Made by a program: the position numbers and the translations under genes
Shown: positions 1 to 64,000 of the stretch, one piece after another
Position numbering within the stretch: position 1 is the stretch's first letter
Layout: each line of letters starts with the position of its first letter
The notes under the pieces: generated by a model
What the model saw: the letters and a program-made list of their open reading frames with translations, nothing else
The model's database searches: none
Told to the model about the DNA's origin: nothing
Assembly: GCA_017642695.1 (NCBI GenBank)
Contig: JAEPQD010000002.1
Location: 372,001-436,000, forward strand
Direction of reading: 5' to 3'
Origin: Parvibaculum sp.
GTDB taxonomy: Bacteria; Pseudomonadota; Alphaproteobacteria; Parvibaculales; Parvibaculaceae
DNA: 64,000 bases

Positions 1-634
1 CATCGAGCCGGGCGAGCGAGGCCTTCACCTCCGCCAGCGTGCGCGCATCGGCCGCCGCGTCGTCCTCCAGGTCCCGGTCGGCGGGATAGGGCTCAAGTAC
101 CTGTACCGCCTCGCCTTTCGACGGTTCCAGGGGCGGCGCCGGGACGCGGGCGGGCTGTTCTGTCCGGGCGGTCTCGTCGTGCCGCGCCTCGTTCGTGATC
201 GCCGTCTCGAGACCATCGAGCGCGCGCCGCACCGCCGCCAGCCGTTCCGCGCGCTCCGTGGCGGCGCTTTCGATGTCGCCGCGCAGCGTCGAGAGTTCGG
301 CCTTGAGCCGCTTCACCTCGTTCGCCAGGTCCTTGTTTTCACTGGCAAGTTTCGCATTCGCGTTGGCCAGTTCCTCGTTTGCGCCGGCGAATTCCCGGTG
401 CTCGGCGCGCAGCGTTTCGAGCTCGGCCTGCAGCGGCGCCCGCTCGCGCTCCTGCCGGCTCAGCAGCTCGTCCATTTCCCTGGTTTTGGCCGCTTTTTCG
501 GCTTCGTCCCCGTCGCCGGCCAGCTGCAGCGTCGTCACCCTCACGGCCCGGCGCCAGACGAACTGCGCCGCGATGATCGCGAACAGCGTCGCAACCAGAA
601 AGCCAAGCGCCATCAGCATCAGGCTCTCGATCAT
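1..634 (-). CDS. Membrane-anchored coiled-coil protein, 3' end outside the window
   Basis: Open minus-strand frame that starts at an ATG (634-632) and runs unbroken to the window edge, giving at least 211 residues. Residues about 5-25 form one hydrophobic segment (MLMALGFLVATLFAIIAAQF), so the protein is probably anchored in the inner membrane. Residues about 45-140 are a long charged stretch rich in Glu, Arg, Ala and Leu that reads as a coiled coil; after that comes an acidic, proline-containing linker. The layout (one TM then coiled coil) resembles unnamed envelope or chromosome-tethering proteins, but I recognise no family. The gene lies about 100 bases downstream of eipA on the same strand and may be co-transcribed. 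The C-terminus is not visible, so no function is proposed. Confidence 0.72.
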   Translation of the reverse strand, partial: MIESLMLMALGFLVATLFAIIAAQFVWRRAVRVTTLQLAGDGDEAEKAAKTREMDELLSRQERERAPLQAELETLRAEHREFAGANEELANANAKLASENKDLANEVKRLKAELSTLRGDIESAATERAERLAAVRRALDGLETAITNEARHDETARTEQPARVPAPPLEPSKGEAVQVLEPYPADRDLEDDAAADARTLAEVKASLARLD

Positions 635-693
635 GGGGTCCCCGCACCGTTCAGAAGCTGCGCCAGACTGCCAGAAAAGGCGCTGACCTTCCA

Positions 694-714
694 CCGCGCG
701 GCGGGGCCGCGCGG
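694..714. other. GC-rich hairpin between two minus-strand genes
   Basis: Perfect 8-bp inverted repeat CCGCGCGG / CCGCGCGG with a 5-nt loop, lying between the eipA stop and the start of the truncated gene. A T-run follows only on the plus strand, where no gene needs a terminator, so a role as attenuator or mRNA-end structure is only a guess. Confidence 0.3.
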
Positions 715-734
715 GCTTTTCGGCGAGGGCTGCG

Positions 735-1349
735 TCAGAACGGCAACCATTCCCGCGACTTCGTGTATTTCAGGTAGCCGACCGAGGCGCCGAGCCGGAG
801 GCCGACGCCGGAGCGCATCGGCGCCAGCACCACATCGTCGCGCTGCTGGTAGTTGATGCCGATACCGCCCACCAGATAGGCGCTGCCTTCCACGCCCGGA
901 TAGCGGCGATAGATCGTCTCGCCGTCCGGCAGGTTGTAGACCAGCGTGAAGACCTTGACCGCGTTGCCGCCGAAATCCCATCCGGCGCTCGGGCCCTGCC
1001 AGAAGACCTTCTTGCGCGTGCCCTCCTTCATCACCAGTTCGCCCTGCCCATAGCGCAGGCCAACAACGAAGGCGCCGCTTGCCTCCTCGCCCTTGATATA
1101 GGCGTTGGGTTCGCCGTATTCCTCGAAAATGCTGTGAACGGCATCCGCCAGCCCTTCCGAAACGGCACCGAAGAAATCGCCTGCTTCCTTGACGATTTCG
1201 TCTTCCTTGTAGGTGTCGCCGGATTGCCCGTTCGACTGGGCCATGGCAGGGGCAGCGGCAAAGGTCAGCATCGCAAGCGCCGCGAAGGCCCATGCGGCCC
1301 CGCGCATTGCATTGAATTTATCCCCTGTCCGGATATTCGTGCCCATCAT
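735..1349 (-). CDS. eipA: EipA-like DUF1134 envelope protein
   Basis: Secreted protein of the DUF1134 family, whose Brucella and Caulobacter members (EipA) are periplasmic and needed for envelope integrity. I start it at the ATG at 1349, which has a GAAGG-type ribosome site just upstream; the frame could start earlier at 1400. The N-terminus has a hydrophobic signal (WAFAALAMLTFAAAPAMA) ending in an AMA cleavage site. The rest has the family's Gly- and aromatic-rich small barrel, with segments such as GLRYGQGEL, SAGWDFGGNAVKVFTLVYN and GIGINYQ. Length (about 204 residues) is normal. It is divergent from ydbH, separated by about 145 bases. Family assignment is from recognition of conserved blocks; the envelope role is from the literature on the family. 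Confidence 0.85.
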   Translation of the reverse strand: MMGTNIRTGDKFNAMRGAAWAFAALAMLTFAAAPAMAQSNGQSGDTYKEDEIVKEAGDFFGAVSEGLADAVHSIFEEYGEPNAYIKGEEASGAFVVGLRYGQGELVMKEGTRKKVFWQGPSAGWDFGGNAVKVFTLVYNLPDGETIYRRYPGVEGSAYLVGGIGINYQQRDDVVLAPMRSGVGLRLGASVGYLKYTKSREWLPF

Positions 1350-1493
1350 GCCTTCGTTCCTTCTGGTAGCTGCGCGGATGCGCCATCGAATCGCCGCCAA
1401 TCGGTGTCAAAGTCTATAGTAGAATCACAACGATCGAGGCACGGCCATAGTGACGGGACAGCATGGCGAAACGGTGACCGGAAGAGGGCAGCG

Positions 1494-3626
1494 ATGCTGG
1501 TCCGGCGAAAGGATTCTGGGCGCGTGCTGAAATCCTGGAAGGGCCGAATTCTACTCTTCTTCTGCGCTTTCCTGCTGCTGGCGGGCGGAGCGGCCGTCTA
1601 TGTCTGGCAGCAGCGCGCGCCTCTCGCGGAAGAGATGATTGGACGCGTGCTGGCGGAGCGCGGGATCGCGCCCGTTTCCTTTCGTGTTTCGTTCATCGGG
1701 CTGCGGAGCATCACTCTCACGGACATCGTTATCGGTCCCGAGTCGTCACCGGATTTGGCTGCCGACAAGGTGGTGGTCTCCTATTCGCTCGGCGAACTCC
1801 TGTCGGGCAATGTGCAATCCATCAGCGTCGGCGAGGCGCGCGCCCGCGTTCGTTTTTCCGGGGAGGGCATCTCAATCGGTGCGCTCGACCCGCTGCTCGA
1901 AGGTGAAGGCGGTGGCGGTCCGCTCCGGTTGCCCTTGATCGATGTCGAACACGTTGTCATCGACGTGGAGACGCCACGCGGAAATGCCGTTCTGGCGGGG
2001 CCGGCGACCGTTCGTCCCGCTGAGACAGCGCTCGCAATCTCGTCCGATGGCGTTCAGATCAGTGAGCTGGGATCTCAACCGCGCTTCGCACCGCTTCTTG
2101 CGGTTGGTCAGGTTCGGCTGAACGAAACGGATATTGAAGTCGATGCTGATCTTTCGAGCTTGATCGAGGGATCGGATGATGTGTCCCTGTTACACATCGA
2201 AGGGCGCTACGACGCGAAAGCCCGAAAAGGAACCGCGGAAGCAAAGGGCGCGCTCTCGTTTTCCGGTGAGGGTGTCACTCCCGCGCGGCTTCTTCCGGTT
2301 CTGAAGCCGCTCTACCTCGATGTCGAGGGCGATGTCGACTACGCGGCGAGCGTGGAGATCGACGACGGAAATGTTCGCGTACTGGCTGATGCAACGGCGC
2401 GGGGCTTGTCGTTGCGGCAGACCGCCGCCGGCTCCGTGTCCTTCACAGGCGACGTGCGTTTCTCGAAAACATTCGGTGATGCCGCGACGCCCTACCGGCT
2501 GGAACTGGTCGAGGTCAAGGCGACGGACCTCGCGCGGCCCGAGCGTTTTGCACCCGTGACGCTCGAAGGGCCCGCCGTCATGGACGGTTCGCTGATCGAG
2601 GCCGACCTTGTCGTTCGCAGCGCCCTGCCTGCGATTCGGGGAGCGCGGCTGGCCGATATCGATGCCAGCTACGATCGTACAGCCGGCAAGGGGCGCGTTC
2701 ACGCAAACGCATCAATTGCCTTCAAGCCGGACAAGCTCGAACTGCAAACGATCCTGCCGGTGCTGAAAGGCGTTGTGACGCGCATGAAGGGGGAGGCCAC
2801 CTATTCGGCGGAAGCGAGGCTCGACGAGGGAAATCTCGCGACCTGGGGCACCGCGACGCTCGACAATGTTGGTTTTGTTGCGTCAGCTGCGACCGTAGAA
2901 GGCGTAAATGGAACCGTACGGTTCTCGAGTCTTTTTCCTCCGCGGACAAACGGGGTGCAGGTGCTCTCCGTGCGAGTGCTCGAAGCGGGCGTCCCTCTGG
3001 AGAATGGCAAGATCGCGTTCGAATTTGGACGTGATGGTCTGAAGATTGTCGATGCCTCGTGGCCTTTCGCCGATGGCAAGCTGGTGCTCGTTTCGTCAGG
3101 GCGGGCCGTGACCGCTTCGAATGCCGAGTTCATGCTTACCGTCGACAACGTGGACCTTGCAACGCTGCTCGAGATTGTCGACGTCCCTGGTCTCCGGGCG
3201 ACAGGGCATATCGGGGGCAGCGTGCCGATCGCCATTCGCAACGGCGACCCCGTTCTGCTGGATGGTGCTATTGCCGCGAAGGAAGAGGGCATCATCGTCT
3301 ATCGAGGTGGTGCGGCCGATGCAGCCTCGACGGAGCAGACAAAACTGCTGACGGATGCATTGCAGAACTTTCATTATACGGAACTCGAGGGCGGGCTTTC
3401 AGGCAATGCCAATGGCAACGTTACGCTTCGCCTCAATCTCCGCGGCGCCAATCCCGACCTCTATGATGGATATCCCTTTGCGATCAACGTGAAACTCGAA
3501 GGATCGCTTGCGGACATACTCCGGCGTGGTACCGTTGGATTCAGGCCGCTCGAACTCATCAAAGAGCAATCGAATTCGGTCTCGCCGCCTGCCGCTGACG
3601 AGACGGAACCCGGAACGGAACCATGA
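1494..3626 (+). CDS. ydbH: YdbH-family AsmA-like inter-membrane lipid transport protein
   Basis: A 710-residue protein with a single N-terminal membrane segment (about residues 18-38) followed by a long periplasmic beta-rich region. This is the layout of AsmA-like bridge proteins (TamB, YhdP, YdbH), which carry phospholipid between the inner and outer membranes. The start at 1494 has a GAGGG site 7 bases upstream; an upstream extension of the same frame would overlap eipA and is not credible. The C-terminal part (segments such as GLRATGHIGGSVPIAI and TELEGGLSGNANGNVTLRL) fits the YdbH domain. Its stop overlaps the ynbE start as ATGA, and ydbL follows, the same gene order as E. coli ydbH-ynbE-ydbL. 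That synteny strengthens the call. Confidence 0.85.
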   Translation: MLVRRKDSGRVLKSWKGRILLFFCAFLLLAGGAAVYVWQQRAPLAEEMIGRVLAERGIAPVSFRVSFIGLRSITLTDIVIGPESSPDLAADKVVVSYSLGELLSGNVQSISVGEARARVRFSGEGISIGALDPLLEGEGGGGPLRLPLIDVEHVVIDVETPRGNAVLAGPATVRPAETALAISSDGVQISELGSQPRFAPLLAVGQVRLNETDIEVDADLSSLIEGSDDVSLLHIEGRYDAKARKGTAEAKGALSFSGEGVTPARLLPVLKPLYLDVEGDVDYAASVEIDDGNVRVLADATARGLSLRQTAAGSVSFTGDVRFSKTFGDAATPYRLELVEVKATDLARPERFAPVTLEGPAVMDGSLIEADLVVRSALPAIRGARLADIDASYDRTAGKGRVHANASIAFKPDKLELQTILPVLKGVVTRMKGEATYSAEARLDEGNLATWGTATLDNVGFVASAATVEGVNGTVRFSSLFPPRTNGVQVLSVRVLEAGVPLENGKIAFEFGRDGLKIVDASWPFADGKLVLVSSGRAVTASNAEFMLTVDNVDLATLLEIVDVPGLRATGHIGGSVPIAIRNGDPVLLDGAIAAKEEGIIVYRGGAADAASTEQTKLLTDALQNFHYTELEGGLSGNANGNVTLRLNLRGANPDLYDGYPFAINVKLEGSLADILRRGTVGFRPLELIKEQSNSVSPPAADETEPGTEP

Positions 3627-3868
3627 GCTTGCAAACTACGAACCTGTGTCGAATGAAGGCCGGGACCGGAAGTATCGCAACAACCGCCACACTGGTGGTG
3701 CTTGCCGGCCTTGTGCTGGTTCTGGGTGCGTGCAATCCGACGGTCAAGATCGAGGCGCCGGACAAGCCCATCGAAATCAATCTGAACGTCAAGATCGAGC
3801 AGGAAGTCAGGGTCAAGGTCGACCGTGATCTCGACGAACTGCTTGCCGAGAACCCGGACCTGTTCTGA
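3623..3868 (+). CDS. ynbE: YnbE-like outer-membrane lipoprotein
   Basis: Small 81-residue lipoprotein. The signal sequence ends in a clear lipobox LGAC with Cys37 as the lipidated residue. The mature part is only about 44 residues and contains PTVKIEAPDKPIEINLNVKI, which matches the conserved core of YnbE. In E. coli, YnbE is an outer-membrane lipoprotein that completes the YdbH bridge. The start codon overlaps the ydbH stop (ATGA), implying translational coupling; an internal Met at residue 11 is an alternative start that would give a more usual signal-peptide length. The next gene, ydbL, begins 13 bases after the stop. Confidence 0.85.
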   Translation: MSLQTTNLCRMKAGTGSIATTATLVVLAGLVLVLGACNPTVKIEAPDKPIEINLNVKIEQEVRVKVDRDLDELLAENPDLF

Positions 3869-3881
3869 GGAGGAAACGGAC

Positions 3882-4232
3882 ATGCGCATCACGAATAGGA
3901 CCCGTCTTCCCCTGCTGGTGTTTTTCCTCTCGCTTCTCTTTGCGGCACCCGCCTTCGCTGTCGACCTCGATTCCGCGAAAGCACAGGGGCTCGTGGGTGA
4001 GAAGCTCAGCGGTTATGTGGGGATCGTGACAAAGGCACCGAGCCCCGAACTCAAGGCCATGGTCGACGAGATCAATCTGCGTCGCCGGGCCTCCTATCAG
4101 GAGATCGCGAGCAAGACGGCCGGGGCGAGCCTCAATGCCGTCGAGAAGCTCGCCGCTGAGAAGCTCATCAAGAAGACGCCCTCCGGCCAGTATGTCGAGA
4201 AGGCGCCCGGACAGTGGATCAAGAAGCCCTGA
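3882..4232 (+). CDS. ydbL: YdbL-like DUF1318 periplasmic protein
   Basis: Periplasmic protein of 116 residues with a cleavable signal peptide (predicted cut after AFA, residue 26). The mature domain carries the DUF1318 features: AKAQGLVGEKLSGYVGIV near the start and SLNAVEKLAAEKLIKKTPSGQY near the end. In E. coli YdbL acts with YdbH and YnbE and is thought to help form the bridge. The start at 3882 has an excellent GAGGAGGAAA site; the longer frame from 3825 overlaps ynbE without one. It is the last gene of the operon. Confidence 0.85.
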   Translation: MRITNRTRLPLLVFFLSLLFAAPAFAVDLDSAKAQGLVGEKLSGYVGIVTKAPSPELKAMVDEINLRRRASYQEIASKTAGASLNAVEKLAAEKLIKKTPSGQYVEKAPGQWIKKP

Positions 4233-4550
4233 CCTGCCTCATTCCGGCACAGGCCGACCCGTTTTGAAGACGGAGAGGCGCGGCTCCGTATCTCTCTGAC
4301 GCATAGACATCAGTGTTTGCATGCCTGCCGGCCGCAAGCGGTGCGGCATACGCCTTGCAAACTACATGTCCGACAAGCTTTTCCGCCTGCAGTTATGCTC
4401 GCGTGGCGGAGCCGGCGCGAACCTCCGACGGTCGGGGGGCCAGTTCGCGGTTTGCGCCGGCCAGCTTGATCTTCTCCGACGGCCTCGACAGCACCGGACC
4501 CCGGATCGGCAATTGCCGGTCCGGGGATCAGGGGATGCCGTGCCCGTTGA
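4233..4550. other. Non-coding stretch between convergent ydbL and cysQ
   Basis: About 318 bases with no convincing open frame on either strand. The only structure I see is the palindrome listed separately at 4499-4526, next to the cysQ stop codon. Confidence 0.6.
4499..4526. terminator. Near-perfect 28-bp palindrome, candidate bidirectional terminator
   Basis: The sequence reads as a 28-nt palindrome with a GGCAATTGCC centre. Only one pair departs from Watson-Crick, and it is a G-U in RNA. It sits 25 bases beyond the cysQ stop codon and between convergent genes, the place for a shared transcription end. It lacks a T-run, so termination is an inference; a dispersed palindromic repeat is the other option. 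Confidence 0.45.
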
Positions 4551-5432
4551 TCAGGAAATGGCGCCGCGTGCGACGAAATAGGGGTTATCGAGTCCGCGTT
4601 CCGTCTTGCCGTAAAGGAGCGGTGTACCGTCAAGCTGGGTCACGCTGCCGCCCGCTGCCGCAAGAACGGCATGTCCAGCGGCCGTATCCCATTCCATCGT
4701 GCGGCCATGACGGGGATAAAGGTCGGCTTCGCCCGCAGCGATCAGGCAGAATTTGAGCGAGGAACCGGCCGCCAGAAATTCCTTCACCTTGTAGAGGTTG
4801 AGGTATTCGTCGGTCTTCGTATCCCGATGGGTCCGGCTCGCGATCACGATCAGGCCGTCGGCGTCAGGTTTGCGTGCTGCGATGGCGCGTGCCTTGCCTT
4901 CGCTGTCACCTTCCTTGCTCGCAGTCACCGTTTCCTCGAACGCTTTTCCCGAGCCATAACCGAAGAACATGCGTTCCTTCGCCGGAGCGTAGACCACTCC
5001 CGCAACGGGCTGCCGATGTTCGACGAGGGCGATATTCACGGTGAATTCGCCATTCTTGTTGATGAACTCCTTGGTGCCGTCGAGAGGGTCGACGAGAAAG
5101 AAGCAATCGCCGAATTCGGGCACATGACCACCTGCCGCCGCCTCTTCCGAGACGACCGGAATGTCCGGTGCGACTGCGAGGAGGCCTGCAAGGATGATTG
5201 CTTCCGCGTCCCGGTCGGCTGCCGTGACGGGACTGTTGTCCTCCTTGTGGATGACCTCAAAATCGGTGTGGTAGTGGTCCATAATGGCGGCGCCGGCCTG
5301 CAGGGCAATACGGCGGAGCTCCCGGGTCAGGCCCGCTTTGTCGGAAATCGTCAAATCTTCAATCCCTGGCAAATTTCTGTGCGGCAGCGACACGGCGGAG
5401 ACCGTAGTCAACCTCTCGGAGGAAAAGTCCAT
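4551..5432 (-). CDS. cysQ: 3'(2'),5'-bisphosphate nucleotidase (CysQ)
   Basis: Inositol-monophosphatase-superfamily phosphatase that hydrolyses 3'-phosphoadenosine 5'-phosphate, a by-product of sulfate assimilation, to AMP. Metal-binding motifs are visible: SEEAAAG near residue 95, DPLDGTKEF near residue 115 and WDTAAGHAVL near residue 240. The block GSSLKFCLIAAGEADLYPR is typical of CysQ rather than SuhB. The ATG at 5432 is used as the start. The first 30 or so residues are not conserved in the family, and a TTG about 26 codons further in is a possible alternative. It is convergent with ydbL and divergent from chpT. Confidence 0.88.
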   Translation of the reverse strand: MDFSSERLTTVSAVSLPHRNLPGIEDLTISDKAGLTRELRRIALQAGAAIMDHYHTDFEVIHKEDNSPVTAADRDAEAIILAGLLAVAPDIPVVSEEAAAGGHVPEFGDCFFLVDPLDGTKEFINKNGEFTVNIALVEHRQPVAGVVYAPAKERMFFGYGSGKAFEETVTASKEGDSEGKARAIAARKPDADGLIVIASRTHRDTKTDEYLNLYKVKEFLAAGSSLKFCLIAAGEADLYPRHGRTMEWDTAAGHAVLAAAGGSVTQLDGTPLLYGKTERGLDNPYFVARGAIS

Positions 5433-5520
5433 GACCGGCAAAGGCCGCCGGGGCTGGCATTGAGGGCGGTGCGATGGTATCAGGCTTTCTAGACTTTTAG
5501 GGGTTCTGGGGCAATTCGAT

Positions 5521-6183
5521 ATGAGCGAAACGACCGACGTCTCTGCGCTTGAGCTTGCCGCGCTGATGTGCAGCCGGGTCTGTCACGATGTGATCAGCCC
5601 CGTCGGTGCGATCACCAACGGGCTTGAAGTGCTGGCGGATGACGACGACCCGGAGATGCGGACCCACGCGATGGAGCTCATCACCAGGAGCGCCGCACAA
5701 GCCTCCGCCAAGCTTCAGTTTGCCCGGCTCTGTTTCGGCGCGGCCGGTTCCGCCGGTGCGGAACTCGATCTGCAGGATGCCAAGGCCGTTGCCGAGGGGC
5801 TAATGATGGGGGAGCGGGCGACGCTCGCATGGGATGCTCCCGTGGCGACGATTGGCAAGGACTATGTGAAGCTGCTGCTTAACATGATCCTGATCGGCAT
5901 GGCCGCTATTCCACGCGGCGGGGATGTGTCTGTGACGGTGGAGGGAGATCTCGCGAAGCCGACCCTGCGTGTTCTCTCCACAGGGCAGGCGGCGCGCATT
6001 CCCGAGGAGACGGCCAAGTTTCTCGGGGGGCGTGATCCTGACCGCTTTCTCGATGCGCGTGCGGCACAGCCTTATTTCACGGGACTTGTCGCTCGCTCTC
6101 TCGGCCTTGCGATCGATGCACGCATGGACGGAGAGAGCTTTGTTATCGAAGCCGCTTTCGCGAACGGCGGAGAGAGCATCTGA
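5521..6183 (+). CDS. chpT: Histidine phosphotransferase ChpT
   Basis: ChpT relays phosphate from the hybrid kinase CckA to CtrA and CpdR in the alphaproteobacterial cell-cycle circuit. The phosphorylated histidine is seen as His22 in the block RVCHDVISPVGAITNGLEVL, the dimerisation helix of the family. The rest resembles a degenerate histidine-kinase ATPase domain (segments KLLLNMILIGMAAIPRGG and FTGLVARSLGLAI). Length, 220 residues, is normal. It is convergent with ctrA, its own downstream target, with a shared terminator between them. Confidence 0.93.
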   Translation: MSETTDVSALELAALMCSRVCHDVISPVGAITNGLEVLADDDDPEMRTHAMELITRSAAQASAKLQFARLCFGAAGSAGAELDLQDAKAVAEGLMMGERATLAWDAPVATIGKDYVKLLLNMILIGMAAIPRGGDVSVTVEGDLAKPTLRVLSTGQAARIPEETAKFLGGRDPDRFLDARAAQPYFTGLVARSLGLAIDARMDGESFVIEAAFANGGESI

Positions 6184-6210
6184 TATCCGTCAAATGCAGC
6201 AGGCTCAAAC

Positions 6211-6241
6211 AAAAAAGGGCGTCGCAACGACGCCCTTTTTC
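6211..6241. terminator. Bidirectional intrinsic terminator between chpT and ctrA
   Basis: A-tract, then an 8-bp GC-rich stem GGGCGTCG/CGACGCCC with a 3-nt CAA loop (6217-6235), then a T-tract. The A and T tracts flank the stem symmetrically, so it should stop transcripts from both convergent genes. Confidence 0.92.
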
Positions 6242-6260
6242 TTGTCTGTAGCCTCGCGGT

Positions 6261-6968
6261 TCAGGCTGAAGCCTTCGCAGGCATGCTTGCTTCCGAAGGA
6301 TCGCGCAACACGTAGCCGCGGCCCCACACCGTTTCGATGTAGTGGTCGCCGCCGGTCGATGCGGCGAGCTTCTTGCGGAGCTTGCAGATGAAGACGTCGA
6401 TGATCTTGAGCTCAGGCTCGTCCATGCCGCCATAGAGATGATTGAGGAACATTTCCTTGGTGAGCGTGGTGCCCTTGCGGAGCGAGAGAAGCTCCAGCAT
6501 CTGGTATTCCTTGCCGGTCAGGTGGACACGATTGCCCTCTACCTCGACTGTCTTGGTATCGAGATTGACGGTGAGCTTGCCCGTGTTGATGACCGACTGG
6601 GAATGGCCTTTGGAGCGGCGGACGACGGCGTGAATACGGGCGACGAGCTCATCCTTGTGGAAAGGCTTTGTCATGTAGTCGTCGGCGCCAAAGCCGAGGC
6701 CGCGCACCTTATTCTCGATGCCGGCAAGGCCGGAGAGAATGAGGATCGGGGTTGTGATCTTGCCGACGCGCAGAGACTTCAACACGTCGTATCCGCTCAT
6801 ATCCGGCAGATTCAGGTCAAGAAGAATGATGTCATAGTCATAGAGTTTGCCGAGGTCGACACCCTCTTCGCCAAGGTCGGTCGTGTACACATTGAAACCA
6901 TCCGACTTGAGCATCAACTCGATGCTCTGCGCGGTCGCGCTGTCGTCTTCGATGAGCAGAACTCGCAT
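6261..6968 (-). CDS. ctrA: Cell-cycle master response regulator CtrA
   Basis: OmpR-type response regulator that controls flagellar, division and replication genes in alphaproteobacteria. The receiver domain (residues 1-115) has the acidic pocket EDD at 7-9, phospho-acceptor Asp51 in [13 protein letters not shown] and Lys in MTKPF. The winged-helix DNA-binding domain follows (about 125-225), with [19 protein letters not shown] and [12 protein letters not shown]. Length is 235 residues, close to Caulobacter CtrA. The C-terminus ends in KASA; in Caulobacter the last two alanines are the ClpXP signal, so here the tag is slightly different. A GAGAGGGGGA ribosome site precedes the ATG. Confidence 0.97.
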
Positions 6969-7346
6969 TGGTCCCCCTCTCGGCGATTCTGGGAATTCAA
7001 CCGCCGATGGCTTGGTTAATCCATGTTTTGGACCTTAGGGCGATTTGGTTAACAAAGGTTAATCAGAATGAAAAAAATTCAGAAAAATTTACAGGTCGTA
7101 TTCCAAGCCCTTGGTGCGACTCGGTTTTTTGATTCCGCGGCGTTGCTATCTACCGGTTCCATGGCGAGAAAGCCCGTCCTGCATGTTCTGAACATCTCCA
7201 GAATGGCACCTATCCGACATTGTCAGGGTTTACGCCGTCTTAAAGTCTTGGAGGCATGATCCCCGGAGGAAGAAGACGGAGGTCTTTCTTCCGCATAATC
7301 CGGCTTTCGGCGGATCGATCCGCCAGAAGAGGGAGCCTCGGGGTCA
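6969..7346. promoter_or_regulatory. ctrA/fliI divergent control region
   Basis: 378 bases between divergent ctrA and fliI. On the minus strand it contains three TTAACC half-sites of CtrA type (plus-strand GGTTAA at 7014-7019, 7047-7052 and 7057-7062). The last two are 4 bases apart, giving TTAA-N6-TTAA rather than the usual N7. There are also three GANTC sites (6984, 7118, 7131), the target of the CcrM methylase. This fits CtrA autoregulation, but site function is inferred. The open frame at 7068-7259 has no ribosome site and is not called a gene. Confidence 0.55.
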
Positions 7347-8684
7347 GTGCAGGCATTGTTGGCAGAAATAGGCGCGCTCGCCGAGGTAAGGCACTATGGG
7401 CGCGTCGTGAGCATACAGGGTTTGACGGTCGAAGTGGCCGGACCGCTTCACGCCATGGGCGTGGGGAGTCGGCTTGCCGTGTCGAACCGTGCTGGCGAGG
7501 AAGTTATCTGCGAGGTCGTGGGCTTCCGCGACAACCGTGCGCTGTGCCTTCCGTTCGGTTCTCTTTCGGGTATCGGCGTGGGTTGCAAGGCGGTCCTTTC
7601 TTCCGAAGAGCCTCACATCTATCCATCGAGCGCCTGGCTGGGCCGCGTCGTCAATGCAATGGGCGAGCCCATAGACGGCAAGGGGCCGATCGCCCAGGGT
7701 GCCTCTCCTTATCCGTTCCGCAGCGCACCGCCACCGGCCCACACCCGCCAGCGCGTACGGGGCAAGGTCGACCTCGGGGTCAGGGCACTCAATACTTTCA
7801 CGACTGTCTGCCGTGGCCAGCGCATGGGTATTTTCGCTGGTTCGGGCGTCGGTAAATCCGTTCTGCTCTCCATGCTCGCACGCAATACGGCTTGCGACGT
7901 ATCCGTGATTGGCCTTATCGGCGAACGTGGCCGTGAAGTGCAGGAATTCATCGAAGACGATCTGGGCCCCGAGGGCCTTGCCCGCTCTGTCGTGGTTGTC
8001 GCAACGTCCGACGAACCCGCACTGATGCGCCGTCAGGCCGCCTATCTGACGCTCTCCCTGGCTGAATATTTCCGCGACCGCGACCAGAATGTTCTCTGCA
8101 TGATGGACAGCGTGACCCGCTTTGCCATTGCGCAACGTGAGATCGGCCTTTCGACCGGCGAGCCTCCGACAAGCAAGGGGTATACACCCACGGTTTTCGC
8201 CGAACTGCCGAAACTGCTGGAACGCGCCGGTCCGGGAACCGGCTCGGGGAGCATCACGGGGCTGTTTACGGTTCTGGTCGATGGCGACGATCACAATGAG
8301 CCGGTCGCCGACGCGGTCCGCTCGATCCTAGACGGACATATCGTCATGGAACGTGCAATCGCGGAGCGCGGACGCTATCCGGCGATCAACGTTCTGAAAT
8401 CGATTTCCCGCACAATGCCGGACTGCAACACGGCGGAGGAAAACGAGCTTATCCGCCGGGCCCGCGCGCTTCTCTCGACTTATGACGACATGGAGGAGCT
8501 TGTCAGACTTGGCGCCTACCGCCCGGGATCGGATCCGTTGGTCGATGAAGCAATTCACTACCAACCCGCGCTCGACGCGTTCCTCGCGCAGCGCAAGCAG
8601 GATGCAAGTAGCCTTGACGACGGGTACCGGGCTCTTGCAGAGATCCTGGATAACGGGCGGCAGTCTGATGAGGAGACAGAGTGA
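7347..8684 (+). CDS. fliI: Flagellum-specific ATPase FliI
   Basis: ATPase that energises or assists protein export through the flagellar type III secretion apparatus at the cytoplasmic face of the basal body. Walker A is GSGVGKS at about 165-171, Walker B lies in [13 protein letters not shown], and the GERGREV and [11 protein letters not shown] blocks typical of FliI are present. Length 445 is normal. The only available start is a GTG at 7347 with a weak ribosome site. fliJ follows and overlaps the stop, so the pair is co-translated. Confidence 0.95.
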
Positions 8685-9094
8685 TGCGCAACCGCGAATC
8701 CCTTATCAGGCTCCACAAGTTCCAGGTGGACGAGAAGCGGCGCAAGGTAGCTGAACTCGAGCTGATGCTGGAGGAGTTCCGGCAGCGCGAACGAGATCTC
8801 GAGGCGCAGGTCGAGACGGAACAGCGCAAGGCGGGAATTTCGGATGTCGCTCATTTCGCTTACCCGATGTTTGCGAAATCCGTCATACGCCGGCGCGAGA
8901 ACATTCTCGAGTCAATCGAGGGTATAGAGCGGCAGCTCGACGTGGCCAAGGAAGAGCTGGGCGCCGCGTTTCGCGAACTCAAGAAGTACGAACTTCTCGA
9001 AGATGGCCGCAAGCGCAAGGTTCGCAAGGAAGCCATGCGTGTGGAACAGGCCGACCTCGACGAGATAGCGCTGACGATTCACCGGCGCCACTGA
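8684..9094 (+). CDS. fliJ: Flagellar export chaperone/stalk protein FliJ
   Basis: Small (136-residue), highly charged helical protein that forms a two-helix coiled coil through its whole length, as FliJ does. It binds the FliI hexamer and couples it to FlhA during flagellar protein export. The ATG at 8684 overlaps the fliI TGA and has a GAGGAGA ribosome site; a GTG one codon upstream is less likely. Sequence conservation in this family is low, so the call rests on size, coiled-coil character (for example RDLEAQVETEQRKAG) and its place after fliI. Confidence 0.88.
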   Translation: MRNRESLIRLHKFQVDEKRRKVAELELMLEEFRQRERDLEAQVETEQRKAGISDVAHFAYPMFAKSVIRRRENILESIEGIERQLDVAKEELGAAFRELKKYELLEDGRKRKVRKEAMRVEQADLDEIALTIHRRH

Positions 9095-9180
9095 CGGTAG
9101 TCAATCCGGTAAAACAGACTTTCACCTCATCTCCGGTCCGTTAATATGTCCGCAGACATAACAAGCTGTGGGCAACCTCC

Positions 9181-9666
9181 ATGCCGTCCTTCGACGTCGT
9201 TTCCAAAACCGATTTTGCCGAAATCGACAACGCGCTCCAGAACGTCACGCGCGAGATCGAGCAGAGATACGATTTCAAGGGATCTCATTGCAGCGTGGAG
9301 CGCAAGGAGCAGGAGCTCACGATTGCCGCGGATGACGACCTCAAGCTGAAGCAGATGCACGAGCTATTGCAGGGGCATCTGGCGCGGCGGAAAATCGAGT
9401 CCGGGGTTCTCGACTACAAGGAGCCAGAGAAAGCCGCAGGGCAAAGCGTGCGCCAGAAAGTCACGATTCGCGAAGGAATCGACAAGGAACTCGCCAAACG
9501 TATCGTCAAGGACATCAAGGGATCGGGCCTGAAGGTGCAGGTTGCCATTCAGGGCGACGAACTCAGGATATCCGGCAAGAAGCGGGATGACCTTCAGGCC
9601 GCGATCCAGTTTGTGAAGGGACTGAAAATCGAACAGCCCCTTCAATACGTCAACTTTCGCGATTAG
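9181..9666 (+). CDS. yajQ: YajQ family nucleotide-binding protein
   Basis: 161-residue member of the UPF0234/YajQ family, some of which bind cyclic di-GMP or nucleic acid. Diagnostic blocks are MPSFDVVSK at the start, QRYDFKGS in the first domain, KKIESG-like RRKIESGVLDYKEPEKA in the middle and QYVNFRD at the end. Its presence beside flagellar genes may be chance; in some bacteria YajQ affects motility through cyclic di-GMP. The stop TAG overlaps the TAA stop of the convergent gene. Confidence 0.93.
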   Translation: MPSFDVVSKTDFAEIDNALQNVTREIEQRYDFKGSHCSVERKEQELTIAADDDLKLKQMHELLQGHLARRKIESGVLDYKEPEKAAGQSVRQKVTIREGIDKELAKRIVKDIKGSGLKVQVAIQGDELRISGKKRDDLQAAIQFVKGLKIEQPLQYVNFRD

Positions 9667-9986
9667 CCGCGGAAGAATAGCCGTCGGATGAGATAGATCA
9701 GACTGATGGCTATCAGGTAACCAACGAACCTGATGGCAACCAGCTTCAGGACGTTCAAGTCCAGGTAGTCCGGGAGCGGGTTGGCGGCGCCCGCGTAGAA
9801 GTTGCGGCCAATATTCACGAGTTCGTGGACAATTGTTGCGCCGACGGCGAAAACCAAAATCCGCTTATACTGACTCATGAGAATTGCAGCGATGAGCGCA
9901 ATAACGAGTCCCTGAATCGAATTGACGTTGTCGAAGCCCATTCGTGCCCATGCGAGCGCTTCGTTGAGATATTCGGTAATTTCCAT
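9663..9986 (-). CDS. Small multi-pass membrane protein of unknown function
   Basis: 107-residue protein with a short polar N-terminus and three hydrophobic stretches (SIQGLVIALIAAILM, ILVFAVGATIVHELV and VGYLIAISLIYLI), ending in a basic tail RRLFFRG. The ATG at 9986 is chosen because of its strong GAGGGGG ribosome site; the frame is open much further upstream but codes nothing recognisable. The stop TAA overlaps the yajQ stop, so the two convergent genes share three bases. I do not recognise the family. Confidence 0.7.
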   Translation of the reverse strand: MEITEYLNEALAWARMGFDNVNSIQGLVIALIAAILMSQYKRILVFAVGATIVHELVNIGRNFYAGAANPLPDYLDLNVLKLVAIRFVGYLIAISLIYLIRRLFFRG

Positions 9987-10310
9987 CTTGTCCCCCTCAA
10001 GCGTTACCATGCGGGAGACCCCTCTCCCACAACCATGCCCGCAGCCCCTGCCACCACGCGGGTGCCGCGTGCATTCATAGGGGCAGAGGTTAGCCCAAAA
10101 TGGCACAACGTCTAGCGATTTAGGCGACAAAACCGTCAGCCTGCGTCGCAAAAGCGTCATGATCCGCAGGCTGCCGCCATTTTCAAGAATATCAGCCGAT
10201 GCAAAAGCTCTTTTTCGGCGCCGGGTTCATTGGCGGGAGACTGTGTGGTCAAGCGAAAGGTAAGTCTTGGTTAACGCTGAATCCGTCCATCATGGGCAGG
10301 TGCTACCGGA
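9987..10310. other. Non-coding stretch between the small membrane protein and flhA
   Basis: About 324 bases without a supported gene. It should contain the promoter of the minus-strand membrane protein (near 10000-10080) and the 3' end of the flhA transcript. The only clear structure is a perfect 9-bp inverted repeat listed separately. Confidence 0.5.
10137..10173 (-). terminator. Candidate terminator downstream of the flhA operon
   Basis: Perfect inverted repeat CAGCCTGCG / CGCAGGCTG with a 19-nt spacer. Read on the minus strand it is followed a few bases later by a short T-run (GGTTTTG). Position about 140 bases past the flhA stop fits an operon end; the long loop weakens the case. Confidence 0.35.
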
Positions 10311-12446
10311 TCAGATGTTTCCAACCGTACGCAAGCGCACACGCGGATGGATTTCGTTCTGCGACATCACGAATGTCTGCGGACGGAAGCGCTCAACGAT
10401 TGAGCGGACATAGGGCCGTACGCCGGGACTTGTCAGAAGGACCGGCACGTCTCCTGTGCGGGCGGCCTCCTCAAAGCGGTCCCTCATGGCCGCAATGAAT
10501 TCCTGCAGCATGGATGGCTGCATCGCGAGCTGCTTCTCCTCTCCCTGGCCGACCAGAGATTCGGCGAAAGCCTGCTCCCAGCGCGGCGATAGCGTGACTA
10601 GCGGGACCGCATTCTCCGCGTCGGTGTGGGCAGCGCAGATCTGACGCGCGAGCCTTGCCCGAACATGCTCGGTGATGAGTGTCAGGCTTTGCGTGTGACC
10701 GACTGCCTCCGCGATGCCTTCCATGATGGTCGGTAGATCGCGGATCGAGATGCGTTCGTTGAGGAGCGTCTGCAGAACGCGCTGGATGCCCGTAACGGTT
10801 ATCTGTGAAGGTACGAGATCCTCGACAAGCTTCTTGTGCTCTTTGCCAAGTTCGTCGAGCAGCTTCTGTACCTCCGCATAGGAGAGCAAGTCCGCCATGT
10901 TGTCCTTGATGATCTCGGTGAGATGCGTGGTGAGCACCGTCGGCGGATCGACAACCGTGTAGCCCCGGAAAGAGGCTTCTTCGCGCAAGCCTTCATCGAT
11001 CCATGTCGCAGGCAGGCCAAAGGCAGGCTCGGTCGTGTGCAGGCCGGGAAGCTGGATCTGTCCACCATGCGGATCCATGACCAGCAACTGGCCGACATAG
11101 ACATCTCCGCGCCCGGACTCTACTTCCTTGACGCGGATGACATAGCCGTTCGCGTCGATCTGCACGTTGTCGAGAATGCGCACGGAGGGCATCACGAAGC
11201 CCATGTCGCTCGCGATCTGGCGGCGCAGCGCCTTGATCTGATCTGTGAGCTTCTGGTGATCCTTGCCATTGATCAGCGGTAGCAGCGCATAGCCGATTTC
11301 CAAGCGCAACTCGTCCATCTTGAGTGCGGTGCTGATCGGTTCTTCCGCGACCGGCGCGTCTTGCGCCTCCTTCTCTTTCGCGAAGGCGAGCTCCGTTTCC
11401 TTGCGCTTTCTGGTTTTGGTCAGATAGTAAGCCAGGCCACCGGATCCGCCTGCGAGGAGGAGAAATGGAATTGCTGGCAGACCGGGGAGCAGCGCCATCG
11501 TGCCCATGACAAAAGAGGACATGCCAAGCGCTTGCGGATAACCCGAGAGTTGGTCGAACAGGGCTTCATCCGCCGCCCCTTCAACACCAGCCTTGGAGAC
11601 GAGAAGGCCGGCAGCAGTCGAAACGATAAGAGCCGGGATCTGGCTAACCAGACCGTCGCCGACCGTTAGCAACGTATAGGTGTGAGCGGCATCACCGAAG
11701 CTCATGCTGTTCTGAGCGACGCCGATGACAATGCCGCCGACAACGTTGATGAACGTGATGAGCAGGCCGGCGATCGCGTCGCCGCGAACGAATTTTGACG
11801 CGCCGTCCATGGCGCCGAAGAAAGAGCTTTCCTTTTCGAGGTTGGAACGGCGCTCGCGGGCTTCTTTTTCGTCGATGAGGCCTGCGGAAAGGTCGGCGTC
11901 GATGGCCATCTGCTTGCCTGGCATGGCATCGAGGGTGAAGCGTGCCGCCACCTCAGCGATACGGCCTGAACCCTTTGTGATGACGACGAAATTCACGATC
12001 ACGAGGATTGCGAACACGATCACACCGATTACGAAGTTTCCCTGCATGACGAAGTTGCCGAAAGCTTCGATGACCTTGCCGGCGCTTTCCGTACCCTCGT
12101 GTCCCTGGCCGAGGATGAGGCGCGTCGAAGCAAGGTTGAGCGCGAGCCGCAACATCGTGGCAATCAGGAGAACAGTGGGAAAGGCGCTGAATTCGAGCGG
12201 CTTCTGAATAAAGAGCGCTGTCATCAAGACAAGTACGGCGAAGGTAATCGAGATCGCCAGAGAAAAATCGAGCAGGAAGGCAGGTAGAGGCAGAATGAGG
12301 ACGACGATGATCGCCATCACGCCGAATGCGAGGGCCAGATCGCCGCGCTTGGCGAGATCGGCCATCAATCCACCGGGGGTCATACCGGCGATGCCGAGCC
12401 CTTCGAGCAATCCCTTTTTTGGCGCGGCGCTGGTGGCGTCACTCAT
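10311..12446 (-). CDS. flhA: Flagellar export gate protein FlhA
   Basis: Main component of the flagellar type III export gate in the inner membrane. The N-terminal half carries about eight membrane segments and the family blocks SAFPTVLLIATMLRLALN, VVITKGSGRIAEVAARF and DAMPGKQMAIDADL. The C-terminal half is the cytosolic docking platform (about residues 355-711), with LPGLHTTEPAFGLPATWI and DPPTVLTTHLTEII. Length 711 is typical. AGGGAAG ribosome site. It follows flbD by 39 bases and is the last gene of the fliF operon. Confidence 0.97.
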   Translation of the reverse strand: MSDATSAAPKKGLLEGLGIAGMTPGGLMADLAKRGDLALAFGVMAIIVVLILPLPAFLLDFSLAISITFAVLVLMTALFIQKPLEFSAFPTVLLIATMLRLALNLASTRLILGQGHEGTESAGKVIEAFGNFVMQGNFVIGVIVFAILVIVNFVVITKGSGRIAEVAARFTLDAMPGKQMAIDADLSAGLIDEKEARERRSNLEKESSFFGAMDGASKFVRGDAIAGLLITFINVVGGIVIGVAQNSMSFGDAAHTYTLLTVGDGLVSQIPALIVSTAAGLLVSKAGVEGAADEALFDQLSGYPQALGMSSFVMGTMALLPGLPAIPFLLLAGGSGGLAYYLTKTRKRKETELAFAKEKEAQDAPVAEEPISTALKMDELRLEIGYALLPLINGKDHQKLTDQIKALRRQIASDMGFVMPSVRILDNVQIDANGYVIRVKEVESGRGDVYVGQLLVMDPHGGQIQLPGLHTTEPAFGLPATWIDEGLREEASFRGYTVVDPPTVLTTHLTEIIKDNMADLLSYAEVQKLLDELGKEHKKLVEDLVPSQITVTGIQRVLQTLLNERISIRDLPTIMEGIAEAVGHTQSLTLITEHVRARLARQICAAHTDAENAVPLVTLSPRWEQAFAESLVGQGEEKQLAMQPSMLQEFIAAMRDRFEEAARTGDVPVLLTSPGVRPYVRSIVERFRPQTFVMSQNEIHPRVRLRTVGNI

Positions 12447-12485
12447 CTGTTGCTTCCCTGAAAACCTGTATGCCGGCGTCCAAAA

Positions 12486-13853
12486 TCAACCGAACTGGGG
12501 ACGAGCTTCGCCCGGAGTGGGAACCGAGATTCCCTGTTCGCCGTATTCCTTGAGCTTGTTGCGCAAGGTGCGGATGGAGATGCCCAGAATGTTCGCAGCA
12601 TGAGTGCGATTGCCAAGGCAGTGATCGAGTGTCTGCAGGATGAGATCCTGTTCGACCTCGGCGACCGTCTTGCCGACAAAGGCACGCGAGGCGGCATCTG
12701 CGGCCGCCGCTGCCTTCTGGGCGACGCCATTGAGTGGGGTTTCCTCAAGACGTGTGCCGTCCGGGAGGCGAATGGCGTTGACGTCGATTTCTTCACTTGT
12801 GGTGAGGAGGACTGCGCGGTGCATCGTATTTTCTAGTTCACGTACGTTGCCCGACCAGCGATGGCGTGTGAGGAAGCCTCGAGCGTCGTCCGAAAGGGCC
12901 TTCGACGGCAGGCCGTTTGTTCTGGCGTAGCGGGCCGCGAAATGGTCCGCCAGGGCGAGAATATCGGCGGGCCGCTCGCGAAGCGCCGGCAGCTGCAGGT
13001 TCACGACGTTCAGGCGATAGAATAGGTCTTCACGAAAGCGGCCCGATTGTGCTTCCGACTGGAGATTGCGGTTCGAGGTCGCGATAATGCGGATGTTGAC
13101 CTTGACCGGGCTCTTGCCGCCGACGCGGTCGATTTCGCGTTCCTGGATGGCGCGCAGGAGTTTCGCCTGCAGGCGGATGTCCATCTCGCTGATTTCATCC
13201 AGGAGCAGCGTACCGCCGTCGGCCTCTTCGAACTTGCCAATACGGCGCGCGACGGCGCCAGTGAAGGCGCCCTTCTCGTGGCCAAAGAGTTCGGATTCGA
13301 GAAGATTTTCCGGAATTGCAGCGCAGTTCACCGAGATGAATGGTTTGTCACGGCGGAGTGAACGGTCATGGACGTAGCGGGCCATGACTTCCTTGCCAGT
13401 GCCGGATTCGCCGGTTATCAGGATCGACGCTTCGGACGCGGCCACCTGGTCGGCGAGTTTCACGACGTCGGCCATCTTCGAATCCTTGAAGATGAGCGCG
13501 TGGCTTTCCTCGGCAACGGCGGCGAGCACCGCAGCAATGAGCTCAGCGTCCGGGGGCAGTGGAATGTATTCCTTGGCGCCAGCGCGAATTGCGTTCACGG
13601 CGGCGCGTGCGTCCGTCTCGACGCCGCAAGCAACGACGGGAATGCAGATGTGCTCGGCCTGCAACCGGGGGATGAGGTTCGAGATGTCGACAGCAACGTC
13701 GACCATCATCAAGTCCGCACCGCGCCCAGACCGCAATGTCTCGATCGCCTGATCGATCGTTTCCGTATGCGTTACCTTCGCGCCCTTCGACATCGCCATC
13801 TTGGTGGCGGTGGAGAGCTGTCCATTCAGGGTTCCGACGATCAGAAGGCGCAT
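12486..13853 (-). CDS. flbD: Sigma-54-dependent flagellar transcription activator FlbD
   Basis: Bacterial enhancer-binding protein that activates late flagellar (hook and filament) genes with sigma-54 in Caulobacter-type hierarchies. Residues 1-115 are a degenerate receiver (MRLLIVGTLNGQL start). The AAA+ domain follows, with Walker A GESGTGKE at 148-155 and the sigma-54 contact loop GAFTGA at 195-200. The C-terminus has a Fis-type helix-turn-helix (NRTHAANILGISIRTLRNKL). In Caulobacter FlbD is controlled by FliX rather than by a kinase, and the degenerate receiver here fits that. GAGGAG ribosome site. The likely target is the -24/-12 promoter upstream of fliK in this window. Confidence 0.95.
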   Translation of the reverse strand: MRLLIVGTLNGQLSTATKMAMSKGAKVTHTETIDQAIETLRSGRGADLMMVDVAVDISNLIPRLQAEHICIPVVACGVETDARAAVNAIRAGAKEYIPLPPDAELIAAVLAAVAEESHALIFKDSKMADVVKLADQVAASEASILITGESGTGKEVMARYVHDRSLRRDKPFISVNCAAIPENLLESELFGHEKGAFTGAVARRIGKFEEADGGTLLLDEISEMDIRLQAKLLRAIQEREIDRVGGKSPVKVNIRIIATSNRNLQSEAQSGRFREDLFYRLNVVNLQLPALRERPADILALADHFAARYARTNGLPSKALSDDARGFLTRHRWSGNVRELENTMHRAVLLTTSEEIDVNAIRLPDGTRLEETPLNGVAQKAAAAADAASRAFVGKTVAEVEQDLILQTLDHCLGNRTHAANILGISIRTLRNKLKEYGEQGISVPTPGEARPQFG

Positions 13854-13909
13854 GTGCGGCTCCTCTACTTTCTGTTCTCTGCTTCTAGTTGCAAGTGCCT
13901 GGGCAGAAG

Positions 13910-14269
13910 TCAGCCAACTCCGCCCTTGACGATTTCGGTCATGGTGACGCCTAGCCTGTCGTCCACGACGACGACCTCGCCGCGCGCCACCAGACGATCG
14001 TTGACATAGATGTCAATGGCTTCGCCGACCTTGCGGTCGAGCTCGACGACGGCACCCCGGCCCAGCTTCAGCAGGTTCGAGACTTCGATGTGCGTCTTGC
14101 CGAGGACGGCGGACACGTTCACGGGAACGTCGAACACCGCTTCGAGATCGTGCGCCGTGCGTGCCAGTTCCTCGTCGCCGGAAGTGTCGTCGTCAGCTTC
14201 GGCCGTTGCTGGAACAGCTTCCGCGTTCGCGAGATCGGGCAGGGAAACTTCGTCGTCCTGATTGGCCAT
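13910..14269 (-). CDS. fliN: Flagellar motor switch protein FliN
   Basis: C-ring protein of 119 residues. The N-terminal 45 residues are acidic and variable (ATAEADDDTSGDEE). The C-terminal SpoA domain has FDVPVNVSAVLGKTHIEVSN, LGRGAVVELDRKVGE and IYVNDRLVARGEVVVVDDRLGVTMTEI, all characteristic of FliN. The start at 14269 is chosen for its AAGGAG ribosome site; the frame also extends upstream into fliH. It lies 24 bases after fliH. Confidence 0.93.
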   Translation of the reverse strand: MANQDDEVSLPDLANAEAVPATAEADDDTSGDEELARTAHDLEAVFDVPVNVSAVLGKTHIEVSNLLKLGRGAVVELDRKVGEAIDIYVNDRLVARGEVVVVDDRLGVTMTEIVKGGVG

Positions 14270-14294
14270 GATCGTGCGCTCCTTGGTGGGTCCG

Positions 14295-14984
14295 TTATTG
14301 TTTCTGGCGATCGGCGGGACTGTTCGGCTCAGGCATGGCAAGAGCATTACGGTCCGCCTTCGAGGCGGAAAGTGTTTCTACGTAGCGGGCGACAATGTCC
14401 CCGATCTCCTGCTCGATTTCGTCGTGATTGCGAACCACGCCGCCATCTGCCCATTCGACAACGCAATCGCCTTCCGTCAGTCCTGGTTCGCCGAGGAGAA
14501 TGATGCGACCCGAAAGACCCCGTTCCATGGCCATCCGATCCACGTTTTCCTTCAAACGGTCGACCAGTGAGGCGGAAACGCGCAGCAGAATGTGCGGCTC
14601 CCGGTTCAGATGGGTAAGGCAATCGCGCAGGACAGCCTCTATTTCTGCTTCCGGACGAGTGGCGATCATCGCCGGGGCAAGCTTCCGCGAGGCCTCCAGC
14701 GCGACAGCGAGCGATTCCTTCGTTATCGAGGCCATGTGGCCGTCGAGTGCGGAGAGGAGGCTCGCCGCGCTTGTCGCGAGTTGCGTCATGGCGGTTTCCA
14801 GTTCGCGCTCGCTCCTCGCGGCCGCTTCCTGCATCCCCGCGGCGTGACCGTCCGCGTATCCCCGCTCCCTGGCCGTCTCCAGATCGGCGTCCGTCAGACC
14901 GTTCGACGAATTCGTCTCGGCGGCCGAATGGGTCGGCTTCTCTCCGAAGTGTGTGTCGAATGTAAATTTCACAGCCTGTTTCAT
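14295..14984 (-). CDS. fliH: FliH-like flagellar export regulator (FlbE)
   Basis: 229-residue protein in the position of fliH (called flbE in Caulobacter), between fliG and fliN. Features fit FliH: a low-complexity Ala/Glu/Arg-rich N-terminal half with Gly-spaced helical repeats (ARERGYADGHAAGMQEAAAR), then a C-terminal domain (RILLGEPGLTEGDCVVEWADGGV-like region) that resembles V-ATPase subunit E. FliH is a negative regulator and membrane anchor of FliI. The ATG at 14984 is preferred because an upstream start at 15059 would overlap fliG. Sequence conservation is weak, so context is a main part of the evidence. Confidence 0.85.
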   Translation of the reverse strand: MKQAVKFTFDTHFGEKPTHSAAETNSSNGLTDADLETARERGYADGHAAGMQEAAARSERELETAMTQLATSAASLLSALDGHMASITKESLAVALEASRKLAPAMIATRPEAEIEAVLRDCLTHLNREPHILLRVSASLVDRLKENVDRMAMERGLSGRIILLGEPGLTEGDCVVEWADGGVVRNHDEIEQEIGDIVARYVETLSASKADRNALAMPEPNSPADRQKQ

Positions 14985-15021
14985 GTCTTCTGTCCGGCCG
15001 CGGCGTGGCGGTACGAGTTCA

Positions 15022-16047
15022 TCAGTAAATGAGTTCGTTGTCGGAACTGTCCGACGCAATCATTATCTCGCCCTTGTTTGCGAGATCCTTGGCAACATTG
15101 ACCATTGTCGTCTGAGCTTCATCGACGTCCTTGAGGCGGACGGGCCCCATCATCTCCATGTCCTCGCGCAGGATTTTCGCCGCGCGTTCAGACATGTTGG
15201 CGAAGAAGAGATCCCGAAGTGCGTCGGACGATCCCTTTAGAGCGATGCCGAGCTTGTTCTTGTCCACAGCACGAAGCAGCGTCTGCACCGAGCCTGGATC
15301 GAGACGGCCGAGGTCCTCGAAGGTGAACATGAGGGCCTTGATGCGATCGGCGGATTCACGGGCGCGCTCTTCCAGGGCCGCGAGGAAACGACCTTCGGTC
15401 TGGCGATCGAAATTGTTGAATATCTCAGCCATGAGTTCATGGCTGTCGCGGCGATTTGTGCGGGACAGGTTGGACATAAATTCGGAGCGGAGGGTCTGTT
15501 CAACCTTGTCGAGAATTTCCTTCTGCACCGCCTCCATACGGAGCATGCGGGTCACGACTTCGAGTGCGAAGTCCTCGGGCAGGCAGGCGAGGACACGTGC
15601 CGCATGTTCTGAGCGGATCTTTGTGAGCACCACGGCGACCGTCTGCGGATACTCGTTCTTGAGATAGCTCGCGAGAACGGCCTCGTTCACGTTGCCGAGC
15701 TTTTCCCACATGGTTCGACCGGCGGGTCCGCGGATTTCGTCCATGACGGAAGTCACGCGATCTTCCGGCAGGAACCGCATCAAAAGTCGTTCAGTCGATT
15801 CATATGAGCCAACCAGTGCACCCGTGCCGGAGACCTTGGACGCGAACTCGACGAGAAGTTTCTCAACCGTGCCTGCCTGGATCGTGCCGAGCGAAGACAT
15901 GATCTGCGACATTTCGCGAATCTCGTCTTCGTCGAACATCTCCCAGAGCGGCGCGGCGTCATCTGCGCCGAGCGCGAGCATGAAGATCGCGGCCTTTTGC
16001 GGGCCGGACAGGACCTTGTCATCCTTGAGTTTCGGTGCCGTTGCCAC
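15022..16047 (-). CDS. fliG: Flagellar motor switch protein FliG
   Basis: C-ring/rotor protein that contacts the MS-ring (FliF) and the stator. The N-terminal block [20 protein letters not shown], the middle [13 protein letters not shown] and the C-terminal torque helix region ([24 protein letters not shown], with the charged residues of the motor interface, and [21 protein letters not shown]) are all present. Length 341 is normal. The start is GTG at 16047 with AAGGACA upstream. It follows fliF by 11 bases. Confidence 0.97.
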
Positions 16048-16058
16048 TTTCTGTGTCC

Positions 16059-17732
16059 TTACGCGGTTTCGTGAAGCCAGCTGCGCAGAATGGAAATCGA
16101 TTCATCGGGGTGGCTGGTTACCAGTTCGCCGATCTTGCGAACCGAGGATTGCTTCACCTTGCCGGCGACTTGGGCGATGTCGATCAGCATGTCTTCATTG
16201 AGTTGCTCCGGCGCAGGGAGTGCTCCCGCTGCTCCTTCCATACCGTCGGGACCTGAGAGTGCAACCTGGTCGCCACCACCCTGCGGTAGAGCGAGCATAC
16301 CGCCGGTATGAGATCCGCCGATCACTCCTCCTGAGAGGCGCGAAATGAGCGGCCGCAGGACAAAGAACATCGCAACCAGTCCGAGAACGGCCATTACCGC
16401 AAGTTCGACAAGTCGCATAATGTCGGCGCGACCGAATCCCATGAAGCCGGTCTTGGGTGCTTCATTGGCGAGGTCCAACACGGCTTCCGAAGGCTGTGCA
16501 AACTGTAGATTGACGACCTCAACTTGGTCACCCCGTGCCTCGTCGAAGCCCATGGCGGATCGGACGAGGGCTTCTATTTTTTCGAGTTCCTGCTCGGAAC
16601 GCGGTGTGTAGACCATGTCGCCGTCCGCGCCGGCCGCGTAGGAACCGTCGACAAGCACCGCGACGGAGAGACGCTTTACCCTGCCGGGCTCAAGCACTTC
16701 CGTCTTGGTCGTGCGTGAAATCTCATAGTTGACGGTTTCCTCGGTTCGATTTGCCGCCTGTTTGGAGCCGGTTTCCGTTTCCTCGCCACCGAGATTGGCA
16801 TTCGGCAGATTGTTGCCGACCGTTACCCCGTCGTTGCGAACGCCATCGGTGCTGGAAGAGGAATCCTCAACCGTTTGCGTCGAACGAACGACCTGACTTG
16901 CCGGATCATAGGTGTCAGACGTCTGGGTGATCCGATTGTAGTCCATCTGCGCGGTAACTTCGACGCGCGCCTTCTCGGCCCCGACAACGCGCTGAAGGAT
17001 GGTTTCCAGGTGCGTGCGAAGCCGGTTCTCGTAACCCGTGCGTCGTTCGTCGACGGAACTGGTCAGCATGGCTTGTGAATCATCGCCGGTACCGCTGGCG
17101 AGTAGCGTGCCGCGTTCGTCGACGATCGAGACGCGGCCTGGTGCGAGGCCGTCCACCGCTGACGATACCAGGTACTGGATAGCCTTAACCTGCTGCGTCG
17201 AAAGGGTGTTGCGTGAAACCTTGAGTACGATGGAGGCCGTCGGTTCGCGGCGATCGCGTGAAAAAAGCTCCCGCTCTGGTAGAACGAGATGGACACGCAC
17301 TGCCTCGATGCCGTCGATCGAACGTATCGTTCGCGCGAGTTCGCCTTCGAGCGCTCTCAGGTGATTGATGTTCTGGACGAAACTGGTGGTGCCAAGCGCA
17401 TCAGCATTGTCGAAAATCTCGTAACCGACCGTGCCGCCTGCGGGGAGCCCCTTTTCCGCCAGCATCATGCGAAGCCGCAGCACGTCCGAGCGAGGCACGT
17501 AGATCATGCTGCCGTCGCCGCGAAGTTCATAAGGCACATCCGTTGCGTCGAGTTCGGCGACCATCTTCGCCGCGTCATCGACGCCGACGTCGGAAAAGAG
17601 CAATGCCTTCGGTTCGTCGCTCATGCGGAACGCGATAAAACCGAAAAAGCCGAGCAGCGTAATGCCGACAAGGGCGAGCGTCGCGAGGCGCATCATGCCC
17701 AGGGACCTGAGAAGATTCGAGAAATTGCTCAC
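16059..17732 (-). CDS. fliF: Flagellar MS-ring protein FliF
   Basis: Inner-membrane ring protein of 557 residues on which the basal body is built. Two membrane segments are visible, near residues 17-37 and 430-450. Between them lie ring-building motifs ([49 protein letters not shown]) and a low-complexity Ser/Asn loop. The C-terminal tail ([24 protein letters not shown]) binds FliG. I choose the GTG at 17732 because a GAGGTGGG ribosome site lies directly upstream; an in-frame ATG 23 codons earlier has none. First gene of the operon fliF-fliG-fliH-fliN-flbD-flhA. Confidence 0.96.
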
Positions 17733-17897
17733 CAACCCACCTCTTCGTGTCAGCGCGCAAGACGCGGGCCCGTTTCCTGGACCTATGCCTTCGCCCGACA
17801 ACAGGTGAGTCGCAATTCCTTTGCCCTCTGAACCCCGATTCCGATTGTCCTATCGGGGGTCTCCCGTGCCGCTGGGCAGAAATTACCGCCTGCACGC

Positions 17898-17912
17898 TAA
17901 ACAGATGTTTAA
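17898..17912 (-). promoter_or_regulatory. Candidate CtrA box upstream of the fliF operon
   Basis: On the minus strand the sequence is TTAA-N7-TTTA, matching the CtrA consensus TTAA-N7-TTAA at seven of eight positions with the correct spacing. It lies about 165 bases upstream of the fliF GTG. In Caulobacter the fliF operon is a direct CtrA target. Confidence 0.6.
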
Positions 17913-17960
17913 CGAGCCCGGCAATTTTTGCCGAGCAGCTCTTTGACAGAGAGGGAAATG

Positions 17961-17994
17961 AAAAAGCGCCGGCGGAGGGAGGTTCCGCCGGCGC
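17961..17994 (-). terminator. Intrinsic terminator after sciP
   Basis: 11-bp GC-rich stem GCGCCGGCGGA/TCCGCCGGCGC with a 7-nt loop, followed on the minus strand by five T. It begins 35 bases after the sciP stop codon. Confidence 0.88.
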
Positions 17995-18029
17995 CCGAAA
18001 GACAGCAAGTACGCAGGTACTCTTCTATC

Positions 18030-18305
18030 TCACTGCCTGTACTGCTGAACACGTGTCGCTCGTAGGCCGGCCAGCCCGTGACGTTCGATGGACCGCTGCC
18101 AGCTCAGGAATTCCTCCACCGTCAGCGTATAGCGCCGGCAGGCGTCATCCAGGCTGATCAGACCGCCGCGGACAGCCGCGACGACCTCAGCCTTGCGGCG
18201 GATCACCCAACGCTTGGTGTCGGGCGGGGGCAGGTCGGCAACGGTGAGCGGGCTCCCGTCGGGGCCGATCACGTAGTTGACCTTCATGGTCTGGTGCTCA
18301 CTCAT
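18030..18305 (-). CDS. sciP: CtrA inhibitor SciP (DUF1153)
   Basis: 91-residue helix-turn-helix protein of the DUF1153 family. In Caulobacter SciP binds CtrA on DNA and blocks transcription of CtrA targets after replication starts, including flagellar genes. The conserved start MSEHQTMKVNYVIGPDGSPL and the blocks RWVIRRKAEVVAAVRGGL and ACRRYTLTVEEFLSWQRSI are almost identical in character to the Caulobacter protein. It has its own terminator and lies upstream of fliF, separated from flgD by another terminator, so it is probably a single-gene unit. Confidence 0.93.
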   Translation of the reverse strand: MSEHQTMKVNYVIGPDGSPLTVADLPPPDTKRWVIRRKAEVVAAVRGGLISLDDACRRYTLTVEEFLSWQRSIERHGLAGLRATRVQQYRQ

Positions 18306-18358
18306 CGAACTTTGGTCTCCGTGCTCTTCGCTGGGTTCAGAGCATAGGTGGACGACTT

Positions 18359-18380
18359 TAAAAAACGGCTAAGCGCCGTG
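18359..18380 (-). terminator. Intrinsic terminator after fliK-flgD
   Basis: On the minus strand: 5-bp stem ACGGC/GCCGT with a 5-nt loop followed by a run of six T. It is 57 bases past the flgD stop. A second perfect 7-bp inverted repeat, CAATGAC/GTCATTG at 18400-18421, lies just upstream of it and may also belong to the transcript end. Confidence 0.7.
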
Positions 18381-18436
18381 GTAAAATTTGCCCAAAATCA
18401 ATGACTTAGCTGTGTCATTGCGGGACGAATGAGCGC

Positions 18437-19117
18437 TTATCCGGCCGGTTCTGGTTCCTTTACCGCGGTAATCTGCGAATAGCGGATCTGGGCGCCGTTA
18501 ACGGTGAGCAGGGGGTCGGTGGTGCTGAGATCGATCGCTGTGACGAGACCAGTTGTGCGTGTATCCACGGCAACAGGGCTGCCGTCGGCGCCGTTGGCGG
18601 TGACTTTCAGGAAGTAAGTGCCGTCAGCAAGTTCGTTTCCCTTGCTATCCTTGCCATCCCAACTGAATTTGTGATCGCCCTTCGAGGCGTCCATCTTCTC
18701 GGTGTAGACGGTGGCGCCGTCCGAATTGATTACCTGGAGGGTGGTGTCAGGTGCGTCCTTCGCCACAGCGAAGTTCCATGAAGCCTCTCCATCCGCCAGA
18801 AGTGTCCCCGTTCCCGATCCCGTAACCTCCTTGCCGAGCAGCGAAACCGAAAGATTCGCGTTCTGCATCGAGTAGGCAGTGATCAGCGTCTCGAGGTTGC
18901 GGTTGGTCTGAATCGACTGCTCGACCCCCGACATCTGAACAAGCTGCTGTGTGAACTGGTCCGAACTCATCGGATTCGTCGGATCCTGATGCTGGAGCTG
19001 GGTCGTCAGCAGCTTCAGGAATGTATCGAAGTTGCCTGCGAGTGCCGCGGAGGCTGTTGAAGACTGGCTGCTCGAGGTGGCTGCCTGAACGGCAGCAGAG
19101 GCCGATGCGATATCCAT
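18437..19117 (-). CDS. flgD: Flagellar hook-capping protein FlgD
   Basis: Scaffold that caps the growing hook and is itself lost later. The N-terminal export and capping region contains FDTFLKLLTTQLQHQDPTNPMSSDQFTQQL-like sequence diagnostic of FlgD (visible at residues about 30-60). The C-terminal part forms the Ig/Tudor-like domains (FSWDGKDSKGNELADGTYFLKV). Length 226 is normal. AAGGATA ribosome site. It follows fliK by 18 bases, so the two are co-transcribed, probably from the sigma-54-type promoter upstream of fliK. Confidence 0.95.
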   Translation of the reverse strand: MDIASASAAVQAATSSSQSSTASAALAGNFDTFLKLLTTQLQHQDPTNPMSSDQFTQQLVQMSGVEQSIQTNRNLETLITAYSMQNANLSVSLLGKEVTGSGTGTLLADGEASWNFAVAKDAPDTTLQVINSDGATVYTEKMDASKGDHKFSWDGKDSKGNELADGTYFLKVTANGADGSPVAVDTRTTGLVTAIDLSTTDPLLTVNGAQIRYSQITAVKEPEPAG

Positions 19118-19135
19118 TTTGGGTATCCTTCTTTG

Positions 19136-20656
19136 CTAGATGCGGATATCGATGCCGCCATTTGCGGATAGATTGATGTTGTAGACTGGGGATATTGGCG
19201 TCTCGTCACCCGTCTCCGGTGCGTCACTGTCACCGCCGTTTCGGTCCGCGAAACCCCGCTCTTCCGTTCCCTCGCTCTGATCTTTCAGCGAGAAATTCAG
19301 GCTGTCGCCATCGGCCTGAAGGCCGGCATTGTTGAGTGCCTGCTGCAGTGCGCGGGCATCGCGCTGCAGGAGGTCGAGGGTTTCAGGCCGTTCGACGCTC
19401 AAATGAGCAACGACATGTCCGTCCTTCCGGACTTCCATCCGCACGTCTACACGCCCCATTTCCGGGGGATCCAACCGAATGTCGAAACGGCTCACACCCT
19501 TCTGAAGGTTGCGCGCCATCTGAAGGGCGATCGTGGCAGCCGGCACCTGAGTTGGCTGGCTTTGTCCCGGCAGCGTACCGATGCGAACAGTCGCGGTGCC
19601 GCCATTCGCCGAGGTCTGGGTCGCCAGGCTCGGAGGCAGTTCGCCTCCACGTGCTCCTGCACCGGCATCGGTCGACGGAGTTGCAATCGGGCTACCTGAC
19701 TGGGGCATTGTGGTGGCGCGCTGCGTCTGGGCAGCAGCCGCGTGTACCTGTGGAGTGGCTTTCGGCTGTTCGGTTGTCTGTTTGCCGTCCGCCTTCCGGT
19801 TCGCAAGCTGTTCGGCCGCTTCCTGACCGAGGCCCTTCGCGGGTTTCGCCTTCTCGGCGAGTTTCAGTTCTTCCGGGACAGCGTCAGTTGTCTCGTCACC
19901 GCCTGTTGCTTGGCTCTGAACGCCGGAAAGAGGTGTGCCGCTCTTCTCGCCCTTGGCTTTCGCATCGGGAGCGGTCGCGGCTGCAGTGGCTTTGGGCGTC
20001 TTTGGAAGCACGGCCTCTGCGGACGCGGACTCATGCGACGAGGTGGCGGTGTTAGCGACGCTGGCAAGCGTCTCAGGTTTACCGGACGTTTCGGCCGGGG
20101 CAGCCGTTGTCGATTGCGAGACAGCAGTTCCATCAGCGCCTTGCGTCGGTAGCGCAAGGGAAGTACCGGTTGCGATCTCACTCGGGTTGCCTTCGGACGT
20201 AGCGCTTGCCGTCTCGTCTTCCGTGGCGTTCTTTTCCGCGGTGGTTTTTGTCCCGGCGGCCTCTTCGGTCGAGGACTCCGTGCCGGATGTTTCTTCCGCG
20301 GTGCCGGCTTCCTTTGTGTCGGCGGGCATCCGTTGCTCGGCCACTGCGGGGTGGTCCAAGTCCTCAGCTTTTCTCGCGCGAGGTTCTTCCGTCTCGTTTT
20401 CCTTACGGGGTGCCCCGCGCGTTTCCGTTTCGTCTTCGCGGGACGAATGGTAGTGCTCTGCGCGATGGTCATGGCGCTCGGCGCGGTCGGCTGGGCGCTC
20501 GTCGCGGCGTTGCCGCGGTTCCGGGCGGTTGTTTTCCGCCAGGTGGCGGGCAAATTCGTTCGCAGCATCGGCCACTGGCGAACGGACAGAGCCCGGCTGG
20601 ATGGAGAGGCCCTCGGAAGAGGTGCTGCGCTGAGTAGCCGAAGAAGACAAATCCAT
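19136..20656 (-). CDS. fliK: Flagellar hook-length control protein FliK
   Basis: Secreted molecular ruler that sets hook length and switches export specificity. The first 350 residues are low-complexity, rich in Ala, Thr, Glu, Ser and Pro, as expected for the disordered ruler part. The C-terminal substrate-switch domain is recognisable at about residues 365-460: [21 protein letters not shown], then [24 protein letters not shown] and [11 protein letters not shown]. Length 506 is within the family range. Translational start at 20656 with an AGGTGA site. First gene of fliK-flgD. Confidence 0.93.
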
Positions 20657-20692
20657 ATCGTCACCTGGTCGAAATACGGGTCGACTCAGGGA

Positions 20693-20708
20693 AGCAAGCC
20701 GTAGGCCA
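20693..20708 (-). promoter_or_regulatory. Candidate sigma-54 (-24/-12) promoter for fliK-flgD
   Basis: The minus strand reads TGGC-N7-TTGC, with the invariant GG and GC dinucleotides exactly 10 bases apart, the sigma-54 signature. It lies 38-52 bases upstream of the fliK ATG. FlbD, encoded 7 kb away in the same cluster, is the expected activator. Sequence match is good but not proof. Confidence 0.65.
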
Positions 20709-20751
20709 CGGCTTCCGCGGCAAAAATCTCAATCAATTCATTGGGTTGGGC

Positions 20752-20780
20752 TTGACGCATCGGACCCCCGGCCCGATATT
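20752..20780 (+). promoter_or_regulatory. Candidate housekeeping promoter for mnmA
   Basis: -35 TTGACG and -10 GATATT separated by 17 bases. A 17-nt perfect hairpin CCTGCCG-ATC-CGGCAGG (20782-20798) follows in the leader, then an AAGGAG ribosome site just before the mnmA ATG. Confidence 0.5.
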
Positions 20781-20822
20781 CCCTGCCGATCCGGCAGGAT
20801 TTGCCGGGCAAGGAGCGGCATC

Positions 20823-22040
20823 ATGCGCAACGTTTTCGATGAGGAGACAGGGCTGAACAGCCTCGATCTTCCGGGCCGCCCGGAGGAAACGAGGGTCGTA
20901 GTCGCCATGTCGGGCGGCGTCGACAGCTCGGTGACCGCAGCGCTCCTCAAGGAGCAGGGGTACGACGTTGTCGGCATCACCATGCAGCTCTATGACCATG
21001 GCGTTGCCGTTCAGAAGAAGGGTGCCTGCTGCGCAGGACAGGATATTCATGATGCGCGTCGCGTCGCCGAGAGGATCGGCATACCGCACTACGTACTCGA
21101 TTATGAGGACCGTTTTCGCAAGGCCGTGATGGATGACTTCGCGGATACCTATGCGGCGGGGGAGACGCCGATCCCCTGTGTGCGTTGCAACGAGCGCGTG
21201 AAGTTTCGCGACCTTCTTGAAACCGCGCGAGAGCTTGGCGCCGCAGCACTCGCGACAGGACACTACATTGCGAGCAAACAGGGAAAGTCGGGCCGCGAAC
21301 TTCATCGGCCACGAGATGCCGAGCGCGACCAGAGCTATTTTCTGTTCACGACGACGCGGGAACAACTGGACTTCCTGCGCTTTCCACTCGGTGATCTGAC
21401 GAAGCCCGAGGCGCGTGCGCTTGCTGCTCGAATGGGACTGGATGTTGCTGACAAGCCTGACAGCCAGGACATCTGTTTCGTTCCGCAGGGACGCTACACG
21501 ACGGTTGTGCGCAACTTGCGGCCCGGTGCATCGCAGCCCGGCGAGATCGTTCACCTCGATGGCCGCGTGCTTGGCAAGCACGACGGCATCATAAATTTTA
21601 CGATCGGACAGCGGCGCGGTCTCGGTATCGGAGCCGATGGGCCGGACAGCGAACCCCTCTTTGTGGTGAAGCTCGATCCGGTGACACGGCGCGTCGTCGT
21701 CGGTCCGCGCGGGGCGGTCGAGACGCATCGGCTGGTACTCCGCGACGTCAACTGGCTGGGTGACGAAATGTTCGACCAGCTACCCCAGGGCGGACTCCCC
21801 GTTCTCGCCCGCGTCCGTTCGACCAGGGAACCCGTTTCCGCAACGCTTGAATCGACGCCGGAAGGCGCGTCCGTGCGGCTTTTGGAGGCGGAGGGCGGTG
21901 TTGCTGCCGGTCAGGCCTGCGTTTTCTACGATGCGGCAGGAAGCGGTCGCGTTCTTGGCGGCGGTTGGATCGCACGTACCGAAAGTAACTGGCAGGCGGA
22001 TGGCACGGCTGAACCGTCTCTTTCGGCAGCGAACCTCTGA
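20823..22040 (+). CDS. mnmA: tRNA-specific 2-thiouridylase MnmA
   Basis: Cytosolic enzyme that adds sulfur to U34 of tRNAs for Lys, Glu and Gln. The ATP-binding P-loop is SGGVDSS at 30-36. The two catalytic cysteines are seen in [10 protein letters not shown] (Cys122) and [10 protein letters not shown] (Cys218). The block [12 protein letters not shown] and the GHY motif (TGHYIA) also fit MnmA/TrmU. Length 405 includes a slightly longer N-terminus than E. coli MnmA. AAGGAG ribosome site 7 bases upstream. It is transcribed divergently from fliK. Confidence 0.96.
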
Positions 22041-22133
22041 AACGCAATTTGGCCGCAATCGGCCCGGATATAATGTTGCCCGGTGGGGCGGAAAGCCTCA
22101 CAGTAGTGGCGTGAACAAGCGGGGTGCATCATT

Positions 22134-22814
22134 TTGAACGGGATCGTCCGGATCGACGAACAGTCGGTTATCAAGGCATATGCGCGCTGGGCGCCTGTTT
22201 ACGATTTTTCTTTCGGTCCGGTCGCCGATGCGGGGCGCAAGCGAGCCATCGATATCATCAATCAGCGCGAAGGTTCGCTGCTCGAAGTCGGTGTCGGTAC
22301 AGGTGTTGCGCTGCCCCGTTATGCGCCGCATCTGACGGTCACGGGCATTGATCTGTCCCCCGACATGCTGCGCATCGCACGGCAACGCGTTCGAGAAAAA
22401 CGTCTCTCCAATATTGCGGGCATCTACGAGATGGATGCTTCCGATCTTCGGTTCGACGATGCCGCTTTCGACACGGTTGTCGCAATGTATGTGATGACCG
22501 TCGTGCCAGATCCCGTGAAGGTTTTGAAAGAGCTTGAACGCGTCTGCGCACCGGGCGGCGAAGTCGTGATCGTCAATCACTTTGCGCAGGATCACGGATT
22601 GCGGGGATGGGTCGAGAGTTTCATGGCACCGGCCGCGCGGGCACTCGGCTGGCACCCCGATTTCCGGGCTGAGACCATTACGGACATCGCAACGCTCGAT
22701 CTCGTGGACACGGTGAAGCTGAAGCCCTTCGGTCTCTTCACGATGCTCAGGTTCCGCAAGGCCGGCGAGACCACCGTTCCGGACACGCCGGAACAGGCCG
22801 CACCAGCCACCTGA
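22134..22814 (+). CDS. pmtA: Phosphatidylethanolamine N-methyltransferase, PmtA type
   Basis: SAM-dependent methyltransferase of 226 residues that resembles the soluble PmtA of Rhodobacter and Agrobacterium, which methylates phosphatidylethanolamine to phosphatidylcholine. The N-terminal amphipathic block AYARWAPVYDFSFGPVADAG is typical of PmtA and binds membrane lipid. The SAM site is LLEVGVGTGVALP (about 49-61), followed by GIDLSPDMLRIAR and EMDASDLRFDD. The start appears to be TTG at 22134, with GGGG about 10 bases upstream. It could in principle be a related quinone methyltransferase, but the N-terminal block favours PmtA. Confidence 0.82.
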   Translation: MNGIVRIDEQSVIKAYARWAPVYDFSFGPVADAGRKRAIDIINQREGSLLEVGVGTGVALPRYAPHLTVTGIDLSPDMLRIARQRVREKRLSNIAGIYEMDASDLRFDDAAFDTVVAMYVMTVVPDPVKVLKELERVCAPGGEVVIVNHFAQDHGLRGWVESFMAPAARALGWHPDFRAETITDIATLDLVDTVKLKPFGLFTMLRFRKAGETTVPDTPEQAAPAT

Positions 22815-22877
22815 CCGGCGTCTCACCCCCGATTCCGGGCGCAGAAATCTCTCCATTACACCCGCTTTTCCACTTGC

Positions 22878-22907
22878 TTGACAGGTCGGCACATCGCCCC
22901 TTATATG
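22878..22907 (+). promoter_or_regulatory. Promoter of the tRNA gene
   Basis: Perfect -35 TTGACA, 17-base spacer, and -10 TTATAT (or TATATG at 18 bases). It lies 56 bases upstream of the mature tRNA 5' end and is the best housekeeping-type promoter seen in the window. Confidence 0.75.
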
Positions 22908-22962
22908 CGACCTCTTCGGGGCATTTTGGGGCTCCGGGCTGCGGTTTCCGCGGCATTTTCGG

Positions 22963-23039
22963 GGCGGAGTAGCTCAGTTGGTTAGAGCAACGGAATCATA
23001 ATCCGTGTGTCCCCAGTTCGAATCTGGGCTCCGCTACCA
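22963..23039 (+). tRNA. tRNA-Met (CAU anticodon, elongator type)
   Basis: Complete 77-nt cloverleaf with encoded CCA. Acceptor stem GGCGGAG pairs with CTCCGCT (G1-U72 wobble). D-arm GCTCAGTTGGTTAGAGC, anticodon stem ACGGA/TCCGT with loop ATCATAA giving CAU, and T-arm with the usual GTTCGAATC loop are all present. The sequence resembles alphaproteobacterial elongator tRNA-Met. A CAU anticodon is also used by the lysidine-modified tRNA-Ile2, so that alternative is not fully excluded. Confidence 0.93.
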
Positions 23040-23161
23040 CTTTCCCCAAGACCGTATCGATCACCTGTCGCGGCACGGTTCCTGCTCCCTTTCCGGTAAC
23101 TGAATGCGGTCGGCACTCCCTGTGAGCGGCCGCGCGTCAAATCGGAACAAGGTGTCGCAGA

Positions 23162-23458
23162 ATGACCCGGATCGCTTCTTTGTTGTCCCGCCGCATGGCC
23201 CTCCTCGGTGCAGGTGGTTTCGCGTGCCTGGGGGCCGCTTTCTATGTGCTGGTGAGCGCTACGCCAGCCTACGCCTGCAATGGCGGCGGTAACTACAATT
23301 TCAACGAGAACTGGAATTTCAACTACAACGAAAACCACAACACCAATTCGAACACCAACACGAATACCAATTCAAATTCCAGCAGCTTCACCTACTCGTT
23401 CACGACCAACGGTTCGAGCAACAGTTCGGTCACGATCCGAGAAAGCATTTCGAACTAG
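23162..23458 (+). CDS. Secreted mini-protein with alternating asparagines
   Basis: 98-residue open frame with an AAGGTG ribosome site 8 bases before the ATG. Residues 1-38 form a positively charged start and hydrophobic segment ending in TPAYA, a likely signal peptide. The remaining 60 residues begin with Cys and are dominated by Asn at every second position (NYNFNENWNF, then NYNENHNTNS, then NTNTNTNSNS), followed by a Ser/Thr-rich tail. Strict two-residue alternation puts all Asn side chains on one face of a beta strand, as in amyloid-like or solenoid surfaces. I do not recognise a family. The stop overlaps the convergent pseudouridine synthase stop. Confidence 0.75.
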   Translation: MTRIASLLSRRMALLGAGGFACLGAAFYVLVSATPAYACNGGGNYNFNENWNFNYNENHNTNSNTNTNTNSNSSSFTYSFTTNGSSNSSVTIRESISN

Positions 23459-24138
23459 AACGGGCAATCGTCAACGAAGGTTACGATGCGTCCATCCGCA
23501 GGGTGATGAAGAGTGATTGTCTCCGCGTGCAACTGCAGACGGTCGGCAGCTGCGAGCGCTTTGCCATCGGCGTAGAAGCCGTCTCCTAAAATCGGATGGC
23601 CGATGCTTCGAAGGTGAACACGAAGTTGGTGCGATCTCCCGGTCAACGGAAACAATCTCAATCTTGTCGCGTCGGCTTCGCGCGCTATCACTTCCCACTC
23701 CGTCAGAGCCGATCGCCCCTTTTCCTTGTCGACCATCTGTTTCGGACGGTTCGGCCAGTCGGTCGCAAGGGGTAGATCGATTGTTCCAGCGTTTGCACGC
23801 ACACATCCGGACACTCGAGCGATATAGACCTTCCGGATTTTCCGGCGTTCGAACTGGAGTCCGAGATGGCGCTGTGCCTTTGGGTTCATCGCCATGATCA
23901 CGATGCCGGATGTTTCCCGGTCCAGGCGGTGGACAAGGCGTGCTTGCGGAAACCGAATGCGCGCGCGTTCTTCGAGGCAATCGCGATGGTTTTCCGGCTT
24001 TCCCGCTACGCAGAGAAGACCGCTTTGCTTCGAGAGAACAAGGATATCGTTATCGGCATGCAGGGGTGTGAGCCATGGTTCCGCCGGTGGACGGTAATCG
24101 AACGGAGCGGGTGGGCTGTTCGGCTTCTTCAGTGTCAT
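23455..24138 (-). CDS. RluA-family pseudouridine synthase
   Basis: RNA-modifying enzyme that isomerises uridine to pseudouridine. The catalytic motif HRLDRETSG (catalytic Asp in the centre) is at about residue 70. Other family blocks are LSKQSGLLCV, RRKIRKVYIARV and LTGRSHQLRVHLRSIGHPILGD. It lacks an S4 domain, like RluA and TruC rather than RluC/RluD. Start at 24138 is chosen because its ATG overlaps the TGA of the preceding GIY-YIG gene (ATGA), giving a coupled pair. The exact substrate (rRNA or tRNA position) cannot be read from the sequence. Confidence 0.9.
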   Translation of the reverse strand: MTLKKPNSPPAPFDYRPPAEPWLTPLHADNDILVLSKQSGLLCVAGKPENHRDCLEERARIRFPQARLVHRLDRETSGIVIMAMNPKAQRHLGLQFERRKIRKVYIARVSGCVRANAGTIDLPLATDWPNRPKQMVDKEKGRSALTEWEVIAREADATRLRLFPLTGRSHQLRVHLRSIGHPILGDGFYADGKALAAADRLQLHAETITLHHPADGRIVTFVDDCPF

Positions 24139-24443
24139 GGTTTCGGGCAGGGGACGTGGAGGGTGGCTCCTGCCGCGGTTCGAATCAGGTGCCATTTTTT
24201 GGTGGAGGAGAGCTTCTTGACTGCAATTTCCTCTCTCAGGGCTTCTCCGCGGCTTGAATATTGCCTGATCAGGAGTATCCGCTCCGGGGGATAGCTGCGG
24301 GTGAACTTGGCTCCCCGGCCGGCCAGATGCGCCTCGAACCTTGCGTCAACGTCGATCGCGATCCCGGTGTAGAGCCGTCCGCCAGCGCATTCCAGAATGT
24401 ACAGGTACCAGGGAGTAGGGGCGTGGCCGCCGTTTTCCGCCAT
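24135..24443 (-). CDS. GIY-YIG domain protein (UPF0213/YhbQ type)
   Basis: Small (102-residue) single-domain GIY-YIG nuclease-like protein. The signature is seen as WYLYILECAGGRLYTGIAIDV, the Arg as DARFEAHLAGRGAKFTRSY, and the catalytic Glu as ALREEIAVKKL. This matches the stand-alone YhbQ group, whose role in the cell is unclear though nuclease activity on DNA has been reported for some. It overlaps the start of the downstream pseudouridine synthase by four bases. Confidence 0.9.
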   Translation of the reverse strand: MAENGGHAPTPWYLYILECAGGRLYTGIAIDVDARFEAHLAGRGAKFTRSYPPERILLIRQYSSRGEALREEIAVKKLSSTKKWHLIRTAAGATLHVPCPKP

Positions 24444-24521
24444 TTACCGATTTTCCTTCGGCTCCCGGCTTGAAGCCGTTATTATGGTGCCCTCAAAGCT
24501 CTTGGGGAGGAGCGAGGGAGG

Positions 24522-24737
24522 ATGAACGACAATAGCACTCTCAGGTATCTGAGCGAGGCCTATGACGGTGTCTGCTTCCATGTCGAGCCGCTGCTTTCGG
24601 CTCTCGTCAGCGACACCGCGATGCGGGCTTACTTGATGGCGGCTGCTGCGGCATTTGCCGTCTATTCCGCATTCTTCATTTTCGGATCGGTACGCGATTT
24701 TGCAGGAGCCATGCGCACGGCCTTCCGGCGCGCATAG
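24522..24737 (+). CDS. Small single-pass membrane protein, unknown
   Basis: 71-residue open frame preceded by a strong purine-rich ribosome site (GGAGCGAGGGAGG immediately before the ATG). Residues about 36-56 are hydrophobic (AYLMAAAAAFAVYSAFFIFG), followed by a short basic tail ending FRRA. No family recognised. The strong ribosome site and clean membrane topology argue that it is real. Confidence 0.6.
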   Translation: MNDNSTLRYLSEAYDGVCFHVEPLLSALVSDTAMRAYLMAAAAAFAVYSAFFIFGSVRDFAGAMRTAFRRA

Positions 24738-24858
24738 TGATTTCTGCCGATTTTCGGCGATCTGTTTTTGTGAAGGTTCTTTTGCGGCGACCGGCAGGCG
24801 CCGCACTCTTTTCCCATGTCTCGATGACGCAGTGACGGTGCTCGTCAAAACGTGCTAG

Positions 24859-25494
24859 ATGCTGCCAATCGGTCTGTTCGATGGCAGTGACATGAAGAAG
24901 AGACGGAGCGGTGCGCTTCGCGGTCTTGCGCAAGTTGGCACGCGCAAGAAGCCCGGTGGAAGCACCTTCGGCGATGTTCTGGAATCTCTGGGTGACCGCA
25001 GCTTCGGTTGGGGGTTCATGCTTGTCGGCTTCATGAACATGCTGCCATTGCCGCCGGGCACCAACATGGTTCTCGGCTTGCCGATATTGTTCATCGCAAC
25101 GCAAATGATGCTTGGGCGGCAGACGCTCTGGCTGCCGGACCTCGTGACGAAACGTTTTATCGCCCGGGAAAGATGGCGCGCGGGTGCCCTCAGTGCTCTC
25201 CCGATCGCCCGGCCGCTATCGCGGATTACGCGGGTGCGCTATCTCCGTATCTTTCAGGGCAAGGCAGAGAAGCCGCTCGGATTTCTGTTGCTTGTTACCG
25301 GGGTTGTTCTCTGCGTTCCCGTTCCGCTCACAGGCTGGATGCCGGCGATATCCTGCTTCGTGACCGGTCTCGGTCTTGTCGAGCACGATGGTGCGATCGT
25401 GGGGTTGGGCATCATCATTGCGATTGTCGCCCTTGCGATAGCGATAGCCATGATCCTGGCGATTTATCTCGGAATCAGCTACGCGGGCGCGTAA
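24859..25494 (+). CDS. ExoD-like membrane protein (exopolysaccharide synthesis family)
   Basis: 211-residue protein matching the ExoD family first described in Rhizobium exopolysaccharide mutants. Key blocks are GDRSFGWGFMLVGFMNMLPLPPGTNMVLGLPILFIA-type sequence in the first membrane hairpin and RWRAGALSALPIARPLSRITRVRYLRIFQG in the cytosolic loop. Two long hydrophobic stretches follow to the C-terminus. The true start is uncertain: neither the ATG at 24859 nor the in-frame ATG at 24892 has a good ribosome site. The biochemical function of the family is not established. Confidence 0.8.
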   Translation: MLPIGLFDGSDMKKRRSGALRGLAQVGTRKKPGGSTFGDVLESLGDRSFGWGFMLVGFMNMLPLPPGTNMVLGLPILFIATQMMLGRQTLWLPDLVTKRFIARERWRAGALSALPIARPLSRITRVRYLRIFQGKAEKPLGFLLLVTGVVLCVPVPLTGWMPAISCFVTGLGLVEHDGAIVGLGIIIAIVALAIAIAMILAIYLGISYAGA

Positions 25495-25497
25495 CGA

Positions 25498-26124
25498 TTA
25501 TTTACCGAGATCGTATTGCCCGCCTCGTTCGATGCCGCGCTTGTAGGCGGGGCGCTCATGCATCCTTGTGAGGTAATCGTTCAACTTCGGAAACGGAGCG
25601 AGTAGGCCGAGTGATTTCGCGGCCTCGAGCGGGAAGGTGAGTTGAATGTCGGCGCCCGTCAGATCGTTTCCAACAAAGAAGTTGCGATTGCCGATGGCGC
25701 TTTCCATGTAGCCGAAATGGTTCTGCGTCTCGCTTTCGAGTCTCGGGTGCAGCGGCTTTCCCGCATCGCCGAGCCTCATCACATAAAGCGTCAGCATGAC
25801 CGGCAGCATTGCCGAGCCTTCGGCATAGTGCATCCAGTGTAGATAGGAAACGAATTCGGGTGTGTCTTCGGCAGGCATGAACTTGTCGCGTCCGTGCTTC
25901 CGGATGAGGTACTCGACGATCGCGCCCGACTCCGCGACCGTCGCGTTGCCGTCGGTGATGACGGGCGATTTGCCGAGAGGATGGACTTTCTTCAGGCTTT
26001 CGGGTGCGAGATTGGTGGTGGCGTCGCGCTGATAGCTGACAATTTCGTAGTCGGCGCCGAGTTCCTCCAGCAACCAGAGAATGCGCTGCGAACGGGAATT
26101 GTTGAGATGATGAACCGTAATCAT
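25498..26124 (-). CDS. Glutathione S-transferase
   Basis: 208-residue GST with a thioredoxin-like N-terminal domain. It has MITVHHLNNSRSQRILWLLEELG, where the Ser of NNSRSQ is the likely glutathione-activating residue, KSPVITDG with the cis-Pro, and ESGAIVEYLI. The all-helical C-terminal domain ends in AYKRGIERGG. The ATG at 26124 is the start expected for the fold; the frame continues upstream but without family sequence. Substrate unknown. It is a stand-alone gene. Confidence 0.92.
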   Translation of the reverse strand: MITVHHLNNSRSQRILWLLEELGADYEIVSYQRDATTNLAPESLKKVHPLGKSPVITDGNATVAESGAIVEYLIRKHGRDKFMPAEDTPEFVSYLHWMHYAEGSAMLPVMLTLYVMRLGDAGKPLHPRLESETQNHFGYMESAIGNRNFFVGNDLTGADIQLTFPLEAAKSLGLLAPFPKLNDYLTRMHERPAYKRGIERGGQYDLGK

Positions 26125-26267
26125 TGCGGCGCCTTTGTGTTTGGGGAAGGGGAGGAGAATTGAGGAGCTTTGTTGCGGTCCGAAGCGTATGATTGTGATT
26201 GTCACGCGCATCGATACCGGTGTCGGCAGTTCGCACACAGGGTCTGCGCTACATCGGGAGGCCGATT

Positions 26268-26408
26268 TTGGCCAAAGGTCAGAAGAAGAGCAATCGCGAA
26301 ACGAAGAAGCCCAAGGCGGATAAAAACAAGAAAAAGCCCGGCGCTGCGCCAGCTTCTCCGTTCGCCGATACTGCAAAGTCCGGCGCTCCGGGCAAGGGCA
26401 AGAAGTAA
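26268..26408 (+). CDS. Small Lys-rich basic protein
   Basis: 46-residue protein starting at a TTG (26268) with a GGGAGG ribosome site about 6 bases upstream. The sequence starts MAKGQKKSNRETKKPKADK and continues with Lys/Pro/Ala to the end GKGKK. Very similar short proteins with the same MAKGQ-SNRE-KKPK start occur widely in alpha- and betaproteobacteria as hypotheticals, so I consider it a real gene. It would bind nucleic acid or another polyanion, but no function is known to me. Confidence 0.7.
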   Translation: MAKGQKKSNRETKKPKADKNKKKPGAAPASPFADTAKSGAPGKGKK

Positions 26409-26445
26409 ATCCCGCTTTATCGACGGCGTGTGCGCTCCAGCGGAC

Positions 26446-27426
26446 CTAGAGGGTCCGCAGGGCGTGCACGCTGAAGAGCTGCTTGTCGTCCGTCCAGACT
26501 TCGACCGGTTCGTACCCAGCTTCGCGTGCCAGTTCGCCGAAGCCGTCTAGGCGATATTTGTGTGAGCTTTCGGTGTGGATGGTTTCGCCTTCCTGGAAGT
26601 TGAAGCGTAGCGTGCCGACCGCTACTTCCTGTTCCCTCAGGCTGACGAGGTGCATCTCGATCCGCTCGAGTTCTGCGTTCCAGCGGGCATCGTGGCGGAA
26701 TGTCGAGAGATCGAAGGTCCCACCAAGTTCCCGGTTGATGCGGCGCAGCAGATTGAGATTGAACGCGGCGGTTACTCCGGCCGCATCGTTGTAGGCAGCG
26801 CGAAGAACGTCCAGATCCTTCACGAGATCGACGCCAACGATCATGATGGCGCCGGGACCCATGAGGTTTCGGGTGACGGAAAGGAAGTCTACGGCTTCGG
26901 CGCGTGTGAAGTTTCCGATAGTCGAACCCGGAAAGAAGCCCATGGTCGTTCCGTGATCGATGTCTGGAAGCTCCGGAAGTGTGAAGGGTTCCGTATAGTC
27001 GGCGCAGACAGGAGCGATCCGGAGTTCAGGGAAGCTCTCGGCAAGATCTTCCGCGGCGGCAATCATGTACTCGCGCGAGATTTCGACTGGAAGATAGGCG
27101 GCAGGCCGGTCGAGCGCACGCAACAACAGTCGAACTTTCGTGCCTGCGCCAGAACCGAACTCGATCAGCCGTGGCTGCGGGCCTGCAAGCGTCGCGATGT
27201 CTCTCGCATGGCGCTCCAGGATGCGGCGTTCCGTGCGTGTCGGGTAGTATTCCGGCAGATCACAAATGTCGTCGAATATCTGCGATCCGCGCTCGTCGTA
27301 GAGGAACTTGCAGGGCAACGTCTTTTGCGGAGACGACAAGCCATCGACAACGCTGGTCCGGAACTCTTCCAGAGAGGGTTCAAGGTCCTGAATATCCGCC
27401 AGGCGATTTTCGCTGCGCTTGCTCAT
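26446..27426 (-). CDS. egtD: L-histidine N-alpha-methyltransferase EgtD
   Basis: Trimethylates histidine to hercynine, the first step of ergothioneine synthesis. Characteristic blocks: LPCKFLYDERGSQIFDDICDLPEYYPTRTE-type start (residues about 37-66), RLIEFGSGAGTKVRLLL for SAM binding, MGFFPGSTIGNF and ESSHKYRLDGF. Length 326 is normal. The start overlaps the egtB stop (ATGA), so the two enzymes are translated together. Ergothioneine is a thiol antioxidant. Confidence 0.95.
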   Translation of the reverse strand: MSKRSENRLADIQDLEPSLEEFRTSVVDGLSSPQKTLPCKFLYDERGSQIFDDICDLPEYYPTRTERRILERHARDIATLAGPQPRLIEFGSGAGTKVRLLLRALDRPAAYLPVEISREYMIAAAEDLAESFPELRIAPVCADYTEPFTLPELPDIDHGTTMGFFPGSTIGNFTRAEAVDFLSVTRNLMGPGAIMIVGVDLVKDLDVLRAAYNDAAGVTAAFNLNLLRRINRELGGTFDLSTFRHDARWNAELERIEMHLVSLREQEVAVGTLRFNFQEGETIHTESSHKYRLDGFGELAREAGYEPVEVWTDDKQLFSVHALRTL

Positions 27427-28715
27427 CTATCCTCCGCCAATCGGAAGCCGCTGAACTGCCATCGCGCAGCGGGACCGAAAAAGTTTCTGTAAGTGAGGCG
27501 TTCGTGGCCAGGCGGGGTCGCGCAAGAGCGCCCTCTCAGCACCATCTGATTGACCATGAACTTGCCGTTATATTCTCCGACGGCGCCGGCCGCGGCCCGG
27601 AAGCCGGGATAGGGCAGGTAACCGCTGCCAGTCCACTCCCATACGTCTTGCGAGAAACCCGGCACCACCGGCCGCGGATGTGGGTTCAATGCCGGGAGCT
27701 GTCCGTTGTCTGACGCGTGAGCTCGGGCGGCCACTTCCCATTCCGCTTCGCTCGGAAGGCGCTTCCCAGCCCAGGCTGCATAGGCTGCCGCCTCGTAGAA
27801 GCTGACATGGGTCACCGGTTCGTCTTCCCGCACGGGCCGGCGGCCATAAAGCGTGTAGGTCATCCAGACGGCGCCATCCTGCTTCCAGTAAGCGGGCGCT
27901 TCCCAACCTTGCTGCCTTACAGCGTCCCACCCATCGGAAAGCCAGAATTCGGGGCGGCGGTAACCGCCGTCGGCAATGAAGTCGAGAAACTCGCCCACGC
28001 TTACCGGCCGATTGGCAATTCTTGCCTCCTTCAGGAAAACGCTGTGCTCGGGGCCTTCATTGTCGAAAGCGAAGCCCTCTCCAGAGTGACCGATCGTGTG
28101 AAGCCCGGCTTCGATCTCGCGCCAGCGGAGTTTGGGGGCGGAATCGTTCGCGGCAGGATTTCGCTCAGGTCGCTGGTAGACAGGATGTGTCGGATTCAGC
28201 GAGAAGGCATGCTTGATGTCGGTGAGCAGAAGTTCCTGATGCTGTTGTTCGTGGTTGAGACCAAGCTCTATCAGATAGGCCGCTTCGGGAGGACACTCGT
28301 TCATGAGGCTGACCATGGCTTCGTCGACATGGGCGCGGTATCGACCGACCTCTTCGGCATCCGGTCTCGTGATCATGCCACGCGCCGGACGAGGGTGCCG
28401 ATCGCCTACCGCTTCGTAGTAAGAGTTGAATAGGTAGTTATAGGCTTCGTCGAAGACCGTGTAGTTCGTGGCGAAAGATTTCAGCAGAAATGTCTCGAAG
28501 AACCATGTTGTGTGAGCCCGGTGCCATTTCGCAGGGCTCGCGTCTGGCATCGACTGGATAGTCTGGTCTTCCGGACTGAGTGGTTCAGCGAGCGTCTCGG
28601 TGGTCTGCCGGACAGCCAGATATCGTTCCTTGAGCAGCTTCCGCGTTTCCCCCGTCGCGAAAGCTGGCTCCTTCTCCGAAATATTGCCGCTTTCGCGAGT
28701 GAGGGATTCTGGCAT
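27423..28715 (-). CDS. egtB: Hercynine sulfoxide synthase EgtB-like
   Basis: Non-haem iron enzyme that joins hercynine to a cysteine-containing thiol with oxygen. The N-terminal DinB-like domain supplies iron ligands: KWHRAHTTWFFE at about 63-74 and LNHEQQHQELLLTDIKH around 150. The C-terminal sulfatase-modifying-factor fold has HVSFYEAAAYAAWAGKRLPSEAEWE and GNGKFMVNQMVLRG-type sequence. The start at 28715 has family sequence immediately after; a 50-codon upstream extension does not. No EgtA, EgtC or EgtE gene is present nearby, so whether the thiol is gamma-Glu-Cys or Cys cannot be told. Confidence 0.92.
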   Translation of the reverse strand: MPESLTRESGNISEKEPAFATGETRKLLKERYLAVRQTTETLAEPLSPEDQTIQSMPDASPAKWHRAHTTWFFETFLLKSFATNYTVFDEAYNYLFNSYYEAVGDRHPRPARGMITRPDAEEVGRYRAHVDEAMVSLMNECPPEAAYLIELGLNHEQQHQELLLTDIKHAFSLNPTHPVYQRPERNPAANDSAPKLRWREIEAGLHTIGHSGEGFAFDNEGPEHSVFLKEARIANRPVSVGEFLDFIADGGYRRPEFWLSDGWDAVRQQGWEAPAYWKQDGAVWMTYTLYGRRPVREDEPVTHVSFYEAAAYAAWAGKRLPSEAEWEVAARAHASDNGQLPALNPHPRPVVPGFSQDVWEWTGSGYLPYPGFRAAAGAVGEYNGKFMVNQMVLRGRSCATPPGHERLTYRNFFGPAARWQFSGFRLAEDR

Positions 28716-28864
28716 GGGTTGGCCTCGTCCTGTTTGATATCCGTCGCGACTCAAACTCATGCAAACATGTAGGGTTCCCCACATCAACCTTGTAGGACCA
28801 TTTCTGGCCCGAAACCCCCGTATGCGGCAGGTTGATGACAGAATCTGGCAGGAGAGAGTGCGCA

Positions 28865-28895
28865 TGAAAATGGCCGGGCGCTTGGCCCGGCCATT
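28865..28895 (-). terminator. Intrinsic terminator after the cold-shock gene
   Basis: 11-bp stem AATGGCCGGGC/GCCCGGCCATT with a 5-nt loop, followed on the minus strand by a short T-run. It starts 25 bases after the csp stop. Confidence 0.8.
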
Positions 28896-28919
28896 GAACT
28901 TTTGATGGTGTAGAAGAAA

Positions 28920-29123
28920 TCAGGCGACAGTCAGATTGGCAGCTGACGTCTTGCCTTTTTCCGTCACGAGTTCGTAATTGATCTTCTGGCCTTCGTTCAG
29001 CGAACTCATGCCCGCGCGTTCAACCGCACTGATATGTACGAAGACATCCCGTCCGCCATCTTCCGGCTGGATGAAGCCGTAGCCCTTCTGCGTGTTGAAC
29101 CACTTCACGACACCTGTAGCCAT
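28920..29123 (-). CDS. Cold-shock domain protein (CspA family)
   Basis: 67-residue single cold-shock domain. RNP1 (KGYGFIQ) and RNP2 (DVFVHIS) nucleic-acid-binding motifs are both present, in the order expected, within MATGVVKWFNTQ to AANLTVA. The ATG at 29123 has a GGAG site 9 bases upstream. These proteins bind single-stranded RNA or DNA and melt mRNA structure. The leader is about 200 bases and contains hairpins (for example 29160-29178), which fits post-transcriptional control as in other csp genes. Confidence 0.95.
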   Translation of the reverse strand: MATGVVKWFNTQKGYGFIQPEDGGRDVFVHISAVERAGMSSLNEGQKINYELVTEKGKTSAANLTVA

Positions 29124-29159
29124 TTCTAAGTCTCCTGACGCATTTGCATGCGTGATTGA

Positions 29160-29178
29160 CCGTGCGCCCATCGCACGG
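29160..29178 (-). promoter_or_regulatory. Hairpin in the csp 5' leader
   Basis: Perfect 7-bp stem CCGTGCG/CGCACGG with a 5-nt loop, about 40 bases upstream of the csp start codon. A smaller stem (CGCAT/ATGCG, 29136-29149) lies between it and the ribosome site. Temperature-dependent leader structure is known for csp mRNAs; its operation here is inferred. Confidence 0.4.
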
Positions 29179-29327
29179 CGTTTCACAACCTGGTTTTTGG
29201 GAGTCTTGAAGGGCCCTGAGGGCGATGCAGCCAAGGCAGGCCAAAATATAGATTGCGATCTCAGCCAACAGGATAAGACCTCGCGAGTCAATCCATATCG
29301 TGGAAGCTGGATCGTGCGGTGTGCGGA

Positions 29328-29774
29328 TCAGTTGCGCCCGCGTAACCGGGTATGAACAGAATCGAGCGCGCGGTCTATTGCTTCCTTCGCGCTCGCTGTC
29401 AGGCCACCGCGCTCGTATTGACGCTTCACCAATTCTTCGAGACGTTCAACCATGACGTCCACGCTTTCTCCTTCCCGCTTCTGCGCGAAGCCGGGCGGTG
29501 GAATGCGGTCGGCGTCTCCGTATTTGTTGATCCAATCCTCGAAGCGTCTTGCGGTGTGCAACACTTCGTAGAATTGGCGTCCCGTCTCTTCTTCGCGATT
29601 GAAGAGGGAGTAAATCGCCGCGCCGAGCGATATAGGTGCGAGCAGGATGTCCTTGACGCTGTCGAGAACCAGTTTTCCCTGGAACACGGCAACGTCCCGC
29701 AGAAGGATCCACCTGGTTACAGGTGGTTGCTCTTCGACAAATTTATCCGGCGCTCCCGCGCGGTTCTCCGACAT
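29328..29774 (-). CDS. Conserved-type hypothetical protein with membrane-associated helix
   Basis: 148-residue protein without a signal peptide. Residues about 28-58 (VAVFQGKLVLDSVKDILLAPISLGAAIYSL) are moderately hydrophobic and may insert in or lie on the membrane. The rest is charged and helical, with RQFYEVLHTARRFEDWINKYG in the middle and a C-terminal helix ending LRGRN. GGGGA ribosome site. It lies 28 bases downstream of the next small gene, so the two are probably an operon. No family recognised. Confidence 0.7.
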   Translation of the reverse strand: MSENRAGAPDKFVEEQPPVTRWILLRDVAVFQGKLVLDSVKDILLAPISLGAAIYSLFNREEETGRQFYEVLHTARRFEDWINKYGDADRIPPPGFAQKREGESVDVMVERLEELVKRQYERGGLTASAKEAIDRALDSVHTRLRGRN

Positions 29775-29802
29775 CGTTCAGGTCCCCGCTCTTGCGGCCA
29801 GC

Positions 29803-30042
29803 CTAGTTGCCGATGTTCTTGCGGACGAAGGTCACCGCATAGAAGAGCTCGCCTTCAAAGAGGTCCTTCGGTGCGCCCATGCCTTCTATCATCTGGAACT
29901 TTCGCTGAACGATCTGGCCTTCCATGCGATAGCCCTTTTCGCTCATATTCCGGCGATGGAATTCCATCGCTGCGGGGGTGAAGTCTCGTGCGAGAACGGT
30001 AATGCGTTCGGGGAGTTCGCTCGTCTTGGTCTCGTCGGCCAT
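29803..30042 (-). CDS. Small cytosolic protein of unknown function
   Basis: 79-residue soluble protein (MADETKTSELPERITVLARD start) with a mixed alpha/beta pattern and no membrane segment. The ATG is preceded by GAGAGA. It sits just upstream of the 148-residue unknown gene on the same strand. I do not recognise the family; size and codon use fit a real gene. Confidence 0.65.
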   Translation of the reverse strand: MADETKTSELPERITVLARDFTPAAMEFHRRNMSEKGYRMEGQIVQRKFQMIEGMGAPKDLFEGELFYAVTFVRKNIGN

Positions 30043-30163
30043 CTGTCTCTCTAGCTCGTTCAGTCGGCATGATGCCGGGGGCCCGGCGGTTGCGGGGCAG
30101 TATGGGGCGGGGGAGGGGGCTTGTCGATAGGCCCGCTCAGGCGCTTGGGGCCGGGACTCTTGT

Positions 30164-31141
30164 CTAGAAAAAGGGTTGCGGCGGGCTCGTCAGCGAGCCG
30201 GCCAACAGGAGAAGGCCGAGTATGACGAGCGCCGCACCGCCCGCGATCTTGAGGCCCCGTTCAACGCGATGGGCCCATGGGCTATCGACCTTGCCCGCGG
30301 CGCGAAGGGCCAGATTTTTGGAGAGGACTGTCAGGATCGCGAGAGCGGAAACCGTGATCGCGGTGCCAACCGACATGACGACCGCAGACAGGACGCCGAC
30401 AGCGAATGCGCCCTGCGTCACGGCAAAGAGCAGGACCAGAATGGCGCCGCTGCAAGGTCTGAGGCCAACCGACAGGATCATTGCCGCCATGCCCTTTATT
30501 CCGTTCGCCGTGCGAATTTCGGCTGGCGTGGGGATGTGAGCGTGATCGTGTCCGTGGTGATCATGCCCATCGTGATCGTGGTGATGATGGTGATTTTGGT
30601 GTCCTGTCACGGCTCGCCAGAGCAGCCATACGCCAACGCCCGCGATAAGAACGAAGCTCGCGCGTTCGATGAGGGGCACCGCATCTGCCGTTGCCCTCTG
30701 CGTCATCCCGATTATGACGGCCAGCAACCCGACCACCGCGATGGCGGTTACGGCTTGCGCGAAGGCAGACAGAAACGCAATCAGAATGCCACGCCTCAAC
30801 TCGCGTTCGTCTGCGAGAAGATAGGAAGTCACCACTATTTTTCCGTGCCCGGGCCCTGCTGCGTGGAAGATGCCGTAGAGAAACGAGATGGATACGAGCC
30901 CCCAGACGGCCACCATCGATTGTTGAAGGTTTACAGCCCGCAAGGCGCCGGCGAGGGCGCGATAGTATTCCTGCTGCATTGCCATGATGTAATGCACAGC
31001 GCTGGACATGAAGCCAGGTTCGGGTGGTGGGGGCGCGTCACTGCTTCCCGGCAACGCGAAAGGGCTCTGTGCGACAGCTGGCTCCGGCATGATGAAGCAG
31101 GAGATCGCAAGCAGAAGGAGGACTATCGTTGTAGGCTTCAT
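30164..31141 (-). CDS. Nickel/cobalt exporter, RcnA/NicO type
   Basis: 325-residue inner-membrane metal exporter. It has an N-terminal signal or TM segment, about six further TM segments, the HAAGPGHGKIVVTSYLL motif typical of NicO/RcnA, and a second conserved block LRPCSGAILVLLFAV. Between them (about residues 180-210) is a His/Asp-rich metal-binding loop (HHHHHDHDGHDHHGHDHAH). The gene starts within the stop of the upstream DUF1007 gene (ATGA). DUF1007 plus NicO pairs are widespread and probably act together. No RcnR-type repressor gene is adjacent. Confidence 0.88.
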   Translation of the reverse strand: MKPTTIVLLLLAISCFIMPEPAVAQSPFALPGSSDAPPPPEPGFMSSAVHYIMAMQQEYYRALAGALRAVNLQQSMVAVWGLVSISFLYGIFHAAGPGHGKIVVTSYLLADERELRRGILIAFLSAFAQAVTAIAVVGLLAVIIGMTQRATADAVPLIERASFVLIAGVGVWLLWRAVTGHQNHHHHHDHDGHDHHGHDHAHIPTPAEIRTANGIKGMAAMILSVGLRPCSGAILVLLFAVTQGAFAVGVLSAVVMSVGTAITVSALAILTVLSKNLALRAAGKVDSPWAHRVERGLKIAGGAALVILGLLLLAGSLTSPPQPFF

Positions 31142-31791
31142 GTGGCGGATGCGCAGGCGACTGTCGCGACTGGAGCAAAATAGGCGCCGAGTTGAGACGA
31201 AGAACTTGTGAATGCGCTTTCAGGTAACGTTGTCCACACGTTTTCGACATTCGGCGTCTCGGTTTCGACCTTGCATCCGGCCGGTACGTTTCCCGTCATC
31301 AGAACGGGCTCCTCCTTCAGATAGTCTATGGAGATGTAATAGGAGGGATCGTACACCCTGATCTTCACTGGCGTTGTGGAAGAGGGGATCTGCGGGTTGT
31401 CGAGAGGAACAACAAAAGAGAGTGTCAATCTTCCTGTCTCGTTGTCCCAGGTCGATTTTCCATTCTCGGCCTTGCCGGTTGCCACCGGCTCGCCGCCGGA
31501 CACGACTTCAGTGAAGTAGTTCCATTCGGCGAGGTTTGCCAGGTTCACATCCGTCAATCCAGCAAGTAGCTCCTCGTCGTAACCGTCCGTGGTCTTCTCC
31601 GCGCCCTCGACTGCGAAGGCCGAATAGAACTCGTCGAATGTCCAGCTAATGCCGATAGCGGAAAGACGCCCTTCGGAGTCGAAACGCATATCGGTGCGCA
31701 TGTCTATCCAGACGTGGGGGTGCGCCCGGCTGGAAGAAGGAGCAACAAACAACAGAATGACTGCCAGAAATGCCGTTATGCGAGCTCTCAT
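31138..31791 (-). CDS. DUF1007 periplasmic protein
   Basis: 217-residue secreted protein with a signal peptide (RITAFLAVILLFVAPSSSRA) directly followed by the hallmark AHPHVWIDM, which gives it a metal-binding-like N-terminus after cleavage. The block FDEFYSAFAVEG and VRVYDPSYYISIDY-like sequence confirm the family. DUF1007 proteins are usually paired with NicO/RcnA exporters, as here with a 4-base overlap, and may hand metal to or from the exporter. I prefer the ATG at 31791, which has a GGGGAA site, over the longer frame. Confidence 0.85.
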   Translation of the reverse strand: MRARITAFLAVILLFVAPSSSRAHPHVWIDMRTDMRFDSEGRLSAIGISWTFDEFYSAFAVEGAEKTTDGYDEELLAGLTDVNLANLAEWNYFTEVVSGGEPVATGKAENGKSTWDNETGRLTLSFVVPLDNPQIPSSTTPVKIRVYDPSYYISIDYLKEEPVLMTGNVPAGCKVETETPNVENVWTTLPESAFTSSSSQLGAYFAPVATVACASAT

Positions 31792-31815
31792 TCGGTTCCC
31801 CGGTGTGGGACGCAC

Positions 31816-32955
31816 TCAATAGCCCTCGAGCGTTGCGTAGCGGTCCCTGTGGAAATTTCCGTCACCGAAACTTGCCGCTGCGACGCGCGCACGCTTCATG
31901 AAAAGACCAACATCGAACTGGTCGGTCATTCCCATACCGCCATGCATCTGTAGGCCTTCATTGGTCATCAGGGTGGCAACGTCGGAAAGACGCGATTTCG
32001 CCAGGCTTGCGATCAGCGGCACGTCGTTGCGTCTTTCTTCGAGAGCGGAAAGTGCGTCCAGCACCACGGAACGACAAAGCTCGATCTCCGAGAACAACAC
32101 TGCCATGCGATGCTGAAGGGCCTGAAACGAACCGATCACCTTGCCGAATTGCTTGCGTTCCTTGAGATATTCGAGCGTCGTATCGAAAGTCTGCTGGACC
32201 ATGCCCAACATTTCTGCCGAAAGACCGATGCGGGCGATGTCGAGGACCTGCTCCAGTACATCATTGCCTCCATCGACCGAGCCGAGCACTGCCGACGCGG
32301 GAACGCTGACATTGTCGAACTCTATGTTGGCCGCATTCCGGCTGTCGACCATGATGGTTCGCGTGACCTTGACGCCTGCTGCCTTCGGGTCGACGAGGAA
32401 AAGCGTTATGCCTGTTCGGTCATTCTCGTCGCCGTTCGTGCGTGCAACGACGATTAGCTGTTCGGCAACGTGCCCATCAAGCACGAAAGTTTTGGTACCG
32501 CTGATCCGGTAGGACGATCCGTCAGCCTCGGCACGCGTGGCGATGTGTGTCGGGTTGTGATGCGGTCCTTCTTCAAGAGCCAGCGCCATAATACGGTCGC
32601 CTGCCGCGATCGCTGACAGGATTTCCTGTCGCTGCGTGGCGTTGCCGGCGAGTTGCACGGCAGAGCCGCAAAGAAGAACGGTTGAAACCAGCGGGCTTGC
32701 GGCCAGCGTACGCCCGGCTTGCTCGAGCACGAGCCCGAGGCCCACGGGACCAAAGTCCGTCCCGCCATATTTTTCCGAGATCATGATTCCGGCAAAACCG
32801 AGATCAGCCATTTCCTTCCATGCTGCCTGGTCGAACCCCGTCGCATCCTTGGTGTCGCGCAATTTGCGCAGGTTGGCGATCGGTAGCCTCTCCTGAAAGA
32901 ATTGCGTCGCGGTGTCGCGGAGAAGCTGTTGCTCCTCGGTCAGTACAAGTGCCAT
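31816..32955 (-). CDS. Acyl-CoA dehydrogenase, probable non-catalytic-base partner subunit
   Basis: 379-residue acyl-CoA dehydrogenase fold: N-terminal helical domain (LTEEQQLLRDTATQFF), middle beta domain (TKTFVLDGHVAEQLIV), C-terminal helical domain (ERKQFGKVIGSFQALQHRMA, LQMHGGMGMTDQ). Where catalytic enzymes usually have EGTSEIQ-type sequence near the end, this one has GDGNFHRDRY, so the usual Glu region is altered. This is seen in the smaller partners of heteromeric acyl-CoA dehydrogenases. The other subunit is plausibly the 397-residue gene just upstream (81-base gap). Confidence 0.88.
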   Translation of the reverse strand: MALVLTEEQQLLRDTATQFFQERLPIANLRKLRDTKDATGFDQAAWKEMADLGFAGIMISEKYGGTDFGPVGLGLVLEQAGRTLAASPLVSTVLLCGSAVQLAGNATQRQEILSAIAAGDRIMALALEEGPHHNPTHIATRAEADGSSYRISGTKTFVLDGHVAEQLIVVARTNGDENDRTGITLFLVDPKAAGVKVTRTIMVDSRNAANIEFDNVSVPASAVLGSVDGGNDVLEQVLDIARIGLSAEMLGMVQQTFDTTLEYLKERKQFGKVIGSFQALQHRMAVLFSEIELCRSVVLDALSALEERRNDVPLIASLAKSRLSDVATLMTNEGLQMHGGMGMTDQFDVGLFMKRARVAAASFGDGNFHRDRYATLEGY

Positions 32956-33036
32956 CTCGTCCCGGTTTTCTTGTTGCTCGTGTTTGAATGCTGGAAGCCA
33001 CGCCAGCGCAGCGCGGCCGGTATCGTATTCGCTCGT

Positions 33037-34230
33037 TCAGTCAGGCAGGCCGAGAACACGCTTCGATACCACGTTGAGCTGCACTTCGCTCGTGCCACCC
33101 TCGATGGAATTCCCCTTGGAGCGCAGCCACGAGCGCGTAACGCCGATTTCGGCGTCATCGAAACCGTCGCCCTCCCAACCGAGTGCCTTGGTCCCCATCA
33201 GTTCAAGAAGAAGTTCGTAGCGGCGCTTGTTGAGTTCGGTGCCGTAGTACTTGAAGATCGAGCTTGCGGCGCCCGGGCCCTGTCCGGCCTTCGCTTCCTC
33301 GGCGGAGCGTTGCATGGTGAGGGCAAAAGCCCTGCTGTCCATTTTCTGGCGCGTGATGTGATCGCGGAGCGAGGGGCTGGCCACCTTGCCGTCCGCTTCG
33401 CCGAAATAGTCCTTCGCCACCTGTTCGAGGCCGCCGAGCCCGCTGCCAGAGCCGACGCCGCCAAGGCCCATGCCGGAGATCATCTCGCGCTCATGCTGGA
33501 GCAGGCGCTTGGCGATAGTCCAGCCCTTGTTGAGTTCGCCAACCAGGTTCTTCTTCGGCACCTTCACGTCGGTGAAGAATGTTTCGCAGAACGGCGAGGC
33601 ACCGGAGATCATGGTAATCGGACGTGCCTCGACGCCAGGCGACATCATGTCGAACAGCAGAAAACTGATGCCGTCGTGTTTCTTTGTGGTGTCGGTGCGC
33701 ACGAGGCAGAAAATCCAGTCGGCCTTGTCCGCGTAGGAAGTCCAGATTTTCTGACCGTTGACGAGGTAGTGGTCGCCCTTGTCCTCGCATTTCGTTTGCA
33801 GGCCCGCAAGATCGGAGCCCGCGCCCGGTTCCGAGTATCCCTGGCACCAGCGAATTTCACCGCGAACGATCTTTGGAAGATGTTCTTTCTTCTGCTCTTC
33901 GTTCGCGAATTCGAGAAGGGCTGGCCCCAGCATCCAGATGCCGAAGCTCGAAAGGGCAGGTCGTGCCTTGATGCGCCTCAGTTCCTGCTGAAGCACCTGG
34001 TTTTCTTCCTTGCTGAGACCGCCGCCACCGTATTCTGTGGGCCAGGTCGGAGCGGTCCAGCCCCGGGAGGCCATACGGTCAAGCCAGAGTTTGGAATCCG
34101 GATTGGCGTACTTGGCATTGCGGCCGCCCCATACGGTTTCCTCCTCGGACATCGGCGTCCGCATGGATTTCGGGCAGTTCTCTTCGAGCCAGGCTCTCGT
34201 CTCCTGGCGGAATTTTTCCAGCGCTTCCAT
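33037..34230 (-). CDS. Acyl-CoA dehydrogenase, large/catalytic type
   Basis: 397-residue flavoprotein acyl-CoA dehydrogenase. Recognisable blocks are APTWPTEYGGGGL, CQGYSEPGAGSDLAGLQTK for substrate and FAD contact, NGQKIWTSYADKADWIF, and the end SIEGGTSEVQLNVVSKRVLGLPD, which carries the usual Glu-containing loop. The start at 34230 has GGAAAG upstream. It precedes the smaller dehydrogenase, and an acyl-CoA synthetase is encoded 860 bases further upstream. The set suggests breakdown of a branched or cyclic acyl chain rather than standard FadE-type oxidation, but the substrate cannot be told. Confidence 0.92.
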   Translation of the reverse strand: MEALEKFRQETRAWLEENCPKSMRTPMSEEETVWGGRNAKYANPDSKLWLDRMASRGWTAPTWPTEYGGGGLSKEENQVLQQELRRIKARPALSSFGIWMLGPALLEFANEEQKKEHLPKIVRGEIRWCQGYSEPGAGSDLAGLQTKCEDKGDHYLVNGQKIWTSYADKADWIFCLVRTDTTKKHDGISFLLFDMMSPGVEARPITMISGASPFCETFFTDVKVPKKNLVGELNKGWTIAKRLLQHEREMISGMGLGGVGSGSGLGGLEQVAKDYFGEADGKVASPSLRDHITRQKMDSRAFALTMQRSAEEAKAGQGPGAASSIFKYYGTELNKRRYELLLELMGTKALGWEGDGFDDAEIGVTRSWLRSKGNSIEGGTSEVQLNVVSKRVLGLPD

Positions 34231-34377
34231 GGTGTTTCTTTCCAGCGAGGGTTCCCTTTGCTGACAGAATATCAGCAGGTCCCGGTCAAGCAACATGCAA
34301 CGAGGGTAAAAGAGGTCTCTTGTTTGGGGGAGGCCAGCAGACACATCTCGAGAAGGGATGGATGTGCGCCAGTGGGA

Positions 34378-34974
34378 TTAATGAGCGGGGGCGACGTCGC
34401 GCCAGGATACGGTCTTGAGCAGCTTCGGCGAGAGGTCGGCCTTCGTGATGACGCCGAAATCGAAGAGGGTGAGGATCTGCCGGATTTCGCCGTTCGGCTC
34501 GACGGAAAACGGCAGCACAGCCGCCTCGAAGACGAAGAACTGCTTGTCGAGATAGGGCTTGAAGGTGCCGATGGCGCGATAGGGCTCCGCCCAGCCGCGC
34601 GCCAGAGCATAGAGATTCCGGTAGCTCGTCATCATGCGTGCGTCGAAGACATCACTGAAGACCGTACCGGTCACGTCCTGCCCGGCCTTCTCCGTGATAC
34701 CCGTACCGATCAGGCGCCAGCGGTAGTCGTCGCCGCCGTCGGGCGCTGCACGACCAAGCCATTCAGCGAGATACGCGTTTTTCATCTGGCGGGCGATGCA
34801 GACGAAATCGAATGAAGCGCGGTCAAGAGTGGCGGCCGTTCCCCTGCAGGTGCGCCAATGGGCGAGGCCCTCGCGCAGGGCCTGCGAACGAAAATCGAGA
34901 TCGAGATCTATGTCGTCATAGGGCGCGAGTTCCGCGAGTCGCTCGGCTTCTGCCCTGGTAAGACTTTTGCGCAT
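34378..34974 (-). CDS. PAS-like domain protein (PAS_5 type)
   Basis: 198-residue cytosolic protein. The central part resembles the short PAS_5 type seen in many alphaproteobacterial hypotheticals: AYLAEWLGRAA, RWRLIGTGITEKAGQDVTGTVFSDV, MTSYRNLYALARG and FVFEAAVLPFSVEPNGEIRQIL. No output domain is attached. The start at 34974 has GAGGA 5 bases upstream. It sits between acyl-CoA genes on the same strand but behind a terminator. A role as a sensor is a family-level guess only. Confidence 0.75.
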   Translation of the reverse strand: MRKSLTRAEAERLAELAPYDDIDLDLDFRSQALREGLAHWRTCRGTAATLDRASFDFVCIARQMKNAYLAEWLGRAAPDGGDDYRWRLIGTGITEKAGQDVTGTVFSDVFDARMMTSYRNLYALARGWAEPYRAIGTFKPYLDKQFFVFEAAVLPFSVEPNGEIRQILTLFDFGVITKADLSPKLLKTVSWRDVAPAH

Positions 34975-35032
34975 GCAATCCTCATTGGATTCCGTTGGTA
35001 GGCCGGAATCGTTAAGGGATTGCGAATGAGGA

Positions 35033-35058
35033 AAGGCCGGCCCCTGTGGACCGGCCTT
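35033..35058 (-). terminator. Candidate terminator after the acyl-CoA synthetase gene
   Basis: Perfect 8-bp stem AAGGCCGG/CCGGCCTT with a 10-nt loop, 29 bases past the stop codon of the synthetase gene. T-run is short, so strength is uncertain. Confidence 0.6.
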
Positions 35059-35086
35059 CTTCAATGCAAGAGGTTTGCTGTGTGCG

Positions 35087-36700
35087 TCAGGCGGCGCCGA
35101 GTTCCTGCTTGGCAAACTCGGTCACTGTCTTGTAGTCGGCTTTGCCGTTGGCGGCCCGGAAGGCTACCGATGTGCCGATCAGGATGCGTTTGGGTGTTTT
35201 GTAACCTGCGAGCTGGCCACGCACATGTGACCGCAGCGTTTCCTCATCGAATGTTGCGCCCGGCGAAAGCTTGACGACGCCGGTCACGGCTTGACCCCAT
35301 TTTTCGTCGGGTATGCCGACCACCAGCGCATCCTCCACCCAGGGGTGCGTCTTCAGAGCTTCCTCGATTTCTTCGGGATAGACTTTTTCGCCTGCCGTAT
35401 TGATGCAGGCCGAGCCGCGGCCAAGAAGCGTCAGCGTACCGTCGGGTTCGACCAGGCACCAGTCACCGGGGATCGAGTAACGCTCGCCGCGTACCGTCTT
35501 GAAGGTCTTGGCGCTTTTTTCGGGGTCTTTGTAGTAGCCGACCGGGATTGGAGCACCAAGTGCGATAAAGCCCGGCGTACCGGATCCCGGTACAACGGGT
35601 TCGTCGTTTTCGTCGAAGACCTGGCACCGTTCGCCGATCTGGAATTTCGCCGTCGCGATTTCGCCGTCCTTGGTCATCAGCGACGAGCCGAGACCGACGG
35701 CTTCCGATGCGCCGAAGCTGTCGGTCATGATCGCGTTCGGCATGTGTTTCAGAAGACCGCGCTTCACCTCAGTCGACCACATCACGCCGGAAGAGATGAT
35801 CGTCACGATTGAGGAGAGATCGTACTTGCCGGGCGCCTCTTCCAGCGCGCGCAGCATCGGCTTGGCGAAGGCATCACCCACAATTGCAACCTGCTGCACC
35901 TTGTTGCGGTCGACCGCCGCCCAGAGTTCGTGGGGGTCAAGGGACGGGCTGTCGAGCGTCACGACGCAGCCGCCCGAGAGCATGTTGCCATTGGCGGTAA
36001 GCAGGCCGGTGCCATGCATCAGCGGGCAGGCGGGAATCATCGGGCCGGCGGGACCCACTTCCTTGAGCGAGGCGACAAGCGCATCAAGCGTCTCCGGCAC
36101 CGGACCGAGCCGTCGGAGTGCCGAGAGCTGCACTTCGCGCAGGTCATTATGAGTCCACATCACGCCTTTCGGCATGCCGGTCGTCCCGCCCGTGTAGATG
36201 AAGAGCATGTCGTCGGGCGAACGTTTGATGTCGAGTTGCCCGCCATTACCATTCGTCGCGAGGTCTTCGTAGCGTTCTGCGAAGGACGCGATCTCGCCAC
36301 CATCGTTCACCTCCACGAAAGTCTGCACCTTCGTGAGACGCGGACGGATTTCCTCAATCGTCTCGCGGAACTCGCTGCCGTAGACGACGGTTTGCGCATC
36401 CGAATTGTCGAAGATGTAGAAAACTTCATCGGGCTTGTAGCGATAGTTCACGTTCACATGCGTGAGCCGTGCCTTGAAGCAGGCTGCCAGAAGTTCGGTA
36501 TATTCAGGACGGTTGCGCATGTAGAAGGCGAGTTTGTCGCCCGGCTTCGCGCCGCGTTCGATCAGGGCGCGGGCGAGATTATTGGTGCGCTTCGTCTTCT
36601 CGCCCCACGTGATGCGGCGTTCGCCGTGCACGAGGGCGGGCGCATCCTGAGGCAGAACGGGTGAAATGGCGTCGAGGATGTCCCCGAAGTTCCAAGGCAT
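35087..36700 (-). CDS. Acyl-CoA synthetase (AMP-binding, FadD-like)
   Basis: 537-residue adenylate-forming enzyme that activates a carboxylic acid to its CoA thioester. The phosphate-binding motif YTGGTTGMPKGVMW is at about residue 180. The adenine motif FGASEAVG, the hinge GRGSACINTAGEKVYPEEIE and the C-terminal Lys region FRAANGKADYK are present. Start at 36700 with GGGAGGA ribosome site. It resembles actinobacterial FadD17/FadD19-type ligases used for steroid side chains more than E. coli FadD, but this is a judgement by eye. It is likely to function with the downstream acyl-CoA dehydrogenases. Confidence 0.92.
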   Translation of the reverse strand: MPWNFGDILDAISPVLPQDAPALVHGERRITWGEKTKRTNNLARALIERGAKPGDKLAFYMRNRPEYTELLAACFKARLTHVNVNYRYKPDEVFYIFDNSDAQTVVYGSEFRETIEEIRPRLTKVQTFVEVNDGGEIASFAERYEDLATNGNGGQLDIKRSPDDMLFIYTGGTTGMPKGVMWTHNDLREVQLSALRRLGPVPETLDALVASLKEVGPAGPMIPACPLMHGTGLLTANGNMLSGGCVVTLDSPSLDPHELWAAVDRNKVQQVAIVGDAFAKPMLRALEEAPGKYDLSSIVTIISSGVMWSTEVKRGLLKHMPNAIMTDSFGASEAVGLGSSLMTKDGEIATAKFQIGERCQVFDENDEPVVPGSGTPGFIALGAPIPVGYYKDPEKSAKTFKTVRGERYSIPGDWCLVEPDGTLTLLGRGSACINTAGEKVYPEEIEEALKTHPWVEDALVVGIPDEKWGQAVTGVVKLSPGATFDEETLRSHVRGQLAGYKTPKRILIGTSVAFRAANGKADYKTVTEFAKQELGAA

Positions 36701-36838
36701 TGCAGTCCTCCCAGACTCGATGTTGCGGGCTGTCGCCTCGTTCCGGGCGGTGTCAGCCAGTTCTTTTGCCGCCCAATATACAGGGAATCGCGGAGCGGTC
36801 ATCCGCGGTATGAGTGCCGCAGGGGCGGGGCCCGCGCG

Positions 36839-37729
36839 TCAACAAGGAAGAGCCGGGCCGTTGTCCGCGCTGGCAACGACGCAGGTGATCGAGGTTCCGG
36901 GCGCTCCTGCCTTGAGGAGATTGTCGATGACGTTGCGGAAGGGGCCGTCGACACGGACCGCCGTGTTCGGGTTCATCCGGCCGTTGTAAGGCCGTCCCGC
37001 AATGTGGGTGATCGCGTTCACCTCGGTCGAGTTCACGGCGACGAGGTAGCCCACGCCGTCTTCCCGCAGGATCAGGGGGCCGCCGGACCAGCCCGGCATC
37101 ATGTCGCAATCATGATTGAAGACGCGGGGATCGAAACCGTTGAGGTCGGAAAAATGCTTCGGCATCGGTCCGCAACCGCCGGAAACCTGCAGAGGCCCGC
37201 GCTCGCCGTTGTGGCCGGCGAGGATGAAGGACGCATTTTCCGTACGTTTGCGATAGGCCTCCGCTTCGCCGAGGGTCAGGGGAACGAGCCTGTCGAGATG
37301 CTCCGGCAGACGGCGTTCGAGCACGGCGACCGCCCAGTCGTTGTGCCAGTTGCCATAGGGTGAGAGGGTTCCGGTTTTCAGGAAAACGATGTCGGCGGCG
37401 AACGCGGGGTCGGCGCCGGGCCAGAAGGCGCATTCGGTCAGGAACTCGCCGTTCGAGCCGACAAACGCATGGGCGACCGTCACGATCACGTCGAAACGCG
37501 GCGTCAGGTGCTGGTCTGGAAGTGTGACGAGCGAGCCCGTCGGGCGGCGGGTCGTGCCTTCGCAGACGATGGTGCCGACACCGCTGAGCCCGTCGCCGGC
37601 GGCGATGTCGCGACGGTCGTCGTCGCCGAAGATGTTGGCCTTGGAAATGCCCGAGGCGACCAGCAGTGTCAGCAGAGCGAGACCTGCCACGCGTGCGAGA
37701 TAACCGGCTGTGCCGCCCTTGTCGTGCAT
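36839..37729 (-). CDS. Secreted trypsin-like serine protease (S1/V8-like)
   Basis: 296-residue protein with an N-terminal signal or anchor segment (LARVAGLALLTLLVASGISKA). A chymotrypsin-type triad can be placed: His in VTVAHAFVG, Asp in HNDWAVAVL and Ser in GWSGGPLI. The last motif replaces the usual GDSGGP Asp with Trp, seen in several bacterial V8-like peptidases. Two Cys pairs could form disulfides in the periplasm. The start lacks a clear ribosome site. Substrate unknown. Confidence 0.78.
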   Translation of the reverse strand: MHDKGGTAGYLARVAGLALLTLLVASGISKANIFGDDDRRDIAAGDGLSGVGTIVCEGTTRRPTGSLVTLPDQHLTPRFDVIVTVAHAFVGSNGEFLTECAFWPGADPAFAADIVFLKTGTLSPYGNWHNDWAVAVLERRLPEHLDRLVPLTLGEAEAYRKRTENASFILAGHNGERGPLQVSGGCGPMPKHFSDLNGFDPRVFNHDCDMMPGWSGGPLILREDGVGYLVAVNSTEVNAITHIAGRPYNGRMNPNTAVRVDGPFRNVIDNLLKAGAPGTSITCVVASADNGPALPC

Positions 37730-37814
37730 TCCGGGACATCCTCGGAAGCGAACACTCAGGATGCACAGGCTATCACGGGGGACGCTGCGTCAGTGAACAA
37801 CAGCGCGTGATCGC

Positions 37815-38435
37815 TCAGGCCGCGGCAACGGCAGGTTTCCGCCGTTTTTTCATCCAGGCGGCGATGCGGAGACCGAGCGCGGCGAAACCGAGGGTTGCTG
37901 TCAGCGCGAAAATCCACTTTGGCTCGGGCGGCGTTTCGCTCGCGAGGCGGCTGACATAGGAGTTCATGAAGATCGCCCAGACGTACCAGGCGCCAACGAG
38001 ATGGAGACGGCCCCAGAGTTTCGGCCCGAGCTTTCTCACCGACCAGTCGTTGGAGGTCGTCGCCATGGCCGCGATGAAGACATAGGCGAGGCCGCCGCCA
38101 ACGATCGAAACGAGCGCCGGCATCTCTTCAATCGTGACGAAAAGAGCAATGATCGCAAAGAGATGCAGGAAGTGCGCGAGGGCGAAGGAAAGCCCGGTAT
38201 AGCGCCGGTTGCGGCGCAGCCAGCGTGTCGTGGCGGAGGGGAAGAGGGCCGCCAGCGCGCCGCTCGCGAAGACGATGACGAAGATCAGGAAGGAGAGGCG
38301 GGCTGTGTAGCGCGTGATGTGCTGCCAGATTTCGGGCGCCGTATCGAAGGCGGCGAGGCTGCCAGCCACGATCGCGGCGACGGCCAGAAGGACCGCGAAA
38401 AAGGGCCAGCGGGGATAAGTGCGGGCGACTGTCAT
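37815..38435 (-). CDS. Ferric-reductase-like transmembrane protein
   Basis: 206-residue multi-pass membrane protein. It has six hydrophobic segments and the arrangement of His residues expected for a haem-binding ferric reductase/MsrQ-like core: ITRYTARLSFLIFVIVF, LSFALAHFLHLFAIIALF and LHLVGAWYVWAIFMNSY. GGTGACA upstream of the ATG. It is divergent from the tetR gene, with two operator-like palindromes in the intergenic region, so it may be a TetR target. No MsrP partner is adjacent, so electron acceptor and partner are unknown. Confidence 0.8.
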   Translation of the reverse strand: MTVARTYPRWPFFAVLLAVAAIVAGSLAAFDTAPEIWQHITRYTARLSFLIFVIVFASGALAALFPSATTRWLRRNRRYTGLSFALAHFLHLFAIIALFVTIEEMPALVSIVGGGLAYVFIAAMATTSNDWSVRKLGPKLWGRLHLVGAWYVWAIFMNSYVSRLASETPPEPKWIFALTATLGFAALGLRIAAWMKKRRKPAVAAA

Positions 38436-38509
38436 CGTAATGTCACCGAACCGTCACAAAGCGAATTGCCGGACCGTCCGGGCCTCCGGTTGTTGCGTTC
38501 CCGAAATTT

Positions 38510-38526
38510 TCATACAGACTGTATGA
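38510..38526. promoter_or_regulatory. TetR-type operator palindrome 1
   Basis: Perfect 17-bp palindrome TCATACAG-A-CTGTATGA in the divergent intergenic region. Its centre is 41 bases from that of operator 2, about four helical turns, so both could lie on one DNA face. Confidence 0.75.
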
Positions 38527-38550
38527 ACCTCTATACCCGATCCCCAAAAC

Positions 38551-38567
38551 TCATACAAGCTGTATGA
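38551..38567. promoter_or_regulatory. TetR-type operator palindrome 2
   Basis: TCATACA-AGC-TGTATGA, the same 7-bp arms as operator 1 with one change in the centre. It overlaps the first possible start codon of the tetR gene (38564), so binding here would block its own transcription start or translation region. Confidence 0.75.
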
Positions 38568-39181
38568 AAATGTCCCAGAGCCGCGCCGCGCCCGCCAAGA
38601 AGCCGTCACCCAACCGCGAAAAGCTGATCGCGGCGGCGCGGAGCCTTTTCGCCGAACGCGGCTATGAGGGGGTCGGCACTGAGGAGATCGTGCGCGCGGC
38701 CGGGGTGACGCGCGGCGCGCTCTATCATCAGTTCACGGACAAACGCGATCTCTTCCGCGCGGTGTTCGTGGAAATGCTGATGGAGACCGGACAGGAGATT
38801 TTCGAGACGACGATGAAGCGCATCGAGCACGACCGGGAAGACCTCCAGGTCGGCACGCAGGTGATGCTCGACATCTTCAGCCGCCCGGAAGTGCAGCGCA
38901 TCGTGCTGCTGGACGGGCCTTCGGTCCTCGGCTGGACGGACTGGCGCGAGGTGCAGCGGCCATTCCATCTCGCCTTGATCGGCCATGCGCTCGGGCATCT
39001 TGTGGAGGAGGGGCTCATTCCGGCGCAGCCGCTCGAACCGCTCGCGGAAGTGATCTCGGGCGCGGCGATGCAGGCGGCGCTTGCGATCGCGGAGGCCGAC
39101 GATGCTGAAGCCGCGCGGGAGACCTATGGCGCGAGCCTCATGCAGCTTCTCTCGCGGCTCGGCGCGCCGAGCAACGGGTGA
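38564..39181 (+). CDS. TetR-family transcriptional regulator
   Basis: 205-residue repressor-type regulator. The DNA-binding domain (residues 18-65) has REKLIAAARSLFAERGYEGVGTEEIVRAAGVTRGALYHQF-like sequence with the classic helix-turn-helix; the remainder is a helical ligand domain without recognisable specificity. The start is either ATG 38564 or ATG 38570. Neither has a Shine-Dalgarno sequence, which suggests a leaderless mRNA. Two palindromic operators in its promoter imply autoregulation and possible control of the divergent membrane protein gene. A DUF1801 gene follows by 7 bases. Confidence 0.92.
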   Translation: MKMSQSRAAPAKKPSPNREKLIAAARSLFAERGYEGVGTEEIVRAAGVTRGALYHQFTDKRDLFRAVFVEMLMETGQEIFETTMKRIEHDREDLQVGTQVMLDIFSRPEVQRIVLLDGPSVLGWTDWREVQRPFHLALIGHALGHLVEEGLIPAQPLEPLAEVISGAAMQAALAIAEADDAEAARETYGASLMQLLSRLGAPSNG

Positions 39182-39188
39182 GGCGGGC

Positions 39189-39660
39189 ATGGCGAAACGG
39201 AAAACAGGCGCCCGCTTTCGTCCCTTCGCAAACCCGAATGTGGCCGAGGTCTTCGAGAGCTATCCGCCGCCCGTGCGGACGCGGCTGATGGCGCTCAGGG
39301 AGACGATCTTCGACGTGGCGGATGCGACGGAAGGCGTCGGCGAGATCGAAGAGACGCTGAAATGGGGACAGCCTGCCTATCTGACGACCGAGAGCGGCAG
39401 CGGCACGACGATCCGTCTCGACGGCATGAAGGAGGGCGGCCACGCACTTTACGTCCATTGCCAGACCAGTCTCGTCGACAATTACCGCGCGCTTTACGAT
39501 GGCGTGCTCCGCTTCGGCGGCAACCGCTCGATTCTCTTCGATGCAGGCGACAGGCCGCCAAAAAGCGGCGCTCGAACACTGCATCCGCATGGCGCTGACC
39601 TACAAGCTGAAGGATAGAAAGCGCGGACAGGCCCGTGGACCCCGGCCTGCGTCGGGATGA
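39189..39660 (+). pseudogene. DUF1801 family gene with a +1 frameshift in a run of five A
   Basis: The frame from ATG 39189 gives a DUF1801/YdhG-like protein: FRPFANPNVAEVFESYPPPVR, ETLKWGQPAYLTTES, HCQTSLVDNYRALY, ILFDAGD. After PPK the zero frame turns into unrelated residues and stops at 39617. Deleting one A from the A5 run at 39560-39564 restores the expected family end, AALEHCIRMALTYKLKDR, which then runs to a stop at 39660. So the gene carries a one-base insertion near its 3' end. This may be a sequencing error, a true mutation or programmed slippage. It follows tetR closely and may be in its operon. Confidence 0.8.
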
Positions 39661-39662
39661 CT
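39635..39662 (+). repeat. REP-like dispersed element (single copy seen)
   Basis: GTGGACCCCGGCCTGCGTCGGG followed by ATGA resembles the short intergenic palindromes frequent in alphaproteobacteria. Only one clear copy is in this window, so the assignment to a repeat family is from memory of other genomes. Confidence 0.3.
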
Positions 39663-39683
39663 CTCTTTCTGGCCTTCTCAATG

Positions 39684-39714
39684 AAAAAGGGCGGCTTCCG
39701 GAGAAGCCGCCCTT
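39684..39714 (-). terminator. Intrinsic terminator after the diiron protein gene
   Basis: 12-bp perfect stem AAGGGCGGCTTC/GAAGCCGCCCTT with a 4-nt loop, followed on the minus strand by five T. It lies 23 bases past the stop codon. Confidence 0.92.
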
Positions 39715-39736
39715 GGTGCGTTGGTATCGCCGTTGC

Positions 39737-40873
39737 CTATTCGGCGGCCGACATGCGGTCGAGCGAGTAGGCGCCGCCGGGCTGGCCGTTCAGTTCGCGC
39801 AGGAAGCGGATGCCGTCCTCGGCGATGTCGTCGCCGATCATGCGGTCGCTTTCGCCATAGAGTTCCTTCATGTCGATGAAGGCGGCGTAGTTCATGGCCG
39901 TACGGTCGGTGATGATCCCGGCCTTGAGGAGCGTCTTGATCAGCACACGGAAGATGTTGCTCGATTCCTGCATCTCTTCGCGGATGTTTGCATCCGTCAT
40001 GGCTTCCATGAAGGCGCCCTGCACCCATTCCCAGTCGAGACCGACGGCGGCATAAATGTGCTTCTTCTGCTCGGGGCTGCCGAGGTTGAAGAGCAGCACC
40101 TGGAAGACTTCCCAGGCCCAGTCCTCGATGGCGTCGCGCTCTTCGGGCTTCAGATTCGGGATGGTGCGGTCCGCCCAGATCTTGCCGAACTTGTGGTGGA
40201 AGGCCTCGTCCGTCATCGTGAGCTGCATCAGCTTCACCATGAGGGGATCGCGGCCCCACTTGTAGAAGGAAGCGAAGGCGCCCATCGCAAGGCCCTCGAC
40301 CAGCATCTGCATGCCGACGAGCTTCTTCCAGACGAGCGGCGAGTTCACGAGTTCGGTGAGGATGTCGCCGAGCGCCGGACCGACGGCGACGGGCTTGCCC
40401 CAGCGGGCCTTGATGTAGTTCGAGAAGCCGGCAACGTGACGCGCTTCCTCGCGGGTCTGGTTGGCGGCGTATTCCTGCGCGCCCGGATCCTTCAGGATGT
40501 GGCAGAGGCTTGCCGACAGCGCGAGCGCGCCCGCTTCGCCGTGAAGAATGGAGGAGAGGCCCCACTGCACGTCCATGTTGACGAGCTTGATCTTCTGCTT
40601 CTCGTCGAGCTTGTCCTTGACCGCGGTCTTGAGGTCGGCGTTCTGCTCGGGATCAATGAGGTATTCGTTCTCCATGTCGAAGGGCTGGGAGAAGTCGATA
40701 TACTTCGTGTCCTGCGGATCCCAGAAGTGATCGTGGGTGGCGGAGATGATCTTGTCGAAGGCGGTGGAGCGCTTGCCGTAGCGATCCACTTCCATCATCG
40801 CCGGGAAATCGTCGGGCGCGACCGCTTCGTAGGCCGCATCGACCGTGATATTCGTGGTGATCTTGTTCGTCAT
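39737..40873 (-). CDS. Ferritin-like diiron protein (oxygenase/desaturase superfamily)
   Basis: 378-residue helical protein. Four iron-ligand motifs are visible in the order of ferritin-like diiron enzymes: Glu in SILHGEAGALAL, an ExxH in TREEARHVAGF, Glu in GMQMLVEGLAMGAF, and an ExxH in TDEAFHHKFG. Such spacing is found in acyl-ACP desaturases, N-oxygenases and ribonucleotide reductase R2. I cannot place it in a named subfamily. It is monocistronic, with GAGGAG upstream of the start and a strong terminator. It is on the opposite strand to an alpha/beta hydrolase gene, with a shared upstream region of about 190 bases. Confidence 0.8.
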   Translation of the reverse strand: MTNKITTNITVDAAYEAVAPDDFPAMMEVDRYGKRSTAFDKIISATHDHFWDPQDTKYIDFSQPFDMENEYLIDPEQNADLKTAVKDKLDEKQKIKLVNMDVQWGLSSILHGEAGALALSASLCHILKDPGAQEYAANQTREEARHVAGFSNYIKARWGKPVAVGPALGDILTELVNSPLVWKKLVGMQMLVEGLAMGAFASFYKWGRDPLMVKLMQLTMTDEAFHHKFGKIWADRTIPNLKPEERDAIEDWAWEVFQVLLFNLGSPEQKKHIYAAVGLDWEWVQGAFMEAMTDANIREEMQESSNIFRVLIKTLLKAGIITDRTAMNYAAFIDMKELYGESDRMIGDDIAEDGIRFLRELNGQPGGAYSLDRMSAAE

Positions 40874-41061
40874 GGCTGTTCTGGGCTCCTCTGGCCTTCA
40901 CGCCGGAGGCCTCTCCCGTGGCCTCGATCCGGCGGATTGTCTGTTCGAATATCAATATAGGCGCAGGGGTTAATGGATGCAAAAAATAATGACGCCTCTG
41001 TCATTTTTATCGGCAAGCTGAGGCAACAAAACGGAAATTTGCGAGACAGCAGGGGGACTTG

Positions 41062-41874
41062 ATGAAAGAGGGACTGGCAGCGACGGCGCATGGCGATCTC
41101 GCCTATCTGGACAGCGGGGGCGAGGGCCCCACTGTGCTCTTCATTCACGGCAATTCGTCCTGCAAGGAGATATTCGGCCGCCAGTTCGAGAGCGGCCTGG
41201 CACGCGGCTACCGCTGCCTTGCCTTCGACCTGCCGGGACATGGAAAGAGCTCGAACGCGCCGGAGCCGGAGAAGACCTATTCGATTCACGGTTTCGCGGA
41301 TGCGTCGATCGCGTTTCTGGAAGCGCTGAAGATCGATCGCGCCACCATTATCGGCTGGTCGCTCGGCGGCCATGCGGCGCTTGAAATGATGGCGCGCTGG
41401 CCGGGCACGACGGCTGCCTGGATCACCGGTACGCCACCGGCGGGCGGCGCCGACATGGGAGAGGCGTTCCTTCCGAGCGAACACATGGGCCTCACCTTCA
41501 AGGAGCAATTCACGAAGGAGGAAGCGGCGCTCTATGCCGCCGAAACGCTTGGGCCGGGATCGCCCGTCGAGCCGTGGATGGTGGAAGGCTGCGGCCGCGC
41601 GGATGGAAGGTTCCGTCCACTGATGATGCAGTCCGTCGTTGCCGGCCTCGATCTCGACGGGCGGGAAATCGCGGAGACGTCGCCGCTGCCGCTCGCGGTG
41701 GTGACCGGGGAACTCGAACCCTTCGTCAACAACGCGTTCCTCGAAAAGGTGAAATACCGCAATCTCTGGGACGGCAAGGTGCATGTCATCAAGGGACACG
41801 GACATATGCCGTTCTGGCAGGCGGCGGACGAGGTCAATGCGCTGCTCGCGCGGTTTCTGAAGGATGTGTGCTGA
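41062..41874 (+). CDS. Alpha/beta hydrolase
   Basis: 270-residue alpha/beta-hydrolase-fold protein. The oxyanion block is VLFIHGNSSCKEIF, the nucleophile elbow GWSLGG with Ser near residue 98, a likely Asp in VTGELEPFVNN region, and the catalytic His in KGHGHMPFWQAADEV. Substrate not predictable. I use the ATG at 41062, which has GGGGGA upstream, rather than the TTG one codon earlier. It is divergent from the diiron gene. Confidence 0.9.
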   Translation: MKEGLAATAHGDLAYLDSGGEGPTVLFIHGNSSCKEIFGRQFESGLARGYRCLAFDLPGHGKSSNAPEPEKTYSIHGFADASIAFLEALKIDRATIIGWSLGGHAALEMMARWPGTTAAWITGTPPAGGADMGEAFLPSEHMGLTFKEQFTKEEAALYAAETLGPGSPVEPWMVEGCGRADGRFRPLMMQSVVAGLDLDGREIAETSPLPLAVVTGELEPFVNNAFLEKVKYRNLWDGKVHVIKGHGHMPFWQAADEVNALLARFLKDVC

Positions 41875-41902
41875 GGAAATCCGGTTTGGAGGTTGCCGTC
41901 TG

Positions 41903-41929
41903 GACCACCCTCCCACAGGGGGGGTGGTC
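41903..41929. terminator. Strong hairpin between convergent genes
   Basis: 12-bp stem (one G-U) with a 3-nt ACA loop: GACCACCCTCCC / GGGGGGGTGGTC. It lies between the hydrolase stop (41874) and the receiver gene stop (41966). T-run absent, so a Rho-independent role is uncertain. Confidence 0.55.
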
Positions 41930-41965
41930 TATGCGGTGGACGCGGAGAACGACGGTTGGGTTTCG

Positions 41966-42460
41966 TCAGCTCCGGCGCGCGTCGAGGGAGCGGCGGGGCG
42001 AGGGGCCGCGGTAGCCGGGTTTTTCCACGAAGTGGATCGGCTTCGAGACGGCGGCAACGATCGCTTCGTAGAGCACGTCCGCCGAGAGCGGCTTGGCGAT
42101 GTAGTCGGTGACGCCCTGGTCGCGCGCATGTGTGACCTTGTCGCGCCCGACATGGCCCGAAATCATCAGGATCGGTACATCGGGGTTCGCGCCTTCGGCA
42201 TCGCCCGCCGCGCGGATCGCACGCGTCATCTCGTAGCCGTCCATCGGTATCATCGCGCCGTCGGTGATGATGATGTCGGGTTTGTGCCGGGCAAAGGCCG
42301 CGAGGCCGCTTTCCCCGTCGCGTGTCTCGATGATGTGGACGACGCCCATCGTTTCGAGCAGTGCCGTGAGAAGGTTCCGCATCTCCTTGCTGTCTTCGAC
42401 GATGAGAACCTTGAGACGCCCGAAAAATCCGGAGTCCGCACTGGTCGGCGCCCCACTCAT
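41966..42460 (-). CDS. Single-domain response regulator A (receiver)
   Basis: 164-residue protein that is essentially one receiver domain: KVLIVEDSKEMRNLL with the acidic pocket, phospho-acceptor Asp in IIITDGAMIPMDGYEMTRAI, the Thr/Ser switch ILMISGHVG and Lys in YIAKPLSADVLYE. A C-terminal tail (KPIHFVEKPGYRGPSPRR) replaces an output domain. It overlaps the upstream Hpt gene by ATGA. The same tail pattern recurs in receiver B, so the two are paralogues. Confidence 0.9.
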   Translation of the reverse strand: MSGAPTSADSGFFGRLKVLIVEDSKEMRNLLTALLETMGVVHIIETRDGESGLAAFARHKPDIIITDGAMIPMDGYEMTRAIRAAGDAEGANPDVPILMISGHVGRDKVTHARDQGVTDYIAKPLSADVLYEAIVAAVSKPIHFVEKPGYRGPSPRRSLDARRS

Positions 42461-43005
42461 CCGAGCCTTCTCCGGTCGCGGCGGTTCGCCTCGATCAGGC
42501 GTTCGAGCGCTTCGAGCGTTTCCAGCGTGACGGCGGCGTCGGTGCGGGGATTTTCGATCGCATCGCGGATCGCGTCGACATGGAAGAGGATGACCGTTCC
42601 ATCCTTCAAGTCTTCCGCCTCGCAATTTTCGAGATAGCCGCAGAGCGAGTCGGCGAAGCGGCTGACCATCGGATGGCCGAAGGTGCCCGCGAGGCCGCGC
42701 ATGTCGTGGGCAAGGGAGTAGAGGCGGCCCCGCGCTTCCGAGTCGCCCTTGCAGGCGGGCTCGACAAGAATCTGCAACATGGCCACCTGGGACTTCAGCG
42801 CCTCGGCGTATTTCGTCTCGAGACCGCGGATCGTTTGCTGCATCTGGTCGAGCACGCGCGGATCGAGGCGCATCGGCGCCACATATTCGCGGCCCAGCTT
42901 GCGTTCGGCAATCGACGGCACACGGATGAAACGGACGTCGGGCGGCGTATCGCCGTCCTTGCTGTCCTGGCCGCCAAGCCTCGAGGGAAGTCTGTGTTCG
43001 GGCAT
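42457..43005 (-). CDS. Histidine phosphotransfer (Hpt) domain protein
   Basis: 182-residue protein. The first half is a helical region with no known domain; the second half contains LYSLAHDMRGLAGTFGHPMVSRFADSL, where the His in AHDMRGLAGTFG corresponds to the phosphorylated His of Hpt domains (consensus AHxLKGxA). No kinase or receiver domain is attached. It lies between two single-domain receiver genes in one operon (11-base gap to receiver B, 4-base overlap with receiver A), which suggests it passes phosphate between them. Confidence 0.85.
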   Translation of the reverse strand: MPEHRLPSRLGGQDSKDGDTPPDVRFIRVPSIAERKLGREYVAPMRLDPRVLDQMQQTIRGLETKYAEALKSQVAMLQILVEPACKGDSEARGRLYSLAHDMRGLAGTFGHPMVSRFADSLCGYLENCEAEDLKDGTVILFHVDAIRDAIENPRTDAAVTLETLEALERLIEANRRDRRRLG

Positions 43006-43016
43006 CGGTCCGCTCC

Positions 43017-43514
43017 TCAGATCAGCGCCACGCCGCCGCGGCGATCCTCGCCGGCGAAGGGGGTATTGCGGCGGCGACGGTCGGGACCGCGATAGGTGGG
43101 TGTTTCGACGAACTGGCGCGGCCGGTCGAGAACCTGGATAAGGCGCTCGTAGAGGCTGCGCGCGGAAATCGGCTTCGACAGGAATTCGGTGACGCCGATG
43201 TCGCGGGCGCGTTCGACGGAGGCGAGATCGGTGTGACCGGAAACCATGATGATCGGCACGAAGCCGAGCGCGTGGCCGCGCAGGCTGCGCAGGCGCTTGG
43301 CGAACATGAAGCCGTCACCCGGCACCATCGCCGCATCGGTCAGCACGATGTCGGGCTGGCAGGTGTTGAGGAGTTCCCATGCTTCCTCGCCGTCGATGGC
43401 GAGATAGACCCTCGTCACGCCGAGCGCCTGCAGAAGCGTCATCAGCAGGTGACGCATATAGGCGCTGTCGTCCACCACGAGAACCGTGAGTTTCTCGAAT
43501 ACGGAATGACTCAT
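43017..43514 (-). CDS. Single-domain response regulator B (receiver)
   Basis: 165-residue receiver-only protein: LTVLVVDDSAYMRHLL, phospho-acceptor Asp in IVLTDAAMVPGDGFMFA, IIMVSGHTDL, and Lys in EFLSKPISARSLYERL. The C-terminal tail PRQFVETPTYRGPDRRRR matches the tail of receiver A. First gene of the receiver-Hpt-receiver operon. I start it at 43514; a TTG five codons upstream is possible. Likely regulated partners are unknown, and no kinase gene is nearby. Confidence 0.9.
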   Translation of the reverse strand: MSHSVFEKLTVLVVDDSAYMRHLLMTLLQALGVTRVYLAIDGEEAWELLNTCQPDIVLTDAAMVPGDGFMFAKRLRSLRGHALGFVPIIMVSGHTDLASVERARDIGVTEFLSKPISARSLYERLIQVLDRPRQFVETPTYRGPDRRRRNTPFAGEDRRGGVALI

Positions 43515-43683
43515 GCCGTGAACCCCCAAAATGCAGAAGCGCGGCTCACAAACCCCCGCCGCGTTTCCTCATGCGTACGTCAACCGTAACCGGGAGGTCT
43601 TAAGAAAAAGGAACCGCGTTTCGCCCCGGAAACCGCCGGTATTTGGGGCCGGAGTTATTGAGGGATGGTTAAGGGAAGGCCTC

Positions 43684-44556
43684 TCAGGCGCTGGCCGAGA
43701 CGAGCCAGACGGCGCCGGCAAGACGGATTTCGCCGTTCGCTTCGTGTTTCGCGAGCGCCTCGCGGACGGCGTCCGTCGCACGGGCGCGGACCGCCTCCGG
43801 CTGTTCCTTCAGGGCGCGCGACAGGGGCCCGATCTCGAGCGTCTGTTCGAGTGCGAGCGCCACGGGGTCCGGGCCTTTCCCGAGGGTCAGTTCGGTGTCG
43901 AACGGGTCGATCGCGATGTCGCGGTAGCCTGCTTCCCTGAGGATGCCGCGGAAACGCTCGGGGTCGGCAAAGGCGAAGGGGCCCGGTGCACCGGGCACCG
44001 GCGGCTCCTGTTCTGGCAGATGCGGCAGGGCGGCGAAGAGCGGGACCGAGACCCAGCCGTTTTCCTTCATCGGGCGCCAGCACACGAACGCAACGCGGCC
44101 GGACGGCGCGAGGGCCTTCTTCATATGCGCGAAGGCGGCAGCTGGCTCGGCGAAGAACATGATGCCGAAGCGGGAGACGAGAAGGTCGAAGGTGTCCGCG
44201 CCGAAATCATGCGTGGCGGCGTCGGCGAGCATGAATTCCGCCGGGCTGCCGAGTTCCAACGCGCGGGCTTTCGCGCGGGCAACCATGGGGGCGGAAATGT
44301 CGACGCCCAGGGCGCGGCCGGATGCACCGGTCTTCGCGGCGGCGTCAAAGGTCGTTGCGCCGCAGCCGCAACCGACATCCATGATGCGTTCGCCGCGCTT
44401 GATGCCCGCAAGGTCCAGCACCGCATCGGAGAAAGGCTGGAGCATGCCGTCGAGCCGGTCCTGGAAGCGCGCCCAGCGTTCGCCCACATCACTGTTCCAG
44501 TAGTCGATCTGGTCGGCATTCGGGCCGGTGGCGGCGAGGGGGGAGGTCGTATTCAT
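43684..44556 (-). CDS. SAM-dependent class I methyltransferase
   Basis: 290-residue methyltransferase. The SAM-binding motif is IMDVGCGCGATTFDAA at about residues 58-73, followed by LGVDISAPMVARAKARA and MLADAATHDFGADTFDLLVSRFGIMFF, where D and the VSRFG block are conserved. The C-terminal part (residues 190-290) is substrate-specific and not recognised. GGAG ribosome site. Monocistronic. Substrate unknown; the UbiE/ubiquinone-like N-terminal half is common to many classes. Confidence 0.9.
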   Translation of the reverse strand: MNTTSPLAATGPNADQIDYWNSDVGERWARFQDRLDGMLQPFSDAVLDLAGIKRGERIMDVGCGCGATTFDAAAKTGASGRALGVDISAPMVARAKARALELGSPAEFMLADAATHDFGADTFDLLVSRFGIMFFAEPAAAFAHMKKALAPSGRVAFVCWRPMKENGWVSVPLFAALPHLPEQEPPVPGAPGPFAFADPERFRGILREAGYRDIAIDPFDTELTLGKGPDPVALALEQTLEIGPLSRALKEQPEAVRARATDAVREALAKHEANGEIRLAGAVWLVSASA

Positions 44557-44609
44557 GGGGTGCGCTCCTGCGAGGGGGCCCCTTCTGTAGCACGAAAGCG
44601 GCAGGAGGT

Positions 44610-45419
44610 TCAGTCCCCGCTTTCGGACTCACCCTTGTTCTGCAGGCGTTCGGCGAGGGCGCGCAGCTTGTCCTCGACCGCCCGCATTTCCGCGGGCATG
44701 GCCGGGTTCTGCCCCTCAGGCTCGGGACCGCCGACCGCGTCGGCGCCGGTCGGCAGATGGCTGCCGATGGCGCGGGGACCGGCGATTTCGGCCAGCCGGT
44801 CGAGGCGCTCGGAAATCAGGGCAGCGTGATCCGCGAAGCGGTCGCTCACCTTCGCGGCGGTTTCGCGTGCCGCTTCGATCTCGCGCGCGATGGTGGCGAT
44901 TTCCTCCTCGTCCGCAAAGGCATTGCGGGGCGGCGAGAGGGCAAGGCCCGTTTCGTCGGTGGTGAGGTTCACGACCTGGATCGCGATGCCGGAGCGGCCG
45001 TCCTGGTCGAAGGGAATATCGAAACTGGCGAGCTTGCCGCCGATGCGGCGGCCGGCGATGAGGTTGATGCGGTTGTGGGAGGCGGAACCCGCGATGGCGT
45101 CGATTTCGGCGCGGATGTCGTCGTAGCGCCCGGCAAGAAGGGCGCGGCGGCCGTCATCGGCGCTTGCGCCCGCATCGGCGACGAGGTCGGCCGCTTCGCG
45201 CAGGCGGTCGGTCAGCGCGTCGATGGCGAGCACGGAGGTTTCGATGGTCGAAAGTGCGGTCGCGATGCGCTGGCCGAGTTCGGCAGCGGTGAAGGAACCC
45301 GTATGGCCCGTGGCAGAGCGCAACGCGCGCCGCATGGCGGCCTGCGTCACGGACGGCGCCTGCTCGGCGGGCGGCGGCTCAAGCGCGCCCTTGCCCCTCA
45401 ATCGCGAAAGAATCCCCAT
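44610..45419 (-). CDS. Flagellin-like protein lacking the usual terminal D0 regions
   Basis: 269-residue protein. Residues about 50-120 look like the flagellin D1 helices: LSTIETSVLAIDALTDRLREA, then DDGRRALLAGRYDDIRAEIDAIAG and SASHNRINLIAG, which parallel the canonical ALQAEFDALRSEIDRIA-xx-FNGxxLL pattern. The C-terminal helix ARETAAKVSDRFADHAALISERLDRLAEIA parallels flagellin's C-terminal coil. However, the N-terminal 40 residues are Pro/Arg-rich and the true N- and C-terminal D0 sequences are missing. It is not near the flagellar cluster. It could be a divergent filament or hook-associated component, or a repurposed flagellin-like protein. Confidence 0.65.
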   Translation of the reverse strand: MGILSRLRGKGALEPPPAEQAPSVTQAAMRRALRSATGHTGSFTAAELGQRIATALSTIETSVLAIDALTDRLREAADLVADAGASADDGRRALLAGRYDDIRAEIDAIAGSASHNRINLIAGRRIGGKLASFDIPFDQDGRSGIAIQVVNLTTDETGLALSPPRNAFADEEEIATIAREIEAARETAAKVSDRFADHAALISERLDRLAEIAGPRAIGSHLPTGADAVGGPEPEGQNPAMPAEMRAVEDKLRALAERLQNKGESESGD

Positions 45420-45553
45420 CGGCTCCGGTACCCAAGCCCCTTCAGTCGCCGGCGCGGAAGACGCCGACGGCGCAGAGAATAAGGGCGAGAGGGTTGACGA
45501 CCTCTAAAGGTCTCATGGGTGAAGGCCGGGCGGTGCCGTGCTAGATTGGGGCA

Positions 45554-46030
45554 ATGCCTCATCATCGCGCGCTTGTCTGGAAAATCGCCCGGCCGCTGGC
45601 CCGCCTCTACTGGCGGCTGCGCCGGCCGCTGACGGCGGGCGTGCGCGGCATGGTGTTCAACGAGAAGGGCCGTGTGCTGCTGGTGCGGCACACCTACATT
45701 CCGGGCTGGTATCTGCCCGGAGGCGGCGTGGAACGCGGCGAGACGATGCTGACATCGCTCCGGCGGGAGCTGGAGGAGGAAGTGGGTGTCATGCTCACCG
45801 GCGAGGCGCGCCTGCACGGGCTCTATGCGAATTTCCGCGAGTTCAAATCCGACCATGTGGCGCTTTATGTCGTCGCCGACGGGGATTACGAGCATAGGCC
45901 CCGCCGCTCGCCGGAAATCGCGGAAAGCGCCTTTTTCGCGCCCAATGCGCTGCCGGAGGGGATCACGGGCTCGACCGCGCGGCGGATAGAGGAAGTGGTG
46001 CGGGGCATCGCGCCGGACGAACTCTGGTAG
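45554..46030 (+). CDS. NUDIX hydrolase
   Basis: 158-residue NUDIX enzyme. The Nudix box GGGVERGETMLTSLRREL followed by EEEVG is complete, with the catalytic Glu pair. An N-terminal basic, amphipathic extension (PHHRALVWKIARPLARLYWRLRRPL) may contact the membrane. Substrate unknown; it could clean up nucleoside diphosphate derivatives. Monocistronic or paired with the GNAT gene 30 bases downstream. Confidence 0.92.
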   Translation: MPHHRALVWKIARPLARLYWRLRRPLTAGVRGMVFNEKGRVLLVRHTYIPGWYLPGGGVERGETMLTSLRRELEEEVGVMLTGEARLHGLYANFREFKSDHVALYVVADGDYEHRPRRSPEIAESAFFAPNALPEGITGSTARRIEEVVRGIAPDELW

Positions 46031-46060
46031 GCGGGCGGAAACGAAAAGGCGGACAAGCCG

Positions 46061-46525
46061 ATGAAAATCAGACCCGCGCGGCGGGAGGACGCCGCCGCCA
46101 TAGCGCAATTGTCGCGCGAGCTTGCAGAGCATCTCGCCGACCCCGATCCCGGCGCGGATAGCGGGCCGATACTCGAACTCGGCTTCGGCGCGAACAAGTG
46201 GTTCGACTGTCTCGTCGCCGAGCAGGAAGGCGAGATCGCGGGTTTTGCGCTCTATTGCCGCCGCTTCGAGGCGCATACGCGGTCGAAGAAGCTCTATCTC
46301 GCAGATCTTGCGGTCGCGAAAGGCCGCCGGGGCGAGGGCATTGGCGAGACGCTGATCGAGGCCCTGCGGAAGGAAGCGTCGGCGCTCGGCTGCAAAAGCA
46401 TCGTTTTCGATCTCTGGGTCGAGAACACCACGGCGCGCGGCTTCTACGAGCGGATCGGCGCGGTGCGCGACAGCGAGCTCGAGGTCTACGCGATACCCGT
46501 CGGCGCGGTTCCTTCCGCGCCGTGA
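46061..46525 (+). CDS. GNAT family N-acetyltransferase
   Basis: 154-residue GCN5-related acetyltransferase. Acetyl-CoA-binding motif A is seen as LAVAKGRRGEGIGETLIEAL, with the R/GxxG/A loop, and motif B near VENTTARGFYERIGAV. It resembles the diamine-N-acetyltransferase-like group, but the substrate is not defined. GTAG start context with no strong ribosome site; the gene follows the NUDIX gene on the same strand by 30 bases. Confidence 0.9.
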   Translation: MKIRPARREDAAAIAQLSRELAEHLADPDPGADSGPILELGFGANKWFDCLVAEQEGEIAGFALYCRRFEAHTRSKKLYLADLAVAKGRRGEGIGETLIEALRKEASALGCKSIVFDLWVENTTARGFYERIGAVRDSELEVYAIPVGAVPSAP

Positions 46526-46588
46526 AGCGGCCACCCCTTTTTCGCCAGAATTTGCGCCTTAGGTATCTGGAGTGAAAAGGAGGAAGAG

Positions 46589-46960
46589 ATGAAGAAACTT
46601 CTCGCAACGGGCTTTGCCGCCTTTCTGCTCGCGTTTGCCGCCGCGCCCGCGCTGGCCGATGACGAGGTGAACTGGCTGGCGCTGCCCGCCGACAAGGCGG
46701 CTCTCCAGGAGCTCGATACGGAGCAGACGCGCGCGCTCCGTAATTCCGTGCGGCATTGCGACGATATCAGGCGGTCGGACCATTCAGGCACGCCTTGCGT
46801 GTTTCTCGATCTCGACAGGGCGATGCGCCAGGCGGAGGATCCGGCGCTCCGGTCCTATCACTTCGCGCTGCCGCGCTCGATGCGCTACGACGAGGCGCGC
46901 AACAGCGGTGCGGCCATCGAGCGCGTCATGCATCTGCGCGAAAAGGCCGTCGAGGAGTGA
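46589..46960 (+). CDS. Secreted hypothetical protein
   Basis: 123-residue protein with a clear signal peptide (KKLLATGFAAFLLAFAAAPALA, cut after ALA). The mature part has two Cys (HCDDI and TPCVF), which could form a disulfide in the periplasm, and no recognised domain. The GAGGAAGAG ribosome site just upstream of the ATG is strong. Stop codon abuts the convergent hydroquinone reductase stop (TGATCA), so the two genes share no spacer. Confidence 0.72.
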   Translation: MKKLLATGFAAFLLAFAAAPALADDEVNWLALPADKAALQELDTEQTRALRNSVRHCDDIRRSDHSGTPCVFLDLDRAMRQAEDPALRSYHFALPRSMRYDEARNSGAAIERVMHLREKAVEE

Positions 46961-47965
46961 TCAGCCGAGACGCGCACGATCATGCGGCGCGTCGAGATCG
47001 AGGAGCGGACCCGCAGGCACGATGCCGGTCGGGTTCACCATCTTGTGGCTGCCGTAGTAGTGGCGCTTGATGTGAGTGAAGTTCACCGTGTCCGCGACAC
47101 CCGGGACCTGGTAGAGCTCGCGCAGATAGTTCGACAGGTTCGGGTAGTCGGCGATCCGGCGCAGGTTGCATTTGAAGTGGCCGTGATAGACGGCGTCGAA
47201 GCGCACGAGCGTCGTGAAGAGGCGCCAGTCGGCCTCGGTCAGGCGGCTGCCCGCGAGGTAGCGCCGGCGTGACAGACGCTCCTCGAGCTTGTCGAGTTCG
47301 GCGAAGAGGGCCGTAACGGCTTCCTCATAAGCGTCCTGCGCGGTTGCGAAACCAGCCTTGTAGACACCGTTGTTGACGCGGTCGTAGACGGCGGCATTCA
47401 CCTCGTCGATTTCGGCGTGCAGGTCTTCCGGATAGAAATCGAGCCCGGCGTTCACGCCTTCAAGGCCGTCGAATGCCGAGTTCAGCATGCGGATGATCTC
47501 GGCGGATTCGTTCGAGACGATGGTGTTCTTCTTCCTGTCCCAGAGAACGGGCACGGTGACGCGGCCGGTATAGTCGGGGTTCGCCTGCAGGTAGACCTCG
47601 TAGAGTTTCGTCTTGCGGTTCACGAAGTCGGGAATGACGGCCTCATCGGCGCCCGCATCGTCCGTGCCCTTGAGCGTCCAGCCTTCTTCCAGCATCAGCG
47701 GGTCGACGACGGAGAGGGAGATCTTGTCCTCGAGACCTTTCAGCTTGCGGAAGACGAGCGTGCGGTGCGCCCAGGGGCAGGCGAGCGAAACATAGAGATG
47801 GTAGCGCCCGGCCTCGGCTTCGAAACCGCCGTCGCCGGAAGGCCCGGGCGACCCATCCTTCGTCACCCAGTTCCGGAAGGCGGACTCCTGCCGCTTGAAC
47901 TTACCGCCGGTCGATTTCGTGTCGTACCACTTGTCGGTCCATTGGCCGTCGACGAGGAGTCCCAT
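46961..47965 (-). CDS. S-glutathionyl-(chloro)hydroquinone reductase
   Basis: 334-residue Xi-class glutathione transferase (YqjG/PcpF type) that reduces glutathionyl-hydroquinones with glutathione. The catalytic Cys lies in the block LYVSLACPWAHRTLVFRKLKGL. Other landmarks are TVPVLWDRKKNTIVSNESAEIIRML and RYLAGSRLTEADWRLFTTLVRFD. Length is typical. Ribosome site AAGGAAGG. It follows pirin by 37 bases and wrbA lies upstream, so this forms a quinone-handling operon opposite a LysR gene. Confidence 0.95.
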   Translation of the reverse strand: MGLLVDGQWTDKWYDTKSTGGKFKRQESAFRNWVTKDGSPGPSGDGGFEAEAGRYHLYVSLACPWAHRTLVFRKLKGLEDKISLSVVDPLMLEEGWTLKGTDDAGADEAVIPDFVNRKTKLYEVYLQANPDYTGRVTVPVLWDRKKNTIVSNESAEIIRMLNSAFDGLEGVNAGLDFYPEDLHAEIDEVNAAVYDRVNNGVYKAGFATAQDAYEEAVTALFAELDKLEERLSRRRYLAGSRLTEADWRLFTTLVRFDAVYHGHFKCNLRRIADYPNLSNYLRELYQVPGVADTVNFTHIKRHYYGSHKMVNPTGIVPAGPLLDLDAPHDRARLG

Positions 47966-48002
47966 TGTCTTTCCTTCCTTTACCGTTCTTGCGTGTGCCG
48001 GA

Positions 48003-48713
48003 TCACTCTTCCGGCGGCAGGTCCACCAGCACGATCTCGGCGTCGTCGAGCGCGCGGATGGTGAGCGTCTCGATATCGCGGATCGCGGCGCCCGAGCGTT
48101 CATCGACCTCAACGCCGTTCACCTCGATCCGGCCCTTCGCGGGCACGAGATAGGCGAGGCGGCCCTTGCCGATGAGATGGGTCACTTGCGCGCCCGCGTC
48201 GAGGGTCGCGCCCAGAACTTCCGCGTCCTGCGCGATCCAGAGCGCCTCGGCGGGCGCGTCCGTCTTGCCGCTTGCGAGCGGCACGAGCTTGCCCTTGCGG
48301 CCATCCTTCGGGAAGGCGGCCGTTTCCCAGCGCGGCGTCACGCCATGCCGGTTCGGCTCGATCCAGATCTGGAAGATGCGGGTGTCCTCGTCCTCGAGGT
48401 TCCACTCCTCGTGCTGGATGCCGCGGCCCGCCGACATCACCTGAACGTCGCCCGCAACGGTGCGGCCTTCATTGTTCAGGTGATCGCGATGCGTGATCGC
48501 GCCTTCGCGGACATAGGTGATGATTTCCATGTCGCGATGGGGATGGGGCGGAAAGCCGGTCTTCGCGCGAATGAGATCGTCGTTCCAGACCCTGAGCTTG
48601 CCCCAGCCCATGCGGGCGGGATCGTAATAGCCGGCAAAGGAGAAGTGATGCTTCGCGGTGAGCCAGCCGTGCTCCGCACCGCCAAGACTGTCGAAATTGC
48701 GAACATCGATCAT
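48003..48713 (-). CDS. Pirin family protein
   Basis: 236-residue bicupin of the pirin family. The metal site is in the first cupin: GFPPHPHRDMEIITYV, with further His and Glu at HRDH and GIQHEEWN. Many bacterial pirins oxidise quercetin-like compounds or respond to redox stress. I start it at 48713 (AAGGATC upstream), since the longer open frame has no family sequence. It lies between wrbA and the hydroquinone reductase gene in the same direction. Confidence 0.93.
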   Translation of the reverse strand: MIDVRNFDSLGGAEHGWLTAKHHFSFAGYYDPARMGWGKLRVWNDDLIRAKTGFPPHPHRDMEIITYVREGAITHRDHLNNEGRTVAGDVQVMSAGRGIQHEEWNLEDEDTRIFQIWIEPNRHGVTPRWETAAFPKDGRKGKLVPLASGKTDAPAEALWIAQDAEVLGATLDAGAQVTHLIGKGRLAYLVPAKGRIEVNGVEVDERSGAAIRDIETLTIRALDDAEIVLVDLPPEE

Positions 48714-48834
48714 GTGCCGATCCTTTCCATGAATGGCAGAGCCCGGCCGGCCCCGAGGGAGGGGAAAGCGGCCGGCCAGGCCCGAAGATCCGGTACGCGC
48801 TACAGATGCAACCGGACCTTCTCTGGGTGTTCCG

Positions 48835-49446
48835 TCAGGCGGCGAGCTTTCCCGCGATCGCCGCGACGTGGGCGCCCTGCTTCCGCGCAAGGCTGAGTTC
48901 CTTTTCGGACGGCTGGCGCTTGCCGTCGCCGCCCGCGAGCGTCGAGGCGCCGTAGGGCGAACCGCCGCGGACCTCGGAGATGTCGAAGAGCTCCGTGCCG
49001 ACCGGGTAGGGCAGGCCCACGATCACCATGCCGTGGTGGAGCAGCGTCGAGTGGAACGAGGTGATGGTCGTCTCGTTGCCCGCGCCCGTGCCGGTCGAGG
49101 TGAAGACGCTGCCGACCTTGCCCGCCAGCGCGCCCTTGGCCCACAAGCCGCCGGTCTGGTCGAGGAAGATGCGCATCTGGCCGGACATGTTGCCGAAGCG
49201 GGTCGGCGTGCCGAAGATCACGGCGTCGTAGTCGGCGAGTTCCTGCGGGGAGGCGACCGCCGCATCCTGATCGACCTTCATGCCCGCATTCTTCATCGCC
49301 TCTTCGGGCATCGTCTCGGGAACGCGCTTTAGCGATACCTCGGTGTTGGCCTCAGAGGCCGCGCCTTCGGCAACGGCCTTGGCCAGCGTTTCGATATGGC
49401 CGTAGGAGCTGTGATACAGCACGAGAACCTTTGTCTTTTCGCTCAT
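48835..49446 (-). CDS. wrbA: NAD(P)H:quinone oxidoreductase WrbA
   Basis: 203-residue flavodoxin-like enzyme that reduces quinones by two electrons with NAD(P)H. FMN-binding sequence [21 protein letters not shown] at the start, [30 protein letters not shown]-type block in the middle and GGSPYGAST near the end are all typical of WrbA. First gene of the wrbA-pirin-hydroquinone-reductase group and divergent from the LysR gene, which is probably its regulator. Confidence 0.95.
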
Positions 49447-49535
49447 TTTTTCCCTCCTTCGGCGCCCCGGCAGGGGCGCGTTGCGTTCGATGAGATCTAT
49501 GTAATTCCTTTCAGTTCTGCGATAATCGGGTCAAA

Positions 49536-49555
49536 TGAAAACAAACTGTTTCTCA
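49536..49555. promoter_or_regulatory. Candidate LysR-type operator between lysR and wrbA
   Basis: Imperfect inverted repeat TGAAAACA-AAC-TGTTTCTCA located 11 bases upstream of the LysR start, in the divergent region of 119 bases. Spacing and symmetry fit a T-N11-A type LysR site, but there is no independent support. Confidence 0.4.
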
Positions 49556-49565
49556 TAGGTGAACA

Positions 49566-50480
49566 ATGGCGGTCGATCTGAATGCCTATGCCGTCTACGC
49601 CAAGGTGGTGGAGCTGGGCGGCTTCACGGCGGCGGCGGACGCGCTCGGCCTCTCGAAATCCATGGTGAGCCGCCAGATATCAACGCTGGAGGACGAACTC
49701 GGGGTGCGCCTCCTCAACCGGACGACGCGGCGGATCGCCCTCACCGAAGCGGGGGCGGTCGTCTTCGAGCGGGCGCAGCGCATCGTCCTGGAGGCGCAGG
49801 AGGCGGCGGAAGAAGCGACCTGCGTCGAGGGCGCGGTGCGCGGCCAGCTCCGCATCAACGCGCCGATGAGTTTCGGCATCAGTCAGCTCGGCCCCGTGAT
49901 GCCGGAGTTCATGGCGCGCCATCCGGAGCTCACCGTCGATCTCGTGCTGAACGACCGGCGCGTCGATCTGATCGAGGAAGGCTTCGACGTTTCCTTGCGG
50001 ATTTCGGCGCTGACGGATTCAAGCCTGATCGCGCGGCAGCTGGCACCCGTCGAACGCTACATCGTCGGCGCGCCCTCCTATTTCGAGAAGCACGGGGTGC
50101 CGAAGCGCCCGGCCGATCTCGCGGACCATCCGTTCCTTCTCTACACGCTGCTTTCGCGGCCCAACCTTCTCGAGCTGACGAATGGCGAGGGTGAAAGCGA
50201 GCAGGTGGAAATGAAAGGCCGCTTCCTCTGCAACAATGCGGACGCGATGCAGACGATGATGCTGGCCGGTACGGGGCTCACCTTCTCGCCGGACTTCATC
50301 TGCCATGAACATCTGAAGCGCGGCACGCTCGTGCGCGCGCTGGAGGACTGGAGCGTGCCGGCGCTGACGCTTCACGCGATCTATCCGCATACGCGGCATC
50401 TTTCGGCGAAGGTGCGCGCCTTCGTGGATTTCTCGGTGGAGAAGTTCGGGCCGGGGAAAGCGCCGTGGTTACAGGCATGA
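49566..50480 (+). CDS. LysR-family transcriptional regulator
   Basis: 304-residue LysR-type regulator of the AaeR/DsdC-like quinone group by appearance. The helix-turn-helix (residues 1-60) has NAYAVYAKVVELGGFTAAADALGLSKSMVSRQISTLEDEL. The periplasmic-binding-like effector domain follows from about residue 90. AGGTGAACA ribosome site. Likely target is the divergent wrbA-pirin-hydroquinone-reductase operon; many such regulators sense quinones or catechols. Confidence 0.93.
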   Translation: MAVDLNAYAVYAKVVELGGFTAAADALGLSKSMVSRQISTLEDELGVRLLNRTTRRIALTEAGAVVFERAQRIVLEAQEAAEEATCVEGAVRGQLRINAPMSFGISQLGPVMPEFMARHPELTVDLVLNDRRVDLIEEGFDVSLRISALTDSSLIARQLAPVERYIVGAPSYFEKHGVPKRPADLADHPFLLYTLLSRPNLLELTNGEGESEQVEMKGRFLCNNADAMQTMMLAGTGLTFSPDFICHEHLKRGTLVRALEDWSVPALTLHAIYPHTRHLSAKVRAFVDFSVEKFGPGKAPWLQA

Positions 50481-50507
50481 AAAAGGCGGGCACCGGGCCC
50501 GCCTTTT
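50481..50507. terminator. Bidirectional intrinsic terminator
   Basis: 11-bp stem AAAAGGCGGGC/GCCCGCCTTTT with a 5-nt loop between the convergent lysR and SDR stops. A- and T-rich arms serve both directions. Confidence 0.92.
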
Positions 50508-50529
50508 CGTTGTTCGGATCGCGTGAAAC

Positions 50530-51444
50530 CTAGACCGGTTCCCAGGTGAAGACGGAGGCCGTTGCGCCGAGATCGGTGTAGCCGCCTTCCATCGCGGGGA
50601 TGCCGTGGCTGAGGATCGTTTCCGGCGTCCAGCCGTCGACGCGGGCGACCGACTTCACGGGGCGGGGCTGCGAGAAGAGGACGATCTCGTTGCCGCGCAC
50701 GGAGAAGATCTGGCCGCTCGTCTTGCACTGGGGCGAGGCGAGGGCGACCGAGAAATTGCCGACCTGTTCGGCGCGCATCGCGTTCTTCATGCGCTCGACA
50801 CGCTGCGCGGAGGCTTCGTCCTTCACCGGGATGGTCGCGATCATGCGCGTCCAGGCGAAGGGGGCGATGATGTTGGAGCGGACGTTCTTGTTCGCGCCTT
50901 CCATCGCGATGATGCGCGAGAGACCGGCAATGCCCATCTTGGCGGCGGCGTAGTTCGCCTGGCCGATATTGCCGATGAGGCCGGAGGTGGAGGTGAAGAG
51001 GACGAAGCTGCCTTCTTCCTGCTCGCGGAAGTGATTGATCGCCGCGCGCGTGATGTTGTAGCTGCCCTTCAGATGCACCTCGAGGACGGCGTCCCAGTCC
51101 TCGTCCGGCATCTTGTGGAACATGCCGTCGCGCAGGATGCCCGCCGGGCTGATGATCGAGTGGAGGCCGCCGAAGGTGTCGAGCGCCTGCGCGATCATGT
51201 TTTCCGCACCGGACTTCAGCGACACGCTGTCGGAATTCGCGACCGCCTCGCCGCCCGCCTTCTTGATCTCGTCGACGGTCTTCTGGGCCGCGCTCGCGTC
51301 GCCCGCATCGCCGCCCTTCACGCTGCCGCCGAGGTCGTTCACCACGACCTTCGCGCCCTCGCGCGCCGCGATCAGCGCGCATTCCTTGCCGATGCCGCCC
51401 GCGGCACCCGTGACGAGCACGACCTTGCCTTCCAGAATTCCCAT
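50530..51444 (-). CDS. Short-chain dehydrogenase, 3-hydroxyacyl-CoA type
   Basis: 304-residue short-chain dehydrogenase resembling the dehydrogenase domain of multifunctional enzyme type 2. Cofactor motif VVLVTGAAGGIGKECAL at the start with NDLGGSVKGGDAG downstream, then the catalytic set: Ser in FTSTSGLIGN, Tyr-x-x-x-Lys in ANYAAAKMG. The usual structural motif NNAG is changed to SPAG (in HSIISPAGILRD), which loses the conserved Asn of the active site. C-terminal extension of about 50 residues. Start at 51444 with GGGAGAG upstream. Substrate probably a CoA-linked hydroxyacyl compound. Confidence 0.88.
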   Translation of the reverse strand: MGILEGKVVLVTGAAGGIGKECALIAAREGAKVVVNDLGGSVKGGDAGDASAAQKTVDEIKKAGGEAVANSDSVSLKSGAENMIAQALDTFGGLHSIISPAGILRDGMFHKMPDEDWDAVLEVHLKGSYNITRAAINHFREQEEGSFVLFTSTSGLIGNIGQANYAAAKMGIAGLSRIIAMEGANKNVRSNIIAPFAWTRMIATIPVKDEASAQRVERMKNAMRAEQVGNFSVALASPQCKTSGQIFSVRGNEIVLFSQPRPVKSVARVDGWTPETILSHGIPAMEGGYTDLGATASVFTWEPV

Positions 51445-51801
51445 GACGCTCTCCCTGTCGCTTGAGGGTTTCTCTTGTTGGCGGGCAAGCTAGCCAAGCA
51501 CGGGGCCCCGTTCCAGCCTTTTTAGGCCTGCCGGAGGGGCGGGTGGGGCTTTCAAAGCCGCTTTACGGGGGCGGCGGCCCGTGCTATCCGCCTTTTCTTC
51601 CGGAGCGGGGCTCCGGGCATAAGGATCTGTGTGAAATGGCGCGGTTCATGTCGCAGCGACGACGAGAGACGGTTCGGGGCCTTCGACGCCTCGGGCTCAT
51701 GCGCGCCCGCACGGTCCTCTCTTTCGCCTGAGCGCGGAAGCGGCAGTGACGGGTGAGCGCTTCTCACCTCTCTCCCTCCGCTGCCAGACGAGATAAGTCC
51801 C
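51445..51801. other. Intergenic stretch with hairpin and a possible 31-residue ORF
   Basis: 357 bases between the SDR start and the GNAT start. It contains a 6-bp hairpin CCGGAG/CTCCGG (51600-51616), and the short frame at 51636-51731 listed separately. A weak -35/-10-like pair (TTTACG at 51562, TATCCG at 51585) precedes them. Otherwise nothing is supported. Confidence 0.5.
51636..51731 (+). CDS. Possible 31-residue Arg-rich ORF
   Basis: ATG with AAGGATC 9 bases upstream, coding MARFMSQRRRETVRGLRRLG and 11 more residues, eight Arg in all, stop at 51731. The ORF is followed by a 6-bp hairpin (GGTGAG/CTCACC) and lies 70 bases before the GNAT gene. It might be a leader peptide or a chance frame in GC-rich DNA. 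Treated as tentative. Confidence 0.3.
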   Translation: MARFMSQRRRETVRGLRRLGLMRARTVLSFA

Positions 51802-52299
51802 ATGTTTGAAATCGAAGCCGAGCGGCCCGAGCACGGGCCAGCCATCGAAGCGCTGCTGGACCTTTCCTTCGGCCCCGGCCGCTATGCGAAGGCGGCGCAG
51901 CGGCTGCGCGAAGGCAATACCGCGGTGCCGGAGCTCTGCTATGTCGCCTTTGCGGGCGAGGGGGCGGAGCGGCGCATGGTGGGGGCGTTGAGCTTCTGGC
52001 CGGTCGTGATCGGCGGCGTGCCGGGGCTGATGCTCGGGCCGCTCGCCGTCGAGCCGCAGCTGCGCGGCAAGGGCTGCGGCATCAGGCTGATGGAGAAGGG
52101 GCTCGCCGACGCGAAGAAGCTCGGCTACCGGCTCGTGATCCTGGTGGGCGACGCGCCCTATTACGCGCGGGTCGGTTTCGGGCCGGTGCCGCCGGGGCGG
52201 CTCACCATGCCGGGGCCGGTCGACCCCGCGCGGCTTCTCTACCGCGAACTCGATATCGGCGCCTTCGGGCGCGCGAAGGGCCCGATCACCAAACCCTAG
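51802..52299 (+). CDS. GNAT family N-acetyltransferase (YhbS-like)
   Basis: 165-residue acetyltransferase of the YhbS-like group. The acetyl-CoA site is visible in LMLGPLAVEPQLRGKGCGIRLMEKGL, and the end has YYARVGFGPVPPGRLTMPGPV typical of the group. Substrate unknown. The start at 51802 follows GAGATAAGTCCC with only a weak ribosome site. It is convergent with the zinc-binding protein gene, with the stops separated by no spacer. Confidence 0.88.
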   Translation: MFEIEAERPEHGPAIEALLDLSFGPGRYAKAAQRLREGNTAVPELCYVAFAGEGAERRMVGALSFWPVVIGGVPGLMLGPLAVEPQLRGKGCGIRLMEKGLADAKKLGYRLVILVGDAPYYARVGFGPVPPGRLTMPGPVDPARLLYRELDIGAFGRAKGPITKP

Positions 52300-53252
52300 T
52301 TCTTCTGCATGGCCGCGATGAGGGCCGGGACGTTGTGGCGGAACATGGCGGCATAGGTCGGCGCAGGGCCGCCCGGCGCCGACAGGGCATCCGAGTAAAG
52401 CGTGCCGCCCTCCTCCGCGCCGGTTTCGCGCGCGATGGTTTCCATCATGCGCGGGTCGGACAGGTTCTCGATGAAGAGCGCGCGGATCTTCTGTTGCCGG
52501 ATCTGGTCGATCAGGCGGGCGAGCGCGCCCGCGCCGGGTTCCGCCTCGTTGCCGATGCCGAGCGGCGAGATGAACGCGACGCCATAGGCATCGCCGAAAT
52601 AGCCGAAGGCGTCATGCGTCGTGATGACCTTGCGTTTCTCCTGCGGCAGTTTCGCAATTTCGCTCTTCACCCAGCCGTCGAGCTTTCTCAGTTCGGTGAT
52701 GTAGCTCTCCGCATTCGCCTGGTAGACGAGCGCGTTGTCCGGGTCCTTCTCGGCGAGCGCGTCGGCGATGTTCTGCACATATATGATGCCGTTCCCGAGG
52801 CTCTGCCAGGCATGCGGGTCGAAATCGCGCGCGGCTTCCGGGTAGCCGTCGGCATCGTGGCCATGTTCATCGCCTTCTTCCTCGTGCCGCGCCTTTTCTT
52901 CTTCCGTGAGGCGGCGGGGCGAGACGCCGAAACTTGCCGTCACATATTTCGCTTTCGTTCGCGCGGCGGCGGCGAGGCGGATCATCCAGGGCTCGAAGCC
53001 GAGACCGTTCATGACGAGGACATCGGCTTCGGCGAGCGCGGTGGCATCGGCCGGATCCGGCTCGAAGGAATGCGCGTCGCCGTCCGGGCCGACGAGCACC
53101 GTCACGTCGACATTGCTGCCGCCGACATTTCGCACCATGTCGCCGAGGATCGAGAAGCTCGCGACCACTTTCAGAGGCTCCTCCGCGCGGGCCGGGAGCG
53201 CGAGGGCGCCCGCGAGCAGCAGCGAAAGGCCGAGGGTGACGAGGTTCTTCAT
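52296..53252 (-). CDS. Metal ABC transporter substrate-binding protein (zinc-type)
   Basis: 318-residue periplasmic TroA/ZnuA-fold protein with a signal peptide (KNLVTLGLSLLLAGALALPARA). Ligand candidates are His in GDAHSFEP, His in DPHAWQS and His in TTHDAFGYFG, and a metal-binding loop rich in His, Asp and Glu (EKARHEEEGDEHGHDADG) lies before the second His. The third His, where manganese binders have Glu, and the loop favour zinc, but the specificity is not certain. GGGAG ribosome site. It follows the permease by 4 bases. Confidence 0.88.
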   Translation of the reverse strand: MKNLVTLGLSLLLAGALALPARAEEPLKVVASFSILGDMVRNVGGSNVDVTVLVGPDGDAHSFEPDPADATALAEADVLVMNGLGFEPWMIRLAAAARTKAKYVTASFGVSPRRLTEEEKARHEEEGDEHGHDADGYPEAARDFDPHAWQSLGNGIIYVQNIADALAEKDPDNALVYQANAESYITELRKLDGWVKSEIAKLPQEKRKVITTHDAFGYFGDAYGVAFISPLGIGNEAEPGAGALARLIDQIRQQKIRALFIENLSDPRMMETIARETGAEEGGTLYSDALSAPGGPAPTYAAMFRHNVPALIAAMQKN

Positions 53253-53256
53253 CGCT

Positions 53257-54135
53257 TCATTCTCCCTGGTCGTGGAAGTGCGCCCGCGGGAAATAACGTG
53301 TGCGCAGGCTGTCGCGGGGTCCGAGCATGATAGAGCCGACATAGAAGACGCCTGCCGTGAGCACGATGGCCGGGCCCGAGGGCAGGTCGAAATTGTAGGA
53401 AACAAGTAGGCCGACAAGGCCGGAAAGAAAGGCCAGCACCGACGAAAGGACGGCGAGCGACCAGACGGCGCCTGCCCAGAAGCGGGCGGCGGCAGCGGGG
53501 AGCATCATGAGGCCGAGCGCCATCAAGGTGCCGAGCGCCTGGAAGCCCGCGACGAGGTTCACGACCACGAGCACGAGGAAGACGAAATGCCAGAGCGTGC
53601 CGCCGCCCGTCGTTGCGCGGAGGAAGGCCGGATCGAAGCATTCGATGACGAGGGGGCGGTAGATGACGGCGAGCGTCACCAGCGTCAGCGTCGCGATCGA
53701 GGCGATGAGGAGGAGGGCGTCGTCCGTCACCGAGAGGATGGTGCCGAAAAGCACATGCAGGAGATCGACGTTAGACCCCTTCGCCGAGACGATCAGCACG
53801 CCGAGCGCGAGGCTGATGAGGTAGAAGCCGGCAAGGCTCGCGTCCTCGCGGAGCGCCGTCGCGCGGGAGATGAGCCCGGCAAGGAGCACGACGGCGAGGC
53901 CTGCCACAAGGCCGCCCGCGCTCATCGACCAGATCGAAAGGCCGGCGACGAGAAAGCCGATGGCCGCGCCAGGCAGGATCGCGTGGCTCATGGCGTCGCC
54001 CATGAGGCTCATGCGGCGGAGCACGAGGAAGGTGCCGATGGGGCCGCCGCCAAGCGCGAGCGCGAAGCAGGCGATGAGCGCACGCCGCATGAAGCCGTAA
54101 TCCGCGAAGGGCGCGATCAGCGCGTCGTAGATCAT
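53257..54135 (-). CDS. Metal ABC transporter permease
   Basis: 292-residue inner-membrane permease of the ZnuB/MntB/TroC family with about eight membrane segments. Family sequence: GTFLVLRRMSLMGDAMSHAILPGAAIGFL, and ALGLMMLPAAAARFWAG. The start at 54135 overlaps the ATPase stop by four bases. It probably moves zinc inward together with the ATPase and the binding protein; the four genes are one operon. Confidence 0.93.
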   Translation of the reverse strand: MIYDALIAPFADYGFMRRALIACFALALGGGPIGTFLVLRRMSLMGDAMSHAILPGAAIGFLVAGLSIWSMSAGGLVAGLAVVLLAGLISRATALREDASLAGFYLISLALGVLIVSAKGSNVDLLHVLFGTILSVTDDALLLIASIATLTLVTLAVIYRPLVIECFDPAFLRATTGGGTLWHFVFLVLVVVNLVAGFQALGTLMALGLMMLPAAAARFWAGAVWSLAVLSSVLAFLSGLVGLLVSYNFDLPSGPAIVLTAGVFYVGSIMLGPRDSLRTRYFPRAHFHDQGE

Positions 54136-54857
54136 GCCGCGTCGCTCCAGCCGTCGGAAATGTAGCGCGCGCGGCGCAGGTTTTCCGCCGTGAGAACCTC
54201 TTCCGTCGGGCCCCATGCGACCGGCTCGCGCGCCATCAGCAGCGTTCGCGGGAAGCTCGCGCGGACCCGCTCGAGATCGTGCAGCACGGCGATGACCGTG
54301 CGGCCCTCGGCGTGCCATCCCTCAACAAGGCCCATGAGATCGGCGCTGGTGCGTTCGTCCACGGCGGCGAAGGGCTCGTCGAGGAGGATCAGGCTCGCGT
54401 TCTGCAGCATGAGCCGCGCGAAGAGCGCGCGCTGCAACTGGCCGGCGGAAAGCGCGCCGACCTGTTTTGTTTCGAAACCGTCGAGGCCGACGCTCGCGAG
54501 CGCGGCGCGGGCGCGCTTCACGTGTTCGCCGGTGATGGTGCGGAAGAGGCCGACCTCGCGCCAGAGACCGAGCGAGACGGCGTCGAGGACGGAGATGGGG
54601 AAGCTGCGGTCGATTTCGGCCAGTTGCGGCAGATAGGCGATCCGTTCGCGCGGGCCGCCGTCGAGCGCGACGCTGCCTTCATCCGGATGCAACAGTCCGG
54701 CGATCGTTTTGAGGAGCGTCGACTTGCCCGCGCCGTTCGGTCCGACAATGGCGGTGAGGCTGCCGGGGGTGAACGCGCCGGTGAGGTGATGAACGGCGGG
54801 GACGCGGTCATAGGCGACGGTGAGGTCGCGAATGCCGATGGCGGGCACGGCGTTCAT
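54132..54857 (-). CDS. Metal ABC transporter ATP-binding protein
   Basis: 241-residue ABC ATPase. Walker A VGPNGAGKST at about 39-48, signature LSAGQLQRALFAR, Walker B ASLILLDEPFAAVDE and the H-loop VLHDLERV. The sequence between Walker A and signature (AYLPQLAEIDRSFPISVLDAV) is that of ZnuC/MntA-type ATPases. It overlaps the stop of the small upstream gene and the start of the permease. Confidence 0.95.
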   Translation of the reverse strand: MNAVPAIGIRDLTVAYDRVPAVHHLTGAFTPGSLTAIVGPNGAGKSTLLKTIAGLLHPDEGSVALDGGPRERIAYLPQLAEIDRSFPISVLDAVSLGLWREVGLFRTITGEHVKRARAALASVGLDGFETKQVGALSAGQLQRALFARLMLQNASLILLDEPFAAVDERTSADLMGLVEGWHAEGRTVIAVLHDLERVRASFPRTLLMAREPVAWGPTEEVLTAENLRRARYISDGWSDAA

Positions 54858-55012
54858 CGCGCCAGCGCCCAGAAGACGGCGAGCCAGAGCACGGCCGCGC
54901 CGCCCAGCGCCACGGCGAGGCGCGCGCCGATACCGGCGGCGAGCGCGCTGGCGCGCGGGGCGTCCGGCAAGGGGGCGGGATCGGGGTCGCGATGGGCTGC
55001 GCGATGGCTCAC
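54854..55012 (-). CDS. 52-residue membrane protein, first gene of the zinc ABC operon
   Basis: GTG-initiated frame (55012-55010), 52 codons, with GGAG 8 bases upstream. The first 25 residues are polar and His/Asp/Pro-rich (SHRAAHRDPDPAPLPDAPRA); the last 24 are one hydrophobic segment (LAVALGGAAVLWLAVFWALA). Its TGA overlaps the ATPase ATG by ATGA, as in translationally coupled genes. It lies 25 bases downstream of the Zur-type box. This is a strong positional argument that it is expressed with the transporter, although GC-rich DNA can make chance frames. No family recognised. Confidence 0.55.
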   Translation of the reverse strand: MSHRAAHRDPDPAPLPDAPRASALAAGIGARLAVALGGAAVLWLAVFWALAR

Positions 55013-55036
55013 GGGGCCGCTCCAGGTCTCATGATT

Positions 55037-55051
55037 TGTGATATTATAACA
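55037..55051 (-). promoter_or_regulatory. Zur-type operator overlapping a -10 box
   Basis: The minus strand reads TGTTATA-A-TATCACA, close to the Zur (Fur-family) consensus TGTTATAATATAACA with one mismatch. The core TATAAT (55048-55043) is a perfect -10 hexamer, so binding would block the promoter of the zinc operon. No clear -35 is seen. Confidence 0.7.
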
Positions 55052-55099
55052 TCGCGGAACCTAGGCCGCTTTCGCCGGAATGGCAAGCGGGAACCGGCC

Positions 55100-57178
55100 T
55101 TAGCGGCCCTCGCGCCACCAGGCCAGTGCCAGCGCGCCGAGGATCAGAATGAGGGCGACGGGACCGGTCAGCAGCGGCACCTGGTGGACGGCATGGACGA
55201 GATATTGCTCGTTGCGGCGGAGCCCGATCCAGTTCGACCCGGCCGCGTCCTGACCGGCGCGGACGGAACGGATGCCGGGCGTGTCGCCGGCGTCTTCCCC
55301 CGCCCACCAGATGCCGCCACCGGTCGCGTCCGTTATGGGGCGGAGCGGTTTTTCCGTTGCGCGAACGTCGGCGATCTCGCGCGGGTTCAGGGGGCCCGCC
55401 GCCGCGACGGCGGACAGGTCGCCCTGGGTCACGCGGTAGAGGCCGAGTTCGGACGCGCCCATCGTCGCTTCGAAGCGGCCGGGTGCGACTTCCTCCATCG
55501 CGAGCTCGCGGGTCTTTCCGGTGGGGGTCGTGACGGTTGCGGGCGGTGTCGTATCGCGCATGGTGCGCCGGCGGAGTGTCAGCGTGCCGCCCTGCGCGGA
55601 AGCGGCGAGGTTCTCTTCCTCGAGATCCGGTTCCTTCATCAGCCAGTGGGCGAGGCGGCGCAGAAGCTCCGCCTGCGGACCGCCGCCTTCGTAGCCGCGC
55701 GACCAGAGCCAGATCTGATCGGAGAGAAGCTGCGCGACGCGGCCCTCGCGTGCCCGGGCGAGCACCATCAGCGGCTGGCCGTCCGGCGTTTCCATCAGTA
55801 TGTCGCCGCCATCGACTTCCGCGTCGATGGTCCGGAACCAGCGGCCCCATGCGGGCGGCTCGCTTTCCGCGCCGGGGAGGTCTGCGGTCACGGGATGGCG
55901 GTCGCCGGTATCGGTGATGCCGGGCGTGTAGCCGCCCGTCGTCGTCTCGCCGGTCGGCTGCGCGGGCAGGATCGCGGCGAGCGGCGTGCGGTAGATCGAA
56001 AAGGGCGAGGCGAAGGCGGGCCCCGCCGCCGCGAGGAAGGCACCGCCATTCTCGACGTAATCCACGATGTTCAGGAAATAGGCGATGGGCAGCACACCGC
56101 CGCGCCGCTTGTAGCGGTCGAAGATGATGAGATCGAATTCGTCGAGCTTCTCGTCGAAGAGTTCGCGCGTCGGAAAGGCGATGAGCGAGAGTTCGCCGAT
56201 GGGCGTGCCGTCCTGCTTTTCCGGCGGACGCAGAATGGTGAAATGGACGAGATCGACGGAGGGATCGGATTTCAGCAGGTTGCGCCAGGTGCGCTCGCCG
56301 GGATGCGGCTCGCCCGAGACGAGCAACACGCGCAACCGGTCGCGCACGCCGTTCGCGACGACAACGGCGCGGTTGTTCAGGACAGTCAGTTCGTCGGGCC
56401 CTTCCTCGACGTCGATCTCGATGACGTTGGGCCCGCCATGGGCGAGGGAGAGCGTCACTTCCGTCGTTTCGCCGATGGTGGCACGCGTCGTCGCGATCTC
56501 TTCGCCATCGACTGTGATGGTGACGTTTGCCGTCTCGCCTGCCTGCTGGTCTCCGGCGGAGGTTTCGTCGACGCGGAAGGAAAGATCGACGGGCTCGCCG
56601 ACGATGCCGAAGCGCGGCGCTTCGGTGATGCGGAGCCGCCGGTCCTTCTCGCCCTTGCGGCCGATGATGAGCCCGTGCACAGGCGCATCGAAGCCGAGCG
56701 CGTCCGCCGTCTTCGGTACGTCATGGACCTGCCCGTCGGTGATCATGATCGCGCCCGCGATGCGTTCGCGCGGGACATCGGCGAGCGCTTCCTCCAGCGC
56801 GGCGAAGAGAGCGGTGCCCTTTTCGTCCTCGGGATTGTTCACGGCGGTCACGATGCGCGTCTCGATGCCGTCCTCACGCGCGAGCCGCTCGGCGACCCTG
56901 GTCAGTGCGGCGGAGGTCTCGTCGGGCCGTGCGCCAATCTCCTGGCTCTGGCTCCGGTCGACAACAATGGCCGCGACATCGGGCACCGTCTCGCGGTCTT
57001 CCTGCCGCACGGTCGGATTGAGCAGCGCGAGCACGAGAACGGCAAGTGCCGCCGTTCGCCAGGGCGCGCCGCGAGCGCGCCGCCATGCCGAATAGGCAAG
57101 CGCGGCAATGCCGGGAACGGCAAGCGCCGCGATCAGCAGCACCGGAAGCAGAGGTTCGAAGACGATATTCCAGGCCAT
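55100..57178 (-). CDS. Membrane protein with glutamine-amidotransferase-like domain
   Basis: 692-residue protein with hydrophobic N- and C-terminal segments (LLPVLLIAALAVPGIAALAY and GPVALILILGALALAWW) and a large periplasmic region. The pattern matches the membrane-anchored class I GATase-like proteins found at the end of MoxR/DUF58 operons: VPDVAAIVVDRSQSQEIGAR early, AGAIMITDGQVHDV (a von Willebrand-like fold) and FDLIIFDRYKRRGG then FLAAAGPAFASP in the middle. It follows the DUF4159 gene by 10 bases. Catalytic Cys of true amidotransferases is not seen, so it is likely non-enzymatic. Confidence 0.85.
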   Translation of the reverse strand: MAWNIVFEPLLPVLLIAALAVPGIAALAYSAWRRARGAPWRTAALAVLVLALLNPTVRQEDRETVPDVAAIVVDRSQSQEIGARPDETSAALTRVAERLAREDGIETRIVTAVNNPEDEKGTALFAALEEALADVPRERIAGAIMITDGQVHDVPKTADALGFDAPVHGLIIGRKGEKDRRLRITEAPRFGIVGEPVDLSFRVDETSAGDQQAGETANVTITVDGEEIATTRATIGETTEVTLSLAHGGPNVIEIDVEEGPDELTVLNNRAVVVANGVRDRLRVLLVSGEPHPGERTWRNLLKSDPSVDLVHFTILRPPEKQDGTPIGELSLIAFPTRELFDEKLDEFDLIIFDRYKRRGGVLPIAYFLNIVDYVENGGAFLAAAGPAFASPFSIYRTPLAAILPAQPTGETTTGGYTPGITDTGDRHPVTADLPGAESEPPAWGRWFRTIDAEVDGGDILMETPDGQPLMVLARAREGRVAQLLSDQIWLWSRGYEGGGPQAELLRRLAHWLMKEPDLEEENLAASAQGGTLTLRRRTMRDTTPPATVTTPTGKTRELAMEEVAPGRFEATMGASELGLYRVTQGDLSAVAAAGPLNPREIADVRATEKPLRPITDATGGGIWWAGEDAGDTPGIRSVRAGQDAAGSNWIGLRRNEQYLVHAVHQVPLLTGPVALILILGALALAWWREGR

Positions 57179-57188
57179 CGCGTTCGCC

Positions 57189-59999
57189 CTACTGCCCGAG
57201 GCGCTCGAGGAGCGCCGGGACGTGAACCTGATCCGACTTGTAGTTGCCGGTCAGCGCATAGATGACGAGATTGACGCCGAAGCGCTCCGCCATTTCGCGC
57301 TGGCGCTCGCCGCCTGGCGTTACCGGATAGAGCGGCCTCCCGTCCGGGTCGCGGGCCCAGGCGGCGGCATAGTCGTTGGAGCCGACGACAATGGTCGAGA
57401 CGCCGTCATTGGCGAGATTGCCGGCTTCCGCGGCGGTGGATGCTTCCACCCACACCTGTCCGCCGTCCCAGCGGCCGGGAAAGCTGTGCATCAGGTAGAA
57501 CGATTTCGTGAGCACATGATCGGGCGGCACGGGCTCGAGTGGCGGCAGGTCGAGACGGCCGAGCAGGCGGCGCAGCGTTTCCGTGCCGGGAGGCACGGTG
57601 CCGCCGATGGCTTGATCCTGGTCGCGGGTGTCGAAAAGGATGGTGCCGCCATTCTTCATGTAGGCGTTGATCCGGCCGAGCGTTTCCGGCGAGAGGTTTT
57701 CCTGTCCCGGCGACATCGGCCAGTAGATCAGCGGAAAGAAGGCGAGCTCGTCCGTTGCGATGTTCACGCCCATCGGTTCCGCCGGCTCGAAGGCGGTGCG
57801 CGCGCGGATCACGCGGCTGAGCCCCGAGAGACCCGCTTCGCTCGTCGCGTCGACGGCGTCGTCGCCTGTCAATACATAGGCGAGACGCGTGTCGAGGGAA
57901 GCCTCAAGCGCGAAGGCGTCTGCGTCCTGAGCGCGCGCATCGAAAACGGGCAAGACGAGAAGCGCCGCAAGGAGAAGCGGTGTTGCGCGAGAGGCGAAGC
58001 GCACCTTCCGGATCTTTTCCGTTTCGAAGAGACCCGTCACCCAGAGCGCGGCGATGGTATCGAGCACGGCGAGCGCCAGAGCGAGTGCAAACAGGAGCGA
58101 AGCGAGGCGCGTTTCGCCCGCGCCTTCGAAGCTGCGACGCTCGCTCGCGCCCGGCGCTGCGGAAAGCGCCGTGAGTTCGAGTTCGGGCGTTGCGAGGTTG
58201 AGCGCGCGCGGGGATGCCGCAGTGCCGTAGAGACCCGGCGGGTGGCGCGGGCTGCGCTCGGCGCTTTCGAACTGCTCGATGGTAATGGCGGTGGCCGTCG
58301 CGGGCGGCGTGCCGAGCCGTCCGAAACCGTTCAGGGTGGCGATGGGGTTCAGCAGGTCTCGTTCGCGCGCGCCGCCGGCTTCCGTTCCCTCATCGCCCGT
58401 CGTGGCGGAGGCCTGCGAAAGGGCGACGGTGCGCCTGAGCATTTCGACGAAGAGACCTGAGATCGGCAGGTTCGACCAGTCGCGATTGGCCGTCACGTGG
58501 AACAGGACGACGGTGCCGCTGCCGCGCCTGGCGGCGGTGACGAGCGGCGTGCCATCGGAAAGCCGCGCCCATGTCCGGCCGGCGAGGTCGGGTGCGGGTT
58601 CGGCGAGTACCTGCCGCGATACGGTCACGTCTGCGGGAACGTCGAGACCGAAGAAGGGGCTGTCTTCCTCGAAAGGCGCAAGGTTCTGCGGCGTACTCCA
58701 GGAAAGCGCGCCGCCCAGCGCGCGGCCGCCCGTGCGGAGCGGCACGGGCACGAGGTCGTCGCTCTTCTCGGCCATGCGCGGGCCTGCGAACCGGATGAGA
58801 AGGCCGCCATCCTCCACCCATGCCGCGACACGGTCTCGGTCGTTGCCGGTCAGGGTGCCGATATCGGCAAGAACGAGAACCGAGAGCGGCGAGGAAAGAA
58901 GTTCGGCAATCGTGTCCCCCGCTTCACGGGCGGGAGAGGAGTCGCGAAGTTCGACATAGGGTGCGAGAGCGCGGCGAAGGTAGTAGGCGTCGGACAGAAG
59001 CGGCTGCGCCTCCTCCGACGATGCGCCCGAAACGATACCGACATTGCGGCGGCGCCAGCGTTCATCGGCGAGTACGACGGCGCCAGCCGATGTCTCGCCG
59101 GCGATCTCCAGACGCGCGATCCGGTTGCGGAGTTCGAGCGGCAGGTCGAAGGCGGCCCGTGCCGAAGTTTCGCCCGGAGCCAAGGTGAAGCGCGTCTCGC
59201 CAAGCACGCTGCCGTCCGCGTCGATGGCGCGCACGCCGCCTTCGAGGCTCCCGCGCGCATGTGCGCGAAGCACGGCGGGTGCGATGCCGTCTTCGCCCTC
59301 GACGGGCGGCAACAGCGCCAACGCAAGGTTTTGCGGTGCGGGTTCGATGAGCGTCAGGCCTGCGTCGCCCGCGATTTCCGACAGGCGCTCCGAGAATTGT
59401 GCGGCGGCGCCGTAGTCGAGTCCGTCGCCGATCCAGACCGTCTGGATGCTGCCGCCGAGCGTCGCCGCGCCTTCGAGACGTTCGGCAAGGGCGATGCGGT
59501 CGGGTTCGATCGGTTGCGGTTCCATCGCGCGGGCGCGCGCATCGGCATCGCCTGCCGCCTCGAAGGTGAGTTCGGGCGGGTTCGCCTCGGGCGCGGTGCC
59601 GACCACGAGGACGGGGCGGTCGGCGCGACCTGCTTCGGCAATCAGGCCATCCATCGCCGCGCGGCGCTCGGTCCAGCGCGATGCCGCAGCCCAGCCATTG
59701 TCGGTGACGATGAGGAGGGGGCCGGAGCCGGCAATGCGCGGCGTCGGATTCCAGAGCGGTTCGGCAAGCGCGAGCACGATCAGCGCGGCAATCGTCATGC
59801 GGAGCAGCAGCAGCCAGAGCGGCGTATGGGCGGGCGTTTCTTCCTCGCGGACAAGGCCGACGAGAAGGCGGATCGCCGGAAAGCGCACGCGCTTGGGCAG
59901 CGGCGGGCTCACGCGCAGGAGCCACCAGATTGCGGGCAAGGCGGCAAGGCCCAGCAGAATCCAGGGACTTGCGAAGGCGAGGGGTCCGAGCGTCAGCAT
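57189..59999 (-). CDS. DUF4159 membrane protein with BatA-like N-terminus
   Basis: 936-residue protein. The N-terminal 80 residues have two membrane segments (FASPWILLGLAALPAIWWLL and LLRMTIAALIVLALAEPLW), as in Bat/aerotolerance proteins. Another membrane segment lies near residue 640-690. The C-terminal 220 residues are DUF4159: LAYVLTGDDAVD, FFPLIYWPMSPGQENLSPETLGRIN-like block and GTILFDTRDQD. It is the third gene of a MoxR-DUF58-DUF4159-GATase operon; similar clusters are thought to act in cell-envelope stress or protein complex assembly, but no precise role is known. Confidence 0.85.
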   Translation of the reverse strand: MLTLGPLAFASPWILLGLAALPAIWWLLRVSPPLPKRVRFPAIRLLVGLVREEETPAHTPLWLLLLRMTIAALIVLALAEPLWNPTPRIAGSGPLLIVTDNGWAAASRWTERRAAMDGLIAEAGRADRPVLVVGTAPEANPPELTFEAAGDADARARAMEPQPIEPDRIALAERLEGAATLGGSIQTVWIGDGLDYGAAAQFSERLSEIAGDAGLTLIEPAPQNLALALLPPVEGEDGIAPAVLRAHARGSLEGGVRAIDADGSVLGETRFTLAPGETSARAAFDLPLELRNRIARLEIAGETSAGAVVLADERWRRRNVGIVSGASSEEAQPLLSDAYYLRRALAPYVELRDSSPAREAGDTIAELLSSPLSVLVLADIGTLTGNDRDRVAAWVEDGGLLIRFAGPRMAEKSDDLVPVPLRTGGRALGGALSWSTPQNLAPFEEDSPFFGLDVPADVTVSRQVLAEPAPDLAGRTWARLSDGTPLVTAARRGSGTVVLFHVTANRDWSNLPISGLFVEMLRRTVALSQASATTGDEGTEAGGARERDLLNPIATLNGFGRLGTPPATATAITIEQFESAERSPRHPPGLYGTAASPRALNLATPELELTALSAAPGASERRSFEGAGETRLASLLFALALALAVLDTIAALWVTGLFETEKIRKVRFASRATPLLLAALLVLPVFDARAQDADAFALEASLDTRLAYVLTGDDAVDATSEAGLSGLSRVIRARTAFEPAEPMGVNIATDELAFFPLIYWPMSPGQENLSPETLGRINAYMKNGGTILFDTRDQDQAIGGTVPPGTETLRRLLGRLDLPPLEPVPPDHVLTKSFYLMHSFPGRWDGGQVWVEASTAAEAGNLANDGVSTIVVGSNDYAAAWARDPDGRPLYPVTPGGERQREMAERFGVNLVIYALTGNYKSDQVHVPALLERLGQ

Positions 60000-60015
60000 G
60001 GGTCAGCGGCCGCCA

Positions 60016-60960
60016 TCAGAGGCCCGCGCGCGGCGCTTTGCGCGCGGCAAGCGCGCCGGACAGTGCGCTGTAGAGCGCGAGCAGCGCCGTTTGCGGTCCC
60101 CGATCCGTGCGGTGTGTGGCGAAGGTGAAGTTGATCCGCCGCGCCGTTTCGAGAATGCGGTTGCGGTGGATCTCGAGGCGCTGGTGATAGGCTTCGCGCA
60201 GGTTCTGCGCGCGGCCGACCATGAGCCGCAACTCCTCTTCCACGCCTTCGAACTCGGTGCGGCCGGAAAAGGGCAGGTCTTCCTCTGCCGGATCGAGCAC
60301 CTGGATCATGTGACCGCGGATGCCTTCGGCGGCATAGTTCTTCAGACGCGCGACGATGTCCTCGGCGGGCGAGAGAAAATCGCTGATGAGAACAACCTGC
60401 GCGTGACGCGGCAGGTGGCCGGGCGGGGGCAGGCTCGCCGACCCGGCGTTCCCTTCCGTTTCCGGTGCGTCGAGCAGGGAATGGGCCATGCGCCGCAGCG
60501 CGGCGCGGCCGGGCGTCGGGGTGAAGCCGTGGCCGAGCGGCGCGATGCTCTCGCCGCCCTGGACGAGCAGCGAGGAGAGCGCCAGCGCAAGCACGGTCGC
60601 GCGGTCCTTCTTGGTGCAGGGTGCGAAGTCGGAGGCATAGTCCATCGAGGCCGAGCCGTCGCGCCAGATCCAGATGCTTTCGGCAGCCTCGCGTTCCGTT
60701 TCGCGCACGAAGAGATGCGCCGAGCGCGCGGAGTGACGCCAGTCGACGGAAGACGCGGTGTCGCCTTCGCGATAGCGGCGGAATTGCCAGAAGGTTTCGC
60801 CCATGCCGGTGCGGCGGCGGCCATGCACGCCCTGCGCGATGGTGGAGGCGACATGCTCTGCCTCGGTCACCAGCGGCGGCATGGCCTCGGCGAGCGACTC
60901 GGCCTGCTCGCGCAGACCGATGGCGCCGGAAGGAGCCGTGTGTGACCGGGTGAGGCTCAT
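60016..60960 (-). CDS. DUF58 domain protein
   Basis: 314-residue soluble protein of the DUF58 family, whose members share a VWA-like fold. The key block GMGETFWQFRRYREGDTASSVDWRHSARSAHLFVRETERE is the hallmark (shown around residues 52-91). Ser-rich region GSASMDYASD follows, where an MIDAS-like metal site could lie. It is directly after moxR (13 bases) and before DUF4159 (16 bases). MoxR and DUF58 proteins usually act as partners. Confidence 0.92.
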   Translation of the reverse strand: MSLTRSHTAPSGAIGLREQAESLAEAMPPLVTEAEHVASTIAQGVHGRRRTGMGETFWQFRRYREGDTASSVDWRHSARSAHLFVRETEREAAESIWIWRDGSASMDYASDFAPCTKKDRATVLALALSSLLVQGGESIAPLGHGFTPTPGRAALRRMAHSLLDAPETEGNAGSASLPPPGHLPRHAQVVLISDFLSPAEDIVARLKNYAAEGIRGHMIQVLDPAEEDLPFSGRTEFEGVEEELRLMVGRAQNLREAYHQRLEIHRNRILETARRINFTFATHRTDRGPQTALLALYSALSGALAARKAPRAGL

Positions 60961-60973
60961 TTCTCTCTTTCGT

Positions 60974-61972
<999 letters not shown>

Positions 61973-62135
61973 TGACCTACATATTGGGAGTGGCGGAGTT
62001 TCGATCCGCCACCGTGCCACATCCCGTATCGTTTCGCGCGCCGCCATTGGCGCGGGCCTTCTTGACGATAATATGGCCGGATTCTGAGGCTTACGGCACG
62101 AAATCGCCGATCAAGTTTGCGGGAGGAGAGGAAAT

Positions 62136-62771
62136 ATGGCCGCCGTGACCGGAAAGACAGCCGCGAAAGCCGAAAAGTCCGCCTCCGGCAGTGCGCCGGG
62201 TGGCCTGAAGGGGCTCGCCGCCGCCGAGGAGGCGGGAAAGAAAGCGAAGGGCCTGCCGCCGGTCCATCTGTGGAATCCCGAGTTCTGCGGCGATCTCGAC
62301 ATGCGGATCGCGCGGGACGGCACCTGGTTCTATCTCGGCACGCCGATCGGGCGCGAACGTCTCGTGCGCCTGTTCTCGACCGTGCTGCGTCATGATGAGG
62401 ACGGCAAATACTATCTCGTGACGCCGGTCGAGAAGGTCGGCATCACGGTGGAGGATGCGCCCTTCGTCGCCGTCGCGATGAAGGTGGAAGGCGAGGGCCG
62501 CGACCAGGTGCTGACCTTCACCACCAATGTCGGCGACGAGACGGTAGCGGGCGAAGAACATCCGATGCGTTTCGAGATCGACAAGGAGACGGGTGAGCCC
62601 GCGCCCTACGTTCATGTCCGCGCGCGGCTCGACGCGCTCATCAACCGCGCCGTCTTCTACGATCTGGTCGAGCTTGGTGTGGAAGAGGAACACGAGGGCG
62701 AGACGTGGTTCGGCATCTGGTCCGGCGGTGTCTTCTTTCCCTTCCAGCGAGCTGGCGAGGTGGCGTCGTAG
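62136..62771 (+). CDS. DUF1285 protein
   Basis: 211-residue protein of the DUF1285 family, with the hallmark [40 protein letters not shown]-type sequence at about residues 42-81 and [23 protein letters not shown] near the end. The first 38 residues are Ala/Lys/Gly-rich and not conserved. Strong GGGAGGAGAGGAA ribosome site. Function of the family unknown to me. The CoA-pyrophosphatase-type NUDIX gene follows by 11 bases, and the CCA-adding enzyme gene comes after that, probably one operon. Confidence 0.88.
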
Positions 62772-62782
62772 CCGTCCCCCAC

Positions 62783-63433
62783 ATGAAGCCATACCGCGAT
62801 CTCATCCTTTCCCGGACCGAACGTAAGCCGCCTGCGCTTGAGGCGTTGCTTGCAAGCGAGGGGTTGCCGGGGCTCCGGGGCGATCACGATCTCAATCCGC
62901 CGGAGGGCAATGTCTGGGTGGAGCCGGAGGACCGGGGGTCGCTGCGCCCCGCCGCCGTGCTTGTTGGCGTGATCGAGCATGCTCACGGGCCGCATGTGCT
63001 GCTGACGCGGCGCGCGGACCATCTCGGTTCCCATTCGGGGCAGGTCGCCTTTCCGGGCGGCAAGATCGAGCCCGGCGAGAGCCCTGCCGAGGCCGCGATC
63101 CGCGAGGCGGAGGAGGAAGTGGGCCTCGATCCCGCCCATGTCGAGGTGGCGGGCTATCTCGATGCCTACGAGACGGGGACGGGCTTCCGCATCCTGCCCG
63201 TGGTCGGTTTCGTGCGGCCGGGCTTCACGCTCACCATCTCGCCCGACGAGGTGGCGGAGGCGTTCGAGGTGCCGTTCGATTTCCTGATGGACCCGGGCAA
63301 TCACGAGCGCCATCACGCGATGTGGCGCGGCAAGCGTCGCGAATATTATGCCATGCCCTATAATGGTCATTACATCTGGGGTGCGACGGCAGGCATGCTG
63401 AAAAACATGTATGACCGGCTGTATGGCGCCTGA
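62783..63433 (+). CDS. CoA diphosphatase-type NUDIX hydrolase (NudL-like)
   Basis: 216-residue NUDIX enzyme of the CoA pyrophosphatase group. The family block LLTRRADHLGSHSGQVAFPGGKIEPG precedes a complete Nudix box (GGKIEPGESPAEAAIREAEEEVG) that carries the catalytic Glu residues. Such enzymes split CoA and acyl-CoA to 3',5'-ADP and phosphopantetheine. ATG at 62783 lacks a clear ribosome site; translation may be coupled to the DUF1285 gene 11 bases upstream. Confidence 0.9.
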   Translation: MKPYRDLILSRTERKPPALEALLASEGLPGLRGDHDLNPPEGNVWVEPEDRGSLRPAAVLVGVIEHAHGPHVLLTRRADHLGSHSGQVAFPGGKIEPGESPAEAAIREAEEEVGLDPAHVEVAGYLDAYETGTGFRILPVVGFVRPGFTLTISPDEVAEAFEVPFDFLMDPGNHERHHAMWRGKRREYYAMPYNGHYIWGATAGMLKNMYDRLYGA

Positions 63434-63524
63434 GCACGGCGACTGAATGCCTCATGGGTGCGCGGCGCCCGGCATCTGTATAGTCTTGCGAACAACTATC
63501 AAGAAGTGAGTGAGGAAGCCTCCA

Positions 63525-64000
63525 ATGAGCGCCGAGAAGGAACTGGCCCGCGCCCCGTGGCTCAACGAAGCCGACACGAAGGCCGTCATGGACGCGCTCC
63601 AGGCGGAGGGCGGGGCGGCGCGCTTCGTCGGCGGGTCGGTGCGCAATGCGCTGATGGGCGAGCCGGTGAGCGATGTCGACATCGCGACCACGGCGACGCC
63701 GGAAAAGGCGAAGGCGCTGCTGGAAGCCAAGGGCGTCAAGGTCGTGCCGACGGGCATCGACCACGGCACGATCACCGCCGTCACCTCCACGCGCCATTTC
63801 GAGATCACGACGCTCCGCGTCGATGTCGCGACGGATGGGCGCCGCGCCGATGTCGCCTTCACGGACGACTGGGTGGAGGATGCGAAGCGGCGCGACTTCA
63901 CGATGAACGCGCTCTACTGCGATGCCGATGGCACGGTGCACGATCCGCTGGGCGGGCTCGACGACCTCAAGGCGCGCCGGGTGCGCTTCATCGGCGATCC
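63525..64000 (+). CDS. CCA-adding tRNA nucleotidyltransferase, 3' end outside the window
   Basis: Open frame from ATG 63525 (GAGGAAG ribosome site) to the window edge, 158 residues visible. The head domain of the polymerase-beta-like family is clear: RFVGGSVRNALMGEPVSDVDIATTATP with the catalytic Asp-x-Asp (DVD), TGIDHGTITAVT and RRDFTMNALYCDADGTVHDPLGGLDDLKARRVRFIGDP-type sequence at the end. It is of the bacterial class II CCA-adding type, which repairs the CCA end of tRNA. It follows the CoA pyrophosphatase gene by 91 bases. Confidence 0.93.
   Translation, partial: MSAEKELARAPWLNEADTKAVMDALQAEGGAARFVGGSVRNALMGEPVSDVDIATTATPEKAKALLEAKGVKVVPTGIDHGTITAVTSTRHFEITTLRVDVATDGRRADVAFTDDWVEDAKRRDFTMNALYCDADGTVHDPLGGLDDLKARRVRFIGD

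What the first reader, a model, noticed from the sequence alone, without database searches (positions are those of the whole stretch)
41966..43514. Kinase-less phosphorelay cassette: receiver, Hpt, receiver in one operon
Two paralogous single-domain receivers with the same unusual C-terminal tail (YRGPDRRR/YRGPSPRR) flank a stand-alone Hpt protein with an intact His. The genes overlap or nearly touch. Neither receiver has an output domain. Such an arrangement could buffer or branch phosphate flow from a remote hybrid kinase, with the matching tails acting as partner recognition. I do not know a described three-gene module of this form.
Basis: partly seen in the sequence, partly recalled or inferred. 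Interest (0 to 1): 0.72.

Follow-up and report, generated by a model that had tools for sequence, protein, structure and literature searches.

The report
c-di-GMP-type receivers paired with Hpt
Three adjacent bacterial genes make a phosphate-carrying protein and two small switch proteins, one of which has the kind of tail by which related proteins sense the messenger c-di-GMP, so two major bacterial signalling languages probably meet in one small, widely conserved gene unit.

Summary
R1 (43514-43017), Hpt (43005-42457) and R2 (42460-41966) lie head to tail on the minus strand, 11 nt apart and then overlapping by 4 nt, with phosphorylation residues intact. The three-gene order is conserved in Parvibaculum.

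R1's tail carries the tandem [YF]xGP[DE][RK]R element (ARR) by which Caulobacter Cle receivers bind c-di-GMP; it finds the solved CleD peptide 6sft (E 2.8e-4). R2's tail is a degenerate single copy (E 0.35), so the tails are not equivalent.

The Hpt is predicted to be a free CheA-P1-like bundle. Outside the family, 94 of 136 surveyed alphaproteobacterial relatives of it directly adjoin on the same strand, or are fused to, an ARR receiver. My literature searches found no description of this pairing; the Cle paper never uses the word Hpt.

Best reading: a remote kinase phosphorylates the Hpt, which exchanges phosphate with R1 and R2, while c-di-GMP acts on R1. Linkage and tail class are shown; phosphotransfer, c-di-GMP binding and output are inferred. 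Some pairs elsewhere have lost the receiver Asp or the Hpt His, so phosphotransfer is not the whole story everywhere. A new variant of a known kind.

The parts
43017..43514 (-). R1: single-domain receiver (acid pair D15 D16, phosphoacceptor D60, S92, K114) with alpha4 Arg R104
43038..43124 (-). R1 ARR tail, residues 131-159 (RPRQFVETPTYRGPDRRRRNTPFAGEDRR): tandem [YF]xGP[DE][RK]R-type element, second copy with E for P; predicted c-di-GMP site
   Evidence: PDB 6sft CleD peptide, E 2.8e-4
42457..43005 (-). Stand-alone Hpt, 182 aa, predicted CheA-P1-like bundle; phospho-His H100, R103, G104
42892..42936 (-). Hpt N-terminal conserved linear motif (VRFIRVPSIAERKLG, residues 24-38), the local form of a PPNxLxxKVG-like element seen in many relatives
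42706..42708 (-). Codon of the predicted Hpt phospho-histidine H100
41966..42460 (-). R2: single-domain receiver (E22 D23, D67, S101, K123), paralogue of R1, ATG overlapping the Hpt stop
41969..42031 (-). R2 degenerate tail, residues 144-164 (FVEKPGYRGPSPRRSLDARRS): one altered half-motif, conserved as about [YF]RGPSP[RKT]R in most of the genus
43684..44556 (-). Methyltransferase gene upstream on the same strand, conserved neighbour in the genus; membership in the unit not shown
44610..45419 (-). Weakly flagellin-like gene, same strand, conserved neighbour in the genus and in two other family loci; membership in the unit not shown

Best explanation
An operon-like unit for a small phosphotransfer node that also reads c-di-GMP. 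A kinase encoded elsewhere (a hybrid kinase, or a CheA-type kinase acting in trans) phosphorylates H100 of the free CheA-P1-like Hpt. The Hpt exchanges phosphate with its neighbour receivers R1 (D60) and R2 (D67). R1 is a Cle-type receiver: a c-di-GMP dimer binds its C-terminal ARR, helped by the alpha4 Arg R104, and changes the alpha4-beta5-alpha5 face that partners read. R1 is thus a coincidence detector of phosphorylation and c-di-GMP. R2, with a worn half-motif, is a branch that is weakly or not c-di-GMP-responsive. Output is by protein-protein contact, plausibly the flagellar switch FliM in flagellated species, but not only that. Shown: linkage, conserved residues, tail class; predicted: P1-like fold. 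Inferred: c-di-GMP binding by R1, phosphotransfer among the three, direction of flow, output.
For: R1 tail finds the CleD ARR peptide 6sft, and the residues corresponding to CleD R113, R142, R156 and R169 (R104, R133, R147, R159) are all present. R113, R156 and R169 are named in the passages; R142 and the register are my inference. Among 72 non-family ARR receivers of the first-surveyed loci: R104 66, R133 69, R147 71, R159 72. The Hpt model resembles CheA P1 best (Z 14.5; 6 of the top 7 VIA rows are CheA P1). Linkage: outside family f1, of 136 relatives of this Hpt, 77 follow an ARR receiver on the same strand, 15 loci carry a fusion to one (13; L250 and L256 on inspection), 1 has ARR on both sides, 1 precedes one; 2 have one on the other strand; 4 have a non-ARR receiver; 36 have none within 300 nt. 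Of 63 pairs measured in the first-surveyed loci, 40 lie within 30 nt if the Met nearest the receiver stop is taken as the start. Phospho residues intact throughout the genus. 55 of 56 genomes with ARR receivers (profile E <= 1e-45) carry GGDEF and 52 of 56 FliM.
Against: No binding or phosphotransfer was measured. Published tests found CleA and CleD activation independent of phosphorylation. In the first-surveyed loci 9 receiver-Hpt pairs have Asn for the receiver Asp while the Hpt His is intact (one clade in the tree), and 9 ARR-adjacent Hpts lack the His; two fused ones also read Leu there (L259, L267). Phospho-site integrity is no better in Hpt-linked (14 of 16) than in unlinked ARR receivers (23 of 27), so it does not itself point to the Hpt. 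R1 lost its tail in two genus members. G064, G102 (both 100% complete) and G079 (97%) have ARR-Hpt pairs but no FliM match. R1's second repeat lacks the Pro. 36 of 136 Hpts have no receiver beside them.
Confidence: 0.55

Rival explanations
1. One reading: two receivers with matching tails buffer or branch phosphate from a remote kinase, the tails being protein-protein recognition tags.
For: Conserved three-gene unit with intact phospho residues; both tails share YRGP; R2's [YF]RGPSP[RKT]R is conserved in most of the genus.
Against: R1's tail is of the ARR type with a known ligand, c-di-GMP. Tails are not equivalent and one can be lost without the other. Outside the family one receiver with one Hpt is the rule.
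Confidence: 0.12
2. Adaptor reading: the Hpt is mainly a binding partner of the ARR receiver (a docking or stoichiometric regulator), and phosphotransfer is optional or lost in many lineages; c-di-GMP binding decides whether receiver and Hpt are joined.
For: Pairs persist where the receiver Asp is Asn with Hpt His intact (9) or where the Hpt lacks its His (9); single-chain fusions in 15 of 136 loci; conserved N-terminal motif of the Hpt that could dock.
Against: In the genus and family every distinct R1 and Hpt keeps its Asp and His (29 of 29 each); most class members keep both (53 of 70 receiver-Hpt combinations).
Confidence: 0.2
3. Motor-effector reading: R1 (and R2) are Cle-like brakes on the flagellar motor controlled by c-di-GMP; the Hpt only drains phosphate from them or from CheY.
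For: CleA and CleD bind FliM (passages); FliM in 52 of 56 ARR-positive genomes against 33 of 86 others (not corrected for relatedness); own genome has FliM; flagellin-like neighbour.
Against: G064, G079 and G102 have ARR-Hpt pairs without a FliM match; the own genome's third ARR receiver sits by a gene that reads like a glycosyltransferase (my reading); no chemotaxis gene was among the five neighbours scanned.
Confidence: 0.13

Closest known systems
[quoted passage not shown] PMC5677366, passages and one section read; PDB 6sft)
   Same: Single receiver domain, ARR tail with tandem motif, alpha4 Arg; R1 tail aligns to the CleD peptide
   Different: The paper holds no occurrence of 'Hpt' and reports phosphorylation to be dispensable for CleA/CleD; here the receiver is linked to an Hpt and keeps its phospho residues. 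R2 has only a degenerate half-motif.
CheA P1 domain with CheY (e.g. CheA3 P1-CheY6 of Rhodobacter sphaeroides, 3kyj/3kyi)
   Same: Predicted fold of the Hpt (Z 14.2 and 13.8) and a transfer partner that is a single-domain receiver
   Different: Free-standing, with no kinase domain; has its own N-terminal motif; partner carries an ARR tail. In-trans phosphorylation of a P1 by another CheA is recalled, not checked.
HmrX (CC_1220), stand-alone Hpt of Caulobacter motile-sessile control (PMC11481889, abstract, outline and passages read)
   Same: Stand-alone alphaproteobacterial Hpt, described there as most like CheA P1, tied genetically to motility and adhesion
   Different: No ARR receiver neighbour is described in the passages read; sequence relationship to this Hpt was not tested here
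MrrA single-domain receiver hub (PMC5964349, search listing with start of abstract only)
   Same: A single-domain receiver as a phosphorelay hub in Alphaproteobacteria
   Different: No ARR tail or Hpt operon known to me (recalled, not tested)

Membership tests
Cle / ARR c-di-GMP receivers (R1) | Single receiver domain with a C-terminal extension | tested here: met
   One Response_reg match, residues 11-125 of 165
Cle / ARR c-di-GMP receivers (R1) | Tandem [YF]xGP[DE][RK]R with flanking N-terminal Arg | tested here: met
   Copy 1 YRGPDRR exact, flank R133; copy 2 FAGEDRR has E for P, so not exact; 6sft match E 2.8e-4
Cle / ARR c-di-GMP receivers (R1) | Conserved alpha4 Arg (CleD R113) | tested here: met
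   R104 in model helix 97-106, 29 of 29 distinct sequences; register to CleD inferred
Cle / ARR c-di-GMP receivers (R1) | Binds c-di-GMP | not testable with these tools
   Needs ITC, MST or NMR
Cle / ARR c-di-GMP receivers (R1) | Binds FliM when c-di-GMP-bound | not testable with these tools
   FliM is present in the genome; binding not testable
Cle / ARR c-di-GMP receivers (R2) | Tandem ARR motif | tested here: not met
   One altered copy YRGPSPRR, flank Arg replaced by Ile, second copy absent; 6sft E 0.35
Cle / ARR c-di-GMP receivers (R2) | Conserved alpha4 Arg | tested here: met
   R113 present, 25 of 28 distinct sequences, the three exceptions outside the genus
Hpt phosphotransfer proteins | Phospho-His in HxxKG-like motif | tested here: met
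   H100-D-M-R103-G104, invariant in 29 distinct genus and family sequences
Hpt phosphotransfer proteins | Hpt/CheA-P1 helical bundle | tested here: met
   Model mean pLDDT 78.5; CheA P1 is the best VIA match (Z 14.5, 117 residues, 2.5 A); Foldseek gave none with E <= 0.001; helical bundles score high in general
Hpt phosphotransfer proteins | Pfam PF01627 over its cut-off | tested here: not met
   20.6 against 24.6 bits; of 67 ARR-adjacent relatives 44 match at E <= 0.001
CheA histidine kinase | Kinase (HATPase) domain in the same protein | tested here: not met
   182 aa, Hpt match only besides a chance-level hit

The most novel reading that the evidence does not exclude
A class-wide c-di-GMP-gated phosphorelay node: the ARR tail of R1 controls whether the receiver can take phosphate from (or stay bound to) the free P1-like Hpt, so c-di-GMP decides whether phosphate flows to R1 or to the c-di-GMP-blind R2. 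Cle-type receivers would then be joint sensors of kinase state and c-di-GMP, with the Hpt as their overlooked cognate partner across Alphaproteobacteria.
Probability: 0.28. Interest if true: 0.82.

Novelty: new variant of a known kind. Interest (0 to 1): 0.62.

Why it matters
The Cle paper proposes that these receivers left phosphorylation control behind. Their repeated pairing and fusion with a phosphotransfer protein suggests otherwise for many of them and names a candidate missing partner. This Hpt family is easy to overlook: 23 of 67 ARR-adjacent members give no Pfam Hpt match at E 0.001, and an Azospirillum survey found no stand-alone phosphotransfer protein in two strains (passages). It makes a clear question testable with three purified proteins: does c-di-GMP gate phosphotransfer?

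Tried and rejected
A DNA pattern for the tail in the own genome was no more frequent than its reversed control (14 against 31) and was dropped. Neighbouring genes of the pair in other lineages (open frames only, three 12-kb loci and eight short ones) showed me no common theme. An attempt to show that the Hpt N-terminal motif is special to ARR-linked Hpts failed: a crude regex found it in 42 of 68 ARR-Hpt and 17 of 30 receiver-less Hpts, so it marks the Hpt family rather than the pair. Phospho-site integrity as a marker of Hpt linkage failed (14 of 16 against 23 of 27). NCBIfam gave no family for the Hpt. Foldseek alone gave no match with E <= 0.001 for the Hpt model. The R1 model was not searched for folds.

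Limits of the counts. The forward survey covers the 150 rows listed, whose list is cut at about E 1.5e-12. Eleven rows belong to family f1 and were left out (L097-L101, L153, L163 and four not fetched); three rows lay inside loci already held; the other 136 make the count. My first class counts (103 loci outside the family) rested on rows picked by hand; the skipped ones were then fetched. The residue counts use only the first set. Related genomes are included, so the 136 are not independent. The reverse count (68 of 94 tail-bearing receivers next to an Hpt) is biased, because profile A2 was built from Hpt-adjacent receivers and only its 96 best-ranked rows were used; 2 rows without tail coverage were dropped. 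Genomes in the co-occurrence test are not independent either. The spacing figures take the Met nearest the receiver stop and so flatter the closeness.

Paper searches in which I saw no description of an ARR receiver-Hpt pair: (open-licence PMC papers only, no bioRxiv collection; one search listed 20 of 457 papers and 20 of 285). This does not show that none exists.

Full report
WHAT IS THERE. On the minus strand, R1 (43514-43017, 165 aa), Hpt (43005-42457, 182 aa) and R2 (42460-41966, 164 aa) follow one another. R1 stop to Hpt start is 11 nt; the Hpt stop and R2 start overlap as ATGA; purine-rich stretches stand before the R1 and Hpt starts (my reading). R1 and R2 are Response_reg proteins; the Hpt scores below Pfam's Hpt cut-off (20.6 against 24.6 bits), and no kinase was among the five neighbouring proteins scanned with them. 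The genome is probably a Parvibaculum, judging from the record titles of its nearest relatives.

THE TAIL. Nesper et al. 2017 (PMC5677366; [quoted passage not shown] R1 ends RPRQFVETPTYRGPDRRRRNTPFAGEDRR before a short end. Its tail finds the CleD ARR peptide of PDB 6sft as best hit (E 2.8e-4). The register that puts Arg at both published CleD positions 156 and 169 makes them R147 and R159 of R1, with the flanking Arg R133 and the alpha4 Arg R104 (register inferred). The R1 model has helix 97-106 around R104 (mean pLDDT 85.0). R2's tail YRGPSPRRSLDARRS has one altered copy, Ile for the flanking Arg and no second copy (6sft E 0.35). R2's half-motif is still mostly conserved (Gly 25 of 28, first Pro 27 of 28, second Pro 28 of 28 distinct sequences, family members included), so it is probably not plain decay.

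CONSERVATION OF THE UNIT. In 61 genomes (own plus 60 relatives) the Hpt matched in all 27 of the genus, though in one (G024) only weakly (E 1.4e-7), which may be a different Hpt. Among 55 genus and family loci (29 and 26, which share many genomes), R1 was recovered in 55 and R2 in 53; L036 and L065, at contig ends, lack R2. Distinct R1: Asp and Lys 29 of 29; distinct Hpt: His, Arg, Gly 29 of 29; distinct R2: Asp and Lys 27 of 28, the exception being the family member L059, a pseudo-receiver. R1 has no tail in two genus members (L053, L056); R2 has none in L057-L059 of the family. The chromosomal setting (NUDIX, flagellin-like, methyltransferase, cassette, alpha/beta hydrolase, di-iron protein) is kept in much of the genus. 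In a tree of 111 receivers (131 columns, many forks unresolved) R1 is one group (support 99/88) and genus R2 another, with the family R2 placed apart on long branches; R1 and R2 are old paralogues, not a recent copy.

THE WIDER PATTERN. With a profile of the Hpt, 152 of 385 alphaproteobacterial genomes had matches. I fetched the neighbourhoods of the listed matches outside family f1 (136 loci) and classed them (L250 and L256 moved to the fused class after inspection): ARR receiver directly upstream on the same strand 77; loci with REC-ARR-Hpt fused in one open frame 15 (16 frames, L261 having two); ARR-Hpt-ARR 1 (L122, both tails full); Hpt-ARR 1; ARR on the opposite strand 2; non-ARR receiver 4; no receiver within 300 nt 36. 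So 94 of 136 are same-strand linked or fused to an ARR receiver. The chance of an ARR receiver within 1 kb is below about 0.015 by a generous estimate. Of 63 pairs measured in the first-surveyed loci, 40 lie within 30 nt and 59 within 100 nt, taking the nearest Met as start. The reverse, biased, count is 68 of 94; 26 ARR receivers had no Hpt, some in tandem pairs (L221, L228, L229). The three-gene form of the window is a Parvibaculaceae variant of this pair.

THE HPT. The model (mean pLDDT 78.5, N-terminal 20 residues unreliable) is most like CheA P1: VIA-align Z 14.5 for Salmonella CheA P1, 14.2 and 13.8 for CheA3 P1 with CheY6 of R. sphaeroides. Helical bundles score high in general, and Foldseek alone gave nothing with E <= 0.001, so I lean on the fold together with the conserved HxxRG and the AGTFG that follows. 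Before the bundle lies a conserved linear motif, PPNxLxxKVG-like in relatives and VPSIAERKLG here, present also in fused and receiver-less members. It may be a docking element; untested.

HOW IT MOST LIKELY WORKS. A remote kinase phosphorylates the Hpt; the Hpt exchanges phosphate with R1 and R2; c-di-GMP binds the R1 tail and changes which partners R1 can engage; R2 is a c-di-GMP-poor branch. Established from sequence: the genes, residues, tail class and linkage. Inferred: every transfer and binding step and the output. A motor output is plausible: FliM in 52 of 56 ARR-positive genomes against 33 of 86 others, GGDEF in 55 of 56 against 48 of 86 (not corrected for relatedness). But G064, G079 and G102 carry ARR-Hpt pairs (L142; L122, L155, L171; L178) without a FliM match, so it is not the only output.

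RESULTS AGAINST THE READING. Published work finds CleA and CleD activation independent of phosphorylation. In the first-surveyed loci 9 receiver-Hpt pairs have Asn for the receiver Asp with Hpt His intact, falling in one clade; 9 ARR-adjacent Hpts lack His (L122, L157, L168, L173, L176, L187, L188, L192, L198), and two fused ones read Leu there (L259, L267). In 2 cases (L187, L198) both receiver Asp and Hpt His are lost. Of 70 receiver-Hpt combinations 53 keep both (this includes one family locus and counts loci with two Hpts twice). Phospho-site integrity does not differ between Hpt-linked and unlinked ARR receivers (14 of 16 against 23 of 27). Hence the pair probably has some function that survives loss of phosphotransfer, and the adaptor rival stays alive.

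KNOWN OR NEW. ARR receivers and Hpt proteins are known. I found no description of their systematic pairing and fusion in the searches made, and the Cle paper has no occurrence of 'Hpt'. HmrX of Caulobacter (PMC11481889, abstract, outline and passages) is a stand-alone Hpt described as CheA-P1-like that affects motility and adhesion; whether it belongs to this family was not tested. Verdict: a real conserved unit and a new variant of a known kind, of more interest for the class-wide pairing than for the three-gene form itself.

Noticed in passing
L003 (own genome C1:1180772-1181218): Third ARR-tailed receiver of the genome (FTGPDRRRRDGKAPVKRRESDRGG), directly downstream on the same strand of a gene that reads like a family-2 glycosyltransferase (my reading, not searched); possibly a c-di-GMP control point for a polysaccharide.
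   Followed up: no
window 44610-45419 (-): Weakly flagellin-like protein (NCBIfam flagellin E 1.7e-5, far below cut-off) kept next to the cassette in the genus and in L084 and L086 of the family.
   Followed up: partly
L149, L177, L250, L251, L252, L254, L255, L256, L258, L259, L261, L262, L267, L270, L275; also L234, L236, L244: Single open frames joining receiver, ARR tail and Hpt bundle; natural fusions of the two partners.
   Followed up: partly
L130, L142, L146, L178, L189, L193, L196, L204, L205: A clade of ARR receivers with Asn for the phosphoacceptor Asp, still next to Hpts with intact His: pseudo-receivers beside apparently active phosphotransfer proteins.
   Followed up: partly
L221, L228, L229: Two ARR receivers in tandem with no Hpt beside them.
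   Followed up: no
P0002 residues 24-38 (window 42936-42892, -) and relatives: Conserved N-terminal linear motif of the Hpt family (PPNxLxxKVG-like), also in orphan and fused members; role unknown.
   Followed up: partly
G079 (L122, L155, L171, L210, L217, L237, L261): A 97% complete genome with many ARR receivers and Hpts but no FliM match: a candidate for non-motor roles.
   Followed up: no
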